Shown here: positions 1 through 64,000 of the stretch, one piece after another
Numbering within the stretch: position 1 is the stretch's first letter
Layout: every line of letters begins with the position of its first letter
Assembly: GCA_017512985.1 (NCBI GenBank)
Contig: JAFWEJ010000003.1
Span: forward strand, 1 to 64,000
DNA: 64,000 nt
From: Clostridia bacterium
Lineage (GTDB): Bacteria > Bacillota > Clostridia > Christensenellales > Aristaeellaceae
Direction: 5' to 3'
Notes under the pieces: generated by a model
Told to the model about the DNA's origin: nothing
The model's database searches: none
Seen by the model: only the letters and a program-made list of their open reading frames with translations
Program-made: the position numbers and the translations under genes

Positions 1-160
1 GGATAAGGGCATAGTGGCTGATGTCCTTGAAGTCTTCCGTTTCGTAACTGCCCAGCGCAGACTTGGAAAGCCCGGTCTGCTCCGCAAGCTGCCCCAGCGT
101 CAAGCCACGCTCCACACGTAGGTCTTTTAATCGCTCTTGTAGAAAGCGCTTCATCGGCAT
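1..160 (-). CDS. XRE-family helix-turn-helix regulator, N-terminal part (runs off the window)
   Basis: The minus strand encodes 53 residues from an ATG at 160 (a second in-frame ATG lies at 154). The segment reading TLGQLAEQTGLSKSALG is a typical Cro/C1-type helix-turn-helix, with recognition helix around GLSKSALG. The family binds operator DNA and often controls mobile elements. The C-terminal part lies outside the window. No convincing ribosome-binding site precedes the ATG, and the start sits directly against a fragment of another gene, so this copy may have been joined to foreign sequence by rearrangement and may not be expressed normally. Confidence 0.65.
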   Translation of the reverse strand, partial: MPMKRFLQERLKDLRVERGLTLGQLAEQTGLSKSALGSYETEDFKDISHYALI

Positions 161-318
161 ACTGAAGATCTTTGATCCGTAATTCAATTTTATCTGCCTC
201 TGCTATGGCAGCATCAAGGCAGGATTGTGTCTTTTCTTTCGGGAGCTCTCCATTGCAAAAAGGGCAATGATCCAATTTGGGGATCTTTCCTTTATGAATA
301 TCAGCCTCTGCTATAAAG
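161..318 (-). pseudogene. Coiled-coil/zinc-hook-like gene fragment (DUF3732-like)
   Basis: An open minus-strand frame of about 50 residues reads through here without a credible start or end of its own. It contains the zinc-knuckle motif HCPFCNGEL followed by a charged helical stretch (AEADKIELRIKDLQ), resembling the hook and coiled coil of DUF3732/Rad50-like proteins of phage-defence loci. One side merges into the truncated permease and the other runs out of frame into the XRE start. It is read as an internal fragment trapped between two junctions; the family assignment is tentative. Confidence 0.45.
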
Positions 319-550
319 GTAACAGCGGCGCACTGATTACAGACAGAATCATCGTATTTTTTAATCCGAGAAGGAACATGCGATTCTGCCATAATTCCCT
401 GTAGTTATCCAGCCCTACAAACCTGTTTACGTTTGTTCCATCTGTAATGCTGTAGCGAATCCCGCTGAAAAACGGAATAATGCTGAACAGCATAAGCAGT
501 ATAAAACCGGGAAGCAAGAACAGGAGAAAAGACCATTTTCTGCGGAACAT
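311..550 (-). pseudogene. ABC sugar-transporter permease, truncated after the first ~75 residues
   Basis: The 79-residue product starts with the N-terminus of a MalF/UgpA-type permease: a basic start, one hydrophobic helix (FLLFLLPGFILLMLF), a periplasmic segment with GLDNYRELW, and the beginning of the second helix (NTMILSVISAPLL). A real permease of this class has about 290 residues and six helices, so roughly three quarters is missing. It lies 15 bases after the binding-protein gene, as expected for a sugar ABC operon. The break around 310-320 coincides with the start of an unrelated fragment. Confidence 0.75.
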
Positions 551-565
551 CGAAATACCCTCAGC

Positions 566-2626
566 TTAATTCATTTCAGATTCAATCATCCACGCTGTCT
601 CGTTCATTTTGCGTAACATTGCGGTCAAATCCATCTCTCCAGCAGCGTAACGAGTGATCAAAGCTTTTTCCTGTTCGTCAAATGCATCGGTAAGCAGCAC
701 CGAGTGAAGCGGGAAGGAAGCCATGGATATGGTTGACTGCCACCCGGCTATATCCTCAACTGAGATCCTATATGGTTTTTCATCATATGGGGTGACGGCA
801 TCAGAATGCAGCAGATACCAGTGTATGGGGCTGTACTCTATTTTGGAAAGCAGGGCAATGAACTCTTCCGCCATCTCTTTGCGTTCCGAATAAGGGTTGA
901 CAATCATGACCCGCATACCGCCCTGATAAACAGGATCATCATCTGAAAATGTAAATGCCGGAAGAGCTTTTTTCTGGCCCATGTAGGCAGAGTGACTGGA
1001 ATAGGACATACCGGGTTGAAAAACTGAGTGACTGCCCACGGTTTCACTTTCCCAGAAAATCTCGGCCTCATCATATGTTTCATAGCCCCGATCCAGCAGC
1101 CTGATTCTGACTTGCGCAAGTGTATTCAGGGTGTCCTGCAGCACCGAATCTGAGAAATCGACATCTGCTCCCTTGTGCTCCTGATTGACGATAAATGATG
1201 TCAGCACCTGATTCGTCATCCATTCATAATCCCATGTCATCAAAAACAAATCGCCATCTTCATTTTCCATGTCCTCAAACTCCAGCATCAACGTGAAGAA
1301 TTCCTGCCATGTGGTGGGATACGCGGCGGAGCCAAAGTACTTTTCCCACAGAGGCTCATTGACTTCCCATGTTCCCTGCACATAGACATCCCAGGGATAG
1401 GCGATCACACGTCCCTGACTGTCTTTGAGGCATTCCGCCAATTCCGGATACATTCTTGCTACACTGCCCAGAATATCCTGATTGGTCATCGGACTGACAA
1501 ATCCTTTTTCCACCAGGCTTTTAAACGCCCCATCCACCTTCACGCTGAAAATGTCTGTAGAGTAATCGCCGCCACGTATCGCGTCCGCAATATCGGCGGC
1601 AGTCAGGTCATCCACTGTCTGCCAATCCAGCAGCACTTGAGGGTGCGAAGCGGCAAAGGCATTCCGAAGCACCGGATCTCCGCTGAGCGTCCGAAGACGG
1701 AGCGTATTGGAAGTGGCATCCGCGCTGCTCCCGCCTGCTGTCATCACCCAAATACCACTGCAAATGTACACATACTGTCCGCTTTGTGTCACGCTTCCTT
1801 CTCCCCACATATAATCCGTGGGCAGCTTCATTTTCAGCTGGAAGGCTTCTCCATTTCGGGACGTATAGATGCCATTGTCATTCGCCATATAGATGGTATC
1901 GGTGGAAGCATCATAGGCCAATCCTTCGCTGGCTGGTGATGTCATGTTCAGATCGTTCATCTGACCGGTAGATACTTCCAGCGTTTTCAGCGAGGAAGCG
2001 CCTCCCTCGTCTCCACATGCCAGCAGGAGCTGTCCGTTATACGCTGCCATGCGATAGGCTTCACTGGCTGGAAGCTCCCTGGTTTCACCGTTTGACAGGT
2101 CGATTTCCAATACGAAATTGGTTCTTTGCTCAAAACAGTTCAGCAACAGATACAGCCTGTGGTTCATGACTAAAGCGCCATACTGCCCAGCAAATTCTCC
2201 ATTGTCCAAACAGAAAGCCGATGCGTCAAAGATTCCATTCCAATGAAGTCCACCCTCTGTGACGATCCCCAGTTTCCCGGAATACTGATTCAGGGCATAG
2301 AGCAACTCCCCATCCTCCGCCAGGATCGTGACTGTATCTTCAATCTGTGCGCGATTTGCAGCAGGGAGTTCACTGTACGTTTTACTGTAGTTCTCAAACA
2401 TCTCCCTGGTTGGAACGGGCAGCACGGCGATCTGTGCGGGTTCACTTTCATCGTAGCTCCAGCGCATCAGGTTTCCATCCCGATCCAGCACCCAAGCACA
2501 CTTCTCTCCCAGAAAGTACGCATTGATCCAGGTTTCATCGAATCGGACGATAAAGCCCTCTGCCTGTGCGGGCAGGCAGCCCAGCAGCAAAATGAGTGCA
2601 GCAAACAAAGCCATGACTTTTTTCAT
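566..2626 (-). CDS. Extracellular solute-binding lipoprotein with N-terminal propeller-like domain
   Basis: The 686-residue protein starts at ATG 2626 with AGGCGG upstream. It has a lipoprotein signal with lipobox LLGC, so Cys17 is the expected acylation site. Residues about 30-330 show repeated short strands with aromatic and Gly-rich turns, like a beta-propeller. Residues about 340-686 match a family 1 type solute-binding domain (LRNAFAASHP, then YPTTWQEFFTLM). It should capture a sugar outside the membrane for the permease that follows 15 bases downstream, but that permease is truncated, so the transporter is probably dead here. A propeller fused to a binding domain is longer than the usual 420-550 residues. 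Confidence 0.8.
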   Translation of the reverse strand: MKKVMALFAALILLLGCLPAQAEGFIVRFDETWINAYFLGEKCAWVLDRDGNLMRWSYDESEPAQIAVLPVPTREMFENYSKTYSELPAANRAQIEDTVTILAEDGELLYALNQYSGKLGIVTEGGLHWNGIFDASAFCLDNGEFAGQYGALVMNHRLYLLLNCFEQRTNFVLEIDLSNGETRELPASEAYRMAAYNGQLLLACGDEGGASSLKTLEVSTGQMNDLNMTSPASEGLAYDASTDTIYMANDNGIYTSRNGEAFQLKMKLPTDYMWGEGSVTQSGQYVYICSGIWVMTAGGSSADATSNTLRLRTLSGDPVLRNAFAASHPQVLLDWQTVDDLTAADIADAIRGGDYSTDIFSVKVDGAFKSLVEKGFVSPMTNQDILGSVARMYPELAECLKDSQGRVIAYPWDVYVQGTWEVNEPLWEKYFGSAAYPTTWQEFFTLMLEFEDMENEDGDLFLMTWDYEWMTNQVLTSFIVNQEHKGADVDFSDSVLQDTLNTLAQVRIRLLDRGYETYDEAEIFWESETVGSHSVFQPGMSYSSHSAYMGQKKALPAFTFSDDDPVYQGGMRVMIVNPYSERKEMAEEFIALLSKIEYSPIHWYLLHSDAVTPYDEKPYRISVEDIAGWQSTISMASFPLHSVLLTDAFDEQEKALITRYAAGEMDLTAMLRKMNETAWMIESEMN

Positions 2627-2703
2627 GATTATGTTCCGCCTTTCTGCGAAAGGCACCCATGAGGTCATGAAACCCGGGTACCGTTTCGCTTCAGATAATA
2701 GTT

Positions 2704-2712
2704 TGCTATACT
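2704..2712 (+). promoter_or_regulatory. Extended -10 promoter at the left end of the IS110 element
   Basis: TGCTATACT is an extended -10 element. It lies about 215 bases before the transposase and just ahead of the structured region, the expected place for a promoter driving the bridge RNA and transposase. The -35 (TTTCGC, 17 bases upstream) is weak. Confidence 0.5.
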
Positions 2713-2717
2713 TTCTC

Positions 2718-2928
2718 TGTAGACCTCAGCATACTACAGAACCCGAGGAGGTGAGTGGCGGGGCTGTATAGCGGCAAACCCCGCATGATTATATGGTGTC
2801 GGCTGTCCTAAAGGCATCAATGATTGGCGCAAAACCGTAGCCCGTAAACTTATCTCTTCCGAAGTTGACTCGATTTCGCCGGACAGCCAGTCCCTGCTGA
2901 GCCTACAATCTTTCGCAGGAGGGACGCC
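2718..2928 (+). ncRNA. Candidate bridge RNA of the IS110 element
   Basis: The stretch between the promoter and the transposase has no convincing coding potential and can fold. GCGGGG at 2758-2763 pairs with CCCCGC at 2779-2784 (15-base loop). GGCTGTCC at 2801-2808 pairs perfectly with GGACAGCC at 2881-2888, closing a 72-base internal region. IS110-group elements encode a bridge RNA here, whose loops pair with target and donor DNA. The position, length and stem-loops fit; target- and donor-binding loops were not assigned. Confidence 0.55.
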
Positions 2929-4200
2929 ATGTTCAAAATCATCAGGTTTAACTGCTGTGGACTGGATGTCCACAAAACCTGGATCTTTGCGTGCATCGGG
3001 ATTACCGATGCAAGCTTCCGAACGGAGTACTTTGAAGCTCGCTTCTCGTCGTTTCCAAAGGATCTACGGCGGTTGGCTGCCTGGCTTCAGGAACACAAGT
3101 GTGAGGAAGTCTGCATGGAATCTTCCGGCAAGTATTGGATCCCGGTTTTCAATGTGCTTGAGGAATCATGCAAGGTAACGCTTGCTCATCCCAAGTACAC
3201 CAAGCCACAAAAGGGGAATAAAACTGACCGTAAGGATGCCAGGTGGATCTGCGACCTGTTCATGTGTGGCATGATCAAGCCATCCTTTATCCCACCGCCA
3301 GCTATTCGCCATCTTCGCGACCTTATCCGTTATCGCTTCAAGCTGACGAATATGCTGACCAGTGAGAAGAACCGCGCTCAGAACTGTTTGACCGTCTCCA
3401 ACCTTAAGTTGGATGATGTGTTCTCGGATATCTTCGGAAAGTCCGCCAGGTCTATTACCGAGTATATCCTTTCCCATCCCGGGGAAAAGTTCGATGTCAC
3501 GCCGTTCGTTAACAAACGCTGCAAGACTCCGGTCGACCAAATTCAAGCCGCAGTGGATGGTGCCATCTCGCCTGAACAGGCTGTTAAGCTGCGGGAATGC
3601 CTGAATCACATCGATGAACTCAATGCTCACCGGGACCGGATTGAAGCAGAGATTCTGGATCTTGTAAAACCCTTCTCTGCGCAGCTTGGTCTTATTCGTA
3701 CCGTGCCGGGCATGGATAAAGATCCAATGACTGCAATCCTGATCCTTTCGGAAATCGGCAGCGACATGTCCGTGTTTCCTACAGCCAAGAACCTTGTCTC
3801 CTGGGCTGGCTGTTGCCCCAGGAATGACAAGAGCGCCAAGCATGTGAAGTCTACCCGTATTGCTCAGGCTGGCTGCTATCTCAAGCCGCTTCTTGTTCAG
3901 GTTACCAACGCTCTGCTCAAGTCCAAGAATCACCCGGAGTTTACAGAACGTTATCGCCGCATTAAATCCCATCGTGGTCACAAGAAAGCCATGATCGCCA
4001 TTTGCAAGATGCTCCTGACCGCTATCTGGAACATCCTTTCAACCGGGGAGGTTTACAATCTCAGTGGCTATCTTATCCAGACGCCTCGTCCTTCCAATGA
4101 GACGAAGGTTCTGACTCAGAAGCAAGCTTTGGAATTACTACGGCTCAGGGGATATGTCATTAAGGAAGATCCTGTAGAGCCTGAACCTGTTCTGGCCTGA
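2929..4200 (+). CDS. IS110-family transposase (bridge-RNA-guided recombinase)
   Basis: The 423-residue protein has the IS110 layout. An N-terminal RuvC-like DEDD domain has D13 (GLDVHK), E64 (CMESSGKYW), D100 and D103 (KTDRKDARW). A central coiled-coil segment follows, then a C-terminal Transposase_20 domain from about residue 255 with WAGCCPRNDKSAK, where Ser302 is the expected nucleophile. It cuts and rejoins DNA using a bridge RNA. The start is the ATG after CAGGAGGG. The frame is intact and every catalytic residue is present, so it is probably active. Confidence 0.92.
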   Translation: MFKIIRFNCCGLDVHKTWIFACIGITDASFRTEYFEARFSSFPKDLRRLAAWLQEHKCEEVCMESSGKYWIPVFNVLEESCKVTLAHPKYTKPQKGNKTDRKDARWICDLFMCGMIKPSFIPPPAIRHLRDLIRYRFKLTNMLTSEKNRAQNCLTVSNLKLDDVFSDIFGKSARSITEYILSHPGEKFDVTPFVNKRCKTPVDQIQAAVDGAISPEQAVKLRECLNHIDELNAHRDRIEAEILDLVKPFSAQLGLIRTVPGMDKDPMTAILILSEIGSDMSVFPTAKNLVSWAGCCPRNDKSAKHVKSTRIAQAGCYLKPLLVQVTNALLKSKNHPEFTERYRRIKSHRGHKKAMIAICKMLLTAIWNILSTGEVYNLSGYLIQTPRPSNETKVLTQKQALELLRLRGYVIKEDPVEPEPVLA

Positions 4201-4218
4201 TCTAAACTAACTCGCATG

Positions 4219-4241
4219 ACCATCCTTGTGATGGTTTGTTT
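4219..4241 (+). terminator. Weak hairpin after the transposase
   Basis: ACCATC and GATGGT form a 6-bp stem around CTTGT, followed by TTTGTTTG, 18 bases after the transposase stop. It could end transposase transcription before the convergent anti-sigma gene. Confidence 0.35.
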
Positions 4242-4320
4242 GCATTGCCCTTCTATCCGGTGGGCCGTTAATTGTGTGTTTCAAACTTTTCCCTCCTGTT
4301 TATTGAATTGTTATCTATGA

Positions 4321-6126
4321 TTATCCGTTGCCAATGGACAGATCATCATGCCAAATTTGTTCGATCTCGCCGTTTTCCGCGTTGACCGCTACGGTATAAA
4401 CATCAGGATCATTCCAATAATAAATCATCCATACACGAATGGTATTTCCTTCGTCAGTTACCCACAAAGAGAAGCTTTCATGGAAGGATTCGCCTCTCAC
4501 CAGTGCGCTGCCATCCACTTGGTAAACTGTTTGAATCGCTTCCAGTGCCAAGGCTGCGGCATCTTCCTGCGTTATATCCTTTTCATTCGGTAGCGTATTC
4601 GGATAGAACGCCAGATCGTATCCTGCACTGCGGAATAAAGCGTCATAAGCTGCCCGATCCTCCGGCGACATCTCATCCAGATTCGTTGTTCCAGGATATT
4701 TTTTCAAGATCTGCTGTGCCTGCTCTAACAGATTTAGTACCCATGGAAGCATATCTGCGCTGTATGCCTGGGCTTGTCCCCATGTTTCTTCCGTATAGTT
4801 CCCCGTATCCACATTCAGGAGCGACCATTCGCAGGAAAGGATCTCGCCGGTTTCTACAGAAAGCGTGACCTGGTATTCTCCCAGCTTATCCACATCCGCC
4901 CAATGCCAGTTCCCCATGTTATACGGCAGCCAGGTGATTTGCCAAAGCGAACGATCCTGTTCTTTGACCATGGCGGAACGAACCTGGAACAACGACTGCC
5001 AGTTTCCCTGCAGGCCAAAGGCTGCCTCTGCTGCTTCTTCTGCTTTTTTGATTGCGTCTTTTTCGGACAGGACATTATGCTTTGGAAGGATATACTGTTT
5101 CGGCAGCAAATCGCCGAGCCCAGCCGCTTCATAGCGGGCCGCCACTTCGGCTTTCTCAGCGGCATTCAGCAGATCAAAAGCGCCTTCTGTAACATATTCC
5201 TTCGCTGCGTCTGCATACAGGCTCAAATCGCCTTCCGGCAGCGTCCTGTTTTCTTCTGATACCATCCAGCGGCAATACGTCACATTCCCATCCGGAGAGG
5301 AGACATTGATCACATAGGAGTCGTCCGAACCCTCCATGCTAATCCTGTACTCGCGTCGATCTGTTCCGCCATAAAGGTAGAAGGATACACTGTTTTTTTT
5401 CTTCGAAAGCGCATCTCCACTGATGCCGTATTTTCCCATTACCGCTTTTCTGGCAATCTCCTTAGCCGTTTCTACCGGAATGTCGTCTTTCTCCGGCACG
5501 ATATTGATGAGCAGACCGATCTCCTGTGCTTCCATGAGAGGCGCATCCAGCGCGGCTTTATCTTCAAGCGACAGATCATCCATGTTTTGCACATTCTTCC
5601 ATCTGTCCAAATGCTGCCGGTAGAAAGAGATGATACGCGCCAGCTGTTTCACGCCCCATGCGGGAGAAGTCAGTTCACCGGATGCCACCAGTTCCTGATC
5701 CGCGTTGTCATTGCTCCAGGTTACGGACAACGTACCGTCCGCTTCCTTTTCAACCGTATAAAAGCCCAATTCCTTTTGATGGAACGCGTTCGATTCAAAA
5801 GAAGCGATCCATCCATTTTCAGTATTCTCCCGTCTGTAAGTGAACAGATCCAGCATTTCATCAGTCAGGCCATAAGTTGATTTCACGGCTTCTGCCGCCT
5901 GACGCTGGATTTGATACCGGATAGAGAAGGTAATCCCCAGAGCCAGGGCAGTGCCGACGATCACGGTCATCAAAATAATGGCCAGCACCAATGTGCGTGT
6001 AGGAATTCTGCCCAGACTGATTCCGGGCTTTTTCTTCGCTCTTACAGCTTGCAGGACTTCTGCCTCCCCATGCCAGTCCATATCGCGCAGGGCGGTATCA
6101 ATCGTCTCTTTTAAATTATTCTTCAT
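4321..6126 (-). CDS. Large membrane-anchored anti-sigma-like protein
   Basis: The 601-residue protein has a cytoplasmic N-terminus of about 43 residues, one transmembrane helix at about 44-66 and a long extracytoplasmic part. The latter holds repeated PepSY/YcdB-like segments, each with acidic or Lys-rich helices (EKDAIKKAEEAAEAA, TQEDAAALALEAI) and Tyr/Trp strands. It overlaps the ECF sigma gene by 11 bases, so translation is coupled, the classical sigma/anti-sigma arrangement. It probably holds the sigma factor at the membrane and reads an outside signal through the large domain. The N-terminal sigma-binding part is short and lacks an obvious zinc motif. The function is inferred from topology and position. 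Confidence 0.65.
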   Translation of the reverse strand: MKNNLKETIDTALRDMDWHGEAEVLQAVRAKKKPGISLGRIPTRTLVLAIILMTVIVGTALALGITFSIRYQIQRQAAEAVKSTYGLTDEMLDLFTYRRENTENGWIASFESNAFHQKELGFYTVEKEADGTLSVTWSNDNADQELVASGELTSPAWGVKQLARIISFYRQHLDRWKNVQNMDDLSLEDKAALDAPLMEAQEIGLLINIVPEKDDIPVETAKEIARKAVMGKYGISGDALSKKKNSVSFYLYGGTDRREYRISMEGSDDSYVINVSSPDGNVTYCRWMVSEENRTLPEGDLSLYADAAKEYVTEGAFDLLNAAEKAEVAARYEAAGLGDLLPKQYILPKHNVLSEKDAIKKAEEAAEAAFGLQGNWQSLFQVRSAMVKEQDRSLWQITWLPYNMGNWHWADVDKLGEYQVTLSVETGEILSCEWSLLNVDTGNYTEETWGQAQAYSADMLPWVLNLLEQAQQILKKYPGTTNLDEMSPEDRAAYDALFRSAGYDLAFYPNTLPNEKDITQEDAAALALEAIQTVYQVDGSALVRGESFHESFSLWVTDEGNTIRVWMIYYWNDPDVYTVAVNAENGEIEQIWHDDLSIGNG

Positions 6127-6643
6127 CGAAATACCATCCTTTCAGCGATTCCCTCAAATGGGCTTTTGCCCGGTTCAAGCGGGAGGTTGCGGTGGCAACA
6201 GGGATACGAAGCACCTTGGCAATCTCCGGCACAGTCATTTCCTGATAAAACCGGAGCAGGATCACCTGCTTGTCTTTTTCCGAAAGATTCATAACAGCCT
6301 GCAAAACCGTATCATCAGAATAAGTATCTGCCTTTCCCTGATCCGGCACAGCATCCAGGGTTGTTGTTCGCGTTCTGTTGCGAAACCATGCCGATTTTCG
6401 GACATCTTTACAGGTGTTGATGATGATCCGCGTCAGCCAGGTCTTTTTTCTGGATTCATCCCGGAAGCGATCCATGTGAGTGTAAGCCTTGATGAACGTG
6501 TCCTGAACGGCATCTTCCGCCAGAGCTTCATCGCCCAGGTACATATACGCGATCCGCATCAGAGATGTTTTATGCTCTGCCATCAGTTGGAGCAGTTCAT
6601 GCTCTTTGTCCTGATCAGTTCTGAACGTCGACAGTATACTCAC
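6116..6643 (-). CDS. ECF-type RNA polymerase sigma factor
   Basis: The 175-residue protein has sigma region 2 (about 20-90, LMRIAYMYLGDEALAED and DTFIKAY) and region 4 (about 115-170, LSEKDKQVILLRFYQEMT with a helix-turn-helix PEIAKVLRIPVATATSRL). This is the standard ECF/SigW size. The start is GTG at 6643 with GGAGG seven bases upstream. That ribosome-binding site lies in the last codons of the preceding sigma-like gene, so all three genes are probably translationally linked. It directs RNA polymerase to its own regulon, which cannot be read here. Confidence 0.88.
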   Translation of the reverse strand: MSILSTFRTDQDKEHELLQLMAEHKTSLMRIAYMYLGDEALAEDAVQDTFIKAYTHMDRFRDESRKKTWLTRIIINTCKDVRKSAWFRNRTRTTTLDAVPDQGKADTYSDDTVLQAVMNLSEKDKQVILLRFYQEMTVPEIAKVLRIPVATATSRLNRAKAHLRESLKGWYFDEE

Positions 6644-6647
6644 ATGC

Positions 6648-6941
6648 TCACCTCCTTCGTTTCCGGATAAAAGGCCTCAAGCCCATGCTTTTCATTATAT
6701 TCAGGCGACGCAATTCTGTCATTAAATGTCGGAGAGCCCATACTTTTTCCTCGGTTTGACCAGGATACTGATTGAGTCTCCGTGCCATGATAAAAAAAGC
6801 ATTTGACACTGCTATCTTTGCTAGCTCATGATCCGCAAGATATACATATGAAATACGCATGAACTCCGATTTATAGCGGCTCATGACATGTGTCATTAGT
6901 ACTTTGGCGTCTGTGTCACCGACAAAAGCTGCTCCTTTCAA
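6648..6941 (-). CDS. Sigma-70 region-2-only protein (short paralogue of the adjacent sigma factor)
   Basis: TTG at 6941 follows AGGGAGG with seven bases between, giving 97 residues. The segment SEFMRISYVYLADHELAKIA parallels SLMRIAYMYLGDEALAED of the next gene, and the alignment continues through the region 2 helices. The protein ends in RKRRR without any region 4, so it cannot contact a -35 element in the usual way. It ends four bases before the full sigma gene. It could be a decayed duplicate, or a small protein that binds core RNA polymerase or the anti-sigma. The acidic surface of region 2 is poorly conserved, which favours decay or a changed role. Confidence 0.55.
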   Translation of the reverse strand: MKGAAFVGDTDAKVLMTHVMSRYKSEFMRISYVYLADHELAKIAVSNAFFIMARRLNQYPGQTEEKVWALRHLMTELRRLNIMKSMGLRPFIRKRRR

Positions 6942-7042
6942 GCATTCACCTCCCTTCACACAGATTAGACGACATTTTGTCTGATTTCGATTCGTCGAGC
7001 TCGCTCTTTGTTTCTTTGTTTCTTTGTTTTTATTCATAAACC

Positions 7043-7066
7043 AAAAAGCGCCACTTTCGTGACGCT
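7043..7066 (-). terminator. Intrinsic terminator (minus strand)
   Basis: AGCGTCAC and GTGGCGCT pair around a GAAA tetraloop and are followed by TTTTT on the minus strand. It would end transcripts coming from the nuclease side before the small sigma-like gene. Confidence 0.6.
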
Positions 7067-7076
7067 CCAGACTGTC

Positions 7077-7110
7077 GACAAAGTCTGAGGCAAAGGCCTC
7101 GGACTTTGTC
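7077..7110. repeat. Near-perfect hairpin, 15-bp stem, next to the terminator
   Basis: GACAAAGTCTGAGGC and GCCTCGGACTTTGTC pair over 15 positions with one G-U type mismatch and a four-base loop. It lies 11 bases from the previous hairpin and is not followed by a T run. Together they look like one copy of a dispersed palindromic element. Confidence 0.45.
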
Positions 7111-7160
7111 ATATAAAAGAGCTGAAAAGTCAATAAAATCAACATATAGAGGGTGATTTG

Positions 7161-7169
7161 TGGTATAAT
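7161..7169 (+). promoter_or_regulatory. Extended -10 promoter facing the 23-bp palindrome
   Basis: TGGTATAAT is a perfect extended -10 element on the plus strand with no annotated gene downstream. The next feature is the long palindrome at 7227-7277, so it may drive a short structured RNA. Confidence 0.35.
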
Positions 7170-7226
7170 AATGGCATAAGGAGTGAGCCATAGCCTGAGT
7201 GCATCTCTGAATAACAGAATCCCCCC

Positions 7227-7277
7227 AAACGGTTGTTAAGGACGGCAGCTGTTCGCTGCCGTCCTTAACAACCGTTT
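7227..7277. repeat. Perfect 23-bp inverted repeat with 5-base loop
   Basis: The 23 bases at 7227-7249 are the exact reverse complement of 7255-7277, with TGTTC as loop. There is no T run on either side, so it is not an ordinary terminator. The rest of the gap between 6942 and 7378 holds only the two hairpins above and no credible gene. Confidence 0.9.
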
Positions 7278-7378
7278 GCAATTCTATCACTTAAAAACAA
7301 AGGGTTAGCCAACTTCCATGTTAATATATTCCTCGTTCTGCATAAATCTAGAATTAACATAAAATGCGAGATATAACC

Positions 7379-7915
7379 TCAGACTGTTTTCCGTATCATC
7401 GATTGGATACTTACTATTTCCTGATCTGTCAAATACTGATCATCAAAGCGAAAGAAAAAGGTTTCCGGATACCAAGTCACCCCATTTGGTGCAGCACCGA
7501 GCATAAGATAGAAATCAAAGCCATCCGGTTTGAAAAAGATCACTTTGCTTTTAAGGCGAGTAACAACTTTGCTCTTCTTTGGATCGAAATTCCAGATTGC
7601 TTTATCGGTTTTCAGCAACTCTTCCAGCCGAGCAAGGTTTTCTATCCGTTCTCGTGCATCTGAATCATAGTGAACACTCATCTGTAAATGCAGATCGGTA
7701 ATATTTCCGCGAAGGATATCATGGTAGATGTTTATTGCGTTGCGAACAGTCTGAAATTCATAAACATCATTCAGTTTTCTTAATCCTGCCAGGTGGACAA
7801 AATTCTGGGGCTTGAAAACCAGTTTGATTGTCTCACCGTTGCTGAATGAAAAAGTATACGAACACCGGCATATCTCCCGATATGCCCGTGCAGCAGTCGC
7901 AAGATACTCCGACAA
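7379..7915 (-). CDS. PBECR4-type nuclease domain protein
   Basis: The start is TTG at 7915 with GGAGGG five bases upstream, giving 178 residues; the ATG 36 bases earlier lies inside a terminator hairpin and has no ribosome-binding site. The stretch LVFKPQNFVHLAGLRKL matches the signature of PBECR4, a domain of the Barnase/EndoU/ColicinE5/RelE-like nuclease clan found in phage and toxin proteins. Charged pairs and Tyr residues follow, ending in a beta-rich part (VIFFKPDGFDFYLML). It probably cuts RNA. Whether it acts as a toxin, a defence effector or a phage-derived protein cannot be told; no separate antitoxin gene is visible beside it. Confidence 0.65.
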   Translation of the reverse strand: MSEYLATAARAYREICRCSYTFSFSNGETIKLVFKPQNFVHLAGLRKLNDVYEFQTVRNAINIYHDILRGNITDLHLQMSVHYDSDARERIENLARLEELLKTDKAIWNFDPKKSKVVTRLKSKVIFFKPDGFDFYLMLGAAPNGVTWYPETFFFRFDDQYLTDQEIVSIQSMIRKTV

Positions 7916-7932
7916 GGGAATCCCTCCAAATG

Positions 7933-7960
7933 AAAAAGGCACTCCGGTCATGGTAGTGCC
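7933..7960 (-). terminator. Attenuator-like terminator just before the nuclease gene
   Basis: On the minus strand GGCACT and AGTGCC form a stem around an 11-base loop, followed by TTTTT, and the ribosome-binding site of the nuclease begins six bases later. A transcript from upstream must read through it to reach the nuclease, so this may limit expression. Confidence 0.55.
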
Positions 7961-8066
7961 ATTTGGCTTTTTCTTTCGCCCGAAGGCTATTCATGCACGG
8001 ATAAGCACTAACCGCTAAGAGACCTCAGTTGATACGCCATGAAGTAATACCAACCTCTCAGGTCAC

Positions 8067-8174
8067 TTACATTTTACTCAATTGATCCTTGTTCGTCAAG
8101 CCTTTTTCAACATAAGAACGCTCTTTCAGTTCAGTTCCACATTCTACTAACTTGATTTTTCCATTATGACTCAT
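8067..8174 (-). CDS. Possible 35-residue protein of unknown function
   Basis: An ATG at 8174 opens a 35-residue frame with alternating charged residues (KIKLVECGTELKERSYVEKG). No clear ribosome-binding site is visible. It lies between the Gabija-like operon and the nuclease gene, in a gap (7961-8323) that holds nothing else recognisable. It may be a remnant of a larger gene. Confidence 0.2.
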   Translation of the reverse strand: MSHNGKIKLVECGTELKERSYVEKGLTNKDQLSKM

Positions 8175-8323
8175 CGATAGCCAACAGATTATCTTTCCTC
8201 ACGTCACAAATATTCGGATTGGAATCATACTAATACTGTTCAATGACCTTCAGAAAAAATTGCATATCATTTTTTCTGCAAGTCTTTTTGAGTCCGGATT
8301 TACAGAGGGTAAATTCGAATCAT

Positions 8324-9001
8324 TCATGAAAGCACAGCATTCAACACATTCGAATAGAGGCCAACCGCTTTCTCTACATCATTCACCCATCCGATCATAT
8401 AGCTCTTCAACGACATAAAAAGATATGAAGACATCGTATCTAAAAAATCGTGATAATCATATTGGTCAATAAAGTCAGACGAATACAGACTGCAAATTGA
8501 TCTCAATCCGAAGAAATTATAAAGTGCTCCAAGTCCATCTATTCTTCTGCGTCGATCCGAGTATTGCATCAGTTTTCTTGCGGTTTCCAGCTTATTATCG
8601 ATATACTTTTGCACAGACCAATCGGATCTGTTAATCTGCTCCTTCATTGAAAAGCATACTGCACTGCTTATTGTTTCTGCTCCTATCATAACCATCAATT
8701 CAACCTGAGATGCATGGTATTCTGTAAACCCATGTAAACAGAAATCATGATTCTTTTCTCCGATAGAATACTTTTCAGCATCAAGAATGTGTGTCAATTC
8801 ATGGAACAGTAGGAATCTTGGAACCTCAAAATTTGTGGGTAACCGCAATGTATGTTTCTTTGTTTTTACATCAAAAATGGCTTGAGCACCATAGATATAA
8901 TCTTTGGAACAGTCTAGAGCATAGTATTGTATTTCAAATTCTGGAAAAGTGTCTATCTCCATGAATTGTTTGTAATTATCTATCATTTTCTCCATCATCA
9001 T
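8324..9001 (-). CDS. HEXXH zinc-metalloprotease-like protein, third gene of a Gabija-like operon
   Basis: The 225-residue protein contains FLLFHELTHILDAE, so H67, E68 and H71 form a zinc HEXXH site. The downstream GFTEYHASQVELM supplies E94 in the position of the third ligand in ImmA/IrrE-like peptidases. The rest is helical, with hydrophobic C-terminal segments. It overlaps the helicase gene by four bases (ATGA), so the two are translationally coupled. Such a gene is not part of the known two-gene Gabija system. It might be a protease effector, a regulator that cleaves a repressor, or a passenger. Confidence 0.6.
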   Translation of the reverse strand: MMMEKMIDNYKQFMEIDTFPEFEIQYYALDCSKDYIYGAQAIFDVKTKKHTLRLPTNFEVPRFLLFHELTHILDAEKYSIGEKNHDFCLHGFTEYHASQVELMVMIGAETISSAVCFSMKEQINRSDWSVQKYIDNKLETARKLMQYSDRRRRIDGLGALYNFFGLRSICSLYSSDFIDQYDYHDFLDTMSSYLFMSLKSYMIGWVNDVEKAVGLYSNVLNAVLS

Positions 9002-10452
9002 ATCCCCTGCGGAGCGCTAAGAAGTACTGACTCTTGATCAGTGATGAAGTAGATCGCCTTCATGGCTCTGGTCATTGCAACATACATTTCAGTAACTGAA
9101 TAACGATTGCTATTGCCCCATCCTGTGTTGACCTTGCTCAAGTCAATGATTACGCAGTCAAATTCAAGTCCTTTCGATAATAGTGTACGCGATGAAAGAT
9201 GCTTAAAATTTGAATATTTGCTTTGATTACCAGGAATCATCCGTATTTCCAGTGCCGCTTTTAAAATAGTGTCTTGGTTATCTCGCGCTCTCCTGATGGA
9301 TCGCTGCATTTCACTGAACAACTCCCGTCTATGAAGGCGCAGATCTTTACACGCCTTTACCCATTCCATAATCCTTAGCATACTGTCATAGCTATTCGTT
9401 TCTCGAAATCTAGTCATCCTATTTCCAAACTCAGGATGCTTCTTAATCCTGTGGAAATCATAATCGCCGCTTATGATATGGCTTTCATATGATCCAAGCT
9501 CACTCGGGACTCCAGAAGCGCATTCGCTAATAAAATCAAACAAAGCCTTTCCTCTTGTGACAACATCATCAATATCAAAAAGCTTTGCAAAATCGTAAAG
9601 TGCTTCTAGATTCTGCTTTTCATCATGTTGGAATATACCCCCGCTGCTTTTTGCAAATGCTTTTGTATCGGTTTCCCATTTGGCGATATATATCACAGAA
9701 TCATATTTTTTTATGATGTCATAGATTACCGATCCATGAATATCCGCAGGATTGATTCGGAATACTGATGTCTGATTGGGAATCGTAGATAGTCTTACTT
9801 CCTTTTTCTCCAATCCCGGGAGTAATTCTTTTCGCACATCATTCAGGTACTGCCCTAGTGCTGGATTTGTTTTCTCCCATCTCCATGGGAATGTATCTAT
9901 TTCGTCCTCAAGAACATCAAAGCAGATGTTTTTCCAAGAGACCAGAGATTCTTTAAATCCGAAAATTGCTTGAAGTGGATCTCCTAACACATATACAGGA
10001 ACCGTCTTGTTCAACTCCACAAAAATCTGGTGCTGTGCAAGTACACAGTCCTGATACTCATCAACAATAACACAGCTATACGTTTTTTTTATAATATCTC
10101 TTGCCCAACTGTGAGTGAATATCTGCGCTGTCCCTGTATGGACCTCTGAATAGAAATCCTTGTCCGTTACCTTAATACCAGGTCTAATACCTGCTGTTGA
10201 CGGATATGCCCCCGTCCATTTCATGCAGAATGAAGAAATTGTTGATAGATAGTACTTTTTCCCATTAACATTTTTCTTGTTGAAGCGTTTCGTAAGGGCA
10301 TCAACACCTGCATTTGTATGCGTCAATACCAGCTTAATTCCAGGCAGCTTATCCACAAGTTCCGTGATCATCTCAGTCTTTCCATGACCTGCTGGAGCAA
10401 TTATCGCGGCATTGTGTTTGGATTGAATAAGTGCTATTTCCTCAGCTTTCAT
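8998..10452 (-). CDS. UvrD/Rep-like superfamily 1 helicase, Gabija GajB-like
   Basis: The 484-residue protein has Walker A APAGHGKTE (19-27), Walker B VIVDEYQD (128-135), motif III GDPLQAIFGF (157-166), and near the C-terminus motif V GLEFDCVIIDL and motif VI YVAMTRAM. It lacks the long 2B insertion of housekeeping UvrD, as GajB proteins do, and the known GajB is about 494 residues. It follows an OLD-type nuclease gene with an 11-base overlap, the arrangement of class 2 OLD nucleases and Gabija. In Gabija the helicase-like subunit joins the GajA tetramer and helps sense or process phage DNA. Confidence 0.75.
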   Translation of the reverse strand: MKAEEIALIQSKHNAAIIAPAGHGKTEMITELVDKLPGIKLVLTHTNAGVDALTKRFNKKNVNGKKYYLSTISSFCMKWTGAYPSTAGIRPGIKVTDKDFYSEVHTGTAQIFTHSWARDIIKKTYSCVIVDEYQDCVLAQHQIFVELNKTVPVYVLGDPLQAIFGFKESLVSWKNICFDVLEDEIDTFPWRWEKTNPALGQYLNDVRKELLPGLEKKEVRLSTIPNQTSVFRINPADIHGSVIYDIIKKYDSVIYIAKWETDTKAFAKSSGGIFQHDEKQNLEALYDFAKLFDIDDVVTRGKALFDFISECASGVPSELGSYESHIISGDYDFHRIKKHPEFGNRMTRFRETNSYDSMLRIMEWVKACKDLRLHRRELFSEMQRSIRRARDNQDTILKAALEIRMIPGNQSKYSNFKHLSSRTLLSKGLEFDCVIIDLSKVNTGWGNSNRYSVTEMYVAMTRAMKAIYFITDQESVLLSAPQGI

Positions 10453-12160
10453 TGCAGGTCACCCAATTCTGTAAAGCGAGAAACTGTGATTTTAATCGGC
10501 ACTCCTGCATTCTATCAAATTCATCAAAGATTCTATCTCCGATCAATTCACCCTTCGATGTATTTTTATACCATTCTGACTTCTTATGTTTTGCAACTGT
10601 CCCGATTTTCACTCGATCCTCACGAGAAATATCTTCTTTGATACATATCTCATCATTTTCCACATCGTACGGAAAGCTTTCTTCAGTAAATGATGCATTC
10701 AATTTTGAAACAACATGCTCAAACGATTTTTCTTCAATAGCTATTGCTAATAGCGCATTAGCGCACTCCAAACTGACATCCTGAAAAATCTGTTCTTCAA
10801 TAGCGTATCCTTGTTCCCAATCAAACACCGGAATATCCAAATTTCGCATTTCCTGCTTCTGTGTTTCTTCATCAGAAATGTCAGAATCCATTAATATGGA
10901 TACATCAAATCCACATCCATGAAGCAATCGAGCAAGCTGAAAGAAATTATCGCCACCGCCTCCAGGAATCATTCCAACACCATAATGTGCAAATCTTGGT
11001 TCGCCTTTCCTTTCTCGATATTTCTCAAATGCTCGGAGCATTCCTACTTCTGTTTTTCCTTCGCAGATAATAACCCTTTTGCAGAGAAATGCATCTGGAT
11101 TAGATCGAAGAAGTGCCTGCACATCAGCAGTAATATCTTCTTTCTCATTAAGATAATGAAGCCTAAATTCCCCTTCGTTATTGCTACAGACAGCCACTTC
11201 CGTCACATTGCACTCACATACTGCACTAACAGAATGTGTGGTCATGATTAATTGGCCATGTTCTTTGAACTCTGTCCGGAAATGATTGATCAATGCGGAA
11301 ATCCGATATGGTTCCAGGCCAGTTTCAACTTCATCAACCAGAACCAGAGTCCCATCATTATATGCATTCACATTCATACCAATGGAAAGAAGTCTCTTGC
11401 TACCTAGTCCCCGTCGTGCAAATGGGACCTTTTCGTCAAACACACCTACTGCAGTAGAATATGATCCGTTCTGCATCAACAAACGATTGTGAATCTCTCC
11501 CTTAAAAGAAACTCCATATTGTCCACCAACTTCCATCATCTTGGGAGCCATTTCATCAAGAGAATCAAGATTTGTATTTTCAACGGCACTTCTCATTGCT
11601 TGTGTGAAAGCTCCATGAAGTGCATCTCGGGAGTCAGCATATTTCTGAAGAACGGACCCTCTACCCCACTGGAAATCCTTTTCATGGTCACATCCAACCA
11701 CACCAAAGGATAACTGGCATCTATCTTTCTGGGATATAGGTCGCGGATCGTTTCTGTTAGTTATCACGTTCCATTTCGGTTCCAAACTCTCGTCTATGGT
11801 TAGCTGAACCGTAAGTATCGTAAATCCATCATCAGTAGGTTCATCATCCCCTTCGAGAAACGATTTTGTATAATCTCTAAGATAAAGGCCAAACTTATTT
11901 TCCTTGACAAGAGCGTCCGGCAATTCTGTCATTGATACGGTTATCTCTATCGGATCAGTAGTATCACAATTGTAGAAATCCATATCTGTAGCTATAAGAC
12001 TCCAAGATGGCCACAAAGCCCATTCGATTGCCGTAAGCAATGTTGATTTACAGCTGTCGCCAGAACCAACCAGACATACAATCCGTGAATCAAGTGGGAA
12101 GAGTACAAACGCATGCTTAATGCCTCGGAAATTCTTGATCTCAACATGTGTAATCCTCAT
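10442..12160 (-). CDS. OLD-family ATPase-TOPRIM nuclease, Gabija GajA-like
   Basis: The 572-residue protein has an ABC-type ATPase domain with Walker A GSGDSCKST (32-40), signature-like RRGLGSKRLL (249-258), Walker B LVLVDEVETGLEP (272-284) and switch TTHS (307-310). A C-terminal TOPRIM domain follows with ICEGKTE (E367) and LMDSDISDEE (D425, D427). This is the domain order and length of GajA (578 residues in Bacillus cereus). It is an ATP-regulated DNA-nicking endonuclease of antiphage systems. The start is preceded by GGAGGTG. Walker A has Asp-Ser-Cys where Gly or Asn are common, but the Lys and Ser/Thr are kept. Confidence 0.8.
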   Translation of the reverse strand: MRITHVEIKNFRGIKHAFVLFPLDSRIVCLVGSGDSCKSTLLTAIEWALWPSWSLIATDMDFYNCDTTDPIEITVSMTELPDALVKENKFGLYLRDYTKSFLEGDDEPTDDGFTILTVQLTIDESLEPKWNVITNRNDPRPISQKDRCQLSFGVVGCDHEKDFQWGRGSVLQKYADSRDALHGAFTQAMRSAVENTNLDSLDEMAPKMMEVGGQYGVSFKGEIHNRLLMQNGSYSTAVGVFDEKVPFARRGLGSKRLLSIGMNVNAYNDGTLVLVDEVETGLEPYRISALINHFRTEFKEHGQLIMTTHSVSAVCECNVTEVAVCSNNEGEFRLHYLNEKEDITADVQALLRSNPDAFLCKRVIICEGKTEVGMLRAFEKYRERKGEPRFAHYGVGMIPGGGGDNFFQLARLLHGCGFDVSILMDSDISDEETQKQEMRNLDIPVFDWEQGYAIEEQIFQDVSLECANALLAIAIEEKSFEHVVSKLNASFTEESFPYDVENDEICIKEDISREDRVKIGTVAKHKKSEWYKNTSKGELIGDRIFDEFDRMQECRLKSQFLALQNWVTCNES

Positions 12161-12205
12161 ACTGTCCGCACCTCCTCTCCGACTTGATCTTATGTCCAGT
12201 AATTA

Positions 12206-12316
12206 CTATTTATTTTCTCGGTTCCTCCAAAAGTAAAGCTCCATCATCCGTCCGATTTTGCTTCTGAAATCCGGGACCACTCTGACCGTTACAGATCCTT
12301 CTATCCAGTGTGCCAT
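12206..12316 (-). pseudogene. Short open frame upstream of the OLD gene, probable gene remnant
   Basis: The minus strand encodes about 36 residues (MAHWIEGSVTVRVVPDF...) just before the OLD gene. The frame is protein-like (alternating strand, then RSKIGRMMELYFW) but short, bounded upstream by a stop, and its ATG has a poorly spaced GGTGGG. It looks like the end of a lost gene. The rest of the 12161-12462 gap holds only the terminator of the TnpV operon. Confidence 0.25.
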
Positions 12317-12431
12317 CCCACCGGCAAAACCACTGTTGTATTCTACTATAATTCACCGAAAGTTCTTATTTTTCCTGTTTTGCGGAGGATTATCTTGCAA
12401 CAAGCTGAATCCTGAATTGCGCTCAAAGAAG

Positions 12432-12458
12432 CGGGGCGCCACAATATGTGACGCCCCG
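12432..12458 (-). terminator. Terminator of the TnpV operon
   Basis: CGGGGCGTCAC and GTGGCGCCCCG form an 11-bp stem (one mismatch) around ATATT and are followed on the minus strand by CTTCTTT, four bases after the TnpV stop. Confidence 0.7.
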
Positions 12459-12462
12459 ACGG

Positions 12463-12822
12463 TTAATCTTCATAGATCAATTCATTACAGATGATCTCTT
12501 CAACCTGTGCCTTGCAGGTATTCATGATCCCAACCCATTTGATCTGATCCCTGACTTTCAGTTTCTCTGTTGCACCTGCGGATGCTGCCAGTTCCGGAAG
12601 GATCGTATCCATCCTTTCCTGTGCCGCACGATCTGTTTCATACAGGTGATCGTACAGCGTGCCAGCCAGAAGCATTCTGGTATACAGGCCAGACCGATGT
12701 TCCTCAAGGTATGCCTTCCTCATTCTACCGTAAAGTCCAAGGGGTTTCTGCTGGTTCTTCGGAATCGTCCAGTCCGGGATGTAGTAATCTCCTTCTTTGC
12801 GATACTGAATATTCATGTTCAT
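12463..12822 (-). CDS. TnpV family transposon-encoded protein
   Basis: The 119-residue product matches the TnpV family found beside mobilization and transposon genes in Clostridia: an N-terminal YYIPDWTIPKNQQKPLG, a basic segment (YGRMRKAYLEEHR), and a C-terminal helix ending near EEIICNELIYED. The molecular role is unknown. It overlaps the upstream ribbon-helix-helix gene by four bases, so the two are co-translated, and it ends at a terminator. Its presence supports a mobile origin for the surrounding island. Confidence 0.8.
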   Translation of the reverse strand: MNMNIQYRKEGDYYIPDWTIPKNQQKPLGLYGRMRKAYLEEHRSGLYTRMLLAGTLYDHLYETDRAAQERMDTILPELAASAGATEKLKVRDQIKWVGIMNTCKAQVEEIICNELIYED

Positions 12823-13142
12823 GACGCCTCCTTCATTCCGGCCATAATCCGGCCGATCATCGATAATGTTTCTGTCAATTCATCGCTCAGTTGATCCCCG
12901 GGGTTCAGTCTGCTCAGTTCATCCAGGATAGCTTTCATCTCCCGGCGCAGGGCCGCAAAGACTTTCGGATTTCCCTGAACGATAACATCTTGCTCCGTCA
13001 ACCGCCGCATGATATAATCCTGCTTGGTCAGGCCGGTCAGTTTGACCAGCCTTTCGATTTGTTCATCCTCTTCGGGAGAAACCCGAAAGGCAACCGTGAT
13101 ATTTCTCCAGCGCCCGTGCGCATCTAACACCTTTTCTGACAT
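12819..13142 (-). CDS. MobC-like ribbon-helix-helix protein
   Basis: The 107-residue protein begins with a ribbon-helix-helix segment (NITVAFRVSPEEDEQIERLV, then GLTKQDYIMRRL). A helical C-terminal part follows, as in plasmid-mobilization accessory proteins of the MobC/TraJ type. These bind near oriT and assist the relaxase. GAGGAGGG lies eight bases before the ATG. No relaxase gene is in the window, so the mobilization module is incomplete or the protein acts as a repressor. A palindrome at 13208-13239 lies in its promoter region and is a possible binding site. Confidence 0.65.
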   Translation of the reverse strand: MSEKVLDAHGRWRNITVAFRVSPEEDEQIERLVKLTGLTKQDYIMRRLTEQDVIVQGNPKVFAALRREMKAILDELSRLNPGDQLSDELTETLSMIGRIMAGMKEAS

Positions 13143-13207
13143 GTCGTTTCCCTCCTCGGAATCATTCGTTTTGATTCGTATCCGGTGGCTTGAGAGTTAT
13201 CATTCCT

Positions 13208-13239
13208 TTTGTAGCCACTGGCTACAGAATGGCTACAAA
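13208..13239. repeat. 10-bp inverted repeat with internal half-site upstream of the MobC-like gene
   Basis: TTTGTAGCCA and TGGCTACAAA are exact inverted copies separated by 12 bases, and the spacer carries a third GGCTACA. Three related half-sites ahead of a ribbon-helix-helix gene suggest an operator or an oriT-proximal site. The rest of the 13143-13472 gap shows nothing else recognisable. Confidence 0.5.
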
Positions 13240-13472
13240 AATCTCGAAGACGTACCGGAAGTCGCATAATTCGTGGATAATTTCTTCGTTTTACGCATCT
13301 AAAGTGCGTATTATCACGAAATGGCGCGATCTTAGAGCTGAATGGGAATAATAACACTTTTAACTTCACTTATTCTGTATGTGCTGCGTTTTTCTTACTT
13401 GTCTCATTTCGCAGGTATTCTTCAGAGTGCCAAGAATAATGCTGCCAAACCGATAACTGTTCTTCCATAAGA

Positions 13473-13516
13473 AAAACGATCCTTCACATAGACGTTGCAA
13501 TCTGGAGGATCGTTTT
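13473..13516 (-). terminator. Terminator of the DUF4417-DUF6883-DUF4926 operon
   Basis: AAAACGATCCT and AGGATCGTTTT form an 11-bp stem with a 22-base loop, ending in a T run on either strand. It lies 20 bases after the DUF4926 stop. Confidence 0.65.
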
Positions 13517-13535
13517 ATTAATGTCCTAAAGAGCC

Positions 13536-13721
13536 TTAGTTTTCTGAAACCAATTCAAGAGCGTCCACTGGTGTAGTAAGTACCTCGATAGTATCGCCGT
13601 CTTCATCAAAGAATTCGACTTCGAAATGTGGTCCATCATATTCCAGAACAATTGTCCCTTTTGTCCCGGCTGGAAGTCCCTCAAACTCTCTAGTAAGTTT
13701 TACCACATCCAATTCTTTCAT
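13536..13721 (-). CDS. DUF4926 protein, probable immunity protein
   Basis: This 61-residue protein matches DUF4926, a small beta-barrel with DVVKLTREFEGLPAGTKGTIV, then EVEFFDEDGDTIEVLT. DUF4926 proteins are commonly encoded next to small toxin domains as candidate immunity or antitoxin proteins. Here the gene overlaps the DUF6883 gene by four bases, so the two are made together. The acidic surface suits binding to the basic DUF6883 partner. The family match is clear; the immunity role is inferred from the pairing. Confidence 0.75.
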   Translation of the reverse strand: MKELDVVKLTREFEGLPAGTKGTIVLEYDGPHFEVEFFDEDGDTIEVLTTPVDALELVSEN

Positions 13722-14134
13722 TTCTTACCCTCCTTTTTATCCGGATATACAGTAACAATCTTGAAAGTTTTTCTACTCTTGTCCTTCTGGATCACAATAA
13801 CTACATTAGCATTTACGGCTTTTCCATTCTTGCCGGAAAGAGTTGTCTTAAAAGTCAGTTTTGTCCCGTATTCTGTTTCTTCCGTCTTATCCGGTTGCTT
13901 TCCTATAATGGAAGAAACAACATTCTTGTGAAATGTCTTTGAATCCGACTGTGAATAGCCCAAGGTGTCATGGAAAAATTTGGCCTTCGCTCCTCCCTGG
14001 GGATGGTTTGGGTTCAGCAAATAATCCACCGTCTTCTTCTTGCTGTATCTGACATCACCTGATGTCTTGACAGGAGCGTTACTCGTTTTTGCTCCCCTTG
14101 TTCCGCCAAAGCCTCCGTGTATTCCAGCTCCCAT
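13718..14134 (-). CDS. DUF6883 toxin-like protein
   Basis: The 138-residue basic protein has a Gly-rich N-terminus and then the DUF6883 core: YLLNPNHPQGGAKAKFFHD, LGYSQSDSKTFHKNV and strands ending in KTFKIVTVYP. DUF6883 occurs as the C-terminal toxin domain of polymorphic toxins and as a stand-alone protein, and is thought to be nuclease-like. The gene shares one base with the DUF4417 gene and overlaps the DUF4926 gene by four. No signal peptide is present, so it probably acts inside the cell as a toxin-antitoxin pair. Confidence 0.7.
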   Translation of the reverse strand: MGAGIHGGFGGTRGAKTSNAPVKTSGDVRYSKKKTVDYLLNPNHPQGGAKAKFFHDTLGYSQSDSKTFHKNVVSSIIGKQPDKTEETEYGTKLTFKTTLSGKNGKAVNANVVIVIQKDKSRKTFKIVTVYPDKKEGKK

Positions 14135-14802
14135 TACGCCTCCACCTCTTTTCTGTGCGCAGAAGCGAATTCACTGTCGAACTGCACGATCTTAATTCCA
14201 ATGCTTTTATACTTCCTGAAAATGTATTCGGGCGCTGAACCATAAACGATTATCATCTTTGGCTTTAAGGTGCGAATAACATACTCAAGTCCTTTTTCGA
14301 AATGTTTTCGTTCCTCCAGTAATTTTATACAACCATGTGAACCGATTGCTATAGTTGCATTTTTCGGCACACCACAACAGCACAATCTATATGATCGTTC
14401 ATCACCCCATCTGACATTCGCAATAACCGGAATATCATTATCCTGTAACCAAACAGCAATTGCATGACTCCGATAAATATTCCAAAACTGCATAACAAGA
14501 GGCATATCTCGATACAAACTAAAGTCCGGCGCAATAACGCCTTTATATCGTTTCAATATCGGCATATATTTCTTCGGATGTTGCCAAAGGCGCTCAAACA
14601 TGGCATCATCCTCATAAAAATGCACCCATGCATCTGGATTATTCCCACTAATGGCTTTCGAAAATGGGATTAATCTAACCGGAATCAGAGATTCCGACGC
14701 AATAGCTGGTATTTCCAGTTTACCCTCATAAGTTGCGTTTTTCACCATAAACGCATGGAAAACGTCTTTGCATCCCTTACGGGCACAATTAATCTGAGAC
14801 AT
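14134..14802 (-). CDS. DUF4417 domain protein
   Basis: The 222-residue protein matches DUF4417, a family of phage and integrative elements. Signature stretches are WVHFYEDDAMFERLW, GVIAPDFSLYRDMP and VIANVRWGDERSYRLC, with repeated Cys and Gly near CCCGVP and IGSHGC. The biochemical role is unknown. GGAGGG lies nine bases before the ATG. It heads a three-gene operon with a toxin-like and an immunity-like gene. Its transcript starts in a leader with two copies of a covarying hairpin, suggesting controlled expression. Confidence 0.75.
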   Translation of the reverse strand: MSQINCARKGCKDVFHAFMVKNATYEGKLEIPAIASESLIPVRLIPFSKAISGNNPDAWVHFYEDDAMFERLWQHPKKYMPILKRYKGVIAPDFSLYRDMPLVMQFWNIYRSHAIAVWLQDNDIPVIANVRWGDERSYRLCCCGVPKNATIAIGSHGCIKLLEERKHFEKGLEYVIRTLKPKMIIVYGSAPEYIFRKYKSIGIKIVQFDSEFASAHRKEVEA

Positions 14803-14899
14803 TTGCGGTCTCCCTCCGGCACTGTTCCGCAGGGCAGGATGCGTGCCTTGTAAAATATTTACCCTGTGGCTGTGCCGTCCTTCTGTCTCAGGTGATAAT

Positions 14900-14930
14900 T
14901 TGCCAGACTACCAATAGAAACATTGGAGGC
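14900..14930 (-). repeat. Leader hairpin repeat, copy A
   Basis: On the minus strand GCCTCC, then a stem CCAAT/ATTGG with a six-base loop, then TAGTCTGGCAA. Copy B at 14994-15025 has the same flanks but its second base pair is reversed, so the stem is kept by a compensatory change. GCCTCC can pair with the upstream GGAGGT. Confidence 0.7.
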
Positions 14931-14961
14931 ACAGAAAATCGTTTAGCATAATGGAAGCCAT
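14908..14961 (-). CDS. Possible 17-residue leader peptide
   Basis: GGAGGTG seven bases before ATG 14961 gives a good translation start for MASIMLNDFLCLQCFYW, whose stop lies inside repeat copy A. A peptide ending inside a hairpin that can mask a ribosome-binding site resembles attenuation leaders. No homologue is recognised. Confidence 0.35.
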   Translation of the reverse strand: MASIMLNDFLCLQCFYW

Positions 14962-14993
14962 TGACTTTCACCTCCGTATCTCTTAAAATGCAG

Positions 14994-15025
14994 TTGCCAG
15001 ACTACGAATAGAAATATTCGGAGGC
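14994..15025 (-). repeat. Leader hairpin repeat, copy B
   Basis: This second copy of the 31-32 base motif has stem CGAAT/ATTCG and the same GCCTCC and TAGTCTGGCAA flanks as copy A. It lies between the XRE/ImmA operon and the DUF4417 operon. Confidence 0.7.
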
Positions 15026-15026
15026 G

Positions 15027-15070
15027 AAGCATTGTATTAATTGCGCCAACAATCAATACAATGCTTTTTT
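15027..15070 (+). terminator. AT-rich hairpin with T run
   Basis: Seventeen bases from 15027 pair with those ending at 15065 with one mismatch, followed by T residues on the plus strand. As a plus-strand terminator it has no upstream gene. On the minus strand it lies in the leader before repeat copy B and may be a folding element. Confidence 0.45.
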
Positions 15071-15136
15071 GATCGTTATCACACTCAATACACACCACCT
15101 CCTTGATGCTGAATTATATTCGTCCTGCTGCTTTAT

Positions 15137-15793
15137 TCAAAGCCAGCGTTCTCTCTCACGCTGCTTCTCATACTCTTCATCAAAATCGAAACCATTCGTA
15201 ATGGGGCAAATTCGATTAAGAAATGACGCATATTTCAGCAGGATAATATCATCAAATTCACGTTCCGCTCTGGATCGCCATTCAGAACTTGTTTTTGCAA
15301 GCGTTAAGATCCGCTTGTCTGCTGCAAGACCAGACACACCAAACTCTGACTGCAAAAAACCAGATGAAATGTGAACACCACGATGCTGTAGTTCCCGAAT
15401 CAACTGTTCAGGCATAAGTAGCTGCGCTGTGAAGAAATTTGTCTCTACTTCATATCGTCCATATACTTCTTCATCCTTAAGTCTATAATCGTGCTTATTA
15501 ATCAAATGACCAAGCTCATGAATAATGGAAAAATAGATATGTGCATTTGGCTTTGAATCGTCATAGAAAATGATCGTTTTACCGCCCATGGACATTATTA
15601 TAGCCGACTCACTTCCGAAATCCTCCATATTAATGCCATATCTGCGAGCCAATGAATAACTTCTGCAAACACACAGAGCTTGTTCTTTTACCAGTTCTAC
15701 CGGTGAAAAAGGAAATGAAGCAATAATATTGGATCTGACCAGGATTTCATTTGCAGCGGAATATGCCCTGGAAAAATTTGGCTTCATCTCCAT
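15137..15793 (-). CDS. ImmA/IrrE-type metallopeptidase
   Basis: The 218-residue protein contains SIIHELGHLINKH (zinc HEXXH) and downstream YEVETNFFTAQLLMP, the conserved Glu/Ala helix of ImmA/IrrE peptidases. In integrative elements such as ICEBs1 the ImmA protease cleaves the neighbouring XRE repressor to induce the element. The gene starts seven bases after the XRE stop, exactly this pairing. The ATG at 15793 is preferred to one 45 bases upstream because the latter lies inside the XRE gene without a ribosome-binding site. Confidence 0.85.
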   Translation of the reverse strand: MEMKPNFSRAYSAANEILVRSNIIASFPFSPVELVKEQALCVCRSYSLARRYGINMEDFGSESAIIMSMGGKTIIFYDDSKPNAHIYFSIIHELGHLINKHDYRLKDEEVYGRYEVETNFFTAQLLMPEQLIRELQHRGVHISSGFLQSEFGVSGLAADKRILTLAKTSSEWRSRAEREFDDIILLKYASFLNRICPITNGFDFDEEYEKQRERERWL

Positions 15794-15800
15794 TGTGTTC

Positions 15801-16139
15801 TCACCCTTCGTTATCATCGAAAATATCATAGAAGGCATTTCTAAGTATCGTTTCCGCCCTCTTTAATTTTTCGTGGTCCAGTTTCTGAAGATTTCTTTGC
15901 AGATAAAGCAACTCCTTGTCCTCCGAACTGATCATTGAATCTGATGTTCCTAGTAAATAATCCGTTGTTGTTCCTAGCTCTTTTGCCATTCGAGTCAATA
16001 CATCGCTTCGCGGAGTGCGTAATCCTTTAACGTAATATGACATAGCAGATTCAGTTACACCGACTTTAGTTGCAAGTTCTTTTTGCGACAGATCCAGCTT
16101 TTTTAACAATGCATTAACACGATCACTAAAAACAGACAC
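15801..16139 (-). CDS. XRE-family repressor, probable ImmA substrate
   Basis: The 112-residue protein has an N-terminal Cro/C1 helix-turn-helix (SQKELATKVGVTESAMSYY) with MAKELGTTTDYLLG after it, and a C-terminal helical region. The start is GTG at 16139 with AAGGGGG upstream. It is co-transcribed with ImmA and probably represses the operon and the divergent HigB promoter region until cleaved. It resembles repressors of integrative elements and prophages. Confidence 0.85.
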   Translation of the reverse strand: MSVFSDRVNALLKKLDLSQKELATKVGVTESAMSYYVKGLRTPRSDVLTRMAKELGTTTDYLLGTSDSMISSEDKELLYLQRNLQKLDHEKLKRAETILRNAFYDIFDDNEG

Positions 16140-16167
16140 AAATCATCCCCCTTCCTTTACATGCAAC

Positions 16168-16196
16168 AATGTACTATATAATTATAACTTTGTCAA
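16168..16196 (-). promoter_or_regulatory. Promoter of the XRE/ImmA operon with overlapping palindrome
   Basis: TTGACA and TACATT are separated by 17 bases on the minus strand. The palindrome ACATGCAACAATGT (16159-16172) covers the -10, a likely autorepression site. Confidence 0.55.
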
Positions 16197-16284
16197 GTCT
16201 GAGTTCAATATGCTGGCATTTATCTATATGAGCATCACTATATATGGATAATACGGTTAACAATATTATGATTCCATATTTGTG

Positions 16285-16322
16285 GTATACTCTTGACAGT
16301 ATACACGTACGTCATGTATATT
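16285..16322 (+). promoter_or_regulatory. HigBA promoter and GTATAC operator pair
   Basis: TTGACA (16293-16298) and TATATT (16317-16322) are 18 bases apart. The -35 lies between two GTATAC palindromes (16285-16290, 16299-16304), a probable HigA operator. The HigB ATG is only seven bases after the -10, so the mRNA would be leaderless or nearly so. Confidence 0.6.
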
Positions 16323-16328
16323 CTTTTC

Positions 16329-16610
16329 ATGATCAGAAGCTTTGCTAACAGGGAGACTGAAAAAGTCTATAATCAGACTTTTTCCAAGAAGCTCCCGCAA
16401 AACATCCAATCCGTCGCATTACGGAAACTGATCATGATCGACAATGCAGGATGTCTGGAGTATCTGCGCGTTCCGCCCGCAAACCGCCTGGAAAAACTGG
16501 AGGGCGACCGGAAGGGACAATACAGCATTCGGATCAATGATCAGTACAGAATCTGCTTCACCGTGGAAGGCAACAACTTCTTCGATGTGGAGATTGTCTA
16601 TTATCACTGA
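16329..16610 (+). CDS. higB: HigB-type RelE-family toxin
   Basis: The 93-residue protein starts MIRSFANRETEKVYNQ and carries the HigB core: LEYLRVPPANRLEKL, GDRKGQYSIRINDQYRICF and a C-terminal VEIVYYH. This is a ribosome-dependent mRNA endonuclease of the RelE/ParE superfamily in the toxin-first order typical of HigBA. No ribosome-binding site is seen before the ATG. The gap to HigA is 126 bases, unusually long for this module, and contains a small CCGCC/GGCGG hairpin. Confidence 0.88.
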   Translation: MIRSFANRETEKVYNQTFSKKLPQNIQSVALRKLIMIDNAGCLEYLRVPPANRLEKLEGDRKGQYSIRINDQYRICFTVEGNNFFDVEIVYYH

Positions 16611-16736
16611 TGCCGGAAAGGGGTGGAGCCTGACGCCGCCAGTGGCGGATGAAGGCAGGTGGAAGCCAAATGAGTAACAGAGTGATGCGAACGAAAGTGA
16701 AGCAGCACGACAATTACGAATTGAGGGGCAATCCAT

Positions 16737-17039
16737 ATGAGCAACCGTATTCCAACTCCTACCATGGGTGAGATCCTGATGGAAGAGTTCATGGGACCGA
16801 TGAATCTCTCAGCTTACAAGCTGGCCCAGAGCATTCATGTGCCGACTTCCAGGATTCAAGATATCCTGCATAACCGCCGGAAGATCTCAGCGGATACTTC
16901 CATCCGCCTTGGCCGCTTCTTCGGAGTGTCAGACCGTTTCTTCCTGGATATGCAGAACGATATCGAAGTCCGGGATCTGATCGAGAAACTGGACGGAGAT
17001 ATCACCACGATCAAGCCGTATACTGCCGTCGCCATGTAA
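16737..17039 (+). CDS. higA: HigA-type antitoxin
   Basis: The 100-residue XRE protein reads TMGEILMEEFMGPMNLSAYK, then PTSRIQDILHNRRKISADTS and a C-terminal FFGVSDRFFLDMQND, the standard HigA sequence. It neutralises HigB and represses their shared promoter. It is the last gene on the plus strand before the composition changes to GC-rich backbone. Confidence 0.9.
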   Translation: MSNRIPTPTMGEILMEEFMGPMNLSAYKLAQSIHVPTSRIQDILHNRRKISADTSIRLGRFFGVSDRFFLDMQNDIEVRDLIEKLDGDITTIKPYTAVAM

Positions 17040-17183
17040 TTCAGCGTGGCAACACTTTGGCAACAGAAAATCTGATAGCCCATGCTTTATGGACAATCAG
17101 TGGAATCAGAATACCAGGAGCCACCGAACATAATCAAAAATGTTTAAGATTTGTTTGGCAGGAGCGAGTGGGAATGATGTCCA

Positions 17184-17224
17184 AAAACCCGGAACCGCTT
17201 TTTCAGCAACGTGTTCCGGGTTTT
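17184..17224 (+). terminator. Terminator/repeat after HigBA
   Basis: AAAACCCGGAAC and GTTCCGGGTTTT form a 12-bp stem ending in T residues. The hairpin and about 65 following bases resemble the sequence at 22252-22340. The remaining 17040-17421 sequence has no gene; it marks the AT-rich to GC-rich change. Confidence 0.7.
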
Positions 17225-17421
17225 CATTTTGCCTCGTGACCAACTTTTGACCCAGTTTTTTTCTCCACTCATCCTATTTATTATTTCTATTTCACTCTTT
17301 TCTTAATACAATTGCATTATCTCAAAGTGAAGGTTGCAATACATGCAGAAACGCGTCGTGTAAACCTGCTCTGTCTTCTCCGGATGCGGCTCTATGCCAA
17401 TAGAAAGTTCCGGAAGATATA

Positions 17422-18720
17422 TCACAGTTCTCTGACAGGCTTGTTGATCAGCAGCATCACAGCCGTGGCGGTGAACCCCAGGGCGCAGATGAACAGCAGC
17501 ACCGTGGAACCGAAGGACTGCAGGACCGCGCCGGCAATGACCGAGGCGATCGGGATCATGCCCTGGGAACTGACGCTGGTAATGCTGTTGACCTTGCTTA
17601 GTTTATCCTTGTCCACAATACGCATGATGGCGGTGCTGACCGGGATATTGATGGCGGAAAGCAGGACGCCCGTCAGGAAACTGCCCGCGCAGAAGATAAC
17701 AAGAAAGGCATTCAGGCTGTTACCGCGATCCACCTGCAGCCAGTAACCGAAGGCCAGGGTAATGACAATTGCAGCAGTGATACACAGCCGCACAGCTACC
17801 GTATGGCCGCATTTTTCCGCCTGTTTCCGGCCGCTCAGCACCGCCGCGCCCAGCAGAGAACCGATTCCGACGCACACGCTGATCACGGAGGACCACAGTT
17901 CGGGCGTCAGGACGCTGTCCAGCAGGTAGGAAGACGCACCAGCCAGGTCTGTGCGGATAAAGTAAGGAATAAAGTTTCCGGTAATCGGCGCAAAGAAGAA
18001 ATTGATGAATATAATCGAGCCCAACAGGGCCAGGATCGCTTTCTGGGTTTTCAGGTACCTGAGGCCGTCGCCCATGTCGCGCACGGCCGTTTTCAGCGTC
18101 AGCCGGCCCGCGGGCGGCGTATGCGGGCAGCGGATAAACATCTCGGAAACGCCGGAGGCCACAAAGCCCGCGCCGACGATAAAGAACAGCGTGTGGACCG
18201 GCAGGGCGGCGTAAAGAATGCCGGCCAGCACCACGCCGAGAATACTCTCCACGGCGCTCTTGATTGTGAAATACGAGTTCCCCTGCTGCAGCTGGTCCGG
18301 CTCCACGATCTGCGGGAGCAGCGCGCCGGCAGCGGGGTTGAAGATCCCGCTGATGATGTTGCCGGTAATCCCCAGCGCGAACAGGATGACAATATGCGCG
18401 TCCGCCCCCGGGAAAAGGAGCATCAGCACCGTAGCCAGAATAATGTTGGCGCCCTTGCAGAAGTCGCAGATGTACATAATCTTCGCCTTGTTGAAGCGGT
18501 CGCCCAGCACGCCGCCCACCGGCGTGAACACCAGCATCGCGACGCTGCACAGAGCCAGGTACAGGCCCTGCAGAAACGCGTTGTTCCCGCTGATTTTCAG
18601 AATATAGAAACTGACGGCAAAGCTGTAAAGCAGCGCGCCGATTTCCGACACCAGGGCGCCGAAAAACACCAGCCGGTAATGCCGGTTGCGAAATACGTTC
18701 TCAGTCTTTTTCGTGTTCAT
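17422..18720 (-). CDS. MFS transporter, macrolide-efflux-like
   Basis: The 432-residue protein has about 12 hydrophobic helices and the MFS loop motif GGVLGDRFNKAKIMYICD between helices 2 and 3. It resembles the MefA/MdtG-like drug-exporter group (N-terminal FRNRHYRLVFFGALVSEIG). The substrate cannot be told. It overlaps the upstream XRE-TPR regulator gene by 20 bases, so regulator and exporter form one unit. Confidence 0.85.
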   Translation of the reverse strand: MNTKKTENVFRNRHYRLVFFGALVSEIGALLYSFAVSFYILKISGNNAFLQGLYLALCSVAMLVFTPVGGVLGDRFNKAKIMYICDFCKGANIILATVLMLLFPGADAHIVILFALGITGNIISGIFNPAAGALLPQIVEPDQLQQGNSYFTIKSAVESILGVVLAGILYAALPVHTLFFIVGAGFVASGVSEMFIRCPHTPPAGRLTLKTAVRDMGDGLRYLKTQKAILALLGSIIFINFFFAPITGNFIPYFIRTDLAGASSYLLDSVLTPELWSSVISVCVGIGSLLGAAVLSGRKQAEKCGHTVAVRLCITAAIVITLAFGYWLQVDRGNSLNAFLVIFCAGSFLTGVLLSAINIPVSTAIMRIVDKDKLSKVNSITSVSSQGMIPIASVIAGAVLQSFGSTVLLFICALGFTATAVMLLINKPVREL

Positions 18721-19786
18721 TTTCAGTAATCCTTTCCCACAGGGCTGTCAGTTGCTTGTCCGCAATCAGCCTGACAAAAAACGCCATGCTTTCCGACGCC
18801 GTGCGTCCCATAATAAAGTGCAGGGAAGCGTTTTCCGCGTCATCGATAAAGCGGTAGGAACGCGCGTCGTAGTTCGGGGAAGCGTCAAACCGCTTCGCCA
18901 GCTCCAGTGCCCGTTGCGCAGCGTCGCCCGCTTCAGACGCCCTTCCCTTTTTCAGACGCACATAGGCAAGCAGCACGTAGAGATATCCGCAGGACTGGTC
19001 CACATGTCCGGTCATTTCCCGCTGTTTCAGTCCCTCCAGCGTCCGCATGCCCCAGAGAAGCAAATCTTCCGCAGCGTCCGGATTCCCGCTGATCGTGAAA
19101 GCATACGCTTTCCCGATCACTGTCGAAATAAGCTGTGACACAGCCCCCAATAAGGCTTCCGACAGGTAATGCTGCGCCTCCTTCGGCTCTTTGCAGAACA
19201 GCGAGAGGAGCAGCCCGATCTGATCATTGTAGATTCCGTCCCGGTTATGCTTCTTCAGCAGCTCCGCCGCCTGGTCTCCATGCCCCTGCAGCATCCGGAC
19301 ATTGGACATCATTTCATAGATCGTGATCTCGCTGAGCTTTTCACTGCCGCTCTGCGGCAGCAGGACCATTGCGTTTTCAAACAGTTCTGAGGCGCGGGAC
19401 AGCTGGCTGTCATCATGGTTCTTTCCGCCGATGATCATATACAGAGCGGCGCTCAGATACACGATATCAAAGGAATGCGGAAAACGGCTGAGCGCTTTCT
19501 CCGCTTCGTTCAGGCCTTCCGGATCTTCCTCGTTGATACAGCGTGACAGGCGGGCCGTAATGGAATCCAGCCGGTTATCCTTCATTTCATATCCCACCAG
19601 GATATCCATTGAGACATCAAAAAAATCCGCCATTTCCGCAATCAGGCCCAGCTCTGGGGTGGACATTCCGGTTTCCCATTTATGAACCGCGCCGATCGTT
19701 ACCCCCAGCACCTCCGCCAGCTGCTCCTGCGTCATTCCGCGTTGTTTCCGGAAAAGCCGGATGTTTCCTGCCAGTTTCATTTCCAT
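18701..19786 (-). CDS. XRE-family regulator with long C-terminal helical repeat domain
   Basis: The 361-residue protein has an N-terminal helix-turn-helix (MTQEQLAEVLGVTIGAVHKW) in residues 5-65. About 290 residues of paired helices resembling TPR repeats follow (SELFENAM, ALELAKRF). Such regulators sense a ligand or peptide through the C-terminal part. It precedes and overlaps the MFS exporter gene, so it probably controls it. The C-terminal 30 residues share DNA with the exporter start. Confidence 0.8.
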   Translation of the reverse strand: MEMKLAGNIRLFRKQRGMTQEQLAEVLGVTIGAVHKWETGMSTPELGLIAEMADFFDVSMDILVGYEMKDNRLDSITARLSRCINEEDPEGLNEAEKALSRFPHSFDIVYLSAALYMIIGGKNHDDSQLSRASELFENAMVLLPQSGSEKLSEITIYEMMSNVRMLQGHGDQAAELLKKHNRDGIYNDQIGLLLSLFCKEPKEAQHYLSEALLGAVSQLISTVIGKAYAFTISGNPDAAEDLLLWGMRTLEGLKQREMTGHVDQSCGYLYVLLAYVRLKKGRASEAGDAAQRALELAKRFDASPNYDARSYRFIDDAENASLHFIMGRTASESMAFFVRLIADKQLTALWERITENEHEKD

Positions 19787-19913
19787 ACTCCCGTCTCCTC
19801 TCTGTTCATATGCATTATAGGGCAGATGGAAGTGGATTGAAAGACACTATTAGTATGTTTGGTAAATTAATATTTATACCATTGGTATATTTTCATCAGA
19901 TTGTCTGTATCTG

Positions 19914-20732
19914 TCAAAGGCTACCGGCAGTTTCTTTGATCCCGCCGGGGTCCGGCTGCCGGGGCAGCCGATCCCGGAATCAGAAACCGGAAATCCGTTC
20001 GGGAATCTGGACATCGATGGCGCGGCTCCGCTGTATCAAAAGAAACCGGTTCCCGATTTCTTCCGCCCGGCCTGCGGAACGGGCAGCGGCAAGACTGTGT
20101 TCTGCCTGAAGCTACGTGAATCACAGGTCATGCAGTACTGCAGGGAGTTTGACGGCACTCCGAATGTGATTGTTTCCGTCATGCTGGCAAAAGCCGCCAG
20201 GCGTTCTGACCCGTCCTGCGAAAAGCCGTTCACCGCCATGGTCTGCGTTAATCACAAGGCGCTCCTGGGAAACCATGACAACTACCGTTGTTTTGTGGGA
20301 TCCGCCTTCCTGGATTTTCCCCGGAACAGAAACCTGGACAATGTTCACAAAGCCTGTACCGTTGCCCGCGGACAGCTGATGCTGCAGGCCCAGCCTGAAA
20401 ACTCCCTCTGGGAAATCAGGCAGATGAAGCAGGGGGTTCCGCCCCCTTCCCCGGATATCCCGCAGGCCAGCGTCTGCGTATCCTATCCCGGCAGCAGAAG
20501 CTTCGGGCCGCTGGATCCCTGGATCGATGAGTTTTATATCATGACATCCCTGTCAAAAATAACGGATATCCTGTGCGAAATTACCTGCGTCGGTCGCAGC
20601 TTTTTCCTCGCGTTTATGCAGCCGTTCTCTTCGCCGGACTACTTCCGGTGTTTCCTGGAAGAACTGGCCTTGGCGGGAATACAGTATGAGCTGCTCCGCA
20701 GCGAGCCGCTGCGTCTGTGCAATATCGGATAA
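19914..20732 (+). pseudogene. 5'-truncated condensation-domain (alcohol acetyltransferase-like) protein
   Basis: The plus-strand frame from about 19914 codes for the C-terminal 270 residues of the condensation/acyltransferase superfamily. Recognisable stretches are LYQKKPVPDFFRPA, FDGTPNVIVSVMLAKAARR, NHKALLGNHDNYR and LDFPRNRNLDNVH. Full proteins have about 400 residues with an N-terminal HXXXDG active site, which is missing here. The frame opens after a stop at 19863 with no proper start; GTG 20097 would begin mid-domain. It is probably a decayed gene left beside the XRE regulator. Confidence 0.7.
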
Positions 20733-20886
20733 ACCTCATGACAGTATCCTCAGCAGCATTGTTTTTACAGGTGTCCTGCCGGACGCCTGTCTTTTGTATC
20801 CGTCGCGGAACAATGGAAAAACTTGCCTTTTTTGAAACCCGACCATAGAATATTGTTCGTACTTTTAATCAAAGGAGATTCGGGAT

Positions 20887-22188
20887 ATGAAAAAGATTCT
20901 GGCCATCCTGCTGGTACTGCTGCTTTGCTGCTCTGCGGCCGCGGCTGAAACAAACGTGACATCGAAAATACTGGAAACGAAGGACGCCTCCATTATCGGT
21001 GCGCTGAACCTGCTCATCGTCCAGGGCGGGGACCGTCTCGACCATCTGGCCGATACAGAAATGAACCTGCTGTCCGACGGTTATTACCGCATTTCATATG
21101 ACAGAACAACCGGCGCCATCAAAACAAGGGAACCGGAGAAGGGCCTGTACGGTACAATCGGTAAAGACGGCAAGGTCATTGTTCCTAACCAGTACGACGA
21201 AATGGACCTCCTGAGCGACCGCTGGACCGCCGGCATCATGCTGGCCGAAACCACCGGCGAAAATTACGACTATCAGGTTTTATTCGGGGAAAAGAAGTAT
21301 TACCTGGTGGACAGCGTGGATATCTGGTACGGCAGCAATAAACTGTCGACGCTGTCCCGTGAAGAATACAAATCTGCCTCCGCTTTCGGCGATTATCTGT
21401 GCATCCGTGACCGGAACGACAATTACACCTTCGTCAACAAGGCGTATGAAAAATCCTCCGCGGAAGTGAAATACAGCCAGGAATATACGGAAGCTTCCGG
21501 TGTAATCACCCACAACGGCAGCAATACGGCAGCTTTCACAGAAGGCTGCACCCTGTCCCCTGATGAAGTCCGGCAGTCGGTCTGGATCAAGGGAAAAGCC
21601 CTGGTAGACCTGCAGGGAAACGTACTGGCCGACCTGTCCGGTTACAGTTACTGCAGTGTTAATTCCGATACCGGACTGGTGACCACCAACAGCGGCGACA
21701 GTAAAAAAGGCCTGCTGGACAGCACCGGCAGGGAGCTCATCCCCTGCATATATGACAGTCTGGGTTATGATCTGGAGAAAGCGCTGCGGACCGGCTGGCT
21801 GGATGCCGTTCGTGACGGCAGGATCGGCTTTGTGAGCCTGAAGGACGGCAGTGAGGTCGGTTTTGAGTACCAGAAAGACGCGGTCAAGGTAAAAGGCTGC
21901 TTCCTCCTGGTGGAGGATCCCCGGGAGGGTAAGATCCTGATCTCCCCCGAAGGCGAAATCCCGGCCCGCTTCACCGAAGCCACCCCTGCCTACTATGCTC
22001 CTTACGCCGTGGTCAGGACAGACGCGGACAGTCCTTATACCGTCATCAACCTGAAAGGTGAAAATGTGCTGCCGGACGCGCCTGAAGTGAACGGCGAATA
22101 CGGCTTCACCTTCTCCGACGACGGATCCCTGATCCTCGTCTACGCCAAGGATTACAGTTATACCCTCTATTCCGTCGTCAGCGAATAA
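20887..22188 (+). CDS. Exported WG-repeat protein
   Basis: The 433-residue protein has a Sec signal peptide (MKKILAILLVLLLCCSAAAA, cleavage about residue 21). The mature part has WG-like beta repeats: GTIGKDGKVIVPNQYDEM, then KGLLDSTGRELIPCIYDS, and similar units. Such repeats form surface propeller-like folds of unknown ligand. AAAGGAG precedes the ATG and a strong terminator follows nine bases after the stop, so it is a single-gene unit. Confidence 0.8.
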   Translation: MKKILAILLVLLLCCSAAAAETNVTSKILETKDASIIGALNLLIVQGGDRLDHLADTEMNLLSDGYYRISYDRTTGAIKTREPEKGLYGTIGKDGKVIVPNQYDEMDLLSDRWTAGIMLAETTGENYDYQVLFGEKKYYLVDSVDIWYGSNKLSTLSREEYKSASAFGDYLCIRDRNDNYTFVNKAYEKSSAEVKYSQEYTEASGVITHNGSNTAAFTEGCTLSPDEVRQSVWIKGKALVDLQGNVLADLSGYSYCSVNSDTGLVTTNSGDSKKGLLDSTGRELIPCIYDSLGYDLEKALRTGWLDAVRDGRIGFVSLKDGSEVGFEYQKDAVKVKGCFLLVEDPREGKILISPEGEIPARFTEATPAYYAPYAVVRTDADSPYTVINLKGENVLPDAPEVNGEYGFTFSDDGSLILVYAKDYSYTLYSVVSE

Positions 22189-22196
22189 ACCGATTC

Positions 22197-22224
22197 AGAG
22201 GACCCGTTTCCGGGTCCTCTTTTC
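22197..22224 (+). terminator. Terminator of the WG-repeat gene
   Basis: AGAGGACCCG and CGGGTCCTCT form a perfect 10-bp stem around TTTC, followed by TTTT, nine bases after the stop codon. Confidence 0.9.
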
Positions 22225-22251
22225 ACAAACCTCCGGCAGGCATTGACGCGA

Positions 22252-22340
22252 AAACCCGGACCCCCTTTTTCAGCGGGATCCGGGTTTCTGTTTGTCTGGC
22301 GGGCAAATTGGGACCGTTTTCTCCGGACTCATTGTTTCTG
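22252..22340. repeat. Second copy of the CCCGG hairpin repeat
   Basis: AAACCCGGA and TCCGGGTTT form a stem with CTTTTTCAGC-like loop, as at 17184-17224. The tail repeats the order CAAATTGGGACCGTTTTCTCC / CCAACTTTTGACCCAGTTTT. Two copies 5 kb apart suggest a dispersed element. Confidence 0.5.
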
Positions 22341-22406
22341 TTCATGGTTTCAAACCTGACCGGTACAATCCGCCATAAAATGAAAATCAAAGGATATCAA
22401 TTCATG

Positions 22407-22769
22407 TCAGTCCGTAAACAGTTCCAGGTATGACTGTACCCGGGCCCTGCAATACAGTTCGTCCATAAGGCCAAACTCAGGATCATAGTATTTTCCGTGA
22501 TAATATAACACCCAATGGCTGTATCCGGGAAGCAGGACCTTCAATATGCACACCGGCGGCAGCGGTGTATTGTTATCCGCCTTTGCCATGGTTTTCGCCT
22601 GCCTGATCCCGTAATGCTCCAGCGCCCGCTCAATATCTTTTTTCCCGGTGGCTTTGTCGTTGTTCATCACCCGGATCACTTCATCCACGGATACATTGGC
22701 AATCATGGCAACGCACGCCTGGCCGCACAGGTATTCTGTCGGCTGCCGGATATACTGTATTTCTTTCAC
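22407..22769 (-). CDS. Papain-like C39-type peptidase domain protein
   Basis: The 120-residue protein is a bare C39-like domain: QPTEYLCGQACVAMI places Gln9 and Cys15 as oxyanion and nucleophile residues, and YSHWVLYYHGKYYDPEFG supplies His85 and Asp96. In bacteriocin exporters this domain removes double-glycine leaders, but here there is no transporter and no signal peptide. A GTG start follows GGAGGGAG. The substrate is unknown. It lies 34 bases after the MerR gene on the same strand. Confidence 0.7.
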   Translation of the reverse strand: MKEIQYIRQPTEYLCGQACVAMIANVSVDEVIRVMNNDKATGKKDIERALEHYGIRQAKTMAKADNNTPLPPVCILKVLLPGYSHWVLYYHGKYYDPEFGLMDELYCRARVQSYLELFTD

Positions 22770-22803
22770 TCTTCTCCCTCCGCAAAATATCCGGTCTTCC
22801 GGT

Positions 22804-23703
22804 TCAGCTGTCTGTCGCTTTTTTATACAGCAGCGTAAAATGATTCTGCCCGTCCCTGCTGAGCGCGGTATTGCACGTTACGCCCCCTTTGAGCTCGTCC
22901 ATTTCAGAAGCCGTCATGACCAGCATCATCATGGGAAGTCCGATATCATTGGCCGCGCTTTCGGCAGTCAGCCTGAATACACAGTAGCGCTCCCCTGTTT
23001 CCTTCAGGATGGGCATTTCCCTGATCCATTCAGAGATATGGGACCATCCGTGGCGCTCGAACATAACGGCGGCGTCTTCCGGGACTCCGTCGGGCTCTTC
23101 CGTCCCGTCCGGGTTGACAAGGATCCTGCCGGCGGAATCCAGGTTGCCGTTCTGAATGGCCTGGATCACATTCTCAACCCCGGTTACCGCCTGATCATCC
23201 AATGTCAGGGTGATGGTTTCCAGGGTTTCCCTGTTTTTTGCGATCATGTTTGCCAGCATTTCATGGGCTTTTGCCGTAATCTCCGCTTTCCGGTCCATAT
23301 TGATACCGAATTCTTCCCAGAGAGCCGGGTTGTTCAGCTGCACTTCCATAAACCCGATGATTGTGCTGACCAGTCTCTGCATATCCATCGTTTCTTTGAG
23401 ATATGATCTTTGTATTTCCCGGATTCGCTCCAGTTTCTGCTGCTGCTCCCGGATTTTCCGCTCAAACGCCGCCGTCAGGAGATCGTCATCTCCCGGAAGA
23501 AGCGCTTTGATCTCTTCAATGGAGAAATCAGCCTGCTGCAGGTTTTTGATCTTCACAAACAGAAGCGCCTGCTTCTCTTCATAGTACCTGTACCCGGTCC
23601 ATTCATCGACCTTTGCCGGCGTCAGCAGGCCGATGCGGTCATAGTACCGCAGCGTCTGGGTGTTGCATCCGCAGAGCTTTGCGAATCCCCGGATCGTAAT
23701 CAT
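22804..23703 (-). CDS. MerR-family regulator with ligand-binding C-terminus
   Basis: The 299-residue protein has an N-terminal MerR winged helix (FAKLCGCNTQTLRYYDRIGL, GYRYYEEKQ), a coiled coil (REQQQKLERIREIQ) and a long C-terminal region. The size and layout resemble BmrR/Mta-type effector-binding regulators, which bind drugs or metabolites and activate promoters with stretched spacers. A GGAGG lies seven bases before the ATG. It precedes the C39-like gene; its targets are unknown. Confidence 0.8.
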   Translation of the reverse strand: MITIRGFAKLCGCNTQTLRYYDRIGLLTPAKVDEWTGYRYYEEKQALLFVKIKNLQQADFSIEEIKALLPGDDDLLTAAFERKIREQQQKLERIREIQRSYLKETMDMQRLVSTIIGFMEVQLNNPALWEEFGINMDRKAEITAKAHEMLANMIAKNRETLETITLTLDDQAVTGVENVIQAIQNGNLDSAGRILVNPDGTEEPDGVPEDAAVMFERHGWSHISEWIREMPILKETGERYCVFRLTAESAANDIGLPMMMLVMTASEMDELKGGVTCNTALSRDGQNHFTLLYKKATDS

Positions 23704-23750
23704 ATCCCAGCCTCCTCACGGAGAAGGTATCATTGCAGTTAAGTGCAAGG

Positions 23751-25001
23751 TCAAGGCTTTTTGTTTATTTTATTTTCCTTTTTTGATGCTCTCCGGTGCT
23801 CCATCCGGGATACCACGATCGCGCAGGAAGCGTCGCCGGTAATGTTGACAACCGTACGGCCCATATCAAATATCCGGTCGATTCCGGCAACCAGTGCGAT
23901 TCCTTCCACCGGCAGTCCGACGGACTGCAGGACCATTGCCAGCATGACCATGCCGGCGCCGGGCACACCGGCCGTACCGACAGACGCCAGGGTGGCGGTC
24001 AGTACAATGGTCAGCATCTGGGAGAATGTCAGGTTGATGCCGAAGCAGGTGGCGATGAAAACCGCGCATACGCCCTGGTAGATTGCCGTCCCGTCCATGT
24101 TGATCGTCGCCCCGAGCGGCAGCACAAAGGAGGCGATTTCACGGTCCGCCCCGAGCTTTTCGCTGCAGTCCAGGTTCAGCGGCAGCGTGCCCACGGAGGA
24201 AGCGGAGGAGAAAGCCATCATCATTGCGGGCAGCATACCCCTGAAAAACTTTACCGGTCCTACGCCCCCGAGCGCCCTGACGCTCAGGGAATACGTCACA
24301 GCCATATGGATGATATAGCACAGGTAGGCAACCAGCAGGACGACCGCCAGGGATCCGAGCACCGCGGGTCCGTTTTCCGCGATCACCGGGCACAGCAGGC
24401 AGAACACGCCGATCGGAGACAGCTTCAGGATCAGTTCCATCGCTTTCATGCAGATATCGTTGCAGATATCCACCGCTTTGAATTCCATGTTGAAACGGTG
24501 GCCGATCAGCATCAGGGCGAAGCCGATGGTCAGGGCGGATACGATAATCTGGAGCATATTCCCTTCCACAAAAGGCGCAAGGAAATTGGAAGGGAAGATT
24601 CCGACCAGCGTATCCATGAAATTGACGCTTGTCGCGGCAGGCTCATACGCCAGTTCCGCCGTGGAAAGCACCGGGAAAAGGTCTTTGAGCAGATTGGCGA
24701 ACAGCAGGCCAAAGGTCACGGCAAACGCTGTCGTGCACAGGTAATACAGCACAGTGGTGCCGCCGATGGCTCCGATTTTTTTCACATCCCGCAGGGATAC
24801 GACGCCGGACATAATGGAAAAGAATACAAGCGGACCGACGATCCACTTGATCAGGTTCAGGAAGATTGTGCCGAACGGCCTGATATAGTCCTTCGCAAAG
24901 CCCGGATTGCCGGTCAGTATGATCCCTGCGCCGACTGCCAGGACCAGGGCAATGAAAATCTGAGTTGACAGCGCCGGCTTTTTCTTTGGTTTTTCAGTCA
25001 T
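23751..25001 (-). CDS. Dicarboxylate/amino-acid:cation symporter (DAACS/SLC1 family)
   Basis: The 416-residue membrane protein carries SLC1 hallmarks: a serine-rich hairpin region (AFSSASSVGTLPLN), NMDGTAIYQG in helix 7, and GVPGAGMVMLAMVLQ before VAGIDRIFDMGRT. It imports glutamate, aspartate or C4-dicarboxylates with Na+ or H+. GGGAGAG lies seven bases before ATG 25001, preferred to a TTG six codons upstream. A response regulator gene ends 44 bases upstream on the same strand and may control it. Confidence 0.88.
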   Translation of the reverse strand: MTEKPKKKPALSTQIFIALVLAVGAGIILTGNPGFAKDYIRPFGTIFLNLIKWIVGPLVFFSIMSGVVSLRDVKKIGAIGGTTVLYYLCTTAFAVTFGLLFANLLKDLFPVLSTAELAYEPAATSVNFMDTLVGIFPSNFLAPFVEGNMLQIIVSALTIGFALMLIGHRFNMEFKAVDICNDICMKAMELILKLSPIGVFCLLCPVIAENGPAVLGSLAVVLLVAYLCYIIHMAVTYSLSVRALGGVGPVKFFRGMLPAMMMAFSSASSVGTLPLNLDCSEKLGADREIASFVLPLGATINMDGTAIYQGVCAVFIATCFGINLTFSQMLTIVLTATLASVGTAGVPGAGMVMLAMVLQSVGLPVEGIALVAGIDRIFDMGRTVVNITGDASCAIVVSRMEHRRASKKENKINKKP

Positions 25002-25045
25002 GTCTTTTCTCTCCCGCAATCATACCAGTTACAGATTCCTCAGGC

Positions 25046-25894
25046 TCACGTGTTCTGCCCTTTGGGTCCTCCAGCGGGCGCGGACGGCCGCAGTTCTCCG
25101 CCGAAGACTTTCCAGGACAGGTAGCCTTCGGTTACGCTGGCCCAGGAATAGGAACTCATATACGAGCCGTGATAGCTGTTCACCGCGTCCGCGTCCCCGC
25201 TGAACAGCCGGTACGCGTCACAGGAAATCATCTCGGGAACAATACACATCGAACCGCTTTTCATGGAAAAGATTTCTTCAATACCGTACTCCCGCAGGGT
25301 TCCCCGCAGCAGGCGGATCACCGTGTCGAGCTGTTTCTGCATCGGCCGGTCATATACGCGGTCCTCCCACAGAGCGGAGAAGACTTCCGCCCTCGTGACA
25401 GCGGAACCCTGTCTATCGATCAGGAAAGCCAGCAGTTCCTTGCATTTCGCTTTTCGGAAAAATGCCAGTTTCCCGTCTACAAACAGATCAAAACCGCCGA
25501 AGGTCCGGGCTTCAATCCGGGCTTTCTCCGGACGGTGCCTGTGCGACTGCGCGTGGGCGAATTCAGCGGCCAATTTATCCCGGTCCGCCGGCTTCAGAAG
25601 ATATCCGGAGGCATGAATGGAAAAAGCCTGCACGGCATACTGCGAATAGGCGGTCAGGAAAATGACCGCGGTTTCCGGCCTCATTTCCCTGATCCGGATG
25701 GCCAGTTCAATGCCGTCCATGCCCGGCATATTGATGTCTAGCAGCGCGATATCTGCCGGATGGTTCGCGAGCCATTCCAGCGCCTCTTCCCCGGACTCAA
25801 ATCCGTCTGCCTGCTCCACTTCCGGAATCGACCGGCACTGGGCCAGCGCGTCCTGCAGGGCCTGGCGCTCATCGTCCACACAGATGATTTTCAT
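25046..25894 (-). CDS. Response regulator with SARP/BTAD-type output domain
   Basis: The 282-residue protein has a receiver domain (acidic D7/D8, phospho-site D53 in LLDINMPGMDG, Lys in LLKPADRDKL). From about residue 125 it has a winged-helix transcriptional-regulator C domain (FGGFDLFVDGK, then RQGSAVTRAEVFSALW) followed by a BTAD-like helical stretch. This resembles two-component regulators controlling transport in Clostridia. No histidine kinase gene is adjacent. Its ATG overlaps the stop of a short, startless upstream frame (ATGA). Confidence 0.82.
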   Translation of the reverse strand: MKIICVDDERQALQDALAQCRSIPEVEQADGFESGEEALEWLANHPADIALLDINMPGMDGIELAIRIREMRPETAVIFLTAYSQYAVQAFSIHASGYLLKPADRDKLAAEFAHAQSHRHRPEKARIEARTFGGFDLFVDGKLAFFRKAKCKELLAFLIDRQGSAVTRAEVFSALWEDRVYDRPMQKQLDTVIRLLRGTLREYGIEEIFSMKSGSMCIVPEMISCDAYRLFSGDADAVNSYHGSYMSSYSWASVTEGYLSWKVFGGELRPSAPAGGPKGQNT

Positions 25895-26043
25895 GGCTGA
25901 TCCTCCCCGCGGCCTGTTTCCGGCTGCTCCGGGACCGGGTCGGCCAGGATAAGGATCACGTCCAGGCTCAGAAGCGGTTTCAGCCGTTCAGAAGCCAGAG
26001 GACATCCCTCCTCTCCGTATGCCGCCCGTTTTGAAATATCATT
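25891..26043 (-). pseudogene. Startless open frame coupled to the response regulator, probable gene remnant
   Basis: A minus-strand frame of about 50 residues (AAYGEEGCPLASERLKPLL..., ending ETGRGEDQP) stops in ATGA overlap with the response regulator. It has no start codon and an upstream TGA. The ATGA coupling is typical of an operon partner, so this may be the last part of a lost gene such as a sensor kinase. The rest of 26044-26235 has no other feature. Confidence 0.3.
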
Positions 26044-26235
26044 ACAACATCAGATTTTATCAATATCTGCCGGCCGGGTCAATGACAATCCGGTCATCCG
26101 GCCCGGCGGATATTTGCCGCCGCATTTTTTCATTTTCCGGATGCTTTGGGTGGACATTGGGTGGACAGGAAACGATAAAATAAATTGTATGGTGGAAAAA
26201 GTCTAAAAAATTCCCGGAAATGTGAAAGGAAAGCA

Positions 26236-27372
26236 ATGAAAGACAGACAGCGTTTTTCTGAAAGGCTGAAGAGCTACCTGTTTTACGGCAGCATTCGGAA
26301 AGCAGAATACGATCAGGTGCATATGCCTGTTGCTAAGGCAAATCACAAGGCTTTGACGTACTGGTCCGTCCTTGTAAGCCTCTTCTGGATCTATTGTCTC
26401 GTGATGTCCCTGAAGGCGCCGGATTATACCATGTGCCGTCCCGCGTATCTTACCGCGCTTGGTGTCTGCATCTTTTCCTTCCTTTGTTCACGTTTTGTTG
26501 TCTCCCGGCTCCCGGATACGCTGGCTGTATTCAAATTCATTTTCCGTCTGAGTCTTCTCGGCAGCGGCATTGGAATTGCTGTATGCCAGTGGAACGTGCG
26601 CTCGCTGACCCTGTTTGCTGTTGCCATTATTTCCCCTTCCATCTTTGTCGACAGCACCCTGTCGTCGCTGCTCGTCCACTGTTCCGCCCTGGTGATCTAC
26701 ATCCTCGCGGGAAGGAACGTCATCGCGCCGGATATTTATACCTGGGGGCTGGGCAATTATATCCTGTTTTCTGTCTTCGGGCTCCTGATCGGGAATGCGA
26801 TCAACAAGGAGCGTTTTGAGCGTTATGTGTTCGCGGAATCAGAGAAGAAACTGGCCGAAATCCAGAGACGCTATGCCTATTATGACCGGATGACAGGGCT
26901 GAAGAACAGACGTGCATATGAGGAAAAGCTGCTTGAACTCGAAAAGGATCCGCCGTCCGAATATTGTATCATTATGGCGGATATCAACGGACTGAAGGCA
27001 GCCAACGACAGCATCGGGCATCATGCCGGCGACGAACTGATCACCGGTGCTTCAGAATGCCTGGCTGCCGCCTTTGAGGGCGTTGACACAATCTACCGCA
27101 TCGGCGGGGACGAATACTGCGTCATCATGACCGGACCGGAGGAAAAAGCCCGGCAGTGCCTGGAACGTCTCGGGGAGTTGATCCTGCACTGGAAGGGCCG
27201 CTGCAACGACCATCTTTATCTTTCCACCGGAATTGCCTCAAGCAGGGACCACAGCGGCACCGAGGCCATCACTGCCGAGGCGGATAAAATGATGTACGAA
27301 AACAAAAAAAATTTCTATATGAGCACCGGCCGGGACCGGAGAAAAGATGTCCGTCCCGGGAAGAAAGAATAA
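26236..27372 (+). CDS. Integral-membrane diguanylate cyclase
   Basis: The 378-residue protein has about six transmembrane helices (residues 40-195) and a cytoplasmic GGDEF domain. Active-site motif is RIGGDEYCVIM near residue 290, with DRMTGLKNRRAYEE at the domain start and IMADINGLKAAND for metal binding. It makes cyclic di-GMP from two GTP. Tyr replaces Phe in GGDEF, which is usually tolerated. ATG 26236 with AAAGGA is preferred to an earlier ATG without a ribosome-binding site. Confidence 0.88.
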   Translation: MKDRQRFSERLKSYLFYGSIRKAEYDQVHMPVAKANHKALTYWSVLVSLFWIYCLVMSLKAPDYTMCRPAYLTALGVCIFSFLCSRFVVSRLPDTLAVFKFIFRLSLLGSGIGIAVCQWNVRSLTLFAVAIISPSIFVDSTLSSLLVHCSALVIYILAGRNVIAPDIYTWGLGNYILFSVFGLLIGNAINKERFERYVFAESEKKLAEIQRRYAYYDRMTGLKNRRAYEEKLLELEKDPPSEYCIIMADINGLKAANDSIGHHAGDELITGASECLAAAFEGVDTIYRIGGDEYCVIMTGPEEKARQCLERLGELILHWKGRCNDHLYLSTGIASSRDHSGTEAITAEADKMMYENKKNFYMSTGRDRRKDVRPGKKE

Positions 27373-27401
27373 TCCGGACGTGTCAGAAAGGCAGGACTGA
27401 G

Positions 27402-28523
27402 ATGGCGGAGGAAGGCCTGCCCTGCGGGGAAGACCGGATCGCCTTCGGCAATTACCTGGAATCGGAAGCAAGGCTGATCACGGAAACGGTCATCGCGGAA
27501 CGGAAACCGATGCCCCGGGCGGTTTTCTGCGCCAACGACGGCATGGCGGCCGCTGTCTGCGACGCGCTGAAAAAGCATGGAATACGCGTGCCGGAGGATG
27601 TGATCGTCACCGGATTTGACGGAACGGCCACCGCCTGGCTTTCCAGGCCGCGGCTGACAACCCGCGACACCGATTACCCGGGCCAGGCGCGTCTGATCAT
27701 GGACCAGATCCGCTGTTTCCGGGAATCCGGTGAAGCCGAAGCGGTCTGTATCCACCCGTTCCGCCCGGTGCTGTCCGAATCCTGCGGCTGCCCGGCGGCG
27801 GTCAACGAGCAGATCCGGACCATCCATAACCTGCAGCAGAGCGAGATGATGTATAACATCGAGAACACGCTGTTTTACCGCGTGGATCAGATGCTGGTGG
27901 AAAAGGACCTGTATCATTTCCTGGAAAGCCTCGGGCAGCTGATCCTTCCCGATTCCGCGCTGTACCTGAACAAGAGCATCCTGAACATCAACCCGGACAC
28001 GGAATACCAGGTGGATCATCCGGAGGACGAACTGATCATGGTGCCGCACTGCCGGCCGGGAGAGCAGCCCGCGCTCTGCCAGGTATACCTGAAGGACATG
28101 CCGCTGCCGTCCGGAGAGGATGGCGTGACCATCCTGAATATCGTCCACGCGGGGGAACGGGTCTGCGGGTATTATGCCGCCCATTCCGGAAACCTGAGTG
28201 CGGACTTCCGGCTGATCAAACGGATTTCGGATATCCTGAACCTGCTCGCTTCCGTCCAGCTGGGCCGGGTATGGCAGCGGCAGCTGGAGGCCAGGCTGGA
28301 GAACAACCTGTATACGGATTTTATCGCGGAACTGCCCAACCTGAAGGGCCTGAGCCGCTGGTATGACGAATACGCCGCAGACCGGGAGCATCACCGCCGA
28401 AAAGAGAAAAGACCTGTAGTTTTCGGCCTCCCTCCGGCAGTTGACGGAAAACATGCCCGAAATGTAAAATGGAACAAGAAGAAAAAGAGCGTCCGGAACG
28501 TTAAGTATTCGGAGGTGGGAAAA
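27402..28523 (+). pseudogene. Remnant of a LacI-type substrate-binding diguanylate cyclase, open into the next gene
   Basis: The frame starts inside a periplasmic-binding-like domain of LacI type (FCANDGMAAAVCDALKKHGI, then DVIVTGFDG). It continues through a linker and the start of a GGDEF-type domain (NLYTDFIAELPNLKGLSRW) and then breaks off. The N-terminal half of the sensor domain and almost all of the GGDEF domain are missing. No stop codon separates it from the SH3 protein, so it could be read as an 854-residue fusion. The SH3 gene has its own promoter, ribosome-binding site and signal peptide, so the upstream part is taken as a decayed gene. Confidence 0.7.
28441..28470 (+). promoter_or_regulatory. 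Promoter of the SH3-domain protein gene
   Basis: TTGACG and TAAAAT are separated by 18 bases and lie 54 bases before ATG 28524, inside the end of the remnant gene. Confidence 0.6.
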
Positions 28524-29966
28524 ATGAAACTCAGCCGGCTGATCCGCCTGACCGCAGTCATCTGCGCATGGGCGCTGCTTGCAGGTGTGTTTATGCTGCC
28601 TGCAGTCCCTGCTTTCGCGGGCTACAACGAAGTGGTTGTCGCCACGGACGGAAACGGGGTCACTGTGTATACCGGCTCGTCCGGGAGCAAAAAAGCGGGA
28701 ATCCTGTACAACGGATACAAGAGTGAAATCCCGCTTGAACCGACGAACGGAAGATATGACTGTTTCCTGACGAAGGACTTCACCGTCTGGCTGAACCTGG
28801 ACAAGGCAACGAACCGGGAGCCTTCCGGGCATCATGGCTCGGATGAATGGGAAGCCAAGATGCCGTGCAATATCTTCCTGGCGGAGATTGTGAACGACAA
28901 TACTCCCGTCTACACATCCCCCGCGAACAAGAAGTCAACCGCGCTGCACGCGGCCGGCACGCTGTGCGTCGTGTGCGGGGAGTTCGGCGGGGACTATTAC
29001 CTGCGGGGCCCGTTGGACGGTTTTGTCCGGAAAGAGAGTATCCGGAAGATCTCCGATATGACCTACGCCCAGGCGCATTCTCAGACCTATATCTGGGACA
29101 ATCCGGAAACCTGCACGATCTACGCGTCCGTGGCAAACCCGGTTTATACCGCCGCGTCCGCCACCGGATACAGCGACGATTTCCATTACGGCGGATATAC
29201 GAAAAACGTGCAGGCCGTGGTCCTGAAGGACCTGGGCGGCTGGGTGCAGCTGACCCAGGGGCGTTTTGTGGAAAAACGGTTCCTGGATCCGGAGGGAGAC
29301 CATTCCTATCCCGTGGCCTATGTGAAGACAGACGGGATTCTGGGCCGGCTGAATGTCCGGTCCTCGGCCAGCACCGATGCCATGTCCGAGGTAAAGCTTT
29401 GTTCCGGGGTGCAGGTGCATATCGTCTCCCGTACGGAGAAATGGGCGGTGATCTTTGTTTCAGCGCCGAACGGCGGAGTCAGCTACACCGGCTGTGTAAT
29501 GGCGGAGTTCCTGGACTTCAGCGGCGGAAACAGCGTCAGGGACGGCAGCACGCAGGTCCGGCTGACAAAGGACCTTCCGGGAGACAGGGAAATGGTTCAT
29601 TTCTATGAGAACGCAAAGGGGAACGTCCTGCCGGCGGGAACCCTGCTGAAGGTGATCGGGGTGTATGACCACCAGGGCAACAGCCGGTCAAACCAGGCGG
29701 ACGTATTCCTGTGTGAGACGGAGGACGGAAGGTATATCAGGGTTGAGAGCACGGGCGTGCTGGAGCCGGTGCAGGAAAGCGGCCTTCAGGCCGCGGCCCG
29801 CTCGGCGGTGAAAATGCGGGAAGCGCCGAACCCGGATGCGAAAGTGCTTTATCAGGTCAAGGCGAAGAACAAGGTGGACGTCCTGCTTCGCGGAGAAATC
29901 TGGACGCTGGTAAAATACAAAGGGAAAACCGGGTATATGATGAGCAGGTACCTGAGCTTCCCTTAA
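28524..29966 (+). CDS. Exported protein with bacterial SH3 domains
   Basis: The 480-residue protein starts at ATG 28524 with CGGAGG seven to eight bases upstream. It has a Sec signal peptide (WALLAGVFMLPAVPAFA) and several SH3_3-like beta-barrel repeats: RLNVRSSASTDAMSEV, KMREAPNPDAKVLYQV, VKYKGKTGYMMSRYL. Such domains bind cell-wall peptides or polysaccharides. No catalytic domain was recognised, so it is probably a cell-wall-bound structural or adhesion protein. A bidirectional terminator follows. Confidence 0.8.
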   Translation: MKLSRLIRLTAVICAWALLAGVFMLPAVPAFAGYNEVVVATDGNGVTVYTGSSGSKKAGILYNGYKSEIPLEPTNGRYDCFLTKDFTVWLNLDKATNREPSGHHGSDEWEAKMPCNIFLAEIVNDNTPVYTSPANKKSTALHAAGTLCVVCGEFGGDYYLRGPLDGFVRKESIRKISDMTYAQAHSQTYIWDNPETCTIYASVANPVYTAASATGYSDDFHYGGYTKNVQAVVLKDLGGWVQLTQGRFVEKRFLDPEGDHSYPVAYVKTDGILGRLNVRSSASTDAMSEVKLCSGVQVHIVSRTEKWAVIFVSAPNGGVSYTGCVMAEFLDFSGGNSVRDGSTQVRLTKDLPGDREMVHFYENAKGNVLPAGTLLKVIGVYDHQGNSRSNQADVFLCETEDGRYIRVESTGVLEPVQESGLQAAARSAVKMREAPNPDAKVLYQVKAKNKVDVLLRGEIWTLVKYKGKTGYMMSRYLSFP

Positions 29967-30020
29967 CCAAAGGCAACCCTGCGGTTCATGAGCAGACAGC
30001 GCCGGCGCCGGCGCATACGA

Positions 30021-30053
30021 AAAGCCCTGCAATCATCATTGCAGGGCTTGTTT
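30021..30053. terminator. Bidirectional terminator between converging genes
   Basis: AAGCCCTGCAA and TTGCAGGGCTT form a perfect 11-bp stem around TCATCA, with T-rich tails on both strands. Confidence 0.9.
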
Positions 30054-30082
30054 CTTTCCTGGTCCGGGAAAGACCGGGCCGG

Positions 30083-30607
30083 TTATTTCTCCATCATGTC
30101 AATGGCTTCCTCAACCGTCACGCAGTCGGCGAAGCAGTCCGGCCAGATCTCCTCGTTGTAATACCGGTATGTCGTTTCTCCTGTCATGTAATCATTGTCG
30201 AAGGTGGAATTCGCCCCTTCGGGAATGATCACCTCATACCCTCTCTCAAAAGCGGATTTCACGGTGCAGTCAATGCACCAGTTCGTCTGGAGGCCGATGA
30301 CCATCAGGCGTTTGTCCTCCTGCCGCTCCATGTAGGCCGTGAAGTCTTTGTTTCCGAAACAGCTGTTAATCGTCTTGACAAAGACTTTTTCTCCCGCCTG
30401 AGGCTTCACCTCGTCGGCGATCTCAAAAGCTTCGTCGCCGGCGGACAGTCCGCTTTCGGGGCCGGCGTCATGCTGGAAATAGATAACTTCCACATGGTTC
30501 TTCCGGGCCGCTTCGATCAGGCGGACCGTCCTGTCCATAAAGGTGTCATAGGCATACAGTTCCTCGTCCGCAATGCCTTTCTGCACGTCGATCACCAGTA
30601 AGATCAT
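30083..30607 (-). CDS. Isochorismatase-family cysteine hydrolase
   Basis: The 174-residue protein has the family's Asp-Lys-Cys triad: D7 (LVIDVQKG), K78 (KTINSCF) and C111 (LQTNWCIDCTVKSAF). The family hydrolyses amides or vinyl ethers such as nicotinamide, N-carbamoyl compounds or isochorismate; the exact substrate is not readable. It overlaps the rsgA gene by four bases and is last in a three-gene operon with rsgA and a methyltransferase. Confidence 0.85.
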   Translation of the reverse strand: MILLVIDVQKGIADEELYAYDTFMDRTVRLIEAARKNHVEVIYFQHDAGPESGLSAGDEAFEIADEVKPQAGEKVFVKTINSCFGNKDFTAYMERQEDKRLMVIGLQTNWCIDCTVKSAFERGYEVIIPEGANSTFDNDYMTGETTYRYYNEEIWPDCFADCVTVEEAIDMMEK

Positions 30608-31611
30608 TTTTGTTCACTCCTTTTCAGTTTGCGCCGTTCCATGGCGGTGTTCATCATCTTTTCATTCTTTCGGATTTTGCTCCAGCTGTTCTCTTTTTCC
30701 AGCCTGCTGAACAGTTTCCAGCGTTCAGGCGACAGCGAACCGTTCTCCAGCGCCTGCCGGACCGCGCATCCCGGTTCGTTTCCGTGGGTGCAGTCCGAGA
30801 ACGCGCACCGGCTGATCAGTTCCGCGATATCGGAGAACGTGCTGTCGATCCCTTCCTCCGCGTCGATCATACCCAGTTCCCGCAGGCCGGGCGTATCGAT
30901 AAAGGATACCCCGTCCAGTTCGATCAGCTCCCGGTGGGTGGTCGTATGCCTGCCTTTTGAATCCTCTTCACGGATCCCTCCGGTGCGCATGACCTCCTTC
31001 CCCGCCAGCGTGTTGACCAGGGTGGATTTCCCGGCGCCGGAAGACCCGAGCAGGGCGATCGTCACGCCCGGCCGGAAAAATGTCTTAAGGCGTTCCAGAC
31101 CGTATCCCGTATAGGAACTGATCGAAATCACTTCAAGGTCCCTGTTCAGGGAAGCAACTTCCTTTTCCGCGGTTTCAATGTCCGGGCAGAGATCCGCCTT
31201 CGTCAGCACCGCGACGGGCGTCGCGCCGCCCGCGGCCGCCATGGCCGCGTAACGGGCAATCCGGTTCACGCTGAAGTTATAGTTCAGGGACGTGATGATA
31301 AATACATAATCGATGTTGGCGATCAGCGGCTGGACCTGCATGGTCTTGACAAAACTGTCCGCGTGGCCCCTTCTGTCCGGACGGTAAAACGCGCTCCTGC
31401 GCGGCCGGATCGACCGGATCAGGCTGTCGCCATAGGGATTCACTGTAATTTCCACATAATCGCCGACGACGGGATATTCGTCCCTGTAGCGCAGGCCGCC
31501 TGTCAGCACACAATAATACTCTTCTGTCCCGTTCCGGACAAGATAACGGTCTCTGTGAACCTGTACAGCACGGTAAGTTTCGTTCAAATCAGTTGGTTCC
31601 TCCCCTCTCAT
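30604..31611 (-). CDS. rsgA: Ribosome small-subunit-dependent GTPase A
   Basis: The 335-residue protein shows the circularly permuted GTPase order of RsgA/YjeQ: G4 TKAD (137-140), G1 GSSGAGKST (189-197), then G3 DTPGLREL. An N-terminal OB-like domain precedes these, and a C-terminal zinc knuckle (CAFSDCTHGNEPGC) follows. It checks late 30S subunit assembly and releases on GTP hydrolysis. It shares four bases with each neighbouring gene. The length is slightly above the usual 290-300 residues because of a basic C-terminal tail. Confidence 0.92.
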   Translation of the reverse strand: MRGEEPTDLNETYRAVQVHRDRYLVRNGTEEYYCVLTGGLRYRDEYPVVGDYVEITVNPYGDSLIRSIRPRRSAFYRPDRRGHADSFVKTMQVQPLIANIDYVFIITSLNYNFSVNRIARYAAMAAAGGATPVAVLTKADLCPDIETAEKEVASLNRDLEVISISSYTGYGLERLKTFFRPGVTIALLGSSGAGKSTLVNTLAGKEVMRTGGIREEDSKGRHTTTHRELIELDGVSFIDTPGLRELGMIDAEEGIDSTFSDIAELISRCAFSDCTHGNEPGCAVRQALENGSLSPERWKLFSRLEKENSWSKIRKNEKMMNTAMERRKLKRSEQK

Positions 31612-32474
31612 TTCCGCACCTGTTTGCGGTAACGGTACGTCGTTTTCCCGAAGGTGCCCGTATAAGCCAGCTCCTCCCAGCCGTCGGCCAGGAGTTCTTC
31701 ATTGCGCCCGGTTTCCCGGTGCTGGTCTCCGGGTACGTCCAGCAGCCATCCGCCGTCCTTCGTGACCCGGGCCAGCTCATCCGCTTCCTCCCGGAACCTG
31801 TCGCCGACCACATGCCCGCTCATGGAAACGTCAAAACTGTTGTCCGGGAAAGGCAGGCAGTCGCAAAGCCCGTCGCATACCCGCATATTGCGGATGCCTT
31901 TCCGGGCGATCTCATCCCGCATGAACTCCCGCAGGGAATCCACCGGCTCGCTGGCCACGACAAACGCGGCGCGTTCCGCGGCGGCAAACGCCAGCCTTCC
32001 GGTTCCGCTTCCGACATCCAGCACGGTCTTTCCTTCCAGGCTGCACAGTTCAAACAGCCGTTCCTTCTTCCAGCCGTAAATGAAGTCGCACTTCTCTTCC
32101 ATAACCTCCGGGGTCGTATAAATCACAAAATCTTCAAACGCGCCGAGAATTCCGACCTCCGCCTCGCGGACCTGCTCCGGCGACAGTCCTTCCGGCGCAC
32201 GGGCAATCAGTGCCCTGACTGTTTCAGCCATTTCCGGGCATTTGTGTTCAAACACCCATGCCACCTTCGGGTTTGCTTTCAGCGCAGCCGCCATTGCGGT
32301 TTCGGTTCCGCCTCCCAGGTTCTCCAGCATCAGCCGGATCTGGAATCGTTCCATGCGCAGCATGACGTCAAAAGCATAATCTTCCGGGTTCATCCATCCT
32401 AAAATCCCCATGGTTTCCTCCTGTTTCTGTTCGGTATGGTTTTCCTGTATGTTCCCGTTGTTCTGTTCCTCCAT
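31608..32474 (-). CDS. SAM-dependent methyltransferase
   Basis: The Rossmann motif I VLDVGSGTGRLAF and later SFDVSMSGHVVGD and VTKDGGWLLDVPG mark a class I methyltransferase. From ATG 32474 (GGAGG nine bases upstream) it has 288 residues; ATG 32411, with an even better GGAGG, gives 267 residues without a hydrophilic N-terminus. Which start is used cannot be settled. An N-terminal helical domain of about 100 residues may bind the substrate, which is unknown. It heads the operon with rsgA and the hydrolase. Confidence 0.8.
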   Translation of the reverse strand: MEEQNNGNIQENHTEQKQEETMGILGWMNPEDYAFDVMLRMERFQIRLMLENLGGGTETAMAAALKANPKVAWVFEHKCPEMAETVRALIARAPEGLSPEQVREAEVGILGAFEDFVIYTTPEVMEEKCDFIYGWKKERLFELCSLEGKTVLDVGSGTGRLAFAAAERAAFVVASEPVDSLREFMRDEIARKGIRNMRVCDGLCDCLPFPDNSFDVSMSGHVVGDRFREEADELARVTKDGGWLLDVPGDQHRETGRNEELLADGWEELAYTGTFGKTTYRYRKQVRK

Positions 32475-32499
32475 AGCCTGCCGCCTCCTTTCAGGACAC

Positions 32500-32532
32500 A
32501 AAAAAGCCGCTTATCCGTCACGGACAAGCGGC
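32500..32532 (-). terminator. Terminator of the 34-residue small gene
   Basis: GCCGCTTGTCCG and CGGATAAGCGGC pair with one mismatch and are followed by TTTTTT on the minus strand. It lies after the small gene at 32559-32663 and before the methyltransferase gene. Confidence 0.75.
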
Positions 32533-32558
32533 CGGTCATGCCGAAAAATATGCCGGGG

Positions 32559-32663
32559 TTATTCCGGTCTGCTCTTCGGATGTTCGGACACAAAGCCTGT
32601 GCGGATATATGCCGCAGTGTTCACGGTCGCTGCGACCCGTTTTTCGTTCATCACTGTCCGCAT
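32559..32663 (-). CDS. Small protein of 34 residues with its own transcription unit
   Basis: ATG 32663 follows AGGGGG with eight bases between and encodes MRTVMNEKRVAATVNTAA and 16 more residues. It has a near-consensus promoter (TTGACG, 17 bases, TATACT) 35 bases upstream of the ATG and a strong terminator 26 bases after the stop. Complete signals around so short a frame support a real gene or a small RNA with a coding part. It has no signal peptide or membrane helix and no recognised homologue. A second unit with the same promoter pattern occurs at 59132-59224. Confidence 0.5.
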   Translation of the reverse strand: MRTVMNEKRVAATVNTAAYIRTGFVSEHPKSRPE

Positions 32664-32697
32664 ACGAAGAGCCCCCTTTCCTGTCATGTTCGGAATG

Positions 32698-32726
32698 AGT
32701 ATATCCCGAATGAAAATGTCCGTCAA
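32698..32726 (-). promoter_or_regulatory. Promoter of the 34-residue small gene
   Basis: TTGACG and TATACT are exactly 17 bases apart on the minus strand, a near-consensus housekeeping promoter. The context GATATACTCA is repeated at the promoter of the small gene at 59224. Confidence 0.8.
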
Positions 32727-32951
32727 GAAGTTTGTTGCAGCAGCGGAAAGCGCTCGCTGCGGTTTTTTCCGCTGCCGCCGGGACATTTTTGACTATAATT
32801 GGCAAAAGCTTTACACTGCTGTTCATTTCATAGTAAAGTATTTTATAAAGCATGAATCTCCGGAATCAGGCGGATATTATGCCGGCTGAAGCTGATTCCT
32901 GATGGATCAGCGCGGGCAGCGCCTGAATACCGTAATGGAGGAAACTGCGCA

Positions 32952-33368
32952 ATGACATTTGTTCCGACGCTGAATTTCAACGGGCAATGCCGCGAAACCA
33001 TGGAAATGTATCAAAAGGCATTTTCCGGGAAAGTCACGGCATTGCTGACTTACGGCGAGGCGAATGATCCCGCGTATACGCTGGAAGAGAATCAGAAAGA
33101 CTGGATCTATCACGGTGAACTGACCTTCGGCAACCAGCGGATCATCATGAGCGACCATGTGGATATGCGGTTTTACGTCTGCTGCACCTGTTTCCTGACA
33201 GCCATGATGGAAACAAAGGAGCAGGTGGCAGCCGCCTGGGAAGTGATGAAGGAAGGCGGCACCGTTATTTATCCGCTGGAGGCAACCTTTTACAGCTCCG
33301 CGCGCGTGGTTTTCGTTGACCGTTTCGGAATCCGCTGGGGCATCATGACAGAAACAACCGAACGCTGA
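32952..33368 (+). CDS. VOC/PhnB-like glyoxalase-fold protein
   Basis: The 138-residue protein matches the PhnB branch of the vicinal-oxygen-chelate fold: PTLNFNGQCRETMEMYQKAF at the N-terminus, HGELTFGNQRIIMSD in the middle and a C-terminal VVFVDRFGIRWGIMT. Members are often annotated as DNA-binding or glyoxalase-related, but most are uncharacterised. It is the first of a long plus-strand run of small enzyme genes. Confidence 0.8.
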   Translation: MTFVPTLNFNGQCRETMEMYQKAFSGKVTALLTYGEANDPAYTLEENQKDWIYHGELTFGNQRIIMSDHVDMRFYVCCTCFLTAMMETKEQVAAAWEVMKEGGTVIYPLEATFYSSARVVFVDRFGIRWGIMTETTER

Positions 33369-33409
33369 GCGTTCAAACAGAGAAGACCGGTATTGAGGAA
33401 TTGCTGCTG

Positions 33410-33865
33410 ATGAAGATTGAATACAGAAAAGCGGAAACGTCGGATGCGGAGGCGCTGATCAACATTTATAATTCCGCGTTTTACAGCGATTATATCAGAT
33501 ACGGCGAATGCCCCGCCTATGGAAGAACGAAAGAAATGATGGAGAAGTCAATCATTGATTATCCATAGTTCCTGATCATATGCGGCAGCAAACCGGTCGG
33601 CTGTGTTTCCTGCAAAGCGGTGGAAAACGGTATATACGAAATCGGGTGCCTGTGTGTTATCCCGGAGTTCCAGGGCAAAGGGATCGGAACGGCCGCGATG
33701 GAATTCATCAAAGCGCATTGTCCCGGCTGGAAAAGAATCACACTGGTCACGCCGGCGGATAAAAGTGAAAATGTCAGATTCTATACAGAGAAATGCGGCT
33801 TTGATATCCAGTCTGCTGAGACGGACGGGAACGTGAAAGTGTTCCGGTTTGTTCTGGAAAGATAA
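33410..33865 (+). pseudogene. GNAT acetyltransferase interrupted by an amber codon
   Basis: From ATG 33410 to 33865 a single frame codes for a GNAT N-acetyltransferase except for TAG at 33566-33568 (codon 53). Before it lies the N-terminal helix region. After it comes the strand GCLCVIPEFQGKGIG with the acetyl-CoA P-loop QGKGIG and the C-terminal FYTEKCGFDIQ. The position is otherwise occupied by a polar residue, so one base change (AAG or CAG to TAG) explains it. It is a pseudogene, a sequencing error, or a case of amber readthrough. Confidence 0.8.
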
Positions 33866-33891
33866 TCCTTTGGCTGGAAAAGGAGAAACAA

Positions 33892-34434
33892 ATGCCAGAA
33901 ACGGAAATATGGGATCTTTATGATGAACAGGGGCAGAAAACCGGTGAAACCTGGGAACGAAGCCGCGCCGGGGAAATCCCGGAGGACAGGTATCATATCG
34001 TCTGTGATGTCCTGATCCGCCATCAGGATGGAACGTTTCTTCTGACACTCCGGGATCGGAACAAGGTTGACTATCCGGGCTGCCTGGAGGCAAGCGCGGG
34101 CGGCTCCGCCCTGGCCGGGGAAACTCCGGAACAGGCGGCCGGAAGGGAAATGTTCGAAGAAACCGGCCTGACAGCCGGGAAACTGAAGCTGATCGGAATA
34201 ACCCGGAAACCGCAGAGCCGTTCCATCGTCTATGCGTTTCTGGCCGTTGTGGCCTGTGATAAGAATTCGGTCCGCCTCCAGCAGGGAGAAACGGTTGGTT
34301 ATCAGTGGGTAGAGCCGCTGGTATTCCTCCGGATGGTTCGGGAGGAGCCGGTGCTGAAGATTCAGTACCCCCGGTATAAACCGTACCTTGATACGATCTT
34401 CCCGGCTGAAACAGATCGGGATTTGAAAGGATAA
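33892..34434 (+). CDS. Nudix hydrolase
   Basis: The 180-residue protein has a complete Nudix box in GGSALAGETPEQAAGREMFE, with ETGL next (GX5EX7REUXEEXGU pattern). It hydrolyses a nucleoside diphosphate linked to another moiety. The N-terminal DLYDEQGQKTG and overall length resemble Nudix proteins related to isopentenyl-diphosphate isomerase or YfcD, with substrate unknown. AAAGGAG precedes the ATG. Confidence 0.88.
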   Translation: MPETEIWDLYDEQGQKTGETWERSRAGEIPEDRYHIVCDVLIRHQDGTFLLTLRDRNKVDYPGCLEASAGGSALAGETPEQAAGREMFEETGLTAGKLKLIGITRKPQSRSIVYAFLAVVACDKNSVRLQQGETVGYQWVEPLVFLRMVREEPVLKIQYPRYKPYLDTIFPAETDRDLKG

Positions 34435-34441
34435 TCCGCAT

Positions 34442-34786
34442 ATGACACATTCAATGCAGCTGCAGCCGTCCCCCTTTGAAATGATCAGGGACGGGACAAA
34501 GACAATAGAGCTGCGGTTATTCGACGAAAAGAGGAAGAAAATCCAAATTGGGGACACCGTCCTGTTTACCAATACCGCGACTGAGGAAGTCCTCAGAGTC
34601 AAAGTACTTGAATTGCTGGTTTTCGATTCTTTTGAAACGCTGTACAGCCGGCTCCCGCTGCTGGACTGCGGCTATACAAAAGAGGATGTTGATACTGCCT
34701 CCCCCGATGATATGAATGCGTATTATCCCCGGGAAATGCAGCAAAAATACGGAGTGGTCGGAATCAGGGTGGCTTTATGGACATGA
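34442..34786 (+). CDS. ASCH domain protein
   Basis: The 114-residue protein has the ASCH fold signature (PSPFEMIRDGTKTIELRL, then IQIGDTVLFTN). ASCH domains are related to PUA and bind RNA or modified nucleosides; some are N4-acetylcytidine amidohydrolases. The gene overlaps the following PNPOx-like gene by ten bases and follows the Nudix gene by seven, so the three are probably one operon. Confidence 0.8.
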   Translation: MTHSMQLQPSPFEMIRDGTKTIELRLFDEKRKKIQIGDTVLFTNTATEEVLRVKVLELLVFDSFETLYSRLPLLDCGYTKEDVDTASPDDMNAYYPREMQQKYGVVGIRVALWT

Positions 34787-35199
34787 AAAAGATTGAACAG
34801 TTTATCAGCAGACAGAAAGTCAGTTTTGTCTGCTCCGTGGACCGTGACGGTTTCCCCAATGTCAAGGCCATGCTGAGGCCGCGGAAGAGAAACGAGCTGA
34901 AGGAATTCTGGTTCTCCACCAACACGTCATCCATGCGGGTCAGCCAGTACCTGGAGAACGCCAGAGCCAGCGTCTACTTTTATCACAAAGGGCTGATCCG
35001 GTATGAAGGCGTTATGCTGAAGGGCACCATGGAAGTGCTGACAGACCAGGAAACCAAAAATATGATCTGGCGCAAAGGAGACACCCTCTTCTACAGGAAC
35101 GGCGTCACTGATCCGGATTACTGTGTCCTGAAGTTCACCGCCGAGTCCGGCCGTCACTACCGCGACCTGAAAACCGAAAGCTTTTCCGTAGGCTCCTGA
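34777..35199 (+). CDS. Pyridoxamine 5'-phosphate oxidase-like flavin-binding protein
   Basis: The 140-residue protein has the split-barrel fold: VSFVCSVDRDGFPNVKAM at the N-terminus, FWFSTNTSSMRVSQYLEN in the middle and a C-terminal YCVLKFTAESGRHYRDL. These are FMN- or F420-binding general stress or oxidase-like proteins. It overlaps the ASCH gene. A related copy is encoded at 35854-36330, so the region contains two diverged members. Confidence 0.8.
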   Translation: MDMKKIEQFISRQKVSFVCSVDRDGFPNVKAMLRPRKRNELKEFWFSTNTSSMRVSQYLENARASVYFYHKGLIRYEGVMLKGTMEVLTDQETKNMIWRKGDTLFYRNGVTDPDYCVLKFTAESGRHYRDLKTESFSVGS

Positions 35200-35259
35200 C
35201 GGTTGAAACTGTTTTTATTGTCTGAAGCAATCGGGAACTGAGGGGAAAAGGGTTATAAA

Positions 35260-35799
35260 ATGATCGAACTGAAAACAGTGGGAAAATGCTCCGGGTACAA
35301 AGAGATCCTGGAGAAAATCAATATTGAGGCAATTCCCGAATGTGAACGGAATTCACTGGATGACCTGATCGATACCGGGGCGGAATTGCTGGGTATTTTT
35401 CTCGGCGGTTCCCCGGTCGGCTTTTTTGTTCTGAGGGAATACCGGTCCATCATATACCTTGCGTATTTTGCCGTCAGCCGTGAGCACAGATCAGAGGGAA
35501 TCGGCAGCCGGGCGCTGAAAACGCTGATTGAAGAAAATAAAGACCGCGGGATCGTTGTGGAATTTGAGTCTCCGGCCGGCAGCAAAAAGGATGATATGGC
35601 GGCCAGGCGCCGTGATTTCTATCTGAGAAACGGCTTTTATGAAACCGGCTGGTACACGTTCTATGATGAAACAGAATTTGAGATAGCTTGCACATCGGCT
35701 TCCCTGGACATCGGGACCTTTACAGAGTTTACCGTATACTTAAGCAAACTTGTCTCTGATCATATCCCAAAGCCATATCGTAAAGACAGCCGGGATTGA
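35260..35799 (+). CDS. GNAT family N-acetyltransferase
   Basis: The 179-residue protein has a GNAT core: SIIYLAYFAVSREHRSEGIG, with the acetyl-CoA loop HRSEGIGS, and RRRDFYLRNGFYETGWYTF at the C-terminal end of the fold. The substrate is unknown. GAGGGGA lies about 15 bases before the ATG, a loose spacing. It is one of seven GNAT loci in this half of the window. Confidence 0.82.
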   Translation: MIELKTVGKCSGYKEILEKINIEAIPECERNSLDDLIDTGAELLGIFLGGSPVGFFVLREYRSIIYLAYFAVSREHRSEGIGSRALKTLIEENKDRGIVVEFESPAGSKKDDMAARRRDFYLRNGFYETGWYTFYDETEFEIACTSASLDIGTFTEFTVYLSKLVSDHIPKPYRKDSRD

Positions 35800-35853
35800 G
35801 CGCCGAAGGCTTCCTGAAAGCATTTGATGATTCTGTATGGGAGGGAAAGAACC

Positions 35854-36330
35854 ATGACAAAGGATGAAATGATGAATCTCGTAAACCGTTCTCTGTTCGC
35901 AACCATCGGTTATGCCGATGAGGCGGGCAGGCAGAATGTCCGCAGGGTTTTCTGCGTATGGCACAAGGGCCTTGGCAGGCACCTGATCTCGACAAACACA
36001 AGTTCAGCTCATGTGAAAAGCCTGATGAAAGACGGAAACGCCTGCCTGTATTTCTCTGACGATTCGGCTTTTGAAGGGCTTTGCCTGTTCGGAAAGGCTG
36101 TGGCGCATTTTGAGAAAGAATACAGGGAACTCCTTTGGAACGAGGGTGATGAAAAGTATTATCCGAAGGGCGTTGAAGACGAAGATTACTGCATCCTGGA
36201 GTTCATTGCTGAAAGCGGAAGGTTTTACCGCTATGACGGAAAGGGCGATCTGTCAGCGCCTGAAATCGCGGCATATGACGCAGGCAGGGAATTTGAGAAC
36301 GGGTATAATGCCGCAAACGCGGACAGCTGA
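35854..36330 (+). CDS. Pyridoxamine 5'-phosphate oxidase-like protein
   Basis: The 158-residue protein (ATG 35854 with GGGAGGG) is a split-barrel flavoprotein relative: NRSLFATIGYADEAGRQNVR, HLISTNTSSAHVKSLM, then YCILEFIAESGRFYR. It resembles the protein at 34777-35199 in order of motifs but with an added C-terminal tail. The function is unknown; such proteins often protect against oxidative stress. Confidence 0.8.
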   Translation: MTKDEMMNLVNRSLFATIGYADEAGRQNVRRVFCVWHKGLGRHLISTNTSSAHVKSLMKDGNACLYFSDDSAFEGLCLFGKAVAHFEKEYRELLWNEGDEKYYPKGVEDEDYCILEFIAESGRFYRYDGKGDLSAPEIAAYDAGREFENGYNAANADS

Positions 36331-36393
36331 ACTGTCCGTAATCCCGGAGAAAAGCAACCGACAGCCGGCAATTTGAATTGATGGAGGAAAGAT

Positions 36394-37107
36394 ATGCGAA
36401 TCGGGCTGGTTTCATACCGGTGTGAAAACCGTAATACCGCATTCAATATGAACCGGATTGAGCTTGCCATGAAGCGCGCCGAAGGAAAAGCGGATCTGCT
36501 TTGCTTTGGAGAGGCATTTCTCCAGGGCTTTGATTCCCTTTGCTGGGATTATGAAGCCGACAAAACTGTCGCGGTTGATCTTTCATCTGACATTATTCAA
36601 CAGTTGAGGCACTGGACGGTCCGATACGGTATGTCTTTGATCACGGGATATATCGAAAAGGATCGGGATAAGCTGTATTCGTCCTGTGTTGTCATTTCAG
36701 GCGGTGAAATTGTGCATAATTACAGGCGCATATCAAAAGGATGGAAAGAATTCTCAAAAACGGACGGGCATTATTGCGAGGGAAAGGAAACAGGATCTTT
36801 TCAGCTGTGCGGTAAAAAGATGACGCTTTCCCTGTGCGGTGACCTTTGGGATTTCCCTGATCGGTTCAGAACAGAGCACCTTCTCATATGGCCCGTATAC
36901 GTTAATTATTCAACTGAGGACTGGTATGACGGAATCCTTGATGAATATGCTTCCCAGGCCGCTCTGGCTGCAGAAGATACGCTTATGATTAACCCGATTG
37001 ACAATTTTCCCGTGAATCACGGCGGTTCCTTCCGCTTTCATAAAGGACAGGTGATTGCAGGGATTCCGTTTGATAAAGAGGATATTCTGTTTGTCGATAT
37101 TCAATAG
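36394..37107 (+). CDS. Nitrilase-superfamily carbon-nitrogen hydrolase
   Basis: The 237-residue protein has the Glu-Lys-Cys triad: E40 (CFGEAFLQGF), K115 (RRISKGWKEF) and C148 (LSLCGDLWD). It is close to the usual 260 residues. These enzymes hydrolyse amides, carbamoyl compounds or nitriles. GGAGG precedes the ATG with suitable spacing. The acidic end FDKEDILFVDIQ is the normal C-terminal strand of the family. Confidence 0.85.
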   Translation: MRIGLVSYRCENRNTAFNMNRIELAMKRAEGKADLLCFGEAFLQGFDSLCWDYEADKTVAVDLSSDIIQQLRHWTVRYGMSLITGYIEKDRDKLYSSCVVISGGEIVHNYRRISKGWKEFSKTDGHYCEGKETGSFQLCGKKMTLSLCGDLWDFPDRFRTEHLLIWPVYVNYSTEDWYDGILDEYASQAALAAEDTLMINPIDNFPVNHGGSFRFHKGQVIAGIPFDKEDILFVDIQ

Positions 37108-37189
37108 CCGGCTGCATGGATTCCTGTCATCGGGTCAGCCGGCATCCTCATTCGTTATATCAGTACAGCAGAACTGAAAAGGAGAAGCC

Positions 37190-37672
37190 ATGGAATACAG
37201 AACCGAAAGTCTTGTCCTCCGCGAAGTAACAGAGAACGACCTTGCCGAAGTCGCCCGGACCTGGCCGTCCGATCAACCGCTCTCCGGTACTGAAGTGCAG
37301 GCGCAAATCGCCCGGATGCTGGAGACGCATAAAAGAAATGCCGCTGGAAACCTGCTGCATCTCTGCCTGGCAGTCTGCGAGCAGGCCGACCCCGGCAAAA
37401 TCCGGGGATGGTGCGGCCTGGACGGCAGCCGGAGCCCTTCCGCGCCGGAAATCTTTGTCCTCCTGGACGAGGCTTTCAGGAACCGTGGATACGGCACGCA
37501 GTGCATGAAGGAACTGCTCCGGATCGCGGTGGAAGAATACGGGCTTCATACCGTACGCGGCGGATGCTACAAGGATAACATTGCGTCCGCCCGGGCTATG
37601 GAAAAAGCGGGCATGGTCCACTGCGGTTCAGAAGACAACGGCGATCCCCGGTTTGAGTATACGGAGGAATAA
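37190..37672 (+). CDS. GNAT family N-acetyltransferase, RimJ/RimL-like
   Basis: The 160-residue protein starts MEYRTESLVLREVTENDLAE and contains FVLLDEAFRNRGYGTQCMKEL (acetyl-CoA loop NRGYGT) and HTVRGGCYKDNIASARAMEKA. That pattern resembles ribosomal-protein or small-molecule acetyltransferases. The target is unknown. The next GNAT gene starts two bases after its stop, so the two are co-translated. Confidence 0.82.
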   Translation: MEYRTESLVLREVTENDLAEVARTWPSDQPLSGTEVQAQIARMLETHKRNAAGNLLHLCLAVCEQADPGKIRGWCGLDGSRSPSAPEIFVLLDEAFRNRGYGTQCMKELLRIAVEEYGLHTVRGGCYKDNIASARAMEKAGMVHCGSEDNGDPRFEYTEE

Positions 37673-37674
37673 CC

Positions 37675-38184
37675 ATGCTGGAATTAAGAAGACTGTCCGT
37701 GGACGACGGACCGGAGATCTTTCAAATGCTTCAGGAGATCCCGAAAGAGGAGAACGGGTTCGGAAACAATGCCCATGGGATGACATACGGGGAATATAAG
37801 GAATGGCTGTCCGCCAAGCATCAGGAATCCCTGCGGGAAGGAATCACGGACGGCTGGAAAGTGCCCACAACGACCTACTGGCTTTATGCGGACGGCACGC
37901 CTGTCGGATTCGGCAAGCTGAGGCACTGCCTGACCGACGCGCTGCAGAAGGCCGGCGGGCATATCGGATATGCCATTGCTCCGGCGTACCGCGGAAAAGG
38001 CTACGGGAAAGAACTTCTCAGGCTCCTGCTGCGGAAAGCAAATGAGATGGGAATAGAGAAAGCCCTGGTGACCATTCACCTGGACAACGCGGCGTCGCAG
38101 GCCGTGGCGTTTTCCAACGGCGGCGTTATTACTGACAGAACAGACGAGCGGGTCCTGATCTGGATAGACACGAAAGAAAAATAA
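37675..38184 (+). CDS. GNAT family N-acetyltransferase
   Basis: The 169-residue protein has GHIGYAIAPAYRGKGYGKEL with acetyl-CoA loop RGKGYG and ALVTIHLDNAASQAVAFSNGG near the end. It resembles the minus-strand gene at 46155-46673 in sequence order (ENGFGNNAHGM and ENGLTNAWHGV, then RHCLTDALQKAGGHIGY and RHYLCESLRTGAGHIGY), so the two are paralogues. Its ribosome-binding site GGAGG lies in the last codons of the preceding GNAT gene. Confidence 0.85.
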   Translation: MLELRRLSVDDGPEIFQMLQEIPKEENGFGNNAHGMTYGEYKEWLSAKHQESLREGITDGWKVPTTTYWLYADGTPVGFGKLRHCLTDALQKAGGHIGYAIAPAYRGKGYGKELLRLLLRKANEMGIEKALVTIHLDNAASQAVAFSNGGVITDRTDERVLIWIDTKEK

Positions 38185-38256
38185 TCCGGAAGCGGAAAAC
38201 CTGTAACATTTTCCGTTCCGGATCGTATTGTCCTGTGAAGAAGGCAGGTGAAAGGG

Positions 38257-38787
38257 ATGGCAGAGGACCGGGATCTGGCTGCGCAGCTGAAAGCCGGAAA
38301 CACCGAAGCGCTTGAGCAGCTGATCATGCGCTGGCGTTCCGGGGCGGAAGCGTACGCGAACAGTGTCCTCCATGATCCCCAAGCCGCCGAGGACGCCGTG
38401 CAGGAAGCCTTTTCCCGGATCTACGCCCTGCGGAGCGGCCTGGATGAAAAGTGTTCCTTCTCCGCTTACCTGTTCACGATCGTCCGACGGATCTGCATCG
38501 ATACCCTGCGGAAACAAAGGAGGTCCCCGGATCTTCCGGGAGAGCTGCCGGAACCGCCTGTTGAATCCGCCGAAGCGGAATGCATCAGGAACTGGGAACG
38601 GCTGAACAGGCTCCACCTGCTGGCAGCGCTGGATGAAACGGACAGGAAACTCCTGCTGGCGTTCTCCCTGGAAGGAAAGCCGACAAAACAGATCGCCCGG
38701 GAAATGAACCTGTCAGACGGCCAGGTACGGGTCCGGCTGCACCGGATCCGGAGGAAACTGAAGAAAGGACTGGATAACGATGCGTGA
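38257..38787 (+). CDS. ECF-type RNA polymerase sigma factor
   Basis: The 176-residue protein has region 2 (about 15-85: LIMRWRSGAEAYANSVLHD, EAFSRIYALRSG) and region 4 (about 125-170: LDETDRKLLLAFSLEGK and helix-turn-helix KQIAREMNLSDGQVRVRL). ATG 38257 is preferred to a GTG nine bases upstream because AGGCAGG is then properly spaced. It overlaps a 61-residue membrane protein gene by eight bases and is followed by signal peptidase I. Confidence 0.86.
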   Translation: MAEDRDLAAQLKAGNTEALEQLIMRWRSGAEAYANSVLHDPQAAEDAVQEAFSRIYALRSGLDEKCSFSAYLFTIVRRICIDTLRKQRRSPDLPGELPEPPVESAEAECIRNWERLNRLHLLAALDETDRKLLLAFSLEGKPTKQIAREMNLSDGQVRVRLHRIRRKLKKGLDNDA

Positions 38788-38965
38788 TCAGTATATGAAT
38801 GACATTATCCGCCGCGGAAACGAGCTCTCCGTGCTGGAACAGGCAGCGCTGTCCATGCCGGAAAAAGCTTCCCCTGTCCGCTGGATCGTGGCGGCTGCCT
38901 TCGGCACGCTGGTCGCCCTGTTCCCTTCCGTCTGCACCGCGCAGGCCTTCTTCCTGATCATCTGA
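38780..38965 (+). CDS. Small membrane protein of 61 residues, possible mini anti-sigma
   Basis: The product has a cytoplasmic-looking N-terminus (DYQ-like MRDQYMNDIIRRGNELSVLE) of about 33 residues and one hydrophobic helix (IVAAAFGTLVALFPSVCTAQAFFLII). Its start overlaps the sigma gene by eight bases, the usual place of an anti-sigma gene. It is much shorter than known anti-sigma factors, lacks a zinc motif and has no extracellular domain. A sigma-binding role is an inference from position and topology. Confidence 0.6.
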   Translation: MRDQYMNDIIRRGNELSVLEQAALSMPEKASPVRWIVAAAFGTLVALFPSVCTAQAFFLII

Positions 38966-38981
38966 AAGGCGGTACAGTCCT

Positions 38982-39602
38982 GTGAAAAAACAGCATGAAG
39001 AAAAAAAGAAAAAAACGCCCGGGCGGGAGATCCTGGAATGGGTCCTGACAATAGCCGCCGCGGTTGCGATCGCCCTTGTGATCCGGTCCTTCGTTTTTGA
39101 GCCGGTCCGGGTTGACGGCGCGTCCATGGACGATACGCTGGCGGACGGAGAAATCATGTTCGTCACCAAATTTGATTACGGCACGGCCTGGTTCACCCTT
39201 CCCTGGCAGGACGATGAAACAAAGGAAAAAGCCACCCGGTTCACAACGGGCGGAAATCCGGAGCGGTTTGACGTCGTCATCTGCCGGTATCCGGGACGCG
39301 GGGACACCAATTTTGTAAAGCGGGTGGTCGGCCTGCCAGGGGATACGGTTGAGCTCCGGAGCGGATACCTGTACGTGAACGGTGAAAAAACAGAAGAATC
39401 GTATATCAGCGACGAGTACCGGGGCGGTTTCCTGAATGAGATGAGCCCGTATACCGTGCCCGAAGGCGAATACTTTGTTATGGGCGACCACCGGGACAGC
39501 TCCAACGACAGCCGCAGCGTCGGCCCGATCAGCCGGAATATGATTATCGGCCATGTGCGCACGGTGCTCTGGCCGTTCGGCAGCATCAGGGGAATCAAAT
39601 AA
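38982..39602 (+). CDS. lepB: Signal peptidase I
   Basis: The 206-residue protein has one N-terminal transmembrane helix (VLTIAAAVAIALVI) and the S26 family motifs: DGASMDDTL with nucleophile S48, NFVKRVVGLPGD with general base K113, and GDHRDSSNDSR near the C-terminus. It cleaves Sec signal peptides outside the membrane. The start is GTG after AAAGGCGG. It follows the ECF sigma and small membrane protein genes by 16 bases, so its expression may depend on that sigma factor. Confidence 0.92.
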   Translation: MKKQHEEKKKKTPGREILEWVLTIAAAVAIALVIRSFVFEPVRVDGASMDDTLADGEIMFVTKFDYGTAWFTLPWQDDETKEKATRFTTGGNPERFDVVICRYPGRGDTNFVKRVVGLPGDTVELRSGYLYVNGEKTEESYISDEYRGGFLNEMSPYTVPEGEYFVMGDHRDSSNDSRSVGPISRNMIIGHVRTVLWPFGSIRGIK

Positions 39603-39685
39603 CCGCAGAATAACGTTTGTTCGCCTTCCCTTCTCTCCCTGCGCATGATAAAATAATCCGGAAATCATCAGAGGGAGAAATCACA

Positions 39686-40873
39686 GTGTTAAACATCACC
39701 CCGGACCAGGCGCGGCAGTTTATCCTGTACCGGCAGGGGCTGCTCGGTGAGCACCGTTTTATCGGAAAAGACGGTGCTTATCAGTATGTCCGCCAGGCTG
39801 GATGCATCCAGTTCGATCCGGTGGACGTCTGCGGCCGGAACGCCGAACTGACGCTCCAGTCCCGCGTGAAGGGATTTAAAAAGAAAACACTGGAGGACCT
39901 GCTTTACCGGGACCGCCTGCTGGTGGACTATTCGGACAAGGAACTGTCCATCTGGCCCAGCGAGGACTGGCCCTACTTTTCATCCTACCGGGAACGGAGC
40001 ATGGAACACGGCCGCAATTTTGCCGGCATCCCGGAACTGGAAGAGCAGGCCGTTGCCTATATCCGGAAACACGGCCCCGTCAGCAGCGATACCCTTCCGA
40101 TTGAGGGAACCATTTACTGGCATTCCTCCATGCACTGGAGCGGCCACTGGCATAAGGATTCCCTGGCCGCCCGTTCCGTGCTGGAACAGCTCTACACGGA
40201 CGGCGTCCTGCTGATCCACCACAAATCCGGTTCCAGGAAGTATTACGACCTGACGGAAAAATATCTCCCTGCCGGCCTGCTGTCGGCGCCGAACCCCTGC
40301 CCGGATGAAATGTCCTGGCTCTGCTGGCGGATCCGGCGCCGGATCGGAGCAATCGGCCTGCTCTGGAACCGCCGTTCCGACGCCTGGCTGGGCATCGGAA
40401 TGACCCCAGAGGAACGGAACGCCGCCTTTGACCGTATGGAAAAGGAAGGCAGCGTCACCGCGGTGCGGGTGGAAGGCCTGCGCTTCCCGCTGTATATGCT
40501 CAGCGAAGACCTTCCGCTTCTGGAGTCCGTAATCGCCGGGCAGGTGTCCCTGAAGCCCCGGCTCGAATTCCTCGCGCCCCTCGACCCGATGCTGTGGGAC
40601 AGGAAGCTGATCGAAGCCCTCTGGGGATACCGGTATTCCTGGGAGATCTATACGCCGCCCGTGAAAAGGCAATACGGCTATTATGTACTTCCCATGCTCT
40701 GCGGCGACCGGCTGATCGGCCGGGTTGAGCCGAAGGCCGACCGGAAGGCAAAAACGCTCACCGTACAGAACATCTGGCTTGAGCCCGGCGTCCGGCAGAC
40801 GAAAAAGCTCTCCGGCCAGATCAGCCGCGCCGCGGAGCGCCTGGCGGAATTCAACGGCTGCGTATATGAATGA
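39686..40873 (+). CDS. AlkZ/YcaQ-like winged-helix DNA glycosylase
   Basis: The 395-residue protein matches the HTH_42 family: RQFILYRQGLLGE at the start, QYVRQAGCIQFDPVDVCGRN near residue 35, then a middle tandem winged-helix region. The C-terminus has LAPLDPMLWDRKLIEALWGY. The QxD-type motif in the FDPVD region fits the AlkZ catalytic element. AlkZ enzymes unhook interstrand crosslinks or remove alkylated bases. The start is GTG at 39686 with GAGGGAG; an upstream ATG at 39617 has no such site. Confidence 0.8.
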   Translation: MLNITPDQARQFILYRQGLLGEHRFIGKDGAYQYVRQAGCIQFDPVDVCGRNAELTLQSRVKGFKKKTLEDLLYRDRLLVDYSDKELSIWPSEDWPYFSSYRERSMEHGRNFAGIPELEEQAVAYIRKHGPVSSDTLPIEGTIYWHSSMHWSGHWHKDSLAARSVLEQLYTDGVLLIHHKSGSRKYYDLTEKYLPAGLLSAPNPCPDEMSWLCWRIRRRIGAIGLLWNRRSDAWLGIGMTPEERNAAFDRMEKEGSVTAVRVEGLRFPLYMLSEDLPLLESVIAGQVSLKPRLEFLAPLDPMLWDRKLIEALWGYRYSWEIYTPPVKRQYGYYVLPMLCGDRLIGRVEPKADRKAKTLTVQNIWLEPGVRQTKKLSGQISRAAERLAEFNGCVYE

Positions 40874-40895
40874 TCCCGATGAAAGGAAACAGGCA

Positions 40896-41675
40896 ATGGG
40901 ACAGCTGACCGATTCGAAAGTGATGGAGAAACAGTACGGGACGGCGGACAGGCTGAACACCCGGATCTCCATTCATGCCAAATACTCTGTCAACAGGCAG
41001 GGTTTCGGCAGCTGGATCTCGGAACATTACCGGTTTCCGGAGAACGCCTCCGTGCTGGAACTGGGCTGCGGCACCGGCGACATGTGGAAGGGCAAGGGAG
41101 ACCTCATTGCCCGCTGCGGCCGGCTGGTCCTCTCCGACTTTTCGGCCGGCATGCTGGAGCAGGCGAAGGAAACCCTGCACAGTGAAAAAGACATTGATTA
41201 TCAGGTGATCGATATTCAGGAGATTCCGTATCCGGACCGGAGTTTTGACGCTGTGATCGCCAATATGATGCTCTACCATGTACCGGACCTTCCCAAAGGG
41301 CTCGGTGAAGTCCGGCGCGTCCTGAAAAAGGGCGGCGCTTTCTACTGCGCCACCTTCGGCGAGAACGGCATGATGGAATACATCGGCAGCCTGTTCAGCG
41401 GGTATGGGATCGAAACACAGGTAAATGCCGCTTTCACCCTGCAGAACGGAAGGAAAAAGCTCAGCCCGTATTTCCCGGAAGTGGAGACCGTCCTGTATGA
41501 AGACGCGCTGGCCGTGACCGACGTGGAAGACCTTGTCGACTACATCTTCTCCCTCACCGGCATGTCCGACCTGCGGAAGCTTCCGCGGGAGACCGTCCGC
41601 TCCGTACTGGCATCGCATATGACGGACGGTGTCCTGCGCGTCCCCAAGGAATACGGCATGTTCATCGCCCGCTGA
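40896..41675 (+). CDS. SAM-dependent methyltransferase
   Basis: The 259-residue class I methyltransferase has motif I VLELGCGTGDMWK, a later SFDAVIANMMLYHVPDL and VLKKGGAFYCATFGE. This is the UbiE/Coq5-like pattern of small-molecule methyltransferases. ATG 40896 with AAAGGAAAC is chosen because it avoids overlap with the preceding gene. Its 3' end overlaps the convergent kinase gene by 14 bases. Confidence 0.85.
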   Translation: MGQLTDSKVMEKQYGTADRLNTRISIHAKYSVNRQGFGSWISEHYRFPENASVLELGCGTGDMWKGKGDLIARCGRLVLSDFSAGMLEQAKETLHSEKDIDYQVIDIQEIPYPDRSFDAVIANMMLYHVPDLPKGLGEVRRVLKKGGAFYCATFGENGMMEYIGSLFSGYGIETQVNAAFTLQNGRKKLSPYFPEVETVLYEDALAVTDVEDLVDYIFSLTGMSDLRKLPRETVRSVLASHMTDGVLRVPKEYGMFIAR

Positions 41676-42183
41676 GCGGTAAACCGAGAATAAAGTCAGC
41701 AATCCTCCGGGCCGTTTCATCAACGCTTTCCGTTCCGTTGTCAATAAAGAGGGAGAACTTCCCCCTGTTCCTGCGGAACCACTGGTTATATTCAATATGC
41801 GGCCGGATGACCTCATCCGAAGTGAACAGCCGTTCCGCCGGCCTGGCCTGCAGCCGTTTCCGGATCTCGTCATCCGGAGGGCACAGGGCGATGAAATAGG
41901 TCGCTTCAATCCCTTCCGGGGCGGATACCTTCTCAAAATACGTCAGGGGATTCATACAGGTGACGAAGACCAGGTCCCTGCCCGCCGCCATGCCGGCGGC
42001 GCCTTTCAGGGTGTCTTCCGCGTTTTTTTCTTCATGGTCGGTCCCGGCGTAATCCCACCAGTTCAGCCCGACCTCGTCGCTGTCCACACAGGCGTACCGT
42101 TCCGGGTCAAGCAGGTCCGGCAGGCTGTCCCGCATGGTGGATTTGCCCGCACCGCAGGTTCCGGTGATCACAAAAAGCCTCAT
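41662..42183 (-). CDS. P-loop nucleoside/shikimate kinase-like ATPase
   Basis: The 173-residue protein has Walker A GTCGAGKST (8-16) and an AAA_33-like kinase layout: CVDSDEVGLNWWDY after the first helix and a lid with RKRLQARPAERLF. It probably phosphorylates a small molecule. It follows the ParB-like gene by five bases on the same strand. The substrate is unknown. Confidence 0.78.
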   Translation of the reverse strand: MRLFVITGTCGAGKSTMRDSLPDLLDPERYACVDSDEVGLNWWDYAGTDHEEKNAEDTLKGAAGMAAGRDLVFVTCMNPLTYFEKVSAPEGIEATYFIALCPPDDEIRKRLQARPAERLFTSDEVIRPHIEYNQWFRRNRGKFSLFIDNGTESVDETARRIADFILGLPLSGR

Positions 42184-42188
42184 ATCCT

Positions 42189-42935
42189 TTATCTCCTGAT
42201 GATTTTGCAGTCCTTTACATACCCGCCGTATTTGCTCATGAAATCGTCCAGTTCGGCGTCCTCCGTGATCCAGATGATCGCCCAGGCCTTGTCAATGCCG
42301 AGGTTTTCATAAGCCTTATGGCGGTGGTTCCCGTCGTTCAGCTCGAACTCCCCGTCCGCATAATGCACCATGAACGGCGGCATGTCGTCGTTTTCCGGGA
42401 TCACCTTCTCCAGTTCCTTCACCTTATGTTCCCACCAGTCCTTGTCGATCCGGAACTTCATTTCCTCCTCCGGCCCCGCGCACCGGGTGAACAGGCTGAC
42501 CGGGAACTGCGCCGGACTGATATAGTACCGGTCAAACAGTTTCAGGCCGTCAGAGAAAGGAATGTTCCGTCCTTCCTCGTTCAGGTACAGATGGATCCAG
42601 GCATCCAGTTTTCCCGCTTCGGCGTATGCCTTTGCGGATGACAGTGTTGCGCTGTATTTCAGCATAGCGGTCTCCCTCCTGTTATACACGATCCGTTTGA
42701 TGGAATCATAGGAGAGCGCGTATTTGTCCATGAGTTCCTCAATGCCCTGCCCGGCTGAAAAGTCCGCGCGAATCTTTTCGTTCCTTTCCCGGATATACTG
42801 CTGATATCCGGAGGTTTCACCCCAGGCTTTCCGCTCGTCCCGCGCCGGCACATAAATGGTCTCGCCGGACACGTAACGCTGGATCTGTTTCAGGAGACCC
42901 TCCGGAAATATCTCCTGCGCGTTCCGGTATCCCAT
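42189..42935 (-). CDS. CD3324-family HTH domain fused to a ParB/sulfiredoxin-like domain
   Basis: The 248-residue protein begins with a CD3324-family segment (MGYRNAQEIFPEGLLKQIQR; later IRADFSAGQGIEELMDKYAL, SYDSIKRIVYNRR). After a linker it has a ParB N-terminal-like fold with MVHYADGEFELNDGNHRHKA, where GNHRH matches the nucleotide-binding GXXR-type motif. CD3324 alone is about 90 residues, so this is a fusion. It may be a CTP- or ATP-dependent enzyme or regulator. It is encoded with the P-loop kinase. Confidence 0.65.
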   Translation of the reverse strand: MGYRNAQEIFPEGLLKQIQRYVSGETIYVPARDERKAWGETSGYQQYIRERNEKIRADFSAGQGIEELMDKYALSYDSIKRIVYNRRETAMLKYSATLSSAKAYAEAGKLDAWIHLYLNEEGRNIPFSDGLKLFDRYYISPAQFPVSLFTRCAGPEEEMKFRIDKDWWEHKVKELEKVIPENDDMPPFMVHYADGEFELNDGNHRHKAYENLGIDKAWAIIWITEDAELDDFMSKYGGYVKDCKIIRR

Positions 42936-43018
42936 GGTTCATACCTCCTCTCTCTTACGTGAAGGAGTTTATCCCCTTCCGGAAGGGAAAGATATACCGT
43001 GTTTGCCTGTATTCGTTC

Positions 43019-43047
43019 TTGACACAATACCGCCGGATGTATTATAG
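43019..43047 (+). promoter_or_regulatory. Promoter of the GNAT/MBL pair
   Basis: TTGACA and TTATAG are separated by 17 bases, 50 bases before the GNAT start at 43097. Confidence 0.5.
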
Positions 43048-43096
43048 CTGAATGGAAAAAGAAACAACAGTTCAAAAAACGTTAAGAGGATAAAAG

Positions 43097-43621
43097 ATGG
43101 AAATCATGTTTGAAACGGAGCGCCTGGCCGTCCGGAAATTCATGGACGAAGACGCCCGGCAGCTGTATGAAAACCATCTGGACGATGAAGTCCGGAAGTG
43201 GTTCCCGAATGAGTGCTACGCCGACCTGGAGGAGGCGCGGGGCGCGATCCGCTTTTATGCGGACTGCGTTGACAACGGGCACCTGCCCTTTGTGCTCGGG
43301 GTGGAACTGAAGGAAACAGGGGAACTGATCGGCGATACCGGCATCAGTGAAGTGGAAGGAAAGCCGGACGAAACCGAGATCGGATACTGCATCGGGCAGC
43401 AATACCGCGGCAAAGGATATGCCTCCGAGCTGCTGGACGCGATATCCGGTTTTGTGGCCTCCCGGTTCGGGGTCCGGACGATCTGGGGACGTGTGGTACA
43501 CGGAAACGGAGCGTCCGCGAAAGTGCTGGAGAAGAACGGGTATACGTTCGTGAAGGAAGAATTCGGCGCGGAAGACGATCCGTACGGCAACGGCATGCTG
43601 GTTTACAAAAAAGAGTTCTGA
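43097..43621 (+). CDS. GNAT family N-acetyltransferase, RimJ/RimL-like
   Basis: The 174-residue protein starts MEIMFETERLAVRKFMDEDA and has ETEIGYCIGQQYRGKGYASE with acetyl-CoA loop RGKGYA, then VRTIWGRVVHGNGASAKVLE. This matches the Acetyltransf_3 branch. A strong promoter and AAGAGGAT lie upstream. It is probably transcribed with the MBL hydrolase gene 18 bases downstream. Confidence 0.84.
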   Translation: MEIMFETERLAVRKFMDEDARQLYENHLDDEVRKWFPNECYADLEEARGAIRFYADCVDNGHLPFVLGVELKETGELIGDTGISEVEGKPDETEIGYCIGQQYRGKGYASELLDAISGFVASRFGVRTIWGRVVHGNGASAKVLEKNGYTFVKEEFGAEDDPYGNGMLVYKKEF

Positions 43622-43639
43622 GTCTTTGGAGGTGTGGAA

Positions 43640-44554
43640 ATGAAATCCAACGTTCCTTATTACAAGGCGGAAACCATCGCGGAAAAGAGCTGGATGATCG
43701 GCAACGCATTCGTTGATCATTCATATGCCCTCTGTTATCTTGTGGAAGGCAGGGATTACGCGCTCCTGATCGATTCCATCCTGGGCATGGGAAACCTGAA
43801 GGAATTCTGTGAAACCCTGACGGAAAAGCCCGTTGTGCTGGTCAATACCCACGCACATTCGGACCACTGCGGCGGAAACTTCTTTTTCGATGCCTGCTAT
43901 ATGCATCACAGGGACATCGGTTTCTTCCAGAGCAGCGTCGGCCAGGTCAGAAAGCAGCAGATTGCGGACATGGCAAAAGGGATGGCCCTGGAAGAGTACC
44001 GGGATCAGATCGAACCGGATGATCAGTTCGCGGACTGGAATCCGATGAAGGTCCTTCCCCTTTATGACGGCGATGTTTTTGATCTGGGAGACCGCAGGAT
44101 CACCGTGGTTGAAGTCGGCGGGCATACCGCCGGTTCCGTCGTCCTTATTGATCCGCTGACCCGGATCGCGTATTCCGGTGACGCCTGCAACGGCAATACC
44201 CTGCTGGAGTTTGAAAACTCCCTGCCGATTGTCTCCTATATGAAAGCCCTGCTTCGCCTGAAAGCGCACCAGGGCGGGTTTGACCGGATGTACGGCGGCC
44301 ACGAGATCTTTGATTCCTCCATCATGGACGAAGCAATCGAAACCGTCGGCCGGGTGATCGCCGGGACGGATGACCATGTTGAAAGCACAGGCATCCTGGG
44401 ATATCCGATTTGCTATGCCGCCGCGAAGGTGAAAGACGGATATGAGCGCGCGGACGGCAAACATTTCAACATGAGCTATCTCCCCGAAAAAATCCTGGAG
44501 CCGGAAAACGATATACAGGTCATTACGTATCAGCAGGAAAAGAGCGAACCGTAA
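43640..44554 (+). CDS. Metallo-beta-lactamase-fold hydrolase
   Basis: The 304-residue protein has the zinc motif NTHAHSDHCGG (H71, H73, D75, H76), then VEVGGHTAGSVVLID and IAYSGDACNG, and the final His in YGGHEIFD. These are all ligands of a two-metal MBL site. It hydrolyses an ester, thioester or phosphate bond of unknown substrate. ATG 43640 is chosen because GGAGG lies seven bases upstream; the GTG six bases earlier is too close to it. Confidence 0.86.
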   Translation: MKSNVPYYKAETIAEKSWMIGNAFVDHSYALCYLVEGRDYALLIDSILGMGNLKEFCETLTEKPVVLVNTHAHSDHCGGNFFFDACYMHHRDIGFFQSSVGQVRKQQIADMAKGMALEEYRDQIEPDDQFADWNPMKVLPLYDGDVFDLGDRRITVVEVGGHTAGSVVLIDPLTRIAYSGDACNGNTLLEFENSLPIVSYMKALLRLKAHQGGFDRMYGGHEIFDSSIMDEAIETVGRVIAGTDDHVESTGILGYPICYAAAKVKDGYERADGKHFNMSYLPEKILEPENDIQVITYQQEKSEP

Positions 44555-44589
44555 CCGGCAGTCCGGATTGCGGACAACCTGTATATAAA

Positions 44590-44621
44590 CAAGGGACAAA
44601 CCGGAGTTTGTCCCTTGTTTT
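44590..44621. terminator. Bidirectional terminator
   Basis: CAAGGGACAAA and TTTGTCCCTTG form a perfect 11-bp stem around CCGGAG, followed by TTTT on the plus strand, between the converging MBL and kinase genes. Confidence 0.85.
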
Positions 44622-45174
44622 ACTGTATCCGGAACCGTTCCGGATCGATCTCGCGGATGGTTTCCTCCGGGGTTTTTCGCGTGTTGTCATACAGATGCCC
44701 CTGATTCTCCGGCAGGGCGTCCAGTTTCCGTTTCAGGAACTTCCCCCGCTCGATCAGGTCAAGGTCTCCGCGCCTGCGGATCCGCCGCGCGATTTCTTCC
44801 TCTTCCGCAGTCAGTACAATATAGTACAGGTCCGCCTGGTGTTTTTCCGCCAGTTCCTTTATGCGGGGAAGCTCATCCTCAATAACATAGTCGATCACCA
44901 CGTCCAGGTTGTCCCGGAGTACCCGGTCCGCTGTGGCAATGATGCAGTCCCAGTTGAACCGCAGGATATCCTCCCAGTGGATCGGGTCGGACGCCAGCCC
45001 GTTCACAAAGAAATCGCCCTTGTCTTCCGGCTCAACAAACCCCTCGTGAAAATCATCCCCGTGGATCACATAGACCGGTCTGTGCTTTTCCCGGACCAGG
45101 TGCCTTGCGTACGCGTCGGCAAAGGTGCTTTTCCCGCTTCCGCACGCGCCGGAGATAAAAAAGATTCTCGCCAT
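44620..45174 (-). CDS. P-loop kinase-like ATPase
   Basis: The 184-residue protein starts MARIFFISGACGSGKST, Walker A at residues 9-17, then VYVIHGDDFHEGFVEP and RRIRRRGDLDLIERGK, resembling AAA_33/CMP-kinase-like enzymes. It is distinct from the kinases at 41662 and 56196. ATG 45174 is the first codon giving a proper P-loop start; longer readings overlap the methyltransferase gene and have no family match. Confidence 0.75.
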   Translation of the reverse strand: MARIFFISGACGSGKSTFADAYARHLVREKHRPVYVIHGDDFHEGFVEPEDKGDFFVNGLASDPIHWEDILRFNWDCIIATADRVLRDNLDVVIDYVIEDELPRIKELAEKHQADLYYIVLTAEEEEIARRIRRRGDLDLIERGKFLKRKLDALPENQGHLYDNTRKTPEETIREIDPERFRIQ

Positions 45175-45209
45175 AAACTGCGCCCCCGTTCCTGTCAGTG
45201 AATATGCCG

Positions 45210-46139
45210 TCAGATTTCTCCGACCGCCAGCAGGTTGTCCTTGCCCATACCGCAGACATAGGGATTGGAATCGTACCGGTAACAGAAATCCAGGAAGTCT
45301 TTCCTCTGCTCCGGATCGTTCATCATCCGGACCAGGATTTCCCGCGGGATCGTCCGGCCGTATGCGCCCGGCCCGGACAGCCGGATATTCCGGACGCCGT
45401 ATCCCTTCAGGATTGATTCCAGTTCGTCCGGCATAAAGGTATAGGTGATGCACCAGGGCGTTCCGCCCTGCTCATACTGCGCGATTTCCTCCTCACCGCC
45501 CATCAGTCCGTCGCCCAGCACCTTCTCCGCGTTTTCCCTGTTGAATCGGAAACCGCCGATCATCTGTTCCCGGTTTTCGACGATCCACCGCACAAAGGGA
45601 TCGTCCGCCTGCTCGTCCAGGACAAACTGGTTCTTCTGGATGGGATTGGCCAGGTACGGCAGCGAGCCCAGCCGGCTGGAAACGCTGATCGCGATCCGCT
45701 TCCCGGCAATCCGCACCAGTTCGCCGATCACCTTTTCCTGGTTCGGATAGGTATAGGACACCGGCGCGTCAAAGGACATGACCAGGTCGAACTCCCCGTC
45801 GCGGTAGGCGCCCAGGTCCTCCAGTGCGCCTTTCACAAAGGTGATCCGGTCGGATACGCCTTCCTTTTCCGCCAGTTCCAGGGCCTTGTCGATCATCGGC
45901 CGGGAAATGTCAAAATGCGTCACCCTGCATCCCCGCTTCGCCAGCAGGATTGAGAACCGCCCGCTGCCGGCCCCGCCGTCGAACACGGTACAGATTCCGT
46001 CCAGGTTCTCCAGCAGTTTCCGCTGGATATGGTCCTTCTGGATAATATCGTCAATATAGGTCGCTTCCCGGCGGCTTTCAAGCTCTCCCTTGTCCGGAAG
46101 GTTCCACTGCCGCTCCGAGATTTTCCGGCTGTAATCCAT
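45210..46139 (-). CDS. SAM-dependent methyltransferase
   Basis: The 309-residue protein has motif I VFDGGAGSGRFSILLAKRG, acidic D of motif II in VTHFDISRPMIDKALELA, and FDLVMSFDAPVSYTYP. These are class I methyltransferase features with a C-terminal insert of about 100 residues. It precedes the kinase gene by 35 bases on the same strand. The substrate is unknown. Confidence 0.83.
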   Translation of the reverse strand: MDYSRKISERQWNLPDKGELESRREATYIDDIIQKDHIQRKLLENLDGICTVFDGGAGSGRFSILLAKRGCRVTHFDISRPMIDKALELAEKEGVSDRITFVKGALEDLGAYRDGEFDLVMSFDAPVSYTYPNQEKVIGELVRIAGKRIAISVSSRLGSLPYLANPIQKNQFVLDEQADDPFVRWIVENREQMIGGFRFNRENAEKVLGDGLMGGEEEIAQYEQGGTPWCITYTFMPDELESILKGYGVRNIRLSGPGAYGRTIPREILVRMMNDPEQRKDFLDFCYRYDSNPYVCGMGKDNLLAVGEI

Positions 46140-46154
46140 CGTTTGTTCTCTCCT

Positions 46155-46673
46155 TTATTCCGTTCTGCCGCGGTTCGGAATCCGGACAAAGTAATGTCCC
46201 TCATCCTGTCCGGCAATGCGGCCTCCGTTGTTGAGCATCACATGCAGGGAGGCCGGGTTGTCCAGGTTGACCCGCAGGTAGATCTCCTCCTCCGGGACGA
46301 TGCGGTACGCTTCCTCCAGGGTCAGGCGGAGCCCTTCCGTTCCGAGGCCCTGCCCGCGGAACGGTTTCGCGATGAAATAGCCGATGTGGCCGGCGCCCGT
46401 ACGCAGCGATTCACACAGGTAATGCCGGATCCGGAACTCCCCTACGATCTCATCGTCCTTCCAGAGATAATAGAAGGTCTCCGGCACATAGCCTTCCGGG
46501 AGCCCCTTTCCTTCCGCAAACGCGAGCATTTCGGGGAGCGTCCTTTTTTCGAAATCCTCCCGGGAAACACCGTGCCAGGCATTGGTCAGTCCGTTCTCAT
46601 CCTCGGGCATATCCCGCACGAACCGCCATTCCTTCTCTATGTCTTCCGGATTGGCTTTTTTCAGGTAAATCAT
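46155..46673 (-). CDS. GNAT family N-acetyltransferase
   Basis: The 172-residue protein has GHIGYFIAKPFRGQGLGTEG (acetyl-CoA loop RGQGLG) and YLRVNLDNPASLHVMLNNGG. It is a paralogue of the gene at 37675-38184. ATG 46673 with AGGGGAAG is preferred to an ATG 36 bases upstream. It is transcribed with the methyltransferase gene, 15 bases downstream. Confidence 0.84.
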   Translation of the reverse strand: MIYLKKANPEDIEKEWRFVRDMPEDENGLTNAWHGVSREDFEKRTLPEMLAFAEGKGLPEGYVPETFYYLWKDDEIVGEFRIRHYLCESLRTGAGHIGYFIAKPFRGQGLGTEGLRLTLEEAYRIVPEEEIYLRVNLDNPASLHVMLNNGGRIAGQDEGHYFVRIPNRGRTE

Positions 46674-46824
46674 TTCATTCTTCCCCTCTCTCGCGTCCCT
46701 GTGCTCCATTATACCGGGAAAACGCCGTATCGGAAACCGGGAAGGCTTACAAAACTGTAAGCTGAAAGTAAGGCTGAAGTAAGGTTCATCTGTTATCCTT
46801 GTCGCTGTAAGGAGGGATGAGTCA

Positions 46825-46968
46825 GTGGAATCCTATGAAGCGACTGTTCTGAAAAGGATCGGATATGTCCTGTTCCTGGTGGTGCTCGCCGTGTATATTT
46901 TCAACATCGGCGGCAGCAATGCCGAAGCCATGAACACGTGTGACATCATCCGTACCGTGCTGCCTTGA
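46825..46968 (+). CDS. Small single-pass membrane protein of 47 residues
   Basis: GTG 46825 follows GGAGGG with eight bases between and encodes 47 residues. An N-terminal basic segment (YEATVLKRIGY) is followed by the hydrophobic helix VLFLVVLAVYIFNI and a polar C-terminus with one Cys. A strong terminator lies 22 bases after the stop. A full ribosome-binding site, membrane helix and dedicated terminator support a real gene in a gap between divergent genes. No family is recognised. Confidence 0.6.
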   Translation: MESYEATVLKRIGYVLFLVVLAVYIFNIGGSNAEAMNTCDIIRTVLP

Positions 46969-46990
46969 CATTCCCCGGTTTTCCGGGTGC

Positions 46991-47015
46991 GCCCCGCGCT
47001 TTTGCGGGGCGTTTT
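46991..47015 (+). terminator. Terminator of the 47-residue protein gene
   Basis: GCCCCGC and GCGGGGC pair around GCTTTT and are followed by GTTTTT. It may also serve the converging aminoglycoside-phosphotransferase-like gene. Confidence 0.85.
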
Positions 47016-48010
47016 TACGTTTCCCCGAAGCCGCCGTACGGGATGTCGCGGATCAGGCAGTCCGCCTCTTCTTCGATGTCTTCTTCGTCCGGCATTCCGC
47101 CTTCCCGGGCGCTGCACTCAAACTCGTCCACAATGTATTCGATGATCGTCATATCGATGAACAGCGGCAGCTGTTCCGGCAGGCTGTCCGGAACGTCCGT
47201 TTCGCTCCGGTAGCCTTCCAGCACCGTGTCAAAATAATGCTTCATGCCCTCCATGCGCTTCGCCGGATCCTGTATGTGCCGGTACCAGCCGACGCCGTGG
47301 GTCCAGACATGCGCCAGGTCGAACATATACCAGCAGCGGATGCAGTTGTCAAAGTCGAACACCGTGATCGCTCCGGTATCCATATCGACATGGTAGTTTC
47401 CGTCGCAGAAGTCGAAATGGACCAGGCCGTAGGCCTCCCCGTCCGTTGGAAGCGCCCGGTACTGTTCCAGCCGGCGGGCGATCGCCTGCTTCAGTTCCGC
47501 GTAATCGTCCGGGATCAGGCGGCCGATGTATTCCATATTATATTTATCGAAGAAGTCCGCCCGGCGGTGGACCGGTTTGTATTGCCTGGAAAGCCGGTGG
47601 ATGGCGCCCAGCGCCTTGCCGGTGTTGTAGAAATACTCCTCCAGCAGCGCGCCTTTCCGATAACGGTATCCGTTGTCAGCCAACAGCATGCCCCTGGCGT
47701 ACTCAAACAGGCAAATATAGATCCGCTTCCCTTCTTCCTCCGCGCGTTCGACCAGCCGTCCGTTCACGGACGGGATCACGTCCGCCACGGGCGCCCCGTG
47801 CTCAGCCAGGTAACGGACAAACTCCGCCTCCGCGAGATAGTCTTCTTCCGTTCTGTCCTCCAGCGCGGAAAAGCGGAGCACATACCGGTTCTCCCCGTCC
47901 TTCCTGCAGATCCGGATCTCGTTCCGTCCGCCCTCATGGCCGGGAACCTGCAGATACTCATATCCGTCCAGCGCATACAGCGCTTCCGCTTTTTCAAAAA
48001 CTGTGCTCAA
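47015..48010 (-). CDS. APH-family phosphotransferase
   Basis: The 331-residue protein has the kinase-fold motifs of aminoglycoside/choline phosphotransferases: YGLVHFDFCDGNYHVD (catalytic loop HxDxxxxN) and ITVFDFDNCIRCWYMFDLA (the metal-binding DFD). The N-terminal VLRFSALEDR carries the strand-3 position. It transfers ATP phosphate to a hydroxyl of an unknown substrate. The start is TTG at 48010 after AAGGAG. It follows the methyltransferase gene by 12 bases. Confidence 0.84.
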   Translation of the reverse strand: MSTVFEKAEALYALDGYEYLQVPGHEGGRNEIRICRKDGENRYVLRFSALEDRTEEDYLAEAEFVRYLAEHGAPVADVIPSVNGRLVERAEEEGKRIYICLFEYARGMLLADNGYRYRKGALLEEYFYNTGKALGAIHRLSRQYKPVHRRADFFDKYNMEYIGRLIPDDYAELKQAIARRLEQYRALPTDGEAYGLVHFDFCDGNYHVDMDTGAITVFDFDNCIRCWYMFDLAHVWTHGVGWYRHIQDPAKRMEGMKHYFDTVLEGYRSETDVPDSLPEQLPLFIDMTIIEYIVDEFECSAREGGMPDEEDIEEEADCLIRDIPYGGFGET

Positions 48011-48022
48011 TCCCTCATCTCC

Positions 48023-48748
48023 TTATCTCTTCCGGACATACATCATCACAAAGTTCAGGATCCGGTCCAGGCCCCTGTTCAGGAATTCCCGGTCCCGCAG
48101 GCCGTATTCATGCCCCGTATTGAACCAGTCCTCCCAGGCCGCGTCAAAGCATTCGCCTTCCGTGACCTCGATATCGCACCGGTCTCCGCATTCCTCTTCC
48201 AGCAGTTCCTTCCACCACCGGACCGTTTTGAACGTCAGCGCGTCGTCTCCCTCCGCCCAGGTTTCAAACAGTTCCTTCATTTCGCCCTGCGGCTCCTCTT
48301 TCAGTCCCGGAACCGCAATCATCACCTGACCGCCCTTCCGGACAAAGGGCAGGACCTTTTCGGCAAACACGCCCTTCTTCGCGCCGAAATAGTGATAGGA
48401 ATCCACGCTGACGACGGCGTCAAACCAGTCGTGCGCGAACGGCATATCCATTGCGTCCCCGTGGATCGGGATGATCCGGTCCTCCAGCTGAAGGCTCCGG
48501 ATCCGCTGCAGGTTGTCCGTCGCGGACACCCACAGGTCGAACGCGCAGACCTGTTTTGCCGGCGTTTCGTTTGCCAGGAAAACGGAGGTCAGCGCCATCC
48601 CGCAGCCCAGGTCCAGCGTCCGGTCAAAGCTGACGCCGGCAGGGCTCCTGCGGAGCAGCTCATCCAGCAGGCGAAACGAATTCGGCCCCATCAGGCATTC
48701 TTTTGTAAAGTATTTCCTGTATTTTTCACATCTGTCCATGTGTGTCAC
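48023..48748 (-). CDS. SAM-dependent methyltransferase
   Basis: The 241-residue protein has motif I TLDLGCGMALTSVFLA, then HGDAMDMPFAHDWFDAVVSV and VRKGGQVMIAVPG, typical of class I methyltransferases. The start GTG overlaps the stop of the MutS2-like gene (GTGA), so translation is coupled. The substrate is unknown. Confidence 0.85.
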   Translation of the reverse strand: MTHMDRCEKYRKYFTKECLMGPNSFRLLDELLRRSPAGVSFDRTLDLGCGMALTSVFLANETPAKQVCAFDLWVSATDNLQRIRSLQLEDRIIPIHGDAMDMPFAHDWFDAVVSVDSYHYFGAKKGVFAEKVLPFVRKGGQVMIAVPGLKEEPQGEMKELFETWAEGDDALTFKTVRWWKELLEEECGDRCDIEVTEGECFDAAWEDWFNTGHEYGLRDREFLNRGLDRILNFVMMYVRKR

Positions 48749-50652
48749 TCCTCTCTGTTCTCTTCCTTCAGCACAATCACCGCGTCCGGGTCAAACTTGC
48801 GGGCCATGGTGTGCGCTGCCTTGCGGTTGGCCACGGTATCGAAGATGATCGAGAAATCATAGTCCGGCGGATAGAGTTCGGCCGCCGGCACCAGCAGCTT
48901 CAGCCGGTTGTGCTTCACGGTCAGCTTCCGCCCCTGGAACTGGATCACCACATTGCCCTCGTCGTCCGCGGGCTGATAGACGATCGCGCTCTTTTTATCC
49001 GGCAGCAGCATCACGCTGTCGCCCGTCGTGAAACGCTCGAATACGCCTCCCGTTTTCGCGGAAAGCCGCTGCAGGCGGCCTGCGGGAATGCGCATCGGCT
49101 TCCGTACCGGTTCCGGCCGGGCGTTCGGCCCGTGATCGGCCACCTGCCTGGCCCGGGCGAGCAGGCCTTCGTCCATGCCGAGCCTGCGGGCGATCTCAAT
49201 CGCGCAGCTCTCCCCGCTCATCCCCAGTTCCAGGTGATACAGCGGTTTCAGCGTTGCCTGGTCAAAGGCCATCCGCGCGGAAATCACGTGTTCCGTCTGC
49301 TCCGCCCATTGCTTGATCTGCGGGTCGTGGGTCGTCACCATAAAGAAGCATCCGCGCCGCAGCAGCTCCTCCAGGATCGCCGCGGCCAGGCCGGAGCCTT
49401 CCGCCGGATCCGTACCGCTGCCCAGCTCGTCCAGCAGCACCAGGCTGTCCCGGCTGCATTCCCCCAGGATGCGGATCACGTTGGTCATATGGCCGGAGAA
49501 GGTGGACAGGTTCTGGCTGATGCTCTGGCTGTCGCCGATATCGCACAGCACCCGGTCCATCAGGCCGATCACGGTGCCCTCCCCGCAGGGAATATGCAGC
49601 CCGCTCTGCGCCATCAGGGTCAGCAGGCCCACGGTCTTCAGGCATACGGTTTTCCCGCCGGTGTTCGGCCCCGTCACGGCAATGCCGGCGTCCGGCAGCG
49701 ACAGTTCCAGGTTCAGCGGCACGCAGGTCTCCGGATCCAGCAGCGGATGCCGGGCATTTACAAGCCGGATCCGGCGCTCTGCGGTCAGCTCCGCCGGCCG
49801 CGCGTCCGTTTCCATGCTCAGCTTCGCCCGGGCAAAGAGCACGTCCAGGTCCGTCATCACCCGGATAGCCCCGCGCACGGACGCTTCTTCGGAAGCCACC
49901 CGGTCGCTGAGCTCCCAGAGGATCCGCCGCTCTTCCGTATCAATATCGATCATCAGGGCTTCCAGGTCCTGCCGGAGCGCCTGCACCGCGGACGGCTCCA
50001 TGAAGACCGTGCTCCCCTTGCCGGAAGTGTCGATCACGCGTCCGGGGAATGTGCTCTGGAAGCGTTTCTGTACGGGTATGACAAAGATCCCGTTCCGCTG
50101 GGTGATATAGCTGTCCGCCAGTTCCTTTTTATGATGGAGCAGGATCTGGCCGAGTTTTTCCCGGATTCCCTGCTCCGTATGCTCCCGCTGCCTGCGAAGA
50201 TTCCGCAGGGCCGGGGAAGCGTCGTCCAGCACAGTATCCTCGCGGACAGACCGTTCAATCTCATTTTCCAGTTCCGCCAGGTCCGGCAGTTCCGTATGCC
50301 AGGAAGCGATGCCCGCGCTCCATATCTGCGCGCCCTGCAGATAGCGGCGCAGGCGCTGGATCGTCGAGCAGAAACGCGCGATGGACGTCAGCTGGCCCGG
50401 CAGGAGCATTCCGCCCTGTGCGGCTTGGATCAGGCCGGTATCCGGCCCGTCCGTTTCAGCCAGCGGCGGGGTGCCGGCGTTTTCCATCACCCGCCTCGCG
50501 GCGGTCGTTTCTTCCATGCGGGCTTTGCACAGCCCTTCGTTCAGGATCGGCTCCGTCTCCGCCAGTTTCCGTTTCGCCGCCTGCGAGACCGCCTGCTCCT
50601 GAAGCTGTTCGATGATCCGGTCAAACCCGAGTGTAATCATATCCTGTGTCAT
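48745..50652 (-). CDS. MutS2-like ATPase lacking the Smr nuclease domain
   Basis: The 635-residue protein has the MutS lever/clamp region, then Walker A GPNTGGKT (328-335), Walker B LVLLDELGSGTDP and the TTHDP switch, and a C-terminal KOW-like strand region (AIVYQPADDEGNVVIQFQG). Standard MutS2 is about 780 residues with a C-terminal Smr endonuclease domain; the LDLHG motif of Smr is absent here. It may act in ribosome collision rescue or recombination control without cutting. A consensus promoter lies 240 bases upstream. Confidence 0.82.
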   Translation of the reverse strand: MTQDMITLGFDRIIEQLQEQAVSQAAKRKLAETEPILNEGLCKARMEETTAARRVMENAGTPPLAETDGPDTGLIQAAQGGMLLPGQLTSIARFCSTIQRLRRYLQGAQIWSAGIASWHTELPDLAELENEIERSVREDTVLDDASPALRNLRRQREHTEQGIREKLGQILLHHKKELADSYITQRNGIFVIPVQKRFQSTFPGRVIDTSGKGSTVFMEPSAVQALRQDLEALMIDIDTEERRILWELSDRVASEEASVRGAIRVMTDLDVLFARAKLSMETDARPAELTAERRIRLVNARHPLLDPETCVPLNLELSLPDAGIAVTGPNTGGKTVCLKTVGLLTLMAQSGLHIPCGEGTVIGLMDRVLCDIGDSQSISQNLSTFSGHMTNVIRILGECSRDSLVLLDELGSGTDPAEGSGLAAAILEELLRRGCFFMVTTHDPQIKQWAEQTEHVISARMAFDQATLKPLYHLELGMSGESCAIEIARRLGMDEGLLARARQVADHGPNARPEPVRKPMRIPAGRLQRLSAKTGGVFERFTTGDSVMLLPDKKSAIVYQPADDEGNVVIQFQGRKLTVKHNRLKLLVPAAELYPPDYDFSIIFDTVANRKAAHTMARKFDPDAVIVLKEENREE

Positions 50653-50668
50653 GTTATCCCTCTGTTCA

Positions 50669-50767
50669 TTATTTGATCGACATGAACAGAATCCCGGGGA
50701 ATGCGGTCACGCCACAGGCAAAAAAGGCATAGAAAAAAGTGCCCGGCTCCGGTCCGTACCGCGTCAT
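50669..50767 (-). CDS. Possible 32-residue hydrophobic protein before the MutS2-like gene
   Basis: ATG 50767 opens a frame with a hydrophobic stretch (GTFFYAFFACGVTAFPGILFM), ending 16 bases before the MutS2-like start. The ribosome-binding site is poor and an in-frame TTG lies 15 bases upstream. It sits in the leader of the MutS2-like mRNA and could be a small membrane protein or a chance frame. Confidence 0.35.
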   Translation of the reverse strand: MTRYGPEPGTFFYAFFACGVTAFPGILFMSIK

Positions 50768-50893
50768 GGCGTCAGCAAACAAGCTGTCATGTCACAGCTT
50801 TCTTTGTTCAACCATGCTCCCCGTTACCGAACCGTCTCCAAACACTACCTCCGAGAGTTATTCCTGCTCTGGTCAGGTCTCTCTTCACGCATG

Positions 50894-50922
50894 ATTATAA
50901 TTACCCGGATATCGCCTGTCAA
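50894..50922 (-). promoter_or_regulatory. Consensus promoter of the MutS2-like operon
   Basis: TTGACA and TATAAT are perfect and exactly 17 bases apart. The 240-base leader that follows contains GGAGG, small hairpins and a short hydrophobic frame but no recognised riboswitch. Confidence 0.9.
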
Positions 50923-50932
50923 TCCGGCAGTT

Positions 50933-52054
50933 TTATTTTGCCTTTCTGGTGATCTCCGTATCGTTCGTCAGGCTGTCCAGCGAGTAAACGAACAGGATCG
51001 CCTTTGTGTCGTCGCTCCGCGCCAGCGCGTCGGAAAAGACGCCTGAGTCATACCGCGCGTCCACCGCGATGACGCGGCGGAAATGGCTGCTAAGCATCGG
51101 CAGCAGGCAGTTTGCCATGGAATCCTTGTAAACGATCAGGGTGCCTTCCGGCGCGTCCGGCCGTTCAATGATCAGCGTGCCGTGATTGCCGTTGAGGTAT
51201 ACCGCGTAACCGTCCCATTCCTTCGCGCGGTCCGGGAAAATAAGGCTGTCTGTCTTCTGTTCTTCACGTTTGGCAATGATGGTCAGGGTCACCGCCGAAT
51301 CCGGTTCCGCGCACATCAGGGTATCCTGCCACAGCGCGGGAAGTCCGGAACGGGAAAGCGTCGTTCCCCTGAACCCGGAATATTCGGTCAGGCGGAAATC
51401 TTCCAGGGGGAGAGGTTCATAACCCAGCCTTTCTCCCAGTGCGAGATAGGCCTGGTAAGCCCCCTGCAGCGTCCAGTGGTGGTCCGTCCTGTAATACATG
51501 CCGTCCGGGTCGGCGTTGAACGTTTCCGGCATCGTCACCGTGTTTTCACAGGATTCCAGCAGCGCGTAGCTTTCCTCTTCCGTATCGTATGCCCGGGCCA
51601 TCACCGGGACCATCCTGTCCCGAAGGAGCCAGCCGTGCGTCCGGGGCGTAAGCAGCAGCCAGGTCACGCCGGCTGTGTCCGCGATCTTTTCAAACCGGCG
51701 CAGTTTGATTTCAATCCTGGCAGTGTCGGCCCGCACCGGCTCTTCGATCACAGCGCCCGAAGCGTACCAGGCGCCGAGCTGGGTATTGCGGCCGGCCAGG
51801 AACTGGCCGCTGCTGTCCAGCGCCACCAGCGCCTGCCGGGCCGGGATATGGTCTGTCAGGAACTTTTCCGTCTCTTTGTCCGTTTCCCATTTGCTGAGCG
51901 ACACCCCCGGCCGGTCTGCCAGGTAGCGGCGCTCCCATTCGTCGAACTCGCCGCCGCGGGCAAGGATCGCCGCAAGGCCAAAGGCAAGCAGGACAAGCAG
52001 CCCCGCAATCACAACAAGGTTGTCCGGAAGCCGTTTCTTATTGGGTTTTTCCAT
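50933..52054 (-). CDS. DHHW-family (AlgX/AlgJ-like) surface polysaccharide acetylation protein
   Basis: The 373-residue protein has an N-terminal signal anchor (LVVIAGLLVLLAFGLAAIL) and an extracellular domain containing YYRTDHHWTLQGAY, the DHHW signature of AlgJ/AlgX-like SGNH acetyltransferases. In alginate systems these receive acetyl groups from an MBOAT partner and attach them to the polymer. The MBOAT gene is 18 bases upstream on the same strand. The polymer is unknown; wall glycan or exopolysaccharide is likely. Confidence 0.85.
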   Translation of the reverse strand: MEKPNKKRLPDNLVVIAGLLVLLAFGLAAILARGGEFDEWERRYLADRPGVSLSKWETDKETEKFLTDHIPARQALVALDSSGQFLAGRNTQLGAWYASGAVIEEPVRADTARIEIKLRRFEKIADTAGVTWLLLTPRTHGWLLRDRMVPVMARAYDTEEESYALLESCENTVTMPETFNADPDGMYYRTDHHWTLQGAYQAYLALGERLGYEPLPLEDFRLTEYSGFRGTTLSRSGLPALWQDTLMCAEPDSAVTLTIIAKREEQKTDSLIFPDRAKEWDGYAVYLNGNHGTLIIERPDAPEGTLIVYKDSMANCLLPMLSSHFRRVIAVDARYDSGVFSDALARSDDTKAILFVYSLDSLTNDTEITRKAK

Positions 52055-52072
52055 CTGCTTATCCTCCTTCCG

Positions 52073-53422
52073 TCAGAACTGGAAATAGACAAACGGCGCG
52101 TAGCCCTGGGACACGAGCGCCGCGATGCACAGGATCATCAGGATCGGCACGGCAAAACGCCATTCCGCCACTTTGGGCAGGCGCGGCGCAAAAGAAATCA
52201 GCGCACACAGGATCAGCAGCGGCGCAAATGACACGCAGGTCAGCACCGCCCGGGAGGATGCGAATCCCATTCCGCCGCACATCGCCTGGAACAGCGGCAT
52301 CCCGAAGCCGGAGAAAAGTCCCCAGCCCAGGACCACCAGCAGGTAGGTGAACCCCTGGCGCAGCAGGGACGGTATTTTTTCCGTCCGGGGCCTGCCGCTC
52401 ACAAACCGCTTTTCAAGAATCAGCAGCACGCCGAAATAGAGCCCCCAGAGGATAAAGTGCCAGCCGGCGCCGTGCCACAGGCCGGTCAGGGACCAGACGA
52501 TCAGCAGGTTCAGGTCCCGCCGGTACGTCTTGCAGCGGTTCCCTCCCAGCGGGATATACACATACTGCGTGAACCAGGTTGTCAGCGAGATATGCCATCT
52601 CCGCCAGAATTCCGTCAGGCTCACCGAGCGGTACGGATGGTCAAAGTTCTCCGGCAGTACAAAGCCCAGCGCTTCGCCCAGGCCGATTGCCATATCGGAA
52701 TAACCGGAAAAATCAAAATAGATCTGGAAGGAGAACGCGATCAGCCCCAGCCAGGAGCCCAGCGCGCCCGCCTGGGTGAAATCCGCGTTCATCTGGCCCC
52801 AGAAGCGGCCCAGCGCGTCCGCGAGCAGCACCTTCTTCGCCAGGCCGACCGTAAAGCGGCAGAGGCCCCGGCGGATCTGCGCCCAGGTCGGCTTCGGATG
52901 GGCGATCAGCTGCGCTTCCAGGTCCGTGTAGCGGACGATCGGTCCGGCGACCAGCTGCGGGAACAGGGCCAGGTAAACTCCGAAAACCACCGGCGAACGC
53001 TGCGCCTTCGCGTCCCCGCGCCAGACGTCGATCACATAGGACAGCGCCTGGAACGTAAAGAAGGAAATGCCCGCGGGCAGGACCGGCGTCCGGATCTTCG
53101 TCTCCCAGCCGGTCAGGTCCTTCACGACGCCGCTGAAAAAGCCAAAGTATTTGAACCAGAACAGCGGCAGCAGATCCAGCACGATGATCAGGGTCAGGAT
53201 CCATTTCCGCCGCCCGTTTTCCCGGTTGATCAGCAGCACGCCGCCCCAGCTGACCAGGATGCACCACGCGAGCAGCAGCAGCCACTGCGGGTTTCCCCAG
53301 CCGTAAAAAAGCAGGGACGCCGCAAAAAGGAAGGGCATCCTTGCTTTTGAAGGTATGATCCTGTAACCCAGCAGCACGCAGGGCATAAACAGGAGCAGAT
53401 AGGTCAGCGAGCTGAATACCAT
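52073..53422 (-). CDS. MBOAT family O-acyltransferase
   Basis: The 449-residue protein has about ten membrane helices and the MBOAT/AlgI/DltB signature: SLTEFWRRWHISLTTWF and LTGLWHGAGWHFILWGLYF with the catalytic His. It moves acetyl groups across the membrane to surface polymers. ATG 53422 after GGAGG is chosen; an upstream ATG lies in the DUF4358 gene. It lies between DUF4358 and DHHW genes in one operon. Confidence 0.9.
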   Translation of the reverse strand: MVFSSLTYLLLFMPCVLLGYRIIPSKARMPFLFAASLLFYGWGNPQWLLLLAWCILVSWGGVLLINRENGRRKWILTLIIVLDLLPLFWFKYFGFFSGVVKDLTGWETKIRTPVLPAGISFFTFQALSYVIDVWRGDAKAQRSPVVFGVYLALFPQLVAGPIVRYTDLEAQLIAHPKPTWAQIRRGLCRFTVGLAKKVLLADALGRFWGQMNADFTQAGALGSWLGLIAFSFQIYFDFSGYSDMAIGLGEALGFVLPENFDHPYRSVSLTEFWRRWHISLTTWFTQYVYIPLGGNRCKTYRRDLNLLIVWSLTGLWHGAGWHFILWGLYFGVLLILEKRFVSGRPRTEKIPSLLRQGFTYLLVVLGWGLFSGFGMPLFQAMCGGMGFASSRAVLTCVSFAPLLILCALISFAPRLPKVAEWRFAVPILMILCIAALVSQGYAPFVYFQF

Positions 53423-53429
53423 GGGGGAT

Positions 53430-53885
53430 TTATTCCTCCTGCAGCAGAAGTTCCGCCTCGTCCGGATCCGGTGCGGCAACGGACAGCACCACCATCAGGC
53501 CTTCCCGGAGCACCTCGGCCTGTTCCAGCTGACGGTAAGATTCCGGATTGTAATTCCGGTTTGCGTGTAAACGCCACTGCCGGTACTCTTCCAGCTTCTT
53601 CGCTATGCTCTGCGCCGCGTCTTCATCCGCCGCGCGGAGCACAAAGACCTCGCGGGCGGTATCTTCCGTTTCGATCAGGTCCTTGTCCACTGTCAGGCAG
53701 GCAAAATCCGTGTATTCTTCCCGATCAATGTTTATATAGTCAAGCAGGTCGTCCTCATTAAGCGGGATGAGGGTTTCCCAGTCCTGCAGGATGCGTTTTG
53801 CCTTCTCCGGGAGCGTCTCTTCCGCAAGCGCGGCAGTCACCGCGAAAAGCAAGGCGGTCAGGATAATCAGGATCTTTTTCGTCAT
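53430..53885 (-). CDS. Exported DUF4358 protein
   Basis: The 151-residue protein has a Sec signal peptide (IILTALLFAVTAALA) and a DUF4358 domain with DREEYTDFACLTVDKDLIE and VFVLRAADEDAAQSIAKKLE. DUF4358 proteins are small exported proteins of Firmicutes, commonly found next to MBOAT and SGNH genes. Its biochemical role is unknown. It ends seven bases before the MBOAT gene. Confidence 0.8.
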   Translation of the reverse strand: MTKKILIILTALLFAVTAALAEETLPEKAKRILQDWETLIPLNEDDLLDYINIDREEYTDFACLTVDKDLIETEDTAREVFVLRAADEDAAQSIAKKLEEYRQWRLHANRNYNPESYRQLEQAEVLREGLMVVLSVAAPDPDEAELLLQEE

Positions 53886-53923
53886 GGCTTCTGCACTCCT
53901 TCCGGTATAATCAGCCGGCCGGT

Positions 53924-54706
53924 TTATTCCGCATTATCGGCCGGTTCGGCGGTTTCTTCTTCCTTTGCGTACGGATCCCAGAGTCCGAGATCGTACTGTT
54001 CCTGGGCGTAATCCTTCATGCACTGGATCCAGACGGCGACGCCGTCGTTGTTCAGATGGCAGATATTGTCAGTGGAATACTCCTCCTTCAGGTAGTTGTC
54101 CTCCCCTTTGAAGGCTTCCGCCATTCCGATGTAATGCCCGCCGTTCTGTTCACAGGTTTCTTTCAGTATTTCATTGTATGCGTCCAGCTGCGTCTGGTAA
54201 TTCGGCCGGTTTTTCTTGACGCCGTAATTCTTTGTCACCGGCGTTTCGGAGAAGAAATAAACCTCGGCGTCCGGCACGACCTTCCCCATCCAGTTGATGA
54301 TTTTGATGATCCAGGCAACAGCTTTATCCGCCTTGATTCCGACCGGATCGTTCAGCCCCAGCATGATGAAAACCTTGCGCGCATGAACCCTTTCCGCGAT
54401 GGAATACATCGTCCGCCCGCCGCGGTAGTTGAACCCGATATCGTCGGAAGAAATGCCCATGCTCGCGGCATAAAGGCTGATGCTTTCAGCAGGGGCAATC
54501 GCAAGCGTCTTCAGGAATGTCTCGTCCGTCTCCCGCATCTGTTGTACATACCGTCTGAAAGCCTGCAGTCTGGAATCCCCGAAGATAACGCTGTCAGCAT
54601 AGAAGCTCAGCAGCGTGCTGTCGTCCAGCCTGTCCGCACAGGCAGCAAGGGGGATAAAAGCAAGCGCCAGAATGAAAGCGGTCACCTGTATAAAGCGTTT
54701 CATCAA
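53924..54706 (-). CDS. SGNH/GDSL-type hydrolase, probable lipoprotein
   Basis: The 260-residue protein has a signal peptide with possible lipobox LAAC (Cys23), block I VIFGDSRLQAF (Ser45 nucleophile), block III FIMLGLND and block V STDNICHLNNDG (Asp/His). It may remove or transfer acetyl groups of a surface glycan. It is the first gene of the SGNH-DUF4358-MBOAT-DHHW operon. A TATAAT -10 lies at 54754-54759, with no good -35. Confidence 0.82.
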   Translation of the reverse strand: MMKRFIQVTAFILALAFIPLAACADRLDDSTLLSFYADSVIFGDSRLQAFRRYVQQMRETDETFLKTLAIAPAESISLYAASMGISSDDIGFNYRGGRTMYSIAERVHARKVFIMLGLNDPVGIKADKAVAWIIKIINWMGKVVPDAEVYFFSETPVTKNYGVKKNRPNYQTQLDAYNEILKETCEQNGGHYIGMAEAFKGEDNYLKEEYSTDNICHLNNDGVAVWIQCMKDYAQEQYDLGLWDPYAKEEETAEPADNAE

Positions 54707-54850
54707 AATCCTCTCCTCAAACGTCCGGCAGCCCTTGTTTCAGGTTGTACTGTATTATACTTTACAACTTTTGGAACCCGGTTGCAAATTGTTTCTTTCT
54801 GTCCTTCCTTCACAGGAAACATGCTGTGCCGCCGTTCAGTGATTCAACGG

Positions 54851-54878
54851 AAAAGCCGCCGGAAATCCTCCCGGCAGC
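54851..54878 (-). terminator. Terminator of the AlkD-like gene
   Basis: GCTGCCGG and CCGGCGGC pair with one mismatch and are followed by TTTT on the minus strand, four bases after the stop of the AlkD-like gene. Confidence 0.7.
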
Positions 54879-54881
54879 CTG

Positions 54882-55592
54882 TCAGTCTTTTGTCCTCCGG
54901 ATCTTCAGGGTCTTCAGGTATTCTTTCTGCTCCGGTGTGATCCTGAAGCTCTCAACCGCTTTCCGGATCGCCTTGTTGTGCGTCCACGGATCCAGCCTCC
55001 GCTCCTCAATAAACGGAAGGACAGCGTCATACTGCTTCGCCAGCGCAGTAGCAAAATACCAGGCAATCATCATATTGACGTAGTACTCCTCTGACCGGAC
55101 CGCGGCAGCCTTCTCCGGATACGCCGGATCAAAATCTTCGTCCAGGTAATGCTCCATCAGCATGCCGATGCCGAAGCGCACCGTATAGGTCTCGCCGGAG
55201 GCAATCCATCTGTCAATGCTTTTCAACAGTTCCGGCCGGTGTTTCCGGAACACGCGGGGCGACATCTGGTCGCAGGTGGCCCAGTTGTCCACATACGGCA
55301 GGAAGCGTTCCAGTTCCGCGAGGCAGGCCGTATAGTCCTTCATCCCGGAAATGATGAACGCTTGCAGCTGGTTCTCCTCAAAATACCGGTGCGGCAGGTC
55401 CTCCAGGAAGGATCCGGTTCCTTCCTCCCCGGCCAGCGTCTTTGCCATCTTCCGCAGTTCCGGCGTGCGTACGCCGATGATGCTCTCCGGTTTCACAGAC
55501 GGGATGATCTGAATCTGGAGATCCCGGTATTTCGTGTCCTGCAGTCTGTGCAGCTCCCTGCGGATCTTTTCTGTCAGCGCGTCTTTCCTCAT
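54882..55592 (-). CDS. AlkD-like DNA alkylation repair protein
   Basis: The 236-residue all-helical protein has the HEAT-like repeats of AlkD: VRTPELRKMAKTLAGEE, LQAFIISGMKDYTACLAELE, VDNWATCDQMS and VRFGIGMLMEHYLDEDFD. AlkD-family enzymes excise bulky or cationic alkylated bases without base flipping. ATG 55592 after GGGAGG is preferred to one 57 bases upstream. It is a single-gene unit between two terminators. Confidence 0.85.
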   Translation of the reverse strand: MRKDALTEKIRRELHRLQDTKYRDLQIQIIPSVKPESIIGVRTPELRKMAKTLAGEEGTGSFLEDLPHRYFEENQLQAFIISGMKDYTACLAELERFLPYVDNWATCDQMSPRVFRKHRPELLKSIDRWIASGETYTVRFGIGMLMEHYLDEDFDPAYPEKAAAVRSEEYYVNMMIAWYFATALAKQYDAVLPFIEERRLDPWTHNKAIRKAVESFRITPEQKEYLKTLKIRRTKD

Positions 55593-55620
55593 GGTTTCCT
55601 CCCGTCCCTCCGGTGATATA

Positions 55621-55655
55621 AAAACGATCACCCGTCCCGCGGGGGACAAGTGACC
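55621..55655 (-). terminator. Terminator of the MntR-like gene
   Basis: A long stem GGTCAC...GTCCC/GGGAC...GTGATC is followed by TTTTT on the minus strand. It lies between the metal regulator and the AlkD-like gene. Confidence 0.65.
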
Positions 55656-55675
55656 GGGTATCCGATGTCTTTGGT

Positions 55676-56035
55676 TTACCTGATCTGCGCGCAGATCGCC
55701 GCAAAGGATTCCTCGGAAAGGTCATGTTCAATCTTGCAGGCGTCCTCCCGTGCTGTCTCCGCGGACACGCCCAGCTGCATCAGGTATTTCGTCAGCGCCT
55801 GGTGGCGGTCATAGATTTTCCGCGCGATCGCGTAGCCCTTGTCCGTCAGGGAAATCAGGTTGTCCGTGCTCATTTTGATATAGCCGTTTTCCTTGAGCTT
55901 CTTCATGGCTACGCTGACGGAGGGCTTGGAGACGTTCAGTCCCGCGGCAATATCCACGGAGCGGGCGTGGCCCTTCTGCTCCAGCAGCATCAGGATCTGT
56001 TCCAGGTAATCTTCCGCCGATTCGTAGATATTCAT
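55676..56035 (-). CDS. DtxR/MntR-family metal-dependent repressor
   Basis: The 119-residue protein has a winged helix (ARSVDIAAGLNVSKPSVSVAM) and the dimerisation/metal-binding part of the DtxR family (KIEHDLSEESFAAICAQI), without a C-terminal SH3 domain, as in MntR. It senses Mn2+ or Fe2+ and represses uptake genes. TTAGGGACAATTAACC lies upstream and may be its operator. No transporter target is adjacent in this window. Confidence 0.85.
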   Translation of the reverse strand: MNIYESAEDYLEQILMLLEQKGHARSVDIAAGLNVSKPSVSVAMKKLKENGYIKMSTDNLISLTDKGYAIARKIYDRHQALTKYLMQLGVSAETAREDACKIEHDLSEESFAAICAQIR

Positions 56036-56153
56036 CGAAAGCGCTCCTTGTCAACTGCGGGAAAATATGTCCCGTTCATTCCCGACGGTTGGTTAATTGT
56101 CCCTAACTGATCACAATCTACCAGATTTCAGGCGGTTCGTCAATAAGCAGAAA

Positions 56154-56183
56154 GCGGGACGCCGGTCTGTACCGGCGTCCCGC
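56154..56183 (-). terminator. Terminator of the DUF3842-ECF-kinase operon
   Basis: GCGGGACGCCGG and CCGGCGTCCCGC form a perfect 12-bp stem around six bases, followed by CTTTCTGCTT on the minus strand, 12 bases after the kinase stop. Confidence 0.8.
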
Positions 56184-56195
56184 TGATAATCATTG

Positions 56196-56768
56196 TCAGG
56201 TTTCTCCGTTGATCACGACGCAGCCTGCGTCCGGCAGCCGGAAGGCTTCAAAATAGGCTTCCTCCAGGGGAATCCACCGTTCATGAAACCGTTTCAGGCT
56301 TTCCGGCGTTTCCCGCCGCAGAAGGCGTGCCTCCTGAACCGTCCGGTCAATGTCAAGGAAGATCCGTACGTCCGCTTCCTGCCGGATCTCCGGCAGGTTA
56401 CAGTAGCAGCCCTCCAGGATCAGGACATCCCTGTCAGGAAGAGGTTCTTCCGGGAGAAACAGATCCGCTTTGCAGTCATACCTGCGCACCCGGACGGGCA
56501 GGTTCTGTTTCCAGGGCAGGACCGCTTCCCGGAGCAGGCGGTCCGCGTCGCAGTTTCCGCCCGGGACTGCCAGGCGTTCCGCTGTTTTCAGCGTATGGGG
56601 AACGACATAGTCGTCCGTGTGAACGACCGCGGCAGGAAGCATTTCCGCCAGCCGGTCCGCCAGCGTCGTTTTACCGGAAGCGCAGGGCCCGTCAATGGTG
56701 ACGAGCGGATGCGTCTGTTCCCGGATCCGCCGCATGATTTCCCGGAGACATTCCTGATCAAAAGACAT
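56196..56768 (-). CDS. Uridine kinase-like P-loop kinase
   Basis: The 190-residue protein has Walker A GPCASGKTT (27-35), VVHTDDYVVPH after the first strand and DVLILEGCYCNLPE for Walker B, the layout of uridine or pantothenate kinases. It may phosphorylate the compound imported by the upstream ECF S component, since the two genes are 12 bases apart. The substrate is not readable. Confidence 0.8.
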   Translation of the reverse strand: MSFDQECLREIMRRIREQTHPLVTIDGPCASGKTTLADRLAEMLPAAVVHTDDYVVPHTLKTAERLAVPGGNCDADRLLREAVLPWKQNLPVRVRRYDCKADLFLPEEPLPDRDVLILEGCYCNLPEIRQEADVRIFLDIDRTVQEARLLRRETPESLKRFHERWIPLEEAYFEAFRLPDAGCVVINGET

Positions 56769-56780
56769 ATGGTGCTCCGT

Positions 56781-57332
56781 TCAGCCCTTGTTCAGGTTCA
56801 GTCCGGCCTTTTCCAACGCGTAGACGATTGCCGGGATCAGGATCAGCTGGACAATGATACCGGGAATGGCGGTTGTGATCGCACCGGAGATAAACATGGC
56901 AAAGGTGAAACCATTTCCCTGTATGCCGGCCAGAATCAGACGGGCAACGCCCCAGACAGCACGGCCCGCGATCATGGCAATCAGTAGGGACGCATAGATC
57001 CACGGCAGTTTCTTCGGCAACTTCCGGTAAAGAAATCCGGCGACGGCGCCGTATGTCGCCAGTTCAAAAGCCATCGCGATCGCGCCGGGAACCATGGGTG
57101 GCATTCCGAACACCACGGAGCGAAGCAGCGGGGCGATAAAGCCGACCGCCAGGCCCCAGGGCCAGCCACACAGGAAACCGCACAGGAGTACCGGAATATG
57201 CATCGGGCACAGCGCGGATCCAATCTGCGGAATCTGGCCGGTCAGAAAAGGCAGAACCAGGGCAAGGGCAAGACAAAGCGCCGCATAAACCATCCTGCGC
57301 ACCTGCAGGGAATTGGAAGAAGTGTTACTCAT
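56781..57332 (-). CDS. ECF transporter substrate-binding (S) component
   Basis: The 183-residue protein has six hydrophobic helices and the S-component pattern GQIPQIGSALCPMHIPVLLC and GFIAPLLRSVVFGMPPM, with the N-terminal SNSLQVRRMVYAALCLAL that contacts the ECF module. It captures a vitamin or metabolite precursor and uses a shared EcfAAT energising unit encoded elsewhere. It overlaps the DUF3842 gene by eight bases. Substrate is unknown; a riboswitch-like leader upstream may reveal it. Confidence 0.85.
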   Translation of the reverse strand: MSNTSSNSLQVRRMVYAALCLALALVLPFLTGQIPQIGSALCPMHIPVLLCGFLCGWPWGLAVGFIAPLLRSVVFGMPPMVPGAIAMAFELATYGAVAGFLYRKLPKKLPWIYASLLIAMIAGRAVWGVARLILAGIQGNGFTFAMFISGAITTAIPGIIVQLILIPAIVYALEKAGLNLNKG

Positions 57333-57747
57333 CTGTTTTCCTTTCCGTCAGTTGGCGGATGTGTTCCATCGCGTCAGCCAGGATCGCGGAAGATCCCTTG
57401 ACTGTTCCGGCGACATAGGTATCGCACAGATTCATCGGAATCAGCACACGGTATGCAGGGCTGGAAGCCACGGCGTTTGCCATCGCGGGCGAGATTTCCC
57501 CCATCATGGCGTCTGCCATCGCGATACCGATCGGTCCCACAATAATCTGCGCTTTCCTGCAGGCTGTGATGACCGCGTTTTCCCCTGTGGCAAAATGATC
57601 TGCAGCGTTTGCCTTCATCATGTTGCCTGTGGCGATGCTGTTTGTTCCGACCGCAGTGATGGACGCGTCCGGGCAGATCTTACGGATTTCCTCCGCAAGC
57701 GATTTCCCCATCCGGCCTCCCTGACCGTCAATGATCAGTATGTTCAC
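57325..57747 (-). CDS. DUF3842 protein
   Basis: From GTG 57747 (GGAGG seven bases upstream) the 140-residue protein starts MNILIIDGQGGRMGKSLAEE, the Rossmann-like DUF3842 signature, then VGTNSIATGNMMKANAADH and VGPIGIAMADAMMGEISPAM. ATG 57753 is closer but lies only two bases after the ribosome-binding site. The family has unknown function and is frequently coupled to ECF transporter genes. It is first in the operon behind the hairpin leader. Confidence 0.8.
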   Translation of the reverse strand: MNILIIDGQGGRMGKSLAEEIRKICPDASITAVGTNSIATGNMMKANAADHFATGENAVITACRKAQIIVGPIGIAMADAMMGEISPAMANAVASSPAYRVLIPMNLCDTYVAGTVKGSSAILADAMEHIRQLTERKTDE

Positions 57748-57828
57748 GCTCATTCCTCCCGCAGCATATTGTTCAGCGCTTCTGTCCGGGCGGAACTGCG
57801 TGATTCCGCGTGCCGCATTAAACAAAAA

Positions 57829-57949
57829 GACGCCGGAAGCTGCCGTCAGACAGCTATCGGCATCTTCTGAAGCCGTATTATCCGGAGTCATTCTGTTTAC
57901 GCAGGCAGTCTGCTTATGCAGGCCTTCGACAGCTTATGCTGACGCAGTT
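57829..57949 (-). ncRNA. Riboswitch-like leader with three small hairpins and an attenuator
   Basis: After the promoter, the minus strand carries CAGCATAAGCTG (57930-57941), CTGCATAAGCAG (57910-57921) and CTGCGTAAACAG (57893-57904), three 12-base hairpins with related loops and changed but still paired stems. About 30 bases later a long hairpin (57829-57864; GATGCCG...CAGCT...CGGCGTC) is followed by TTTTT, an intrinsic terminator before the DUF3842 gene. This is the layout of a ligand-sensing riboswitch, but it matches none I recognise. Confidence 0.55.
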
Positions 57950-57978
57950 ATCATATCGGACGCGAAAACGAATGTCAA
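57950..57978 (-). promoter_or_regulatory. Promoter of the DUF3842-ECF-kinase operon
   Basis: TTGACA and TATGAT are exactly 17 bases apart on the minus strand, just before the hairpin leader. Confidence 0.85.
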
Positions 57979-57989
57979 CAGAAACCGGT

Positions 57990-59033
57990 TTACAGCTTTA
58001 TTTCCATGTATCTCCGGTAGGTTTCAAACCCGGCTGCTTCATAGAAAGCCAGGGCGCCCCGGTTGAAGCTCCACATGTTCAGCTCAACCCGTTTGAAACC
58101 CTGTTCCTTCGCCCACTCCCGGATGAAACGGACCATTTCGCCGGCAACGCCCTGCCGCCGGCTTTTTTCGTCCACGCCGAATTCGTCGATATCCAGGAAA
58201 TCATCCGCAAACTTGAAGGGATTCTCCGGCTTGCTGATATGGTTCAGCACCGCGAACCCGCAGACCTTCCCTTCCTGCTCCGCGACGACGATCTCCTTCT
58301 GCGGGTCCTTATGGATCACAAACAGGTAATCCCGCAGCGCGTCGTTGAATCCAGGCCTGAAGGTCTCTGGCCTGCCTTCCACATGCAGGTCGTTCACCTG
58401 CCTGCGCAGTTCGTTGACGCGCTCCAGGTCCTCCTCCCGGGCAAAGCGGACCGTGACCGGCGCCTTCTCCCGGGCAGGCTGCTGTTCCCGGTCGCTTTTC
58501 GTCAGCGCGCGGATCACCACGTCGCAGATCCCCAGGTTGTTCCTCCCGTAGGCGCGATGGACGCCTTCCAGCTTCAGACCGGCCTTCTCCATAGCCCGGC
58601 CGGATTTGGGATTATTCACGTCGTGGGAGGCTTCAACCCGGTTAAGGCCCGCGACGTCAAACAGGTAATCCGTGACGGCGCGGATGGCTTCGGGCATGAT
58701 GCCCCGGCCCCAGAACGCCTTGTCCATGCAGTATCCGAGCTCCGCGGCGTCCGTTTCCTCATGCAGGATCGTCACCGCGATATCGCCGATCACGCTTCCG
58801 GTCTCTTTCAGCTCAATGGCCCAGTGGAAGAATCGGCCGTCGTCGTATTTCGCGATCCAGTCGTTCAGGACGAATCTTGTAACATCAATGCTTTTGTGGG
58901 GCGGCCAGGTCAGGAAACGGGTGACCTCCGGATCCGACGCCCAGTTGCTGAACATGTCCTCCGCGTCCTCCAAGCGGTATCGCCGCAGGATCAGTCTGTG
59001 GGTCTCGAGGCGCTGCGTTCCGGTCTTGTTCAT
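57990..59033 (-). CDS. Tandem GNAT acetyltransferase (two domains)
   Basis: The 347-residue protein contains a RimJ/RimL-like domain in residues 1-180 (ETHRLILRRYRLEDAEDM, GYCMDKAFWGRGIMPEAI, acetyl-CoA loop WGRGIM). A second GNAT domain covers about 195-347 (VTVRFAREEDLERVNEL, FGVDEKSRRQGVAGEM, loop RRQGVA). Fusion of two complete acetyltransferases suggests paired substrates. ATG 59033 follows AAAGGTGATCCCC. A terminator of the upstream small gene lies directly before it. Confidence 0.86.
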   Translation of the reverse strand: MNKTGTQRLETHRLILRRYRLEDAEDMFSNWASDPEVTRFLTWPPHKSIDVTRFVLNDWIAKYDDGRFFHWAIELKETGSVIGDIAVTILHEETDAAELGYCMDKAFWGRGIMPEAIRAVTDYLFDVAGLNRVEASHDVNNPKSGRAMEKAGLKLEGVHRAYGRNNLGICDVVIRALTKSDREQQPAREKAPVTVRFAREEDLERVNELRRQVNDLHVEGRPETFRPGFNDALRDYLFVIHKDPQKEIVVAEQEGKVCGFAVLNHISKPENPFKFADDFLDIDEFGVDEKSRRQGVAGEMVRFIREWAKEQGFKRVELNMWSFNRGALAFYEAAGFETYRRYMEIKL

Positions 59034-59068
59034 GGGGATCACCTTTCCTTTCAATGATAAAATAAAAA

Positions 59069-59099
59069 GATCACTTATCCGCCGGGCGGGTAAGTGATC
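59069..59099 (-). terminator. Terminator of the 30-residue small gene
   Basis: GATCACTTACCCGCC and GGCGGATAAGTGATC pair over 15 positions with one wobble and are followed by TTTTTATTTT on the minus strand. Confidence 0.85.
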
Positions 59100-59131
59100 C
59101 TCTTTGCACGCTGGTTTCCGGGATCTGCTTC

Positions 59132-59224
59132 TTATCTGCCCTTCTCATGGCTGTACGCGAAAGTATAACCGTAAGCATAAACCGCTTCGGCCATCCACAT
59201 ACCGCAACCGTACATCCGTGCCAT
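59132..59224 (-). CDS. Small Tyr/Gly/Met-rich protein of 30 residues with its own transcription unit
   Basis: ATG 59224 follows AAGGAG with eight bases between and encodes 30 residues, MARMYGCGMWMAEAVYAYGY and a tail ending SHEKGR. It is rich in Tyr, Gly, Ala and Met. A near-consensus promoter (TTGACG, 17 bases, TATACT) lies 33 bases upstream of the ATG and a strong terminator 33 bases after the stop. Complete expression signals support a real small gene. The promoter is of the same pattern as that of the 34-residue gene at 32559-32663. Confidence 0.6.
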   Translation of the reverse strand: MARMYGCGMWMAEAVYAYGYTFAYSHEKGR

Positions 59225-59256
59225 GGGAAAAGCTCCTTTCCGGAAATATTGGTGTG

Positions 59257-59285
59257 AGTATATCCTGTATGCGCCGTTTCGTCAA
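59257..59285 (-). promoter_or_regulatory. Promoter of the 30-residue small gene
   Basis: TTGACG and TATACT are exactly 17 bases apart, with the same GATATACTCA context as the promoter at 32698-32726. Confidence 0.8.
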
Positions 59286-59332
59286 GCAAAAACTGAACCC
59301 GTTTTATTGATCCGGCCCGGCCATCCGTCTGA

Positions 59333-60613
59333 TCATGATTCAGGCTGTACGGGAATCCGGATGGTGACGATCGTCCCGCCGCAGTCCCGGTTGCTGATTG
59401 TCAGTTCTCCCCCGCACATCATCTTCAGCCTTTTGCTGATATTCGCAAGGGCAATATGCGGTTCGTCGTCATCGGTCGGTTTGAAGCCGGGACCGCTGTC
59501 GTCCACAATGACCTCCGCGTATCCGTCCTGCTGACGGGAAGAAACTGAAATGAACAGTGGCTCCAGTTCCGGGTCCAGTCCGTGTTTCACGGCGTTTTCC
59601 ACGACAGGCTGAAGCGTCAGCGGCGGAATGCGGAACGCCGTGAAAGGAGTTTCAAACTCCACCAGGAGCCTGTCCTGGAACCGGGCCTGTTCAACCGCCA
59701 GATACGCCCGCGTATGCTCCACTTCCTCGGTGAAAGGAATGGTATCCTCCTTCGCGATCGCGGTAAAGTTCTGGCGCAGGTAGCTGGAGAAGTCCAGGAT
59801 GACCTGCTGCGCTTTTTCCGTGTCCTGTTTGCACAGGTAATAAATGCTCATCAGGGTATTGTAGATGAAATGCGGCCGCATCTGCAGTACGGTGATACTG
59901 GCCTGCTGTACCGCGTTTTCCTGCTGCTGCCGGATGCTGTGGTCCACCTGGTCCATGAGAATAAAGGCAAACAGGATCACGACGGAAACCGACGTGCCGA
60001 TCACGATCATCAGGAGCCCGTAGGAGAACATCTGGATCAGCATACAGCACAGGGGCAGCAGCAGATAAACGGCAAATGCCGCGCGCTGCTTTTTGCTCAG
60101 CCTTTTACGGCGGAAGAGCAGGGAAACGCAGTTGAGCCCCATCATGGCGGCGGGAGGAAGAAGCAGCACAAAATACCAGGGGCCCCGGTGATAGACGTTC
60201 TCCGGGGAAATGCTGTATATCTCCGTTGTAAACTGCGTAATAATCAGCAATGCGACATAAACCAGCCACAGGGTAACCATGCTTGCGAAAAGCGGCGTCC
60301 TTTTTCTTCTTTCGCCCGAGCAGCGAAGCAGATACAGCGTCATCATCGGCATCAGCAAAGAAGAAAAAAACGATTCGCAGAAAACGGCGGCCCGGCTGAG
60401 GCCGGAATAATCCGGCCCGAGGAAAAGCAGGGAAACCTGGGACAGCAGATCTGAAGCGACATAAGCGGCGGCAGCGGAAAACAGGACAACGAAGAACCTC
60501 CGCGTCCATGTCTCCAGATAGCGGACCACCAGTGAAAAAAACAGTCCGAGCAGCACGATCACCAGGCCCGTGGCGGCGGCTGCAAAATTGACAAGGTCAA
60601 TCGCGTCATTCAT
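59333..60613 (-). CDS. LytS/YpdA-like sensor histidine kinase
   Basis: The 426-residue protein has about seven membrane helices in residues 5-220. A His_kinase domain follows with QMRPHFIYNTLMSIYYL (phospho-His near residue 248) and an ATPase domain with VVENAVKHGLDP (N box), DDSGPGFKP (G1) and GGTIVTIRIP. It phosphorylates a response regulator upon an unknown signal. Its start overlaps the XRE-REC regulator gene by eight bases, which is therefore the cognate partner. Confidence 0.88.
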   Translation of the reverse strand: MNDAIDLVNFAAAATGLVIVLLGLFFSLVVRYLETWTRRFFVVLFSAAAAYVASDLLSQVSLLFLGPDYSGLSRAAVFCESFFSSLLMPMMTLYLLRCSGERRKRTPLFASMVTLWLVYVALLIITQFTTEIYSISPENVYHRGPWYFVLLLPPAAMMGLNCVSLLFRRKRLSKKQRAAFAVYLLLPLCCMLIQMFSYGLLMIVIGTSVSVVILFAFILMDQVDHSIRQQQENAVQQASITVLQMRPHFIYNTLMSIYYLCKQDTEKAQQVILDFSSYLRQNFTAIAKEDTIPFTEEVEHTRAYLAVEQARFQDRLLVEFETPFTAFRIPPLTLQPVVENAVKHGLDPELEPLFISVSSRQQDGYAEVIVDDSGPGFKPTDDDEPHIALANISKRLKMMCGGELTISNRDCGGTIVTIRIPVQPES

Positions 60614-61205
60614 TCGTTTTCATCCCTCCCGGCAGGAACCTGAGCCGGGGCAGCTGGCTCCGTATCCCGGCGGCCGTAATCGGCTTGATGAGGAATCCGG
60701 ACGCGCCGGTTTTCCAGGCGTCCAGTGAATAATCCATATAGGCAGTCAGAAAGATCACATCCGTCTGCGGATTGATCTGCTGCAGTTCCCTGCACAATTC
60801 CAGCCCATTGTGCTTTCCCAGCTCAATGTCCAGGAATGCCAGCGCGACGCGGTTGTTCTGCGCATAACTGACCGCTTCCGAAGGTCTTGTGAATCCGGTG
60901 ATGTTCGCGTCGGGAAACACTTCCTCCAGGACAGGCAAACCGCCCGACAGGATGATTCCTTCATCATCCACCATGATGATATTGGGTGTGTCTTCCCGGC
61001 CGGACACCAGGCCGAAGAGAAACTCCGTGTTTGTTCCGAGGCATTTTGCCAGCCGCGCAATCATCACCGCGTCCGGCATCCGGCTGCCGGATTCCCATCT
61101 GGCGACTGTGGAGCGCGTGACATACATCTGTTCAGCGATCTGGGCCTGGGAAAGTCCCCGCTCGGTCCGCAGCTTCCTGATCGTATCCGCGAATGTCTGA
61201 TTCAT
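60606..61205 (-). CDS. Response regulator with N-terminal XRE helix-turn-helix and C-terminal receiver
   Basis: The 199-residue protein begins with a Cro/C1 helix-turn-helix (LSQAQIAEQMYVTRSTVARW, residues 5-60). A receiver domain follows with D80/D81, phospho-site D126 (FLDIELGKHNG) and Lys in FLIKPITAAG. DNA-binding first and receiver last is the reverse of the usual order. ATG 61205 with GGAGAA is chosen. It is transcribed with the LytS-like kinase. The target genes are unknown. Confidence 0.88.
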   Translation of the reverse strand: MNQTFADTIRKLRTERGLSQAQIAEQMYVTRSTVARWESGSRMPDAVMIARLAKCLGTNTEFLFGLVSGREDTPNIIMVDDEGIILSGGLPVLEEVFPDANITGFTRPSEAVSYAQNNRVALAFLDIELGKHNGLELCRELQQINPQTDVIFLTAYMDYSLDAWKTGASGFLIKPITAAGIRSQLPRLRFLPGGMKTNE

Positions 61206-61282
61206 CTGTTTTTCTCCTTCGGGAAGAAGCGCTCTGTCTGTCATAGCATAAAACAATCAACAGGAAATCTCAAGCCATGCTG

Positions 61283-62374
61283 TTATTTCTTCCTTCTCCT
61301 GTCATGGGCCTTGTAATACCGGCTCTTGTCCTCATACATCCGGTGATCGCTGACCCGGATCATTTCCTCCAGGGAATCCCCGCATTCCTGTCTTGTCGCC
61401 AGGCCGATCGCGACGGACAGGCCTGTTCTCCACATCTCGTCCAGGAAGGACATGATTGACTGTCGGATCTCCTCTTCATTGCAATGGATAAAAAGAAGCA
61501 TGAATTCATCGCCGCCGATCCGGTAGGCGATCGTTTTCCTGCCTGTAACGCTGCGCAGTCCGCGTCCGATCATCTTCAGCGCCCTGTCGCCTGCGTCGTG
61601 TCCCAGCTCGTCATTTGTCTTTTTCAGGCCGTTCATGTCGATCGACGCGGCAGCCGTGACAGCGTTCCTGTATTCCGCGCAGTCTTCATAAAAGATCCTG
61701 CGGTTCCATAACCGGGTCAGCGAATCATGATCCATGTCCTGGGCCCGCAGGAACAGGTAAAAGACCAGGCAGCTGATCAGGATCGCGGAAATGAGCGTGA
61801 TCTCTTCAAACACATAATCCACCGCCATCGCGCCGACGCATCCCAGCGCGCACAGGTAGATCACAATGATGTCCCTGATCCGGCGGTCTTTGAACCGTAT
61901 GCGGATTGTCACCAGGATCAGGATCAGGTAAATGAAACACACGGCAAACACAGCGCTGCCCAGCGGGCCCCGCTGAAAGCTGTAATTCGAATCAAAGGAG
62001 AAAGTCAGGGGAATGAATAAGGCTGTGCTGTAGAGAAGGCCGTTCAGGACGAGCGGGATCCATAAAAACCAGCTCGGCCTGCCGGAGGGCCAGATCACCA
62101 GAAGAAAACCAAGAACTGCCGCAGGACGCAGGACATATCCCGCAATCGAAGTGATGACGCGGAGATCCTTTCTGGCGGGATCCATCTGTGCATACTTTTC
62201 CATCATATCCTGGAGGATCAGCAGCGCGCAGACCAGCAGCGTAATCCGGAATTTCCCCTGGTCCACCCGTTCCGACATGATGTTTCTGCTCAGCAGGACA
62301 CAGGAGACAATCAGAATCAGCAAAAACGCCAGGTAATGTTCCCCGCCCGCCAGTTCTCCCAGATTTGAAATCAT
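61283..62374 (-). CDS. Integral-membrane diguanylate cyclase
   Basis: The 363-residue protein has about seven membrane helices up to residue 210 and a GGDEF domain with DSLTRLWNRRIFYED, ASIDMNGLKKTNDELGHDAG and RIGGDEFMLLF (about 286-290). It makes cyclic di-GMP. It is a paralogue of the protein at 26236-27372 with the canonical Phe. No EAL or PilZ gene occurs in the window. Confidence 0.9.
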   Translation of the reverse strand: MISNLGELAGGEHYLAFLLILIVSCVLLSRNIMSERVDQGKFRITLLVCALLILQDMMEKYAQMDPARKDLRVITSIAGYVLRPAAVLGFLLVIWPSGRPSWFLWIPLVLNGLLYSTALFIPLTFSFDSNYSFQRGPLGSAVFAVCFIYLILILVTIRIRFKDRRIRDIIVIYLCALGCVGAMAVDYVFEEITLISAILISCLVFYLFLRAQDMDHDSLTRLWNRRIFYEDCAEYRNAVTAAASIDMNGLKKTNDELGHDAGDRALKMIGRGLRSVTGRKTIAYRIGGDEFMLLFIHCNEEEIRQSIMSFLDEMWRTGLSVAIGLATRQECGDSLEEMIRVSDHRMYEDKSRYYKAHDRRRKK

Positions 62375-62483
62375 CCGTTCATCCCCGATTAAAGAAGTCT
62401 CGCAGCTTTATCCTGCGGCAGTCATGCGGCCGGTATCCCTTCATACCGGACAGGCACAGTAAAAATGATACAGAGCCGCTGAA

Positions 62484-62519
62484 GCAGAATCAATCAGTGT
62501 TGCAGAATCAATCAGTGTT
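62484..62519. repeat. Exact 18-bp tandem duplication
   Basis: GCAGAATCAATCAGTGTT occurs twice in direct succession in the intergenic region between the diguanylate cyclase and the MerR gene. The rest of 62375-62555 shows nothing else recognisable. Confidence 0.9.
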
Positions 62520-62555
62520 CCGGAAAGTCACATATCACCCGGTTTTCCGGACGGC

Positions 62556-62581
62556 AAAAAACCGCCGGCTGGTGCCGGCGG
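62556..62581 (-). terminator. Terminator of the MerR-family gene
   Basis: CCGCCGGC and GCCGGCGG form a perfect stem around four bases, followed by TTTTTT on the minus strand, 18 bases after the MerR stop. Confidence 0.9.
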
Positions 62582-62598
62582 CTCTGTGTACGCTTCAG

Positions 62599-62985
62599 TT
62601 ATTTCTTTTCCTTCTGCCCGGCCTCGTAGGCCCGGAGCTTTTCGGTGAAGAAGTTCAGTTTCCAGGTCACCTTGTCCAGGTGCTTCTGCATCTCGGCCAT
62701 CCTCTCGAGGACCCGTTCCCGGTGCGCCCGCAGCAGTTCCACCCGCTCTTCCAGCGTGTGGTCGCCCTCATGGGTCAGCTGGACAAACCGGGCGATCTCC
62801 TGGATGGACATGCCCGTGTTCTTCAGGCAGCAGATCAGGCCCAGGCGTTCCAGGTCCTCGTCCGTATACTGACGGAAACCGCCCTGCGTGCGTTCTACGC
62901 CGGAGAGCAGCCCCTCCTTTTCATAATACCGCAGCGTATGGGCTGTCAGCCCGGTCTTTTTGCTTACTTCCTGGATCGAATACAT
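62599..62985 (-). CDS. MerR-family transcriptional regulator
   Basis: The 128-residue protein has a MerR winged helix (VSKKTGLTAHTLRYYEKEGL, GGFRQYTDEDLERL) and a C-terminal coiled coil (LEERVELLRAHRERVLERMA). It lacks an effector domain, as in small MerR regulators that sense stress or metals. GGAGGG precedes ATG 62985. It is divergent from the sugar isomerase-like gene, with TTGACA at 63040-63045 on its strand. Confidence 0.85.
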   Translation of the reverse strand: MYSIQEVSKKTGLTAHTLRYYEKEGLLSGVERTQGGFRQYTDEDLERLGLICCLKNTGMSIQEIARFVQLTHEGDHTLEERVELLRAHRERVLERMAEMQKHLDKVTWKLNFFTEKLRAYEAGQKEKK

Positions 62986-63108
62986 TGCTGTCCCTCCGTC
63001 CGTCTGCATGGATTGAATGGTATCTGAAAACGGTTTGCCTGTCAAACCCGGTTTGTGCTTTCCTTCCCGCCCCGCATCCTGTATAATCGGACGGGAGGCG
63101 ATCTGACA

Positions 63109-63939
63109 ATGATCCAGTTTGGAATGCCGACGCTGATCGAGAACCGTACGCTGCAGGAGAATATCGATCTCTGCAGCCGCCTCGGCCTGCGCTTTATCGA
63201 ACTGAACATGAACTTTCCCGAATACCAGGCGGACCGGCTGGAGCAGACCGGAAAACTGCTGGACGCGGCGGACGCCGCCGGGATCTATTACACGATCCAC
63301 CTGGACGAAAACCTGAACATCGCGGACTTCAACCGTCTCGTCACGGACGCCTACCTGGAGACCGTCCGGCGGACCGTCGGGGTTGCCAAAGCGCTGCTCC
63401 CCCTCCGGGACCGCTGGGGCGGCGCCTCGCAGCCGCTGACGGTCAACATGCATATGCACCACGGCATCTTCATTACCCTGCCGGACAGGAAGGTGCAGAT
63501 GTACGACCGGGACAGGGATCGCTACCTGGAGGACTTCCGCCGGTTCCGCGGCCTTTGCGAAACCTGGATCGGCGGCGCGCCGGTCCGGATCGCCGTGGAA
63601 AACACGGACGGCTTCCGCGGCTACGAGCAGGAAGCGGTCGATCTGCTTCTGGAAAGCCCCTGTTTCGGCCTCACCTGGGACATCGGCCACTCCAAAGCCA
63701 CGGGTGAAAAAGACGTGCCGTTCATCCTGGCCCGGGAGGACAGGCTGATCCACTTCCATATCCACGACGGATCCGAGCAGCCGCCCCGGAACCACCTGGC
63801 CCTGGGCGACGGCGAAATCGACCTTGCCGCCCGGCTGCGGCTGGCGGAAGCGCATAACTGCCGCTGCGTGCTGGAAACCAAAACCGTCGACGCGCTGACC
63901 CGCTCCGTGGCGTGGCTGGCGGAAAACCGAAAACGCTGA
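63109..63939 (+). CDS. Sugar phosphate isomerase/epimerase-like TIM-barrel protein
   Basis: The 276-residue protein matches the AP_endonuc_2/xylose-isomerase-like barrel: IDLCSRLGLRFIELNMNFPE, then YTIHLDENLN, RIAVENTDGF, GLTWDIGHSKATGE and RLIHFHIHDGS. The metal ligands Glu, Asp, His and His are all in place. It interconverts a sugar or sugar phosphate of unknown identity. A TATAAT -10 lies at 63083-63088. It is divergent from a MerR gene, which may regulate it. Confidence 0.85.
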   Translation: MIQFGMPTLIENRTLQENIDLCSRLGLRFIELNMNFPEYQADRLEQTGKLLDAADAAGIYYTIHLDENLNIADFNRLVTDAYLETVRRTVGVAKALLPLRDRWGGASQPLTVNMHMHHGIFITLPDRKVQMYDRDRDRYLEDFRRFRGLCETWIGGAPVRIAVENTDGFRGYEQEAVDLLLESPCFGLTWDIGHSKATGEKDVPFILAREDRLIHFHIHDGSEQPPRNHLALGDGEIDLAARLRLAEAHNCRCVLETKTVDALTRSVAWLAENRKR

Positions 63940-63945
63940 TCCGGC

Positions 63946-63968
63946 GGGCGCCCTGCGGCGCCCGTTTT
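63946..63968 (+). terminator. Terminator of the isomerase-like gene
   Basis: GGGCGCC and GGCGCCC pair around CTGC and are followed by GTTTTCTT, seven bases after the stop. Confidence 0.85.
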
Positions 63969-63969
63969 C

Positions 63970-64000
63970 TTAATAACCGATCGCCTTCAGGATCCGGTCC
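63970..64000 (-). CDS. C-terminal end of a gene running off the window
   Basis: On the minus strand the last codons read DRILKAIGY and stop TAA, directly after the converging terminator. The rest of the gene is outside the window; no family can be named. Confidence 0.4.
   Translation of the reverse strand, partial: DRILKAIGY

Follow-up and report, generated by a model that had tools for sequence, protein, structure and literature searches.

The window (the whole 64,000-nucleotide stretch of DNA that we analyzed, from a gut bacterium) contains a block of three genes on the minus strand, from 12160 to 8324, in the order gajA, gajB, HEXXH gene. The open reading frames confirm what a preliminary description had reported: three genes of 572, 484, and 225 amino acids with overlaps of 11 bases (gajA/gajB, 10442-10452) and 4 bases (gajB/HEXXH gene, ATGA, 8998-9001). 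The features are as follows.

10442..12160, minus strand: gajA-like gene, 572 amino acids, OLD-family ATPase with a TOPRIM nuclease domain (from the open reading frame, Pfam, and PADLOC)
8998..10452, minus strand: gajB-like gene, 484 amino acids, UvrD-type SF1 helicase (from the open reading frame, Pfam, and PADLOC)
8324..9001, minus strand: HEXXH gene, 225 amino acids, predicted zincin-type metallopeptidase (from the open reading frame, conservation, AlphaFold2, and dN/dS)
8788..8802, minus strand: codons for HELTH (residues 67-71), predicted zinc-binding and catalytic motif (coordinates counted from the start of the open reading frame at 9001)
8720..8722, minus strand: codon for Glu94 (in EYHA), predicted third zinc ligand (counted from the same start)

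The profile matches show that this is a Gabija operon, belonging to one PADLOC subtype. A near full-length match to GajA (PDLC04168, 510 bits, residues 1-568 of 572) is followed directly downstream by a near full-length match to GajB (PDLC04173, 334 bits, residues 8-475 of 484). GajA also matches Pfam's AAA_15 and OLD-like_TOPRIM, both above the cut-off, and GajB matches UvrD-helicase. Solved GajB chains show limited similarity, over one short stretch (E about 1e-5), and for GajA, the only solved chain that turned up was from a class 1 OLD protein (6p74).

The HEXXH gene and its product

The three-gene block recurs at two other loci. At L010, it is 98.9% identical in DNA (window 8265-12093), and the identity ends inside gajA, 137 bases short of the contig end. 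At L011, it is 88% identical (window 8346-12197). Between the window and L011, dN/dS is 0.12 for gajA, 0.09 for gajB, and 0.27 for the third gene, and the dS values are of the same order (0.37, 0.66, and 0.42, respectively). From these values, the third gene is real, is under selection, and has diverged together with gajAB. In other words, the HEXXH gene is linked to the operon and is under purifying selection.

The HELTH motif and the downstream Glu that the preliminary description had pointed out are both well conserved: the H, E, T, and H of residues 67-71 and E94 are invariant in 10-sequence alignments. More broadly, the conserved positions are H50, H67-E68-x-T70-H71-x-x-D74, and E94-Y95-H96-A97. 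A HExxH pattern occurs in 3 of the window's 67 non-overlapping open reading frames of at least 100 amino acids, including the HEXXH gene and an ImmA-like gene; for the HEXXH gene, a chance motif was ruled out, since none of the 10 aligned rows varies in the motif, in E94, or in the residues that flank them. The window's nearest XRE gene (15801-16139) has its own ImmA-like partner.

In the AlphaFold2 model (pLDDT 89.6, pTM 0.89), the N-terminal part is predicted to form a helix (3-14) and three strands (23-27, 40-44, and 49-55), the HEXXH motif would lie in helix 62-78, and E94 would lie in the helix that follows (83-105). This order of secondary structures is that of a zincin, and in a structural comparison, nearly all of the 50 entries listed were HEXXH-type metallopeptidases. 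At the level of sequence, the protein reached no curated cut-off, nor did it match any PADLOC model at E ≤ 1. It also did not match Pfam's M78 family (PF06114) at E ≤ 1, whereas the window's ImmA-like protein scored 46.8 bits against PF06114 in the same scan. The HEXXH protein is probably a zinc protease of the zincin type, with its activity and mechanism inferred. Overall, the PADLOC matches, the recurrence of the block, the dN/dS values, and the predicted model support the original description of a Gabija operon with an added, probably catalytic HEXXH gene.

Close relatives and the wider family

Close relatives of the HEXXH protein (49-98% identical) were found at five loci, including the window, and they form one cluster in the tree (ultrafast bootstrap 89, SH-aLRT 96). 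Three of the five lie behind Gabija (the window, L010, and L011), and these represent one lineage. The fourth (L012) lies behind a complete qatABCD operon, with PADLOC scores of 541, 240, 451, and 248 bits for QatA, QatB, QatC, and QatD. The fifth (L013) lies behind the PADLOC candidate PDC-S46 (656 bits). At all five loci, the start of the gene coincides with the point where the final gene of the defense operon ends, or is no more than 2 bases away: the overlap measures 4 bases at three loci (the window, L010, and L013) and 8 bases in L012; in L011, it is 4 bases if the start codon is TTG, and otherwise there is a gap of 2 bases. The qatABCD operon of L012 and the PDC-S46 operon of L013 both carry a relative of the HEXXH gene at the 3' end, like the window's Gabija operon. 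(qatABCD is described as four genes in PMC13279940.) In plasmid relatives of qatABCD and PDC-S46, a HEXXH homologue was not detected.

The seven next-nearest proteins (33-40% identical) occur within prophages, next to recombinases, on their own, or as fusions. One of them is the terminal gene in a Tn554-like element, and another setting for the family is beside a large serine recombinase. When the neighbors of six of these relatives were compared with PADLOC, no gene matched. Conversely, four relatives of GajB (L042, which is 45% identical, L044, L045, and L046) have at least 487 bases of sequence downstream, and no HEXXH homologue is present there. These loci, together with the placement of the same clade behind Qat and PDC-S46, imply that the HEXXH gene is an optional extra for Gabija, and it resembles a portable accessory more than an integral part of the system.

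These results bear on the suggestion that the metalloprotease-like gene is a third working component of Gabija. The gene does follow an OLD-UvrD pair in three of the five close relatives (one lineage), but this is true of none of the seven next-nearest relatives. We do not favor a component specific to Gabija as the leading interpretation, given the close relatives behind Qat and PDC-S46; in addition, relatives of this GajA/GajB subtype occur without the gene. What remains is a wider claim, that the gene may be a working add-on common to several defense systems.

Beyond L010-L013, no members of the close clade were found in the genome samples that we searched. The window's own genome was the only one with a HEXXH homologue among 396 genomes of the order (searched with a single protein) and among 398 genomes of the phylum; in a sample of 61 relatives, it was joined by one other (G794). 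For the family of L012, 6 of 397 genomes had a homologue (L012 itself, three from the next-nearest group, and two that are distant), and for the family of L011, 2 of 295 did (L011 itself and L067); in these two large samples, only part of the candidates was scored in some genomes. At the genus level, homologues were present in 1 of 17 genomes for L012, 1 of 25 for L011, and 22 of 24 for L013, although nearly all of the latter are distant chromosomal paralogues. We found no relative in viral contigs scanned with the L012 protein or in the plasmids searched. A count of the GajB subtype gave 0 in 190 genomes, but the controls also gave 0, so this count is uninformative.

Possible roles of the HEXXH protein

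We tentatively propose, at somewhat less than even confidence, that this is a portable zincin gene that sits behind unrelated defense operons and encodes a self-sufficient cytoplasmic protease, which would act as an abortive second line. The gene is translationally coupled to the 3' end of the Gabija operon, and the five loci show close relatives in the same position behind Gabija, qatABCD, and PDC-S46. The protease would stay inactive in the cytoplasm until infection and would then cleave a host or phage protein, much as Lit cleaves EF-Tu upon infection by T4. It would come into play once its nuclease-type partner is beaten. It would be co-expressed with any defense operon behind which it had landed, and specific contact with the partner would not be needed. 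Several observations fit this proposal: the operon position in all five close relatives, the three unrelated partners, the grouping in the tree, the zincin-like order of secondary structures in a confident model, the purifying selection, and the precedent of Lit. In addition, the same residues are invariant in the close relatives regardless of the partner operon, including the clade-specific stretch E82-K83-N84-H85-D86-x-C88-L89 beside the active site; this would be expected if the substrate were fixed, and less so for a surface co-evolving with GajA/GajB. And next-nearest relatives lie apart from any defense operon, for example in a Tn554-like element or in prophages, which suggests that the protein can work alone.

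We consider a self-sufficient second line the most likely role, and a Gabija subunit or a regulator less likely. If the protease were instead a third component of Gabija, it would bind to or be triggered by GajAB and, once phage DNA has been detected, would cleave either some target or GajA/GajB themselves. The stable, co-diverging block in the window, L010, and L011 is consistent with this, as is the genus of the window, where this GajA is present in 2 of 45 genomes (one being the window's own) and both also have the HEXXH gene. However, the same clade lies behind Qat and PDC-S46, which by their PADLOC matches share no components with Gabija; outside of these three loci, none of the wider family compared follows OLD-UvrD; and the GajB of L042 belongs to an operon without the HEXXH gene. 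A Gabija component seems unlikely. An operon regulator, which would remove a repressor or defense proteins (compare CapP, which cleaves CapH) and so restrain a toxic system or activate it after DNA damage, would account for the change of partners, and CapH+CapP and CapK+CapS are regulators that are common to diverse immune operons (PMC13373217). But the HEXXH gene is last in the operon, away from the promoter; no paired HTH gene was found in the window, L011, L012, or L013; the M78 match of the ImmA-like gene (15137-15838) is not shared; and a profile comparison with the window's ImmA-like protein was weak (probability 8%). We view a regulator as quite improbable, and one of the ImmA/IrrE type in particular is weakened by the missing M78 match and HTH gene.

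Alternatively, the gene could be an unlinked passenger from mobile elements that often lands at the ends of cargo operons and has no role in defense; for instance, it might aid the establishment of an element, as proposed for the zincin domains found in polyvalent proteins such as ArdC. The relatives in prophages, in the Tn554-like element, and beside the large serine recombinase would fit, as would a broad distant family, one of whose members is a chromosomal paralogue that 22 of 24 genomes in one genus carry. Against this, the overlap of gene starts with the ends of three different defense operons goes beyond proximity, and the gene has co-diverged with gajAB under purifying selection. We consider a passenger unlikely, to about the same degree as a Gabija component. 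Finally, the protease might destroy phage inhibitors of defense complexes or mature a partner protein. This would suit co-expression with several systems, and phage inhibitors of Gabija are known (PMC10781630), but a single protease would need to recognize inhibitors of three unrelated systems, and we think that this role is very unlikely.

With slightly more reservation than for the second line as such, we also suggest that one family of small zinc proteases may be a portable effector module at the 3' end of the mechanistically unrelated Gabija, Qat, and PDC-S46 operons. It would give these DNA-targeting systems a protein-cleaving second line and would do by proteolysis what NucC exemplifies among shared effectors. 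In the literature that we searched, no such protease module common to several defense operons was described. If the proposal is correct, then Gabija, Qat, and PDC-S46 have an unrecognized common add-on that is not modeled in current catalogues. This would bear on how lines of defense are stacked and on how a "two-gene" system can differ between hosts. It would also give a rule for finding similar modules: a close clade that is always translationally coupled to the ends of unrelated defense operons.

Comparison with known systems

The window's locus is like known Gabija systems in its gene order, gene sizes, domains, and near full-length PADLOC matches. It differs by the third coupled gene, as Gabija is described as two genes (PMC10781630, PMC10568477). 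ImmA/IrrE and CapP (peptidase family M78) are likewise HEXXH metallopeptidases that are linked to mobile elements and defense operons; the window's protein differs from them in that it has no M78 match at E ≤ 1 and no HTH repressor partner, and its gene is at the 3' end rather than on the promoter side.

Zincins act as conflict effectors (PMC5512222), and the zincin-like MPTase domains of polyvalent proteins, as described there, have the same layout as the predicted fold: an N-terminal helix, three strands, a HEXXH helix, and a Glu in the next helix. Two further features of the window's protein, an Asp three residues past HEXXH and a conserved His located in the sheet before that helix, are also described for one phage-type MPTase clade. 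(Likeness to the 12 polyvalent MPTase clades was judged by the written description in that source.) Unlike the polyvalent proteins, the window's protein has a single domain, whose C-terminal half (about 100 residues) is helical, and its gene lies in defense operons. Lit, a zincin of prophage e14, cleaves EF-Tu upon T4 infection (PMC3506569); the likeness of the window's protein to Lit would be in the proposed mode of action, as an abortive-infection zincin of mobile-element origin.

The operon in the window and its surroundings

The HEXXH gene is the last of three ORFs in an overlap-linked chain:

12160-10442, minus strand: gajA-like ORF, 572 amino acids; matches PADLOC GajA (PDLC04168, 510 bits) over nearly the whole protein
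10452-8998, minus strand: gajB-like ORF, 484 amino acids; matches PADLOC GajB (PDLC04173, 334 bits) over nearly the whole protein
9001-8324, minus strand: HEXXH ORF, 225 amino acids; third ORF of the chain

These coordinates confirm the sizes and overlaps (11 bases for gajA/gajB and 4 bases for gajB/HEXXH gene) given in the preliminary description. Its assignment of the first two genes to Gabija is confirmed by the near full-length PADLOC matches: judging from their sequences, these ORFs are a Gabija pair, and their Pfam domains are those expected of Gabija. The Walker A motif of GajA (residues 32-40) reads GSGDSCKST, with a cysteine at the usual glycine position; this residue is glycine in L011 (a locus with a close relative of the HEXXH protein) and threonine in L042 (a viral-contig locus).

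The operon island has a G+C content of 38-45%, versus 50-60% in the adjoining part of the genome, and is surrounded by remnants of mobile elements, which are marked as such among the neighboring genes listed here:

2929-4200: IS110 transposase (mobile-element remnant)
7379-7951, minus strand: gene for a PBECR4-domain nuclease-like protein (73 bits); next after the operon, across a 372-base gap
12463-13142: TnpV and NikA-like genes (mobile-element remnant)
13536-14134, minus strand: adjacent DUF4926 and DUF6883 genes, in the same island
14134-14802: DUF4417 gene, after the DUF4926/DUF6883 pair
15137-16139, minus strand: XRE repressor and overlapping ImmA-like M78 protease (mobile-element remnant), about 3 kb upstream of gajA

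The XRE/ImmA-like pair is a typical pattern of integrative element control. PBECR domains are among the polyvalent-protein domains of PMC5512222, and the DUF4926 and DUF6883 genes are possibly a toxin-antitoxin-like pair.

Close relatives and their defense partners

We compared the window HEXXH protein to contigs from 84,980 species, ignoring neighboring genes, and recovered four loci with close relatives. In L010 and L011, the relatives (98% and 81% identical) are preceded by gajA-gajB. In L012 (Oribacterium sp. NK2B42), a complete qatABCD operon (PADLOC scores of 541, 240, 451, and 248 bits) precedes a relative that is 49% identical. In L013 (a Lachnospiraceae MAG), the gene is cut by the contig end (58% identity over 139 residues) and follows PDC-S46 (656 bits), which is itself behind an integrase-like gene that we identified by eye. 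Thus, the earlier proposal that the gene follows an OLD-UvrD pair holds for the window, L010, and L011, but not for L012 or L013. The gene overlaps the last operon gene by 4 bases in the window, L010, and L013 and by 8 bases in L012; in L011, the overlap is 4 bases if TTG is the start, and otherwise there is a 2-base gap. Because the gene starts within the last codons of each operon, all five close relatives are coupled to a defense operon, in three independent contexts.

The operon end can grow further, since L011 has a fourth gene (5990-6742) that shares 4 bases with the HEXXH gene; it has a DpnII/MboI-like restriction domain and weak Aga_Helical-REase matches. In L010 (1-3232, a MAG contig), gajB is divided between two reading frames, and gajA deviates over its first 22 codons, near the contig end, which reflects either decay or assembly error.

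The near-identical stretch common to the window and L010 stops 59 bases past the stop codon of the HEXXH gene, and the stretch shared with L011 corresponds to window positions 8346-12197. Between the window and L011, the dN/dS ratios are 0.12 (gajA), 0.09 (gajB), and 0.27 (HEXXH gene), with similar dS across all three. These comparisons argue that the HEXXH gene moves and diverges together with gajAB, evolving faster yet under constraint. Within the window's genus, this GajA is found in 2 of 45 genomes, the same two that carry the HEXXH gene.

The HEXXH gene is optional to Gabija, Qat, and PDC-S46, because relatives of these systems are found without a homolog. Plasmids commonly contain relatives of GajA (291 records), QatC (92), and PDC-S46 (25), all below 60% identity, but no homolog of the HEXXH protein was detectable on plasmids at E ≤ 0.01. 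The family profile had no matches among 454 ORFs from six viral-contig loci (L042-L047, with GajB relatives that are 27-45% identical) and six plasmid neighborhoods (L070-L075), although it gave 341 bits for the positive control; within this set, the L043 and L047 contigs stop soon after or inside gajB, and gajB of L070 is truncated by an IS3 element. On the Delftia plasmid NZ_CP065697.1 (L074), the genes immediately after qatABCD encode an OLD-type endonuclease and a helicase of the UvrD type, so that Qat and a Gabija-like pair adjoin, without the HEXXH gene.

The wider family

A tree built from 18 proteins places the five close relatives in one group (ultrafast bootstrap/SH-aLRT of 89/96, with 89 below the 95 mark). 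They are nested in a group of 12 (100/99), whose other seven members are 33-40% identical to the window protein. In L014, a Tn554-like element has the relative as its final gene; L036 has the same protein, and the 98.7% identical stretch common to both stops 96 bases past the gene. (The L014 record, MT835648.1, is labeled Bacteriophage sp. but is probably not a phage: over 8.8 kb, it is 98.7% identical to a Tn554-like element in a 3.6 Mb contig.) Other relatives lie in a prophage tail cluster (L015), in a prophage close to an integrase (L016), close to contig ends without an operon (L037 and L038), or behind a large serine recombinase (L067). The L028 relative (193-2259) is fused to a membrane-protein N-terminus, as judged by eye, and its HEXXH motif is broken, with the first histidine lost.

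No PADLOC match at E ≤ 0.001 was found among ten neighboring proteins of L014, L015, L016, L037, L038, and L067. Defense-operon contexts number 3/3 for the close clade versus 0/6 for the rest, or 1 in 84 by simple counting, computed after the fact and with the three Gabija loci counted once. However, defense-type genes at greater distance in some loci speak against this contrast: L014 has a typeIV_DinG-like helicase, L038 has a type IIG-like gene 2.6 kb upstream, and L037 has a ThsB-like gene 8.7 kb upstream. Paralogs that are more distant belong to phages (L017-L019) or are chromosomal; the chromosomal gene occurs in 22 of 24 genomes of one genus. In L029 and L039, the distant chromosomal paralog (about 270-330 amino acids) adjoins similar, secreted-looking proteins of 415-417 amino acids (by eye).

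Possible roles and known systems

The HEXXH gene combines potential for coupled expression and a conserved site with three partners and orphan relatives. The simplest model is that it would encode a self-contained protease, silent before infection, that would then cleave either an essential protein or one of the phage, in the manner of Lit (PMC3506569, consulted in part); the proposed likeness to Lit is in mode of action, protein cleavage upon infection. The protease would be stacked as a backup on DNA-targeting defenses. Because clade-specific residues (E82, K83, N84, H85, D86, C88, L89, and others) are constant whatever the partner, what the protein recognizes is probably a feature that infected cells share and not a surface of GajA, QatB, or PDC-S46.

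Four other roles, taken from the more to the less probable, seem unlikely to us. The HEXXH gene might be a passenger gene, although it probably is not. It is doubtful that the protein is a component bound to Gabija. A regulator of the CapP sort (in the portion of PMC13373217 consulted) is more doubtful still, and a protease acting on inhibitors of defense is the least probable of these roles.

In the portions consulted, Gabija is described as a two-gene system (PMC10781630, PMC10568477) and Qat as a four-gene system (PMC13279940). In literature on Gabija accessory or third genes and metalloproteases, and on HEXXH proteins with Qat, we found no account of the association. The sharing of effectors across defense systems is itself already known, as for NucC and for the CHAT protease common to Borvo and type III-E CRISPR (both from PMC10952713, consulted in part).
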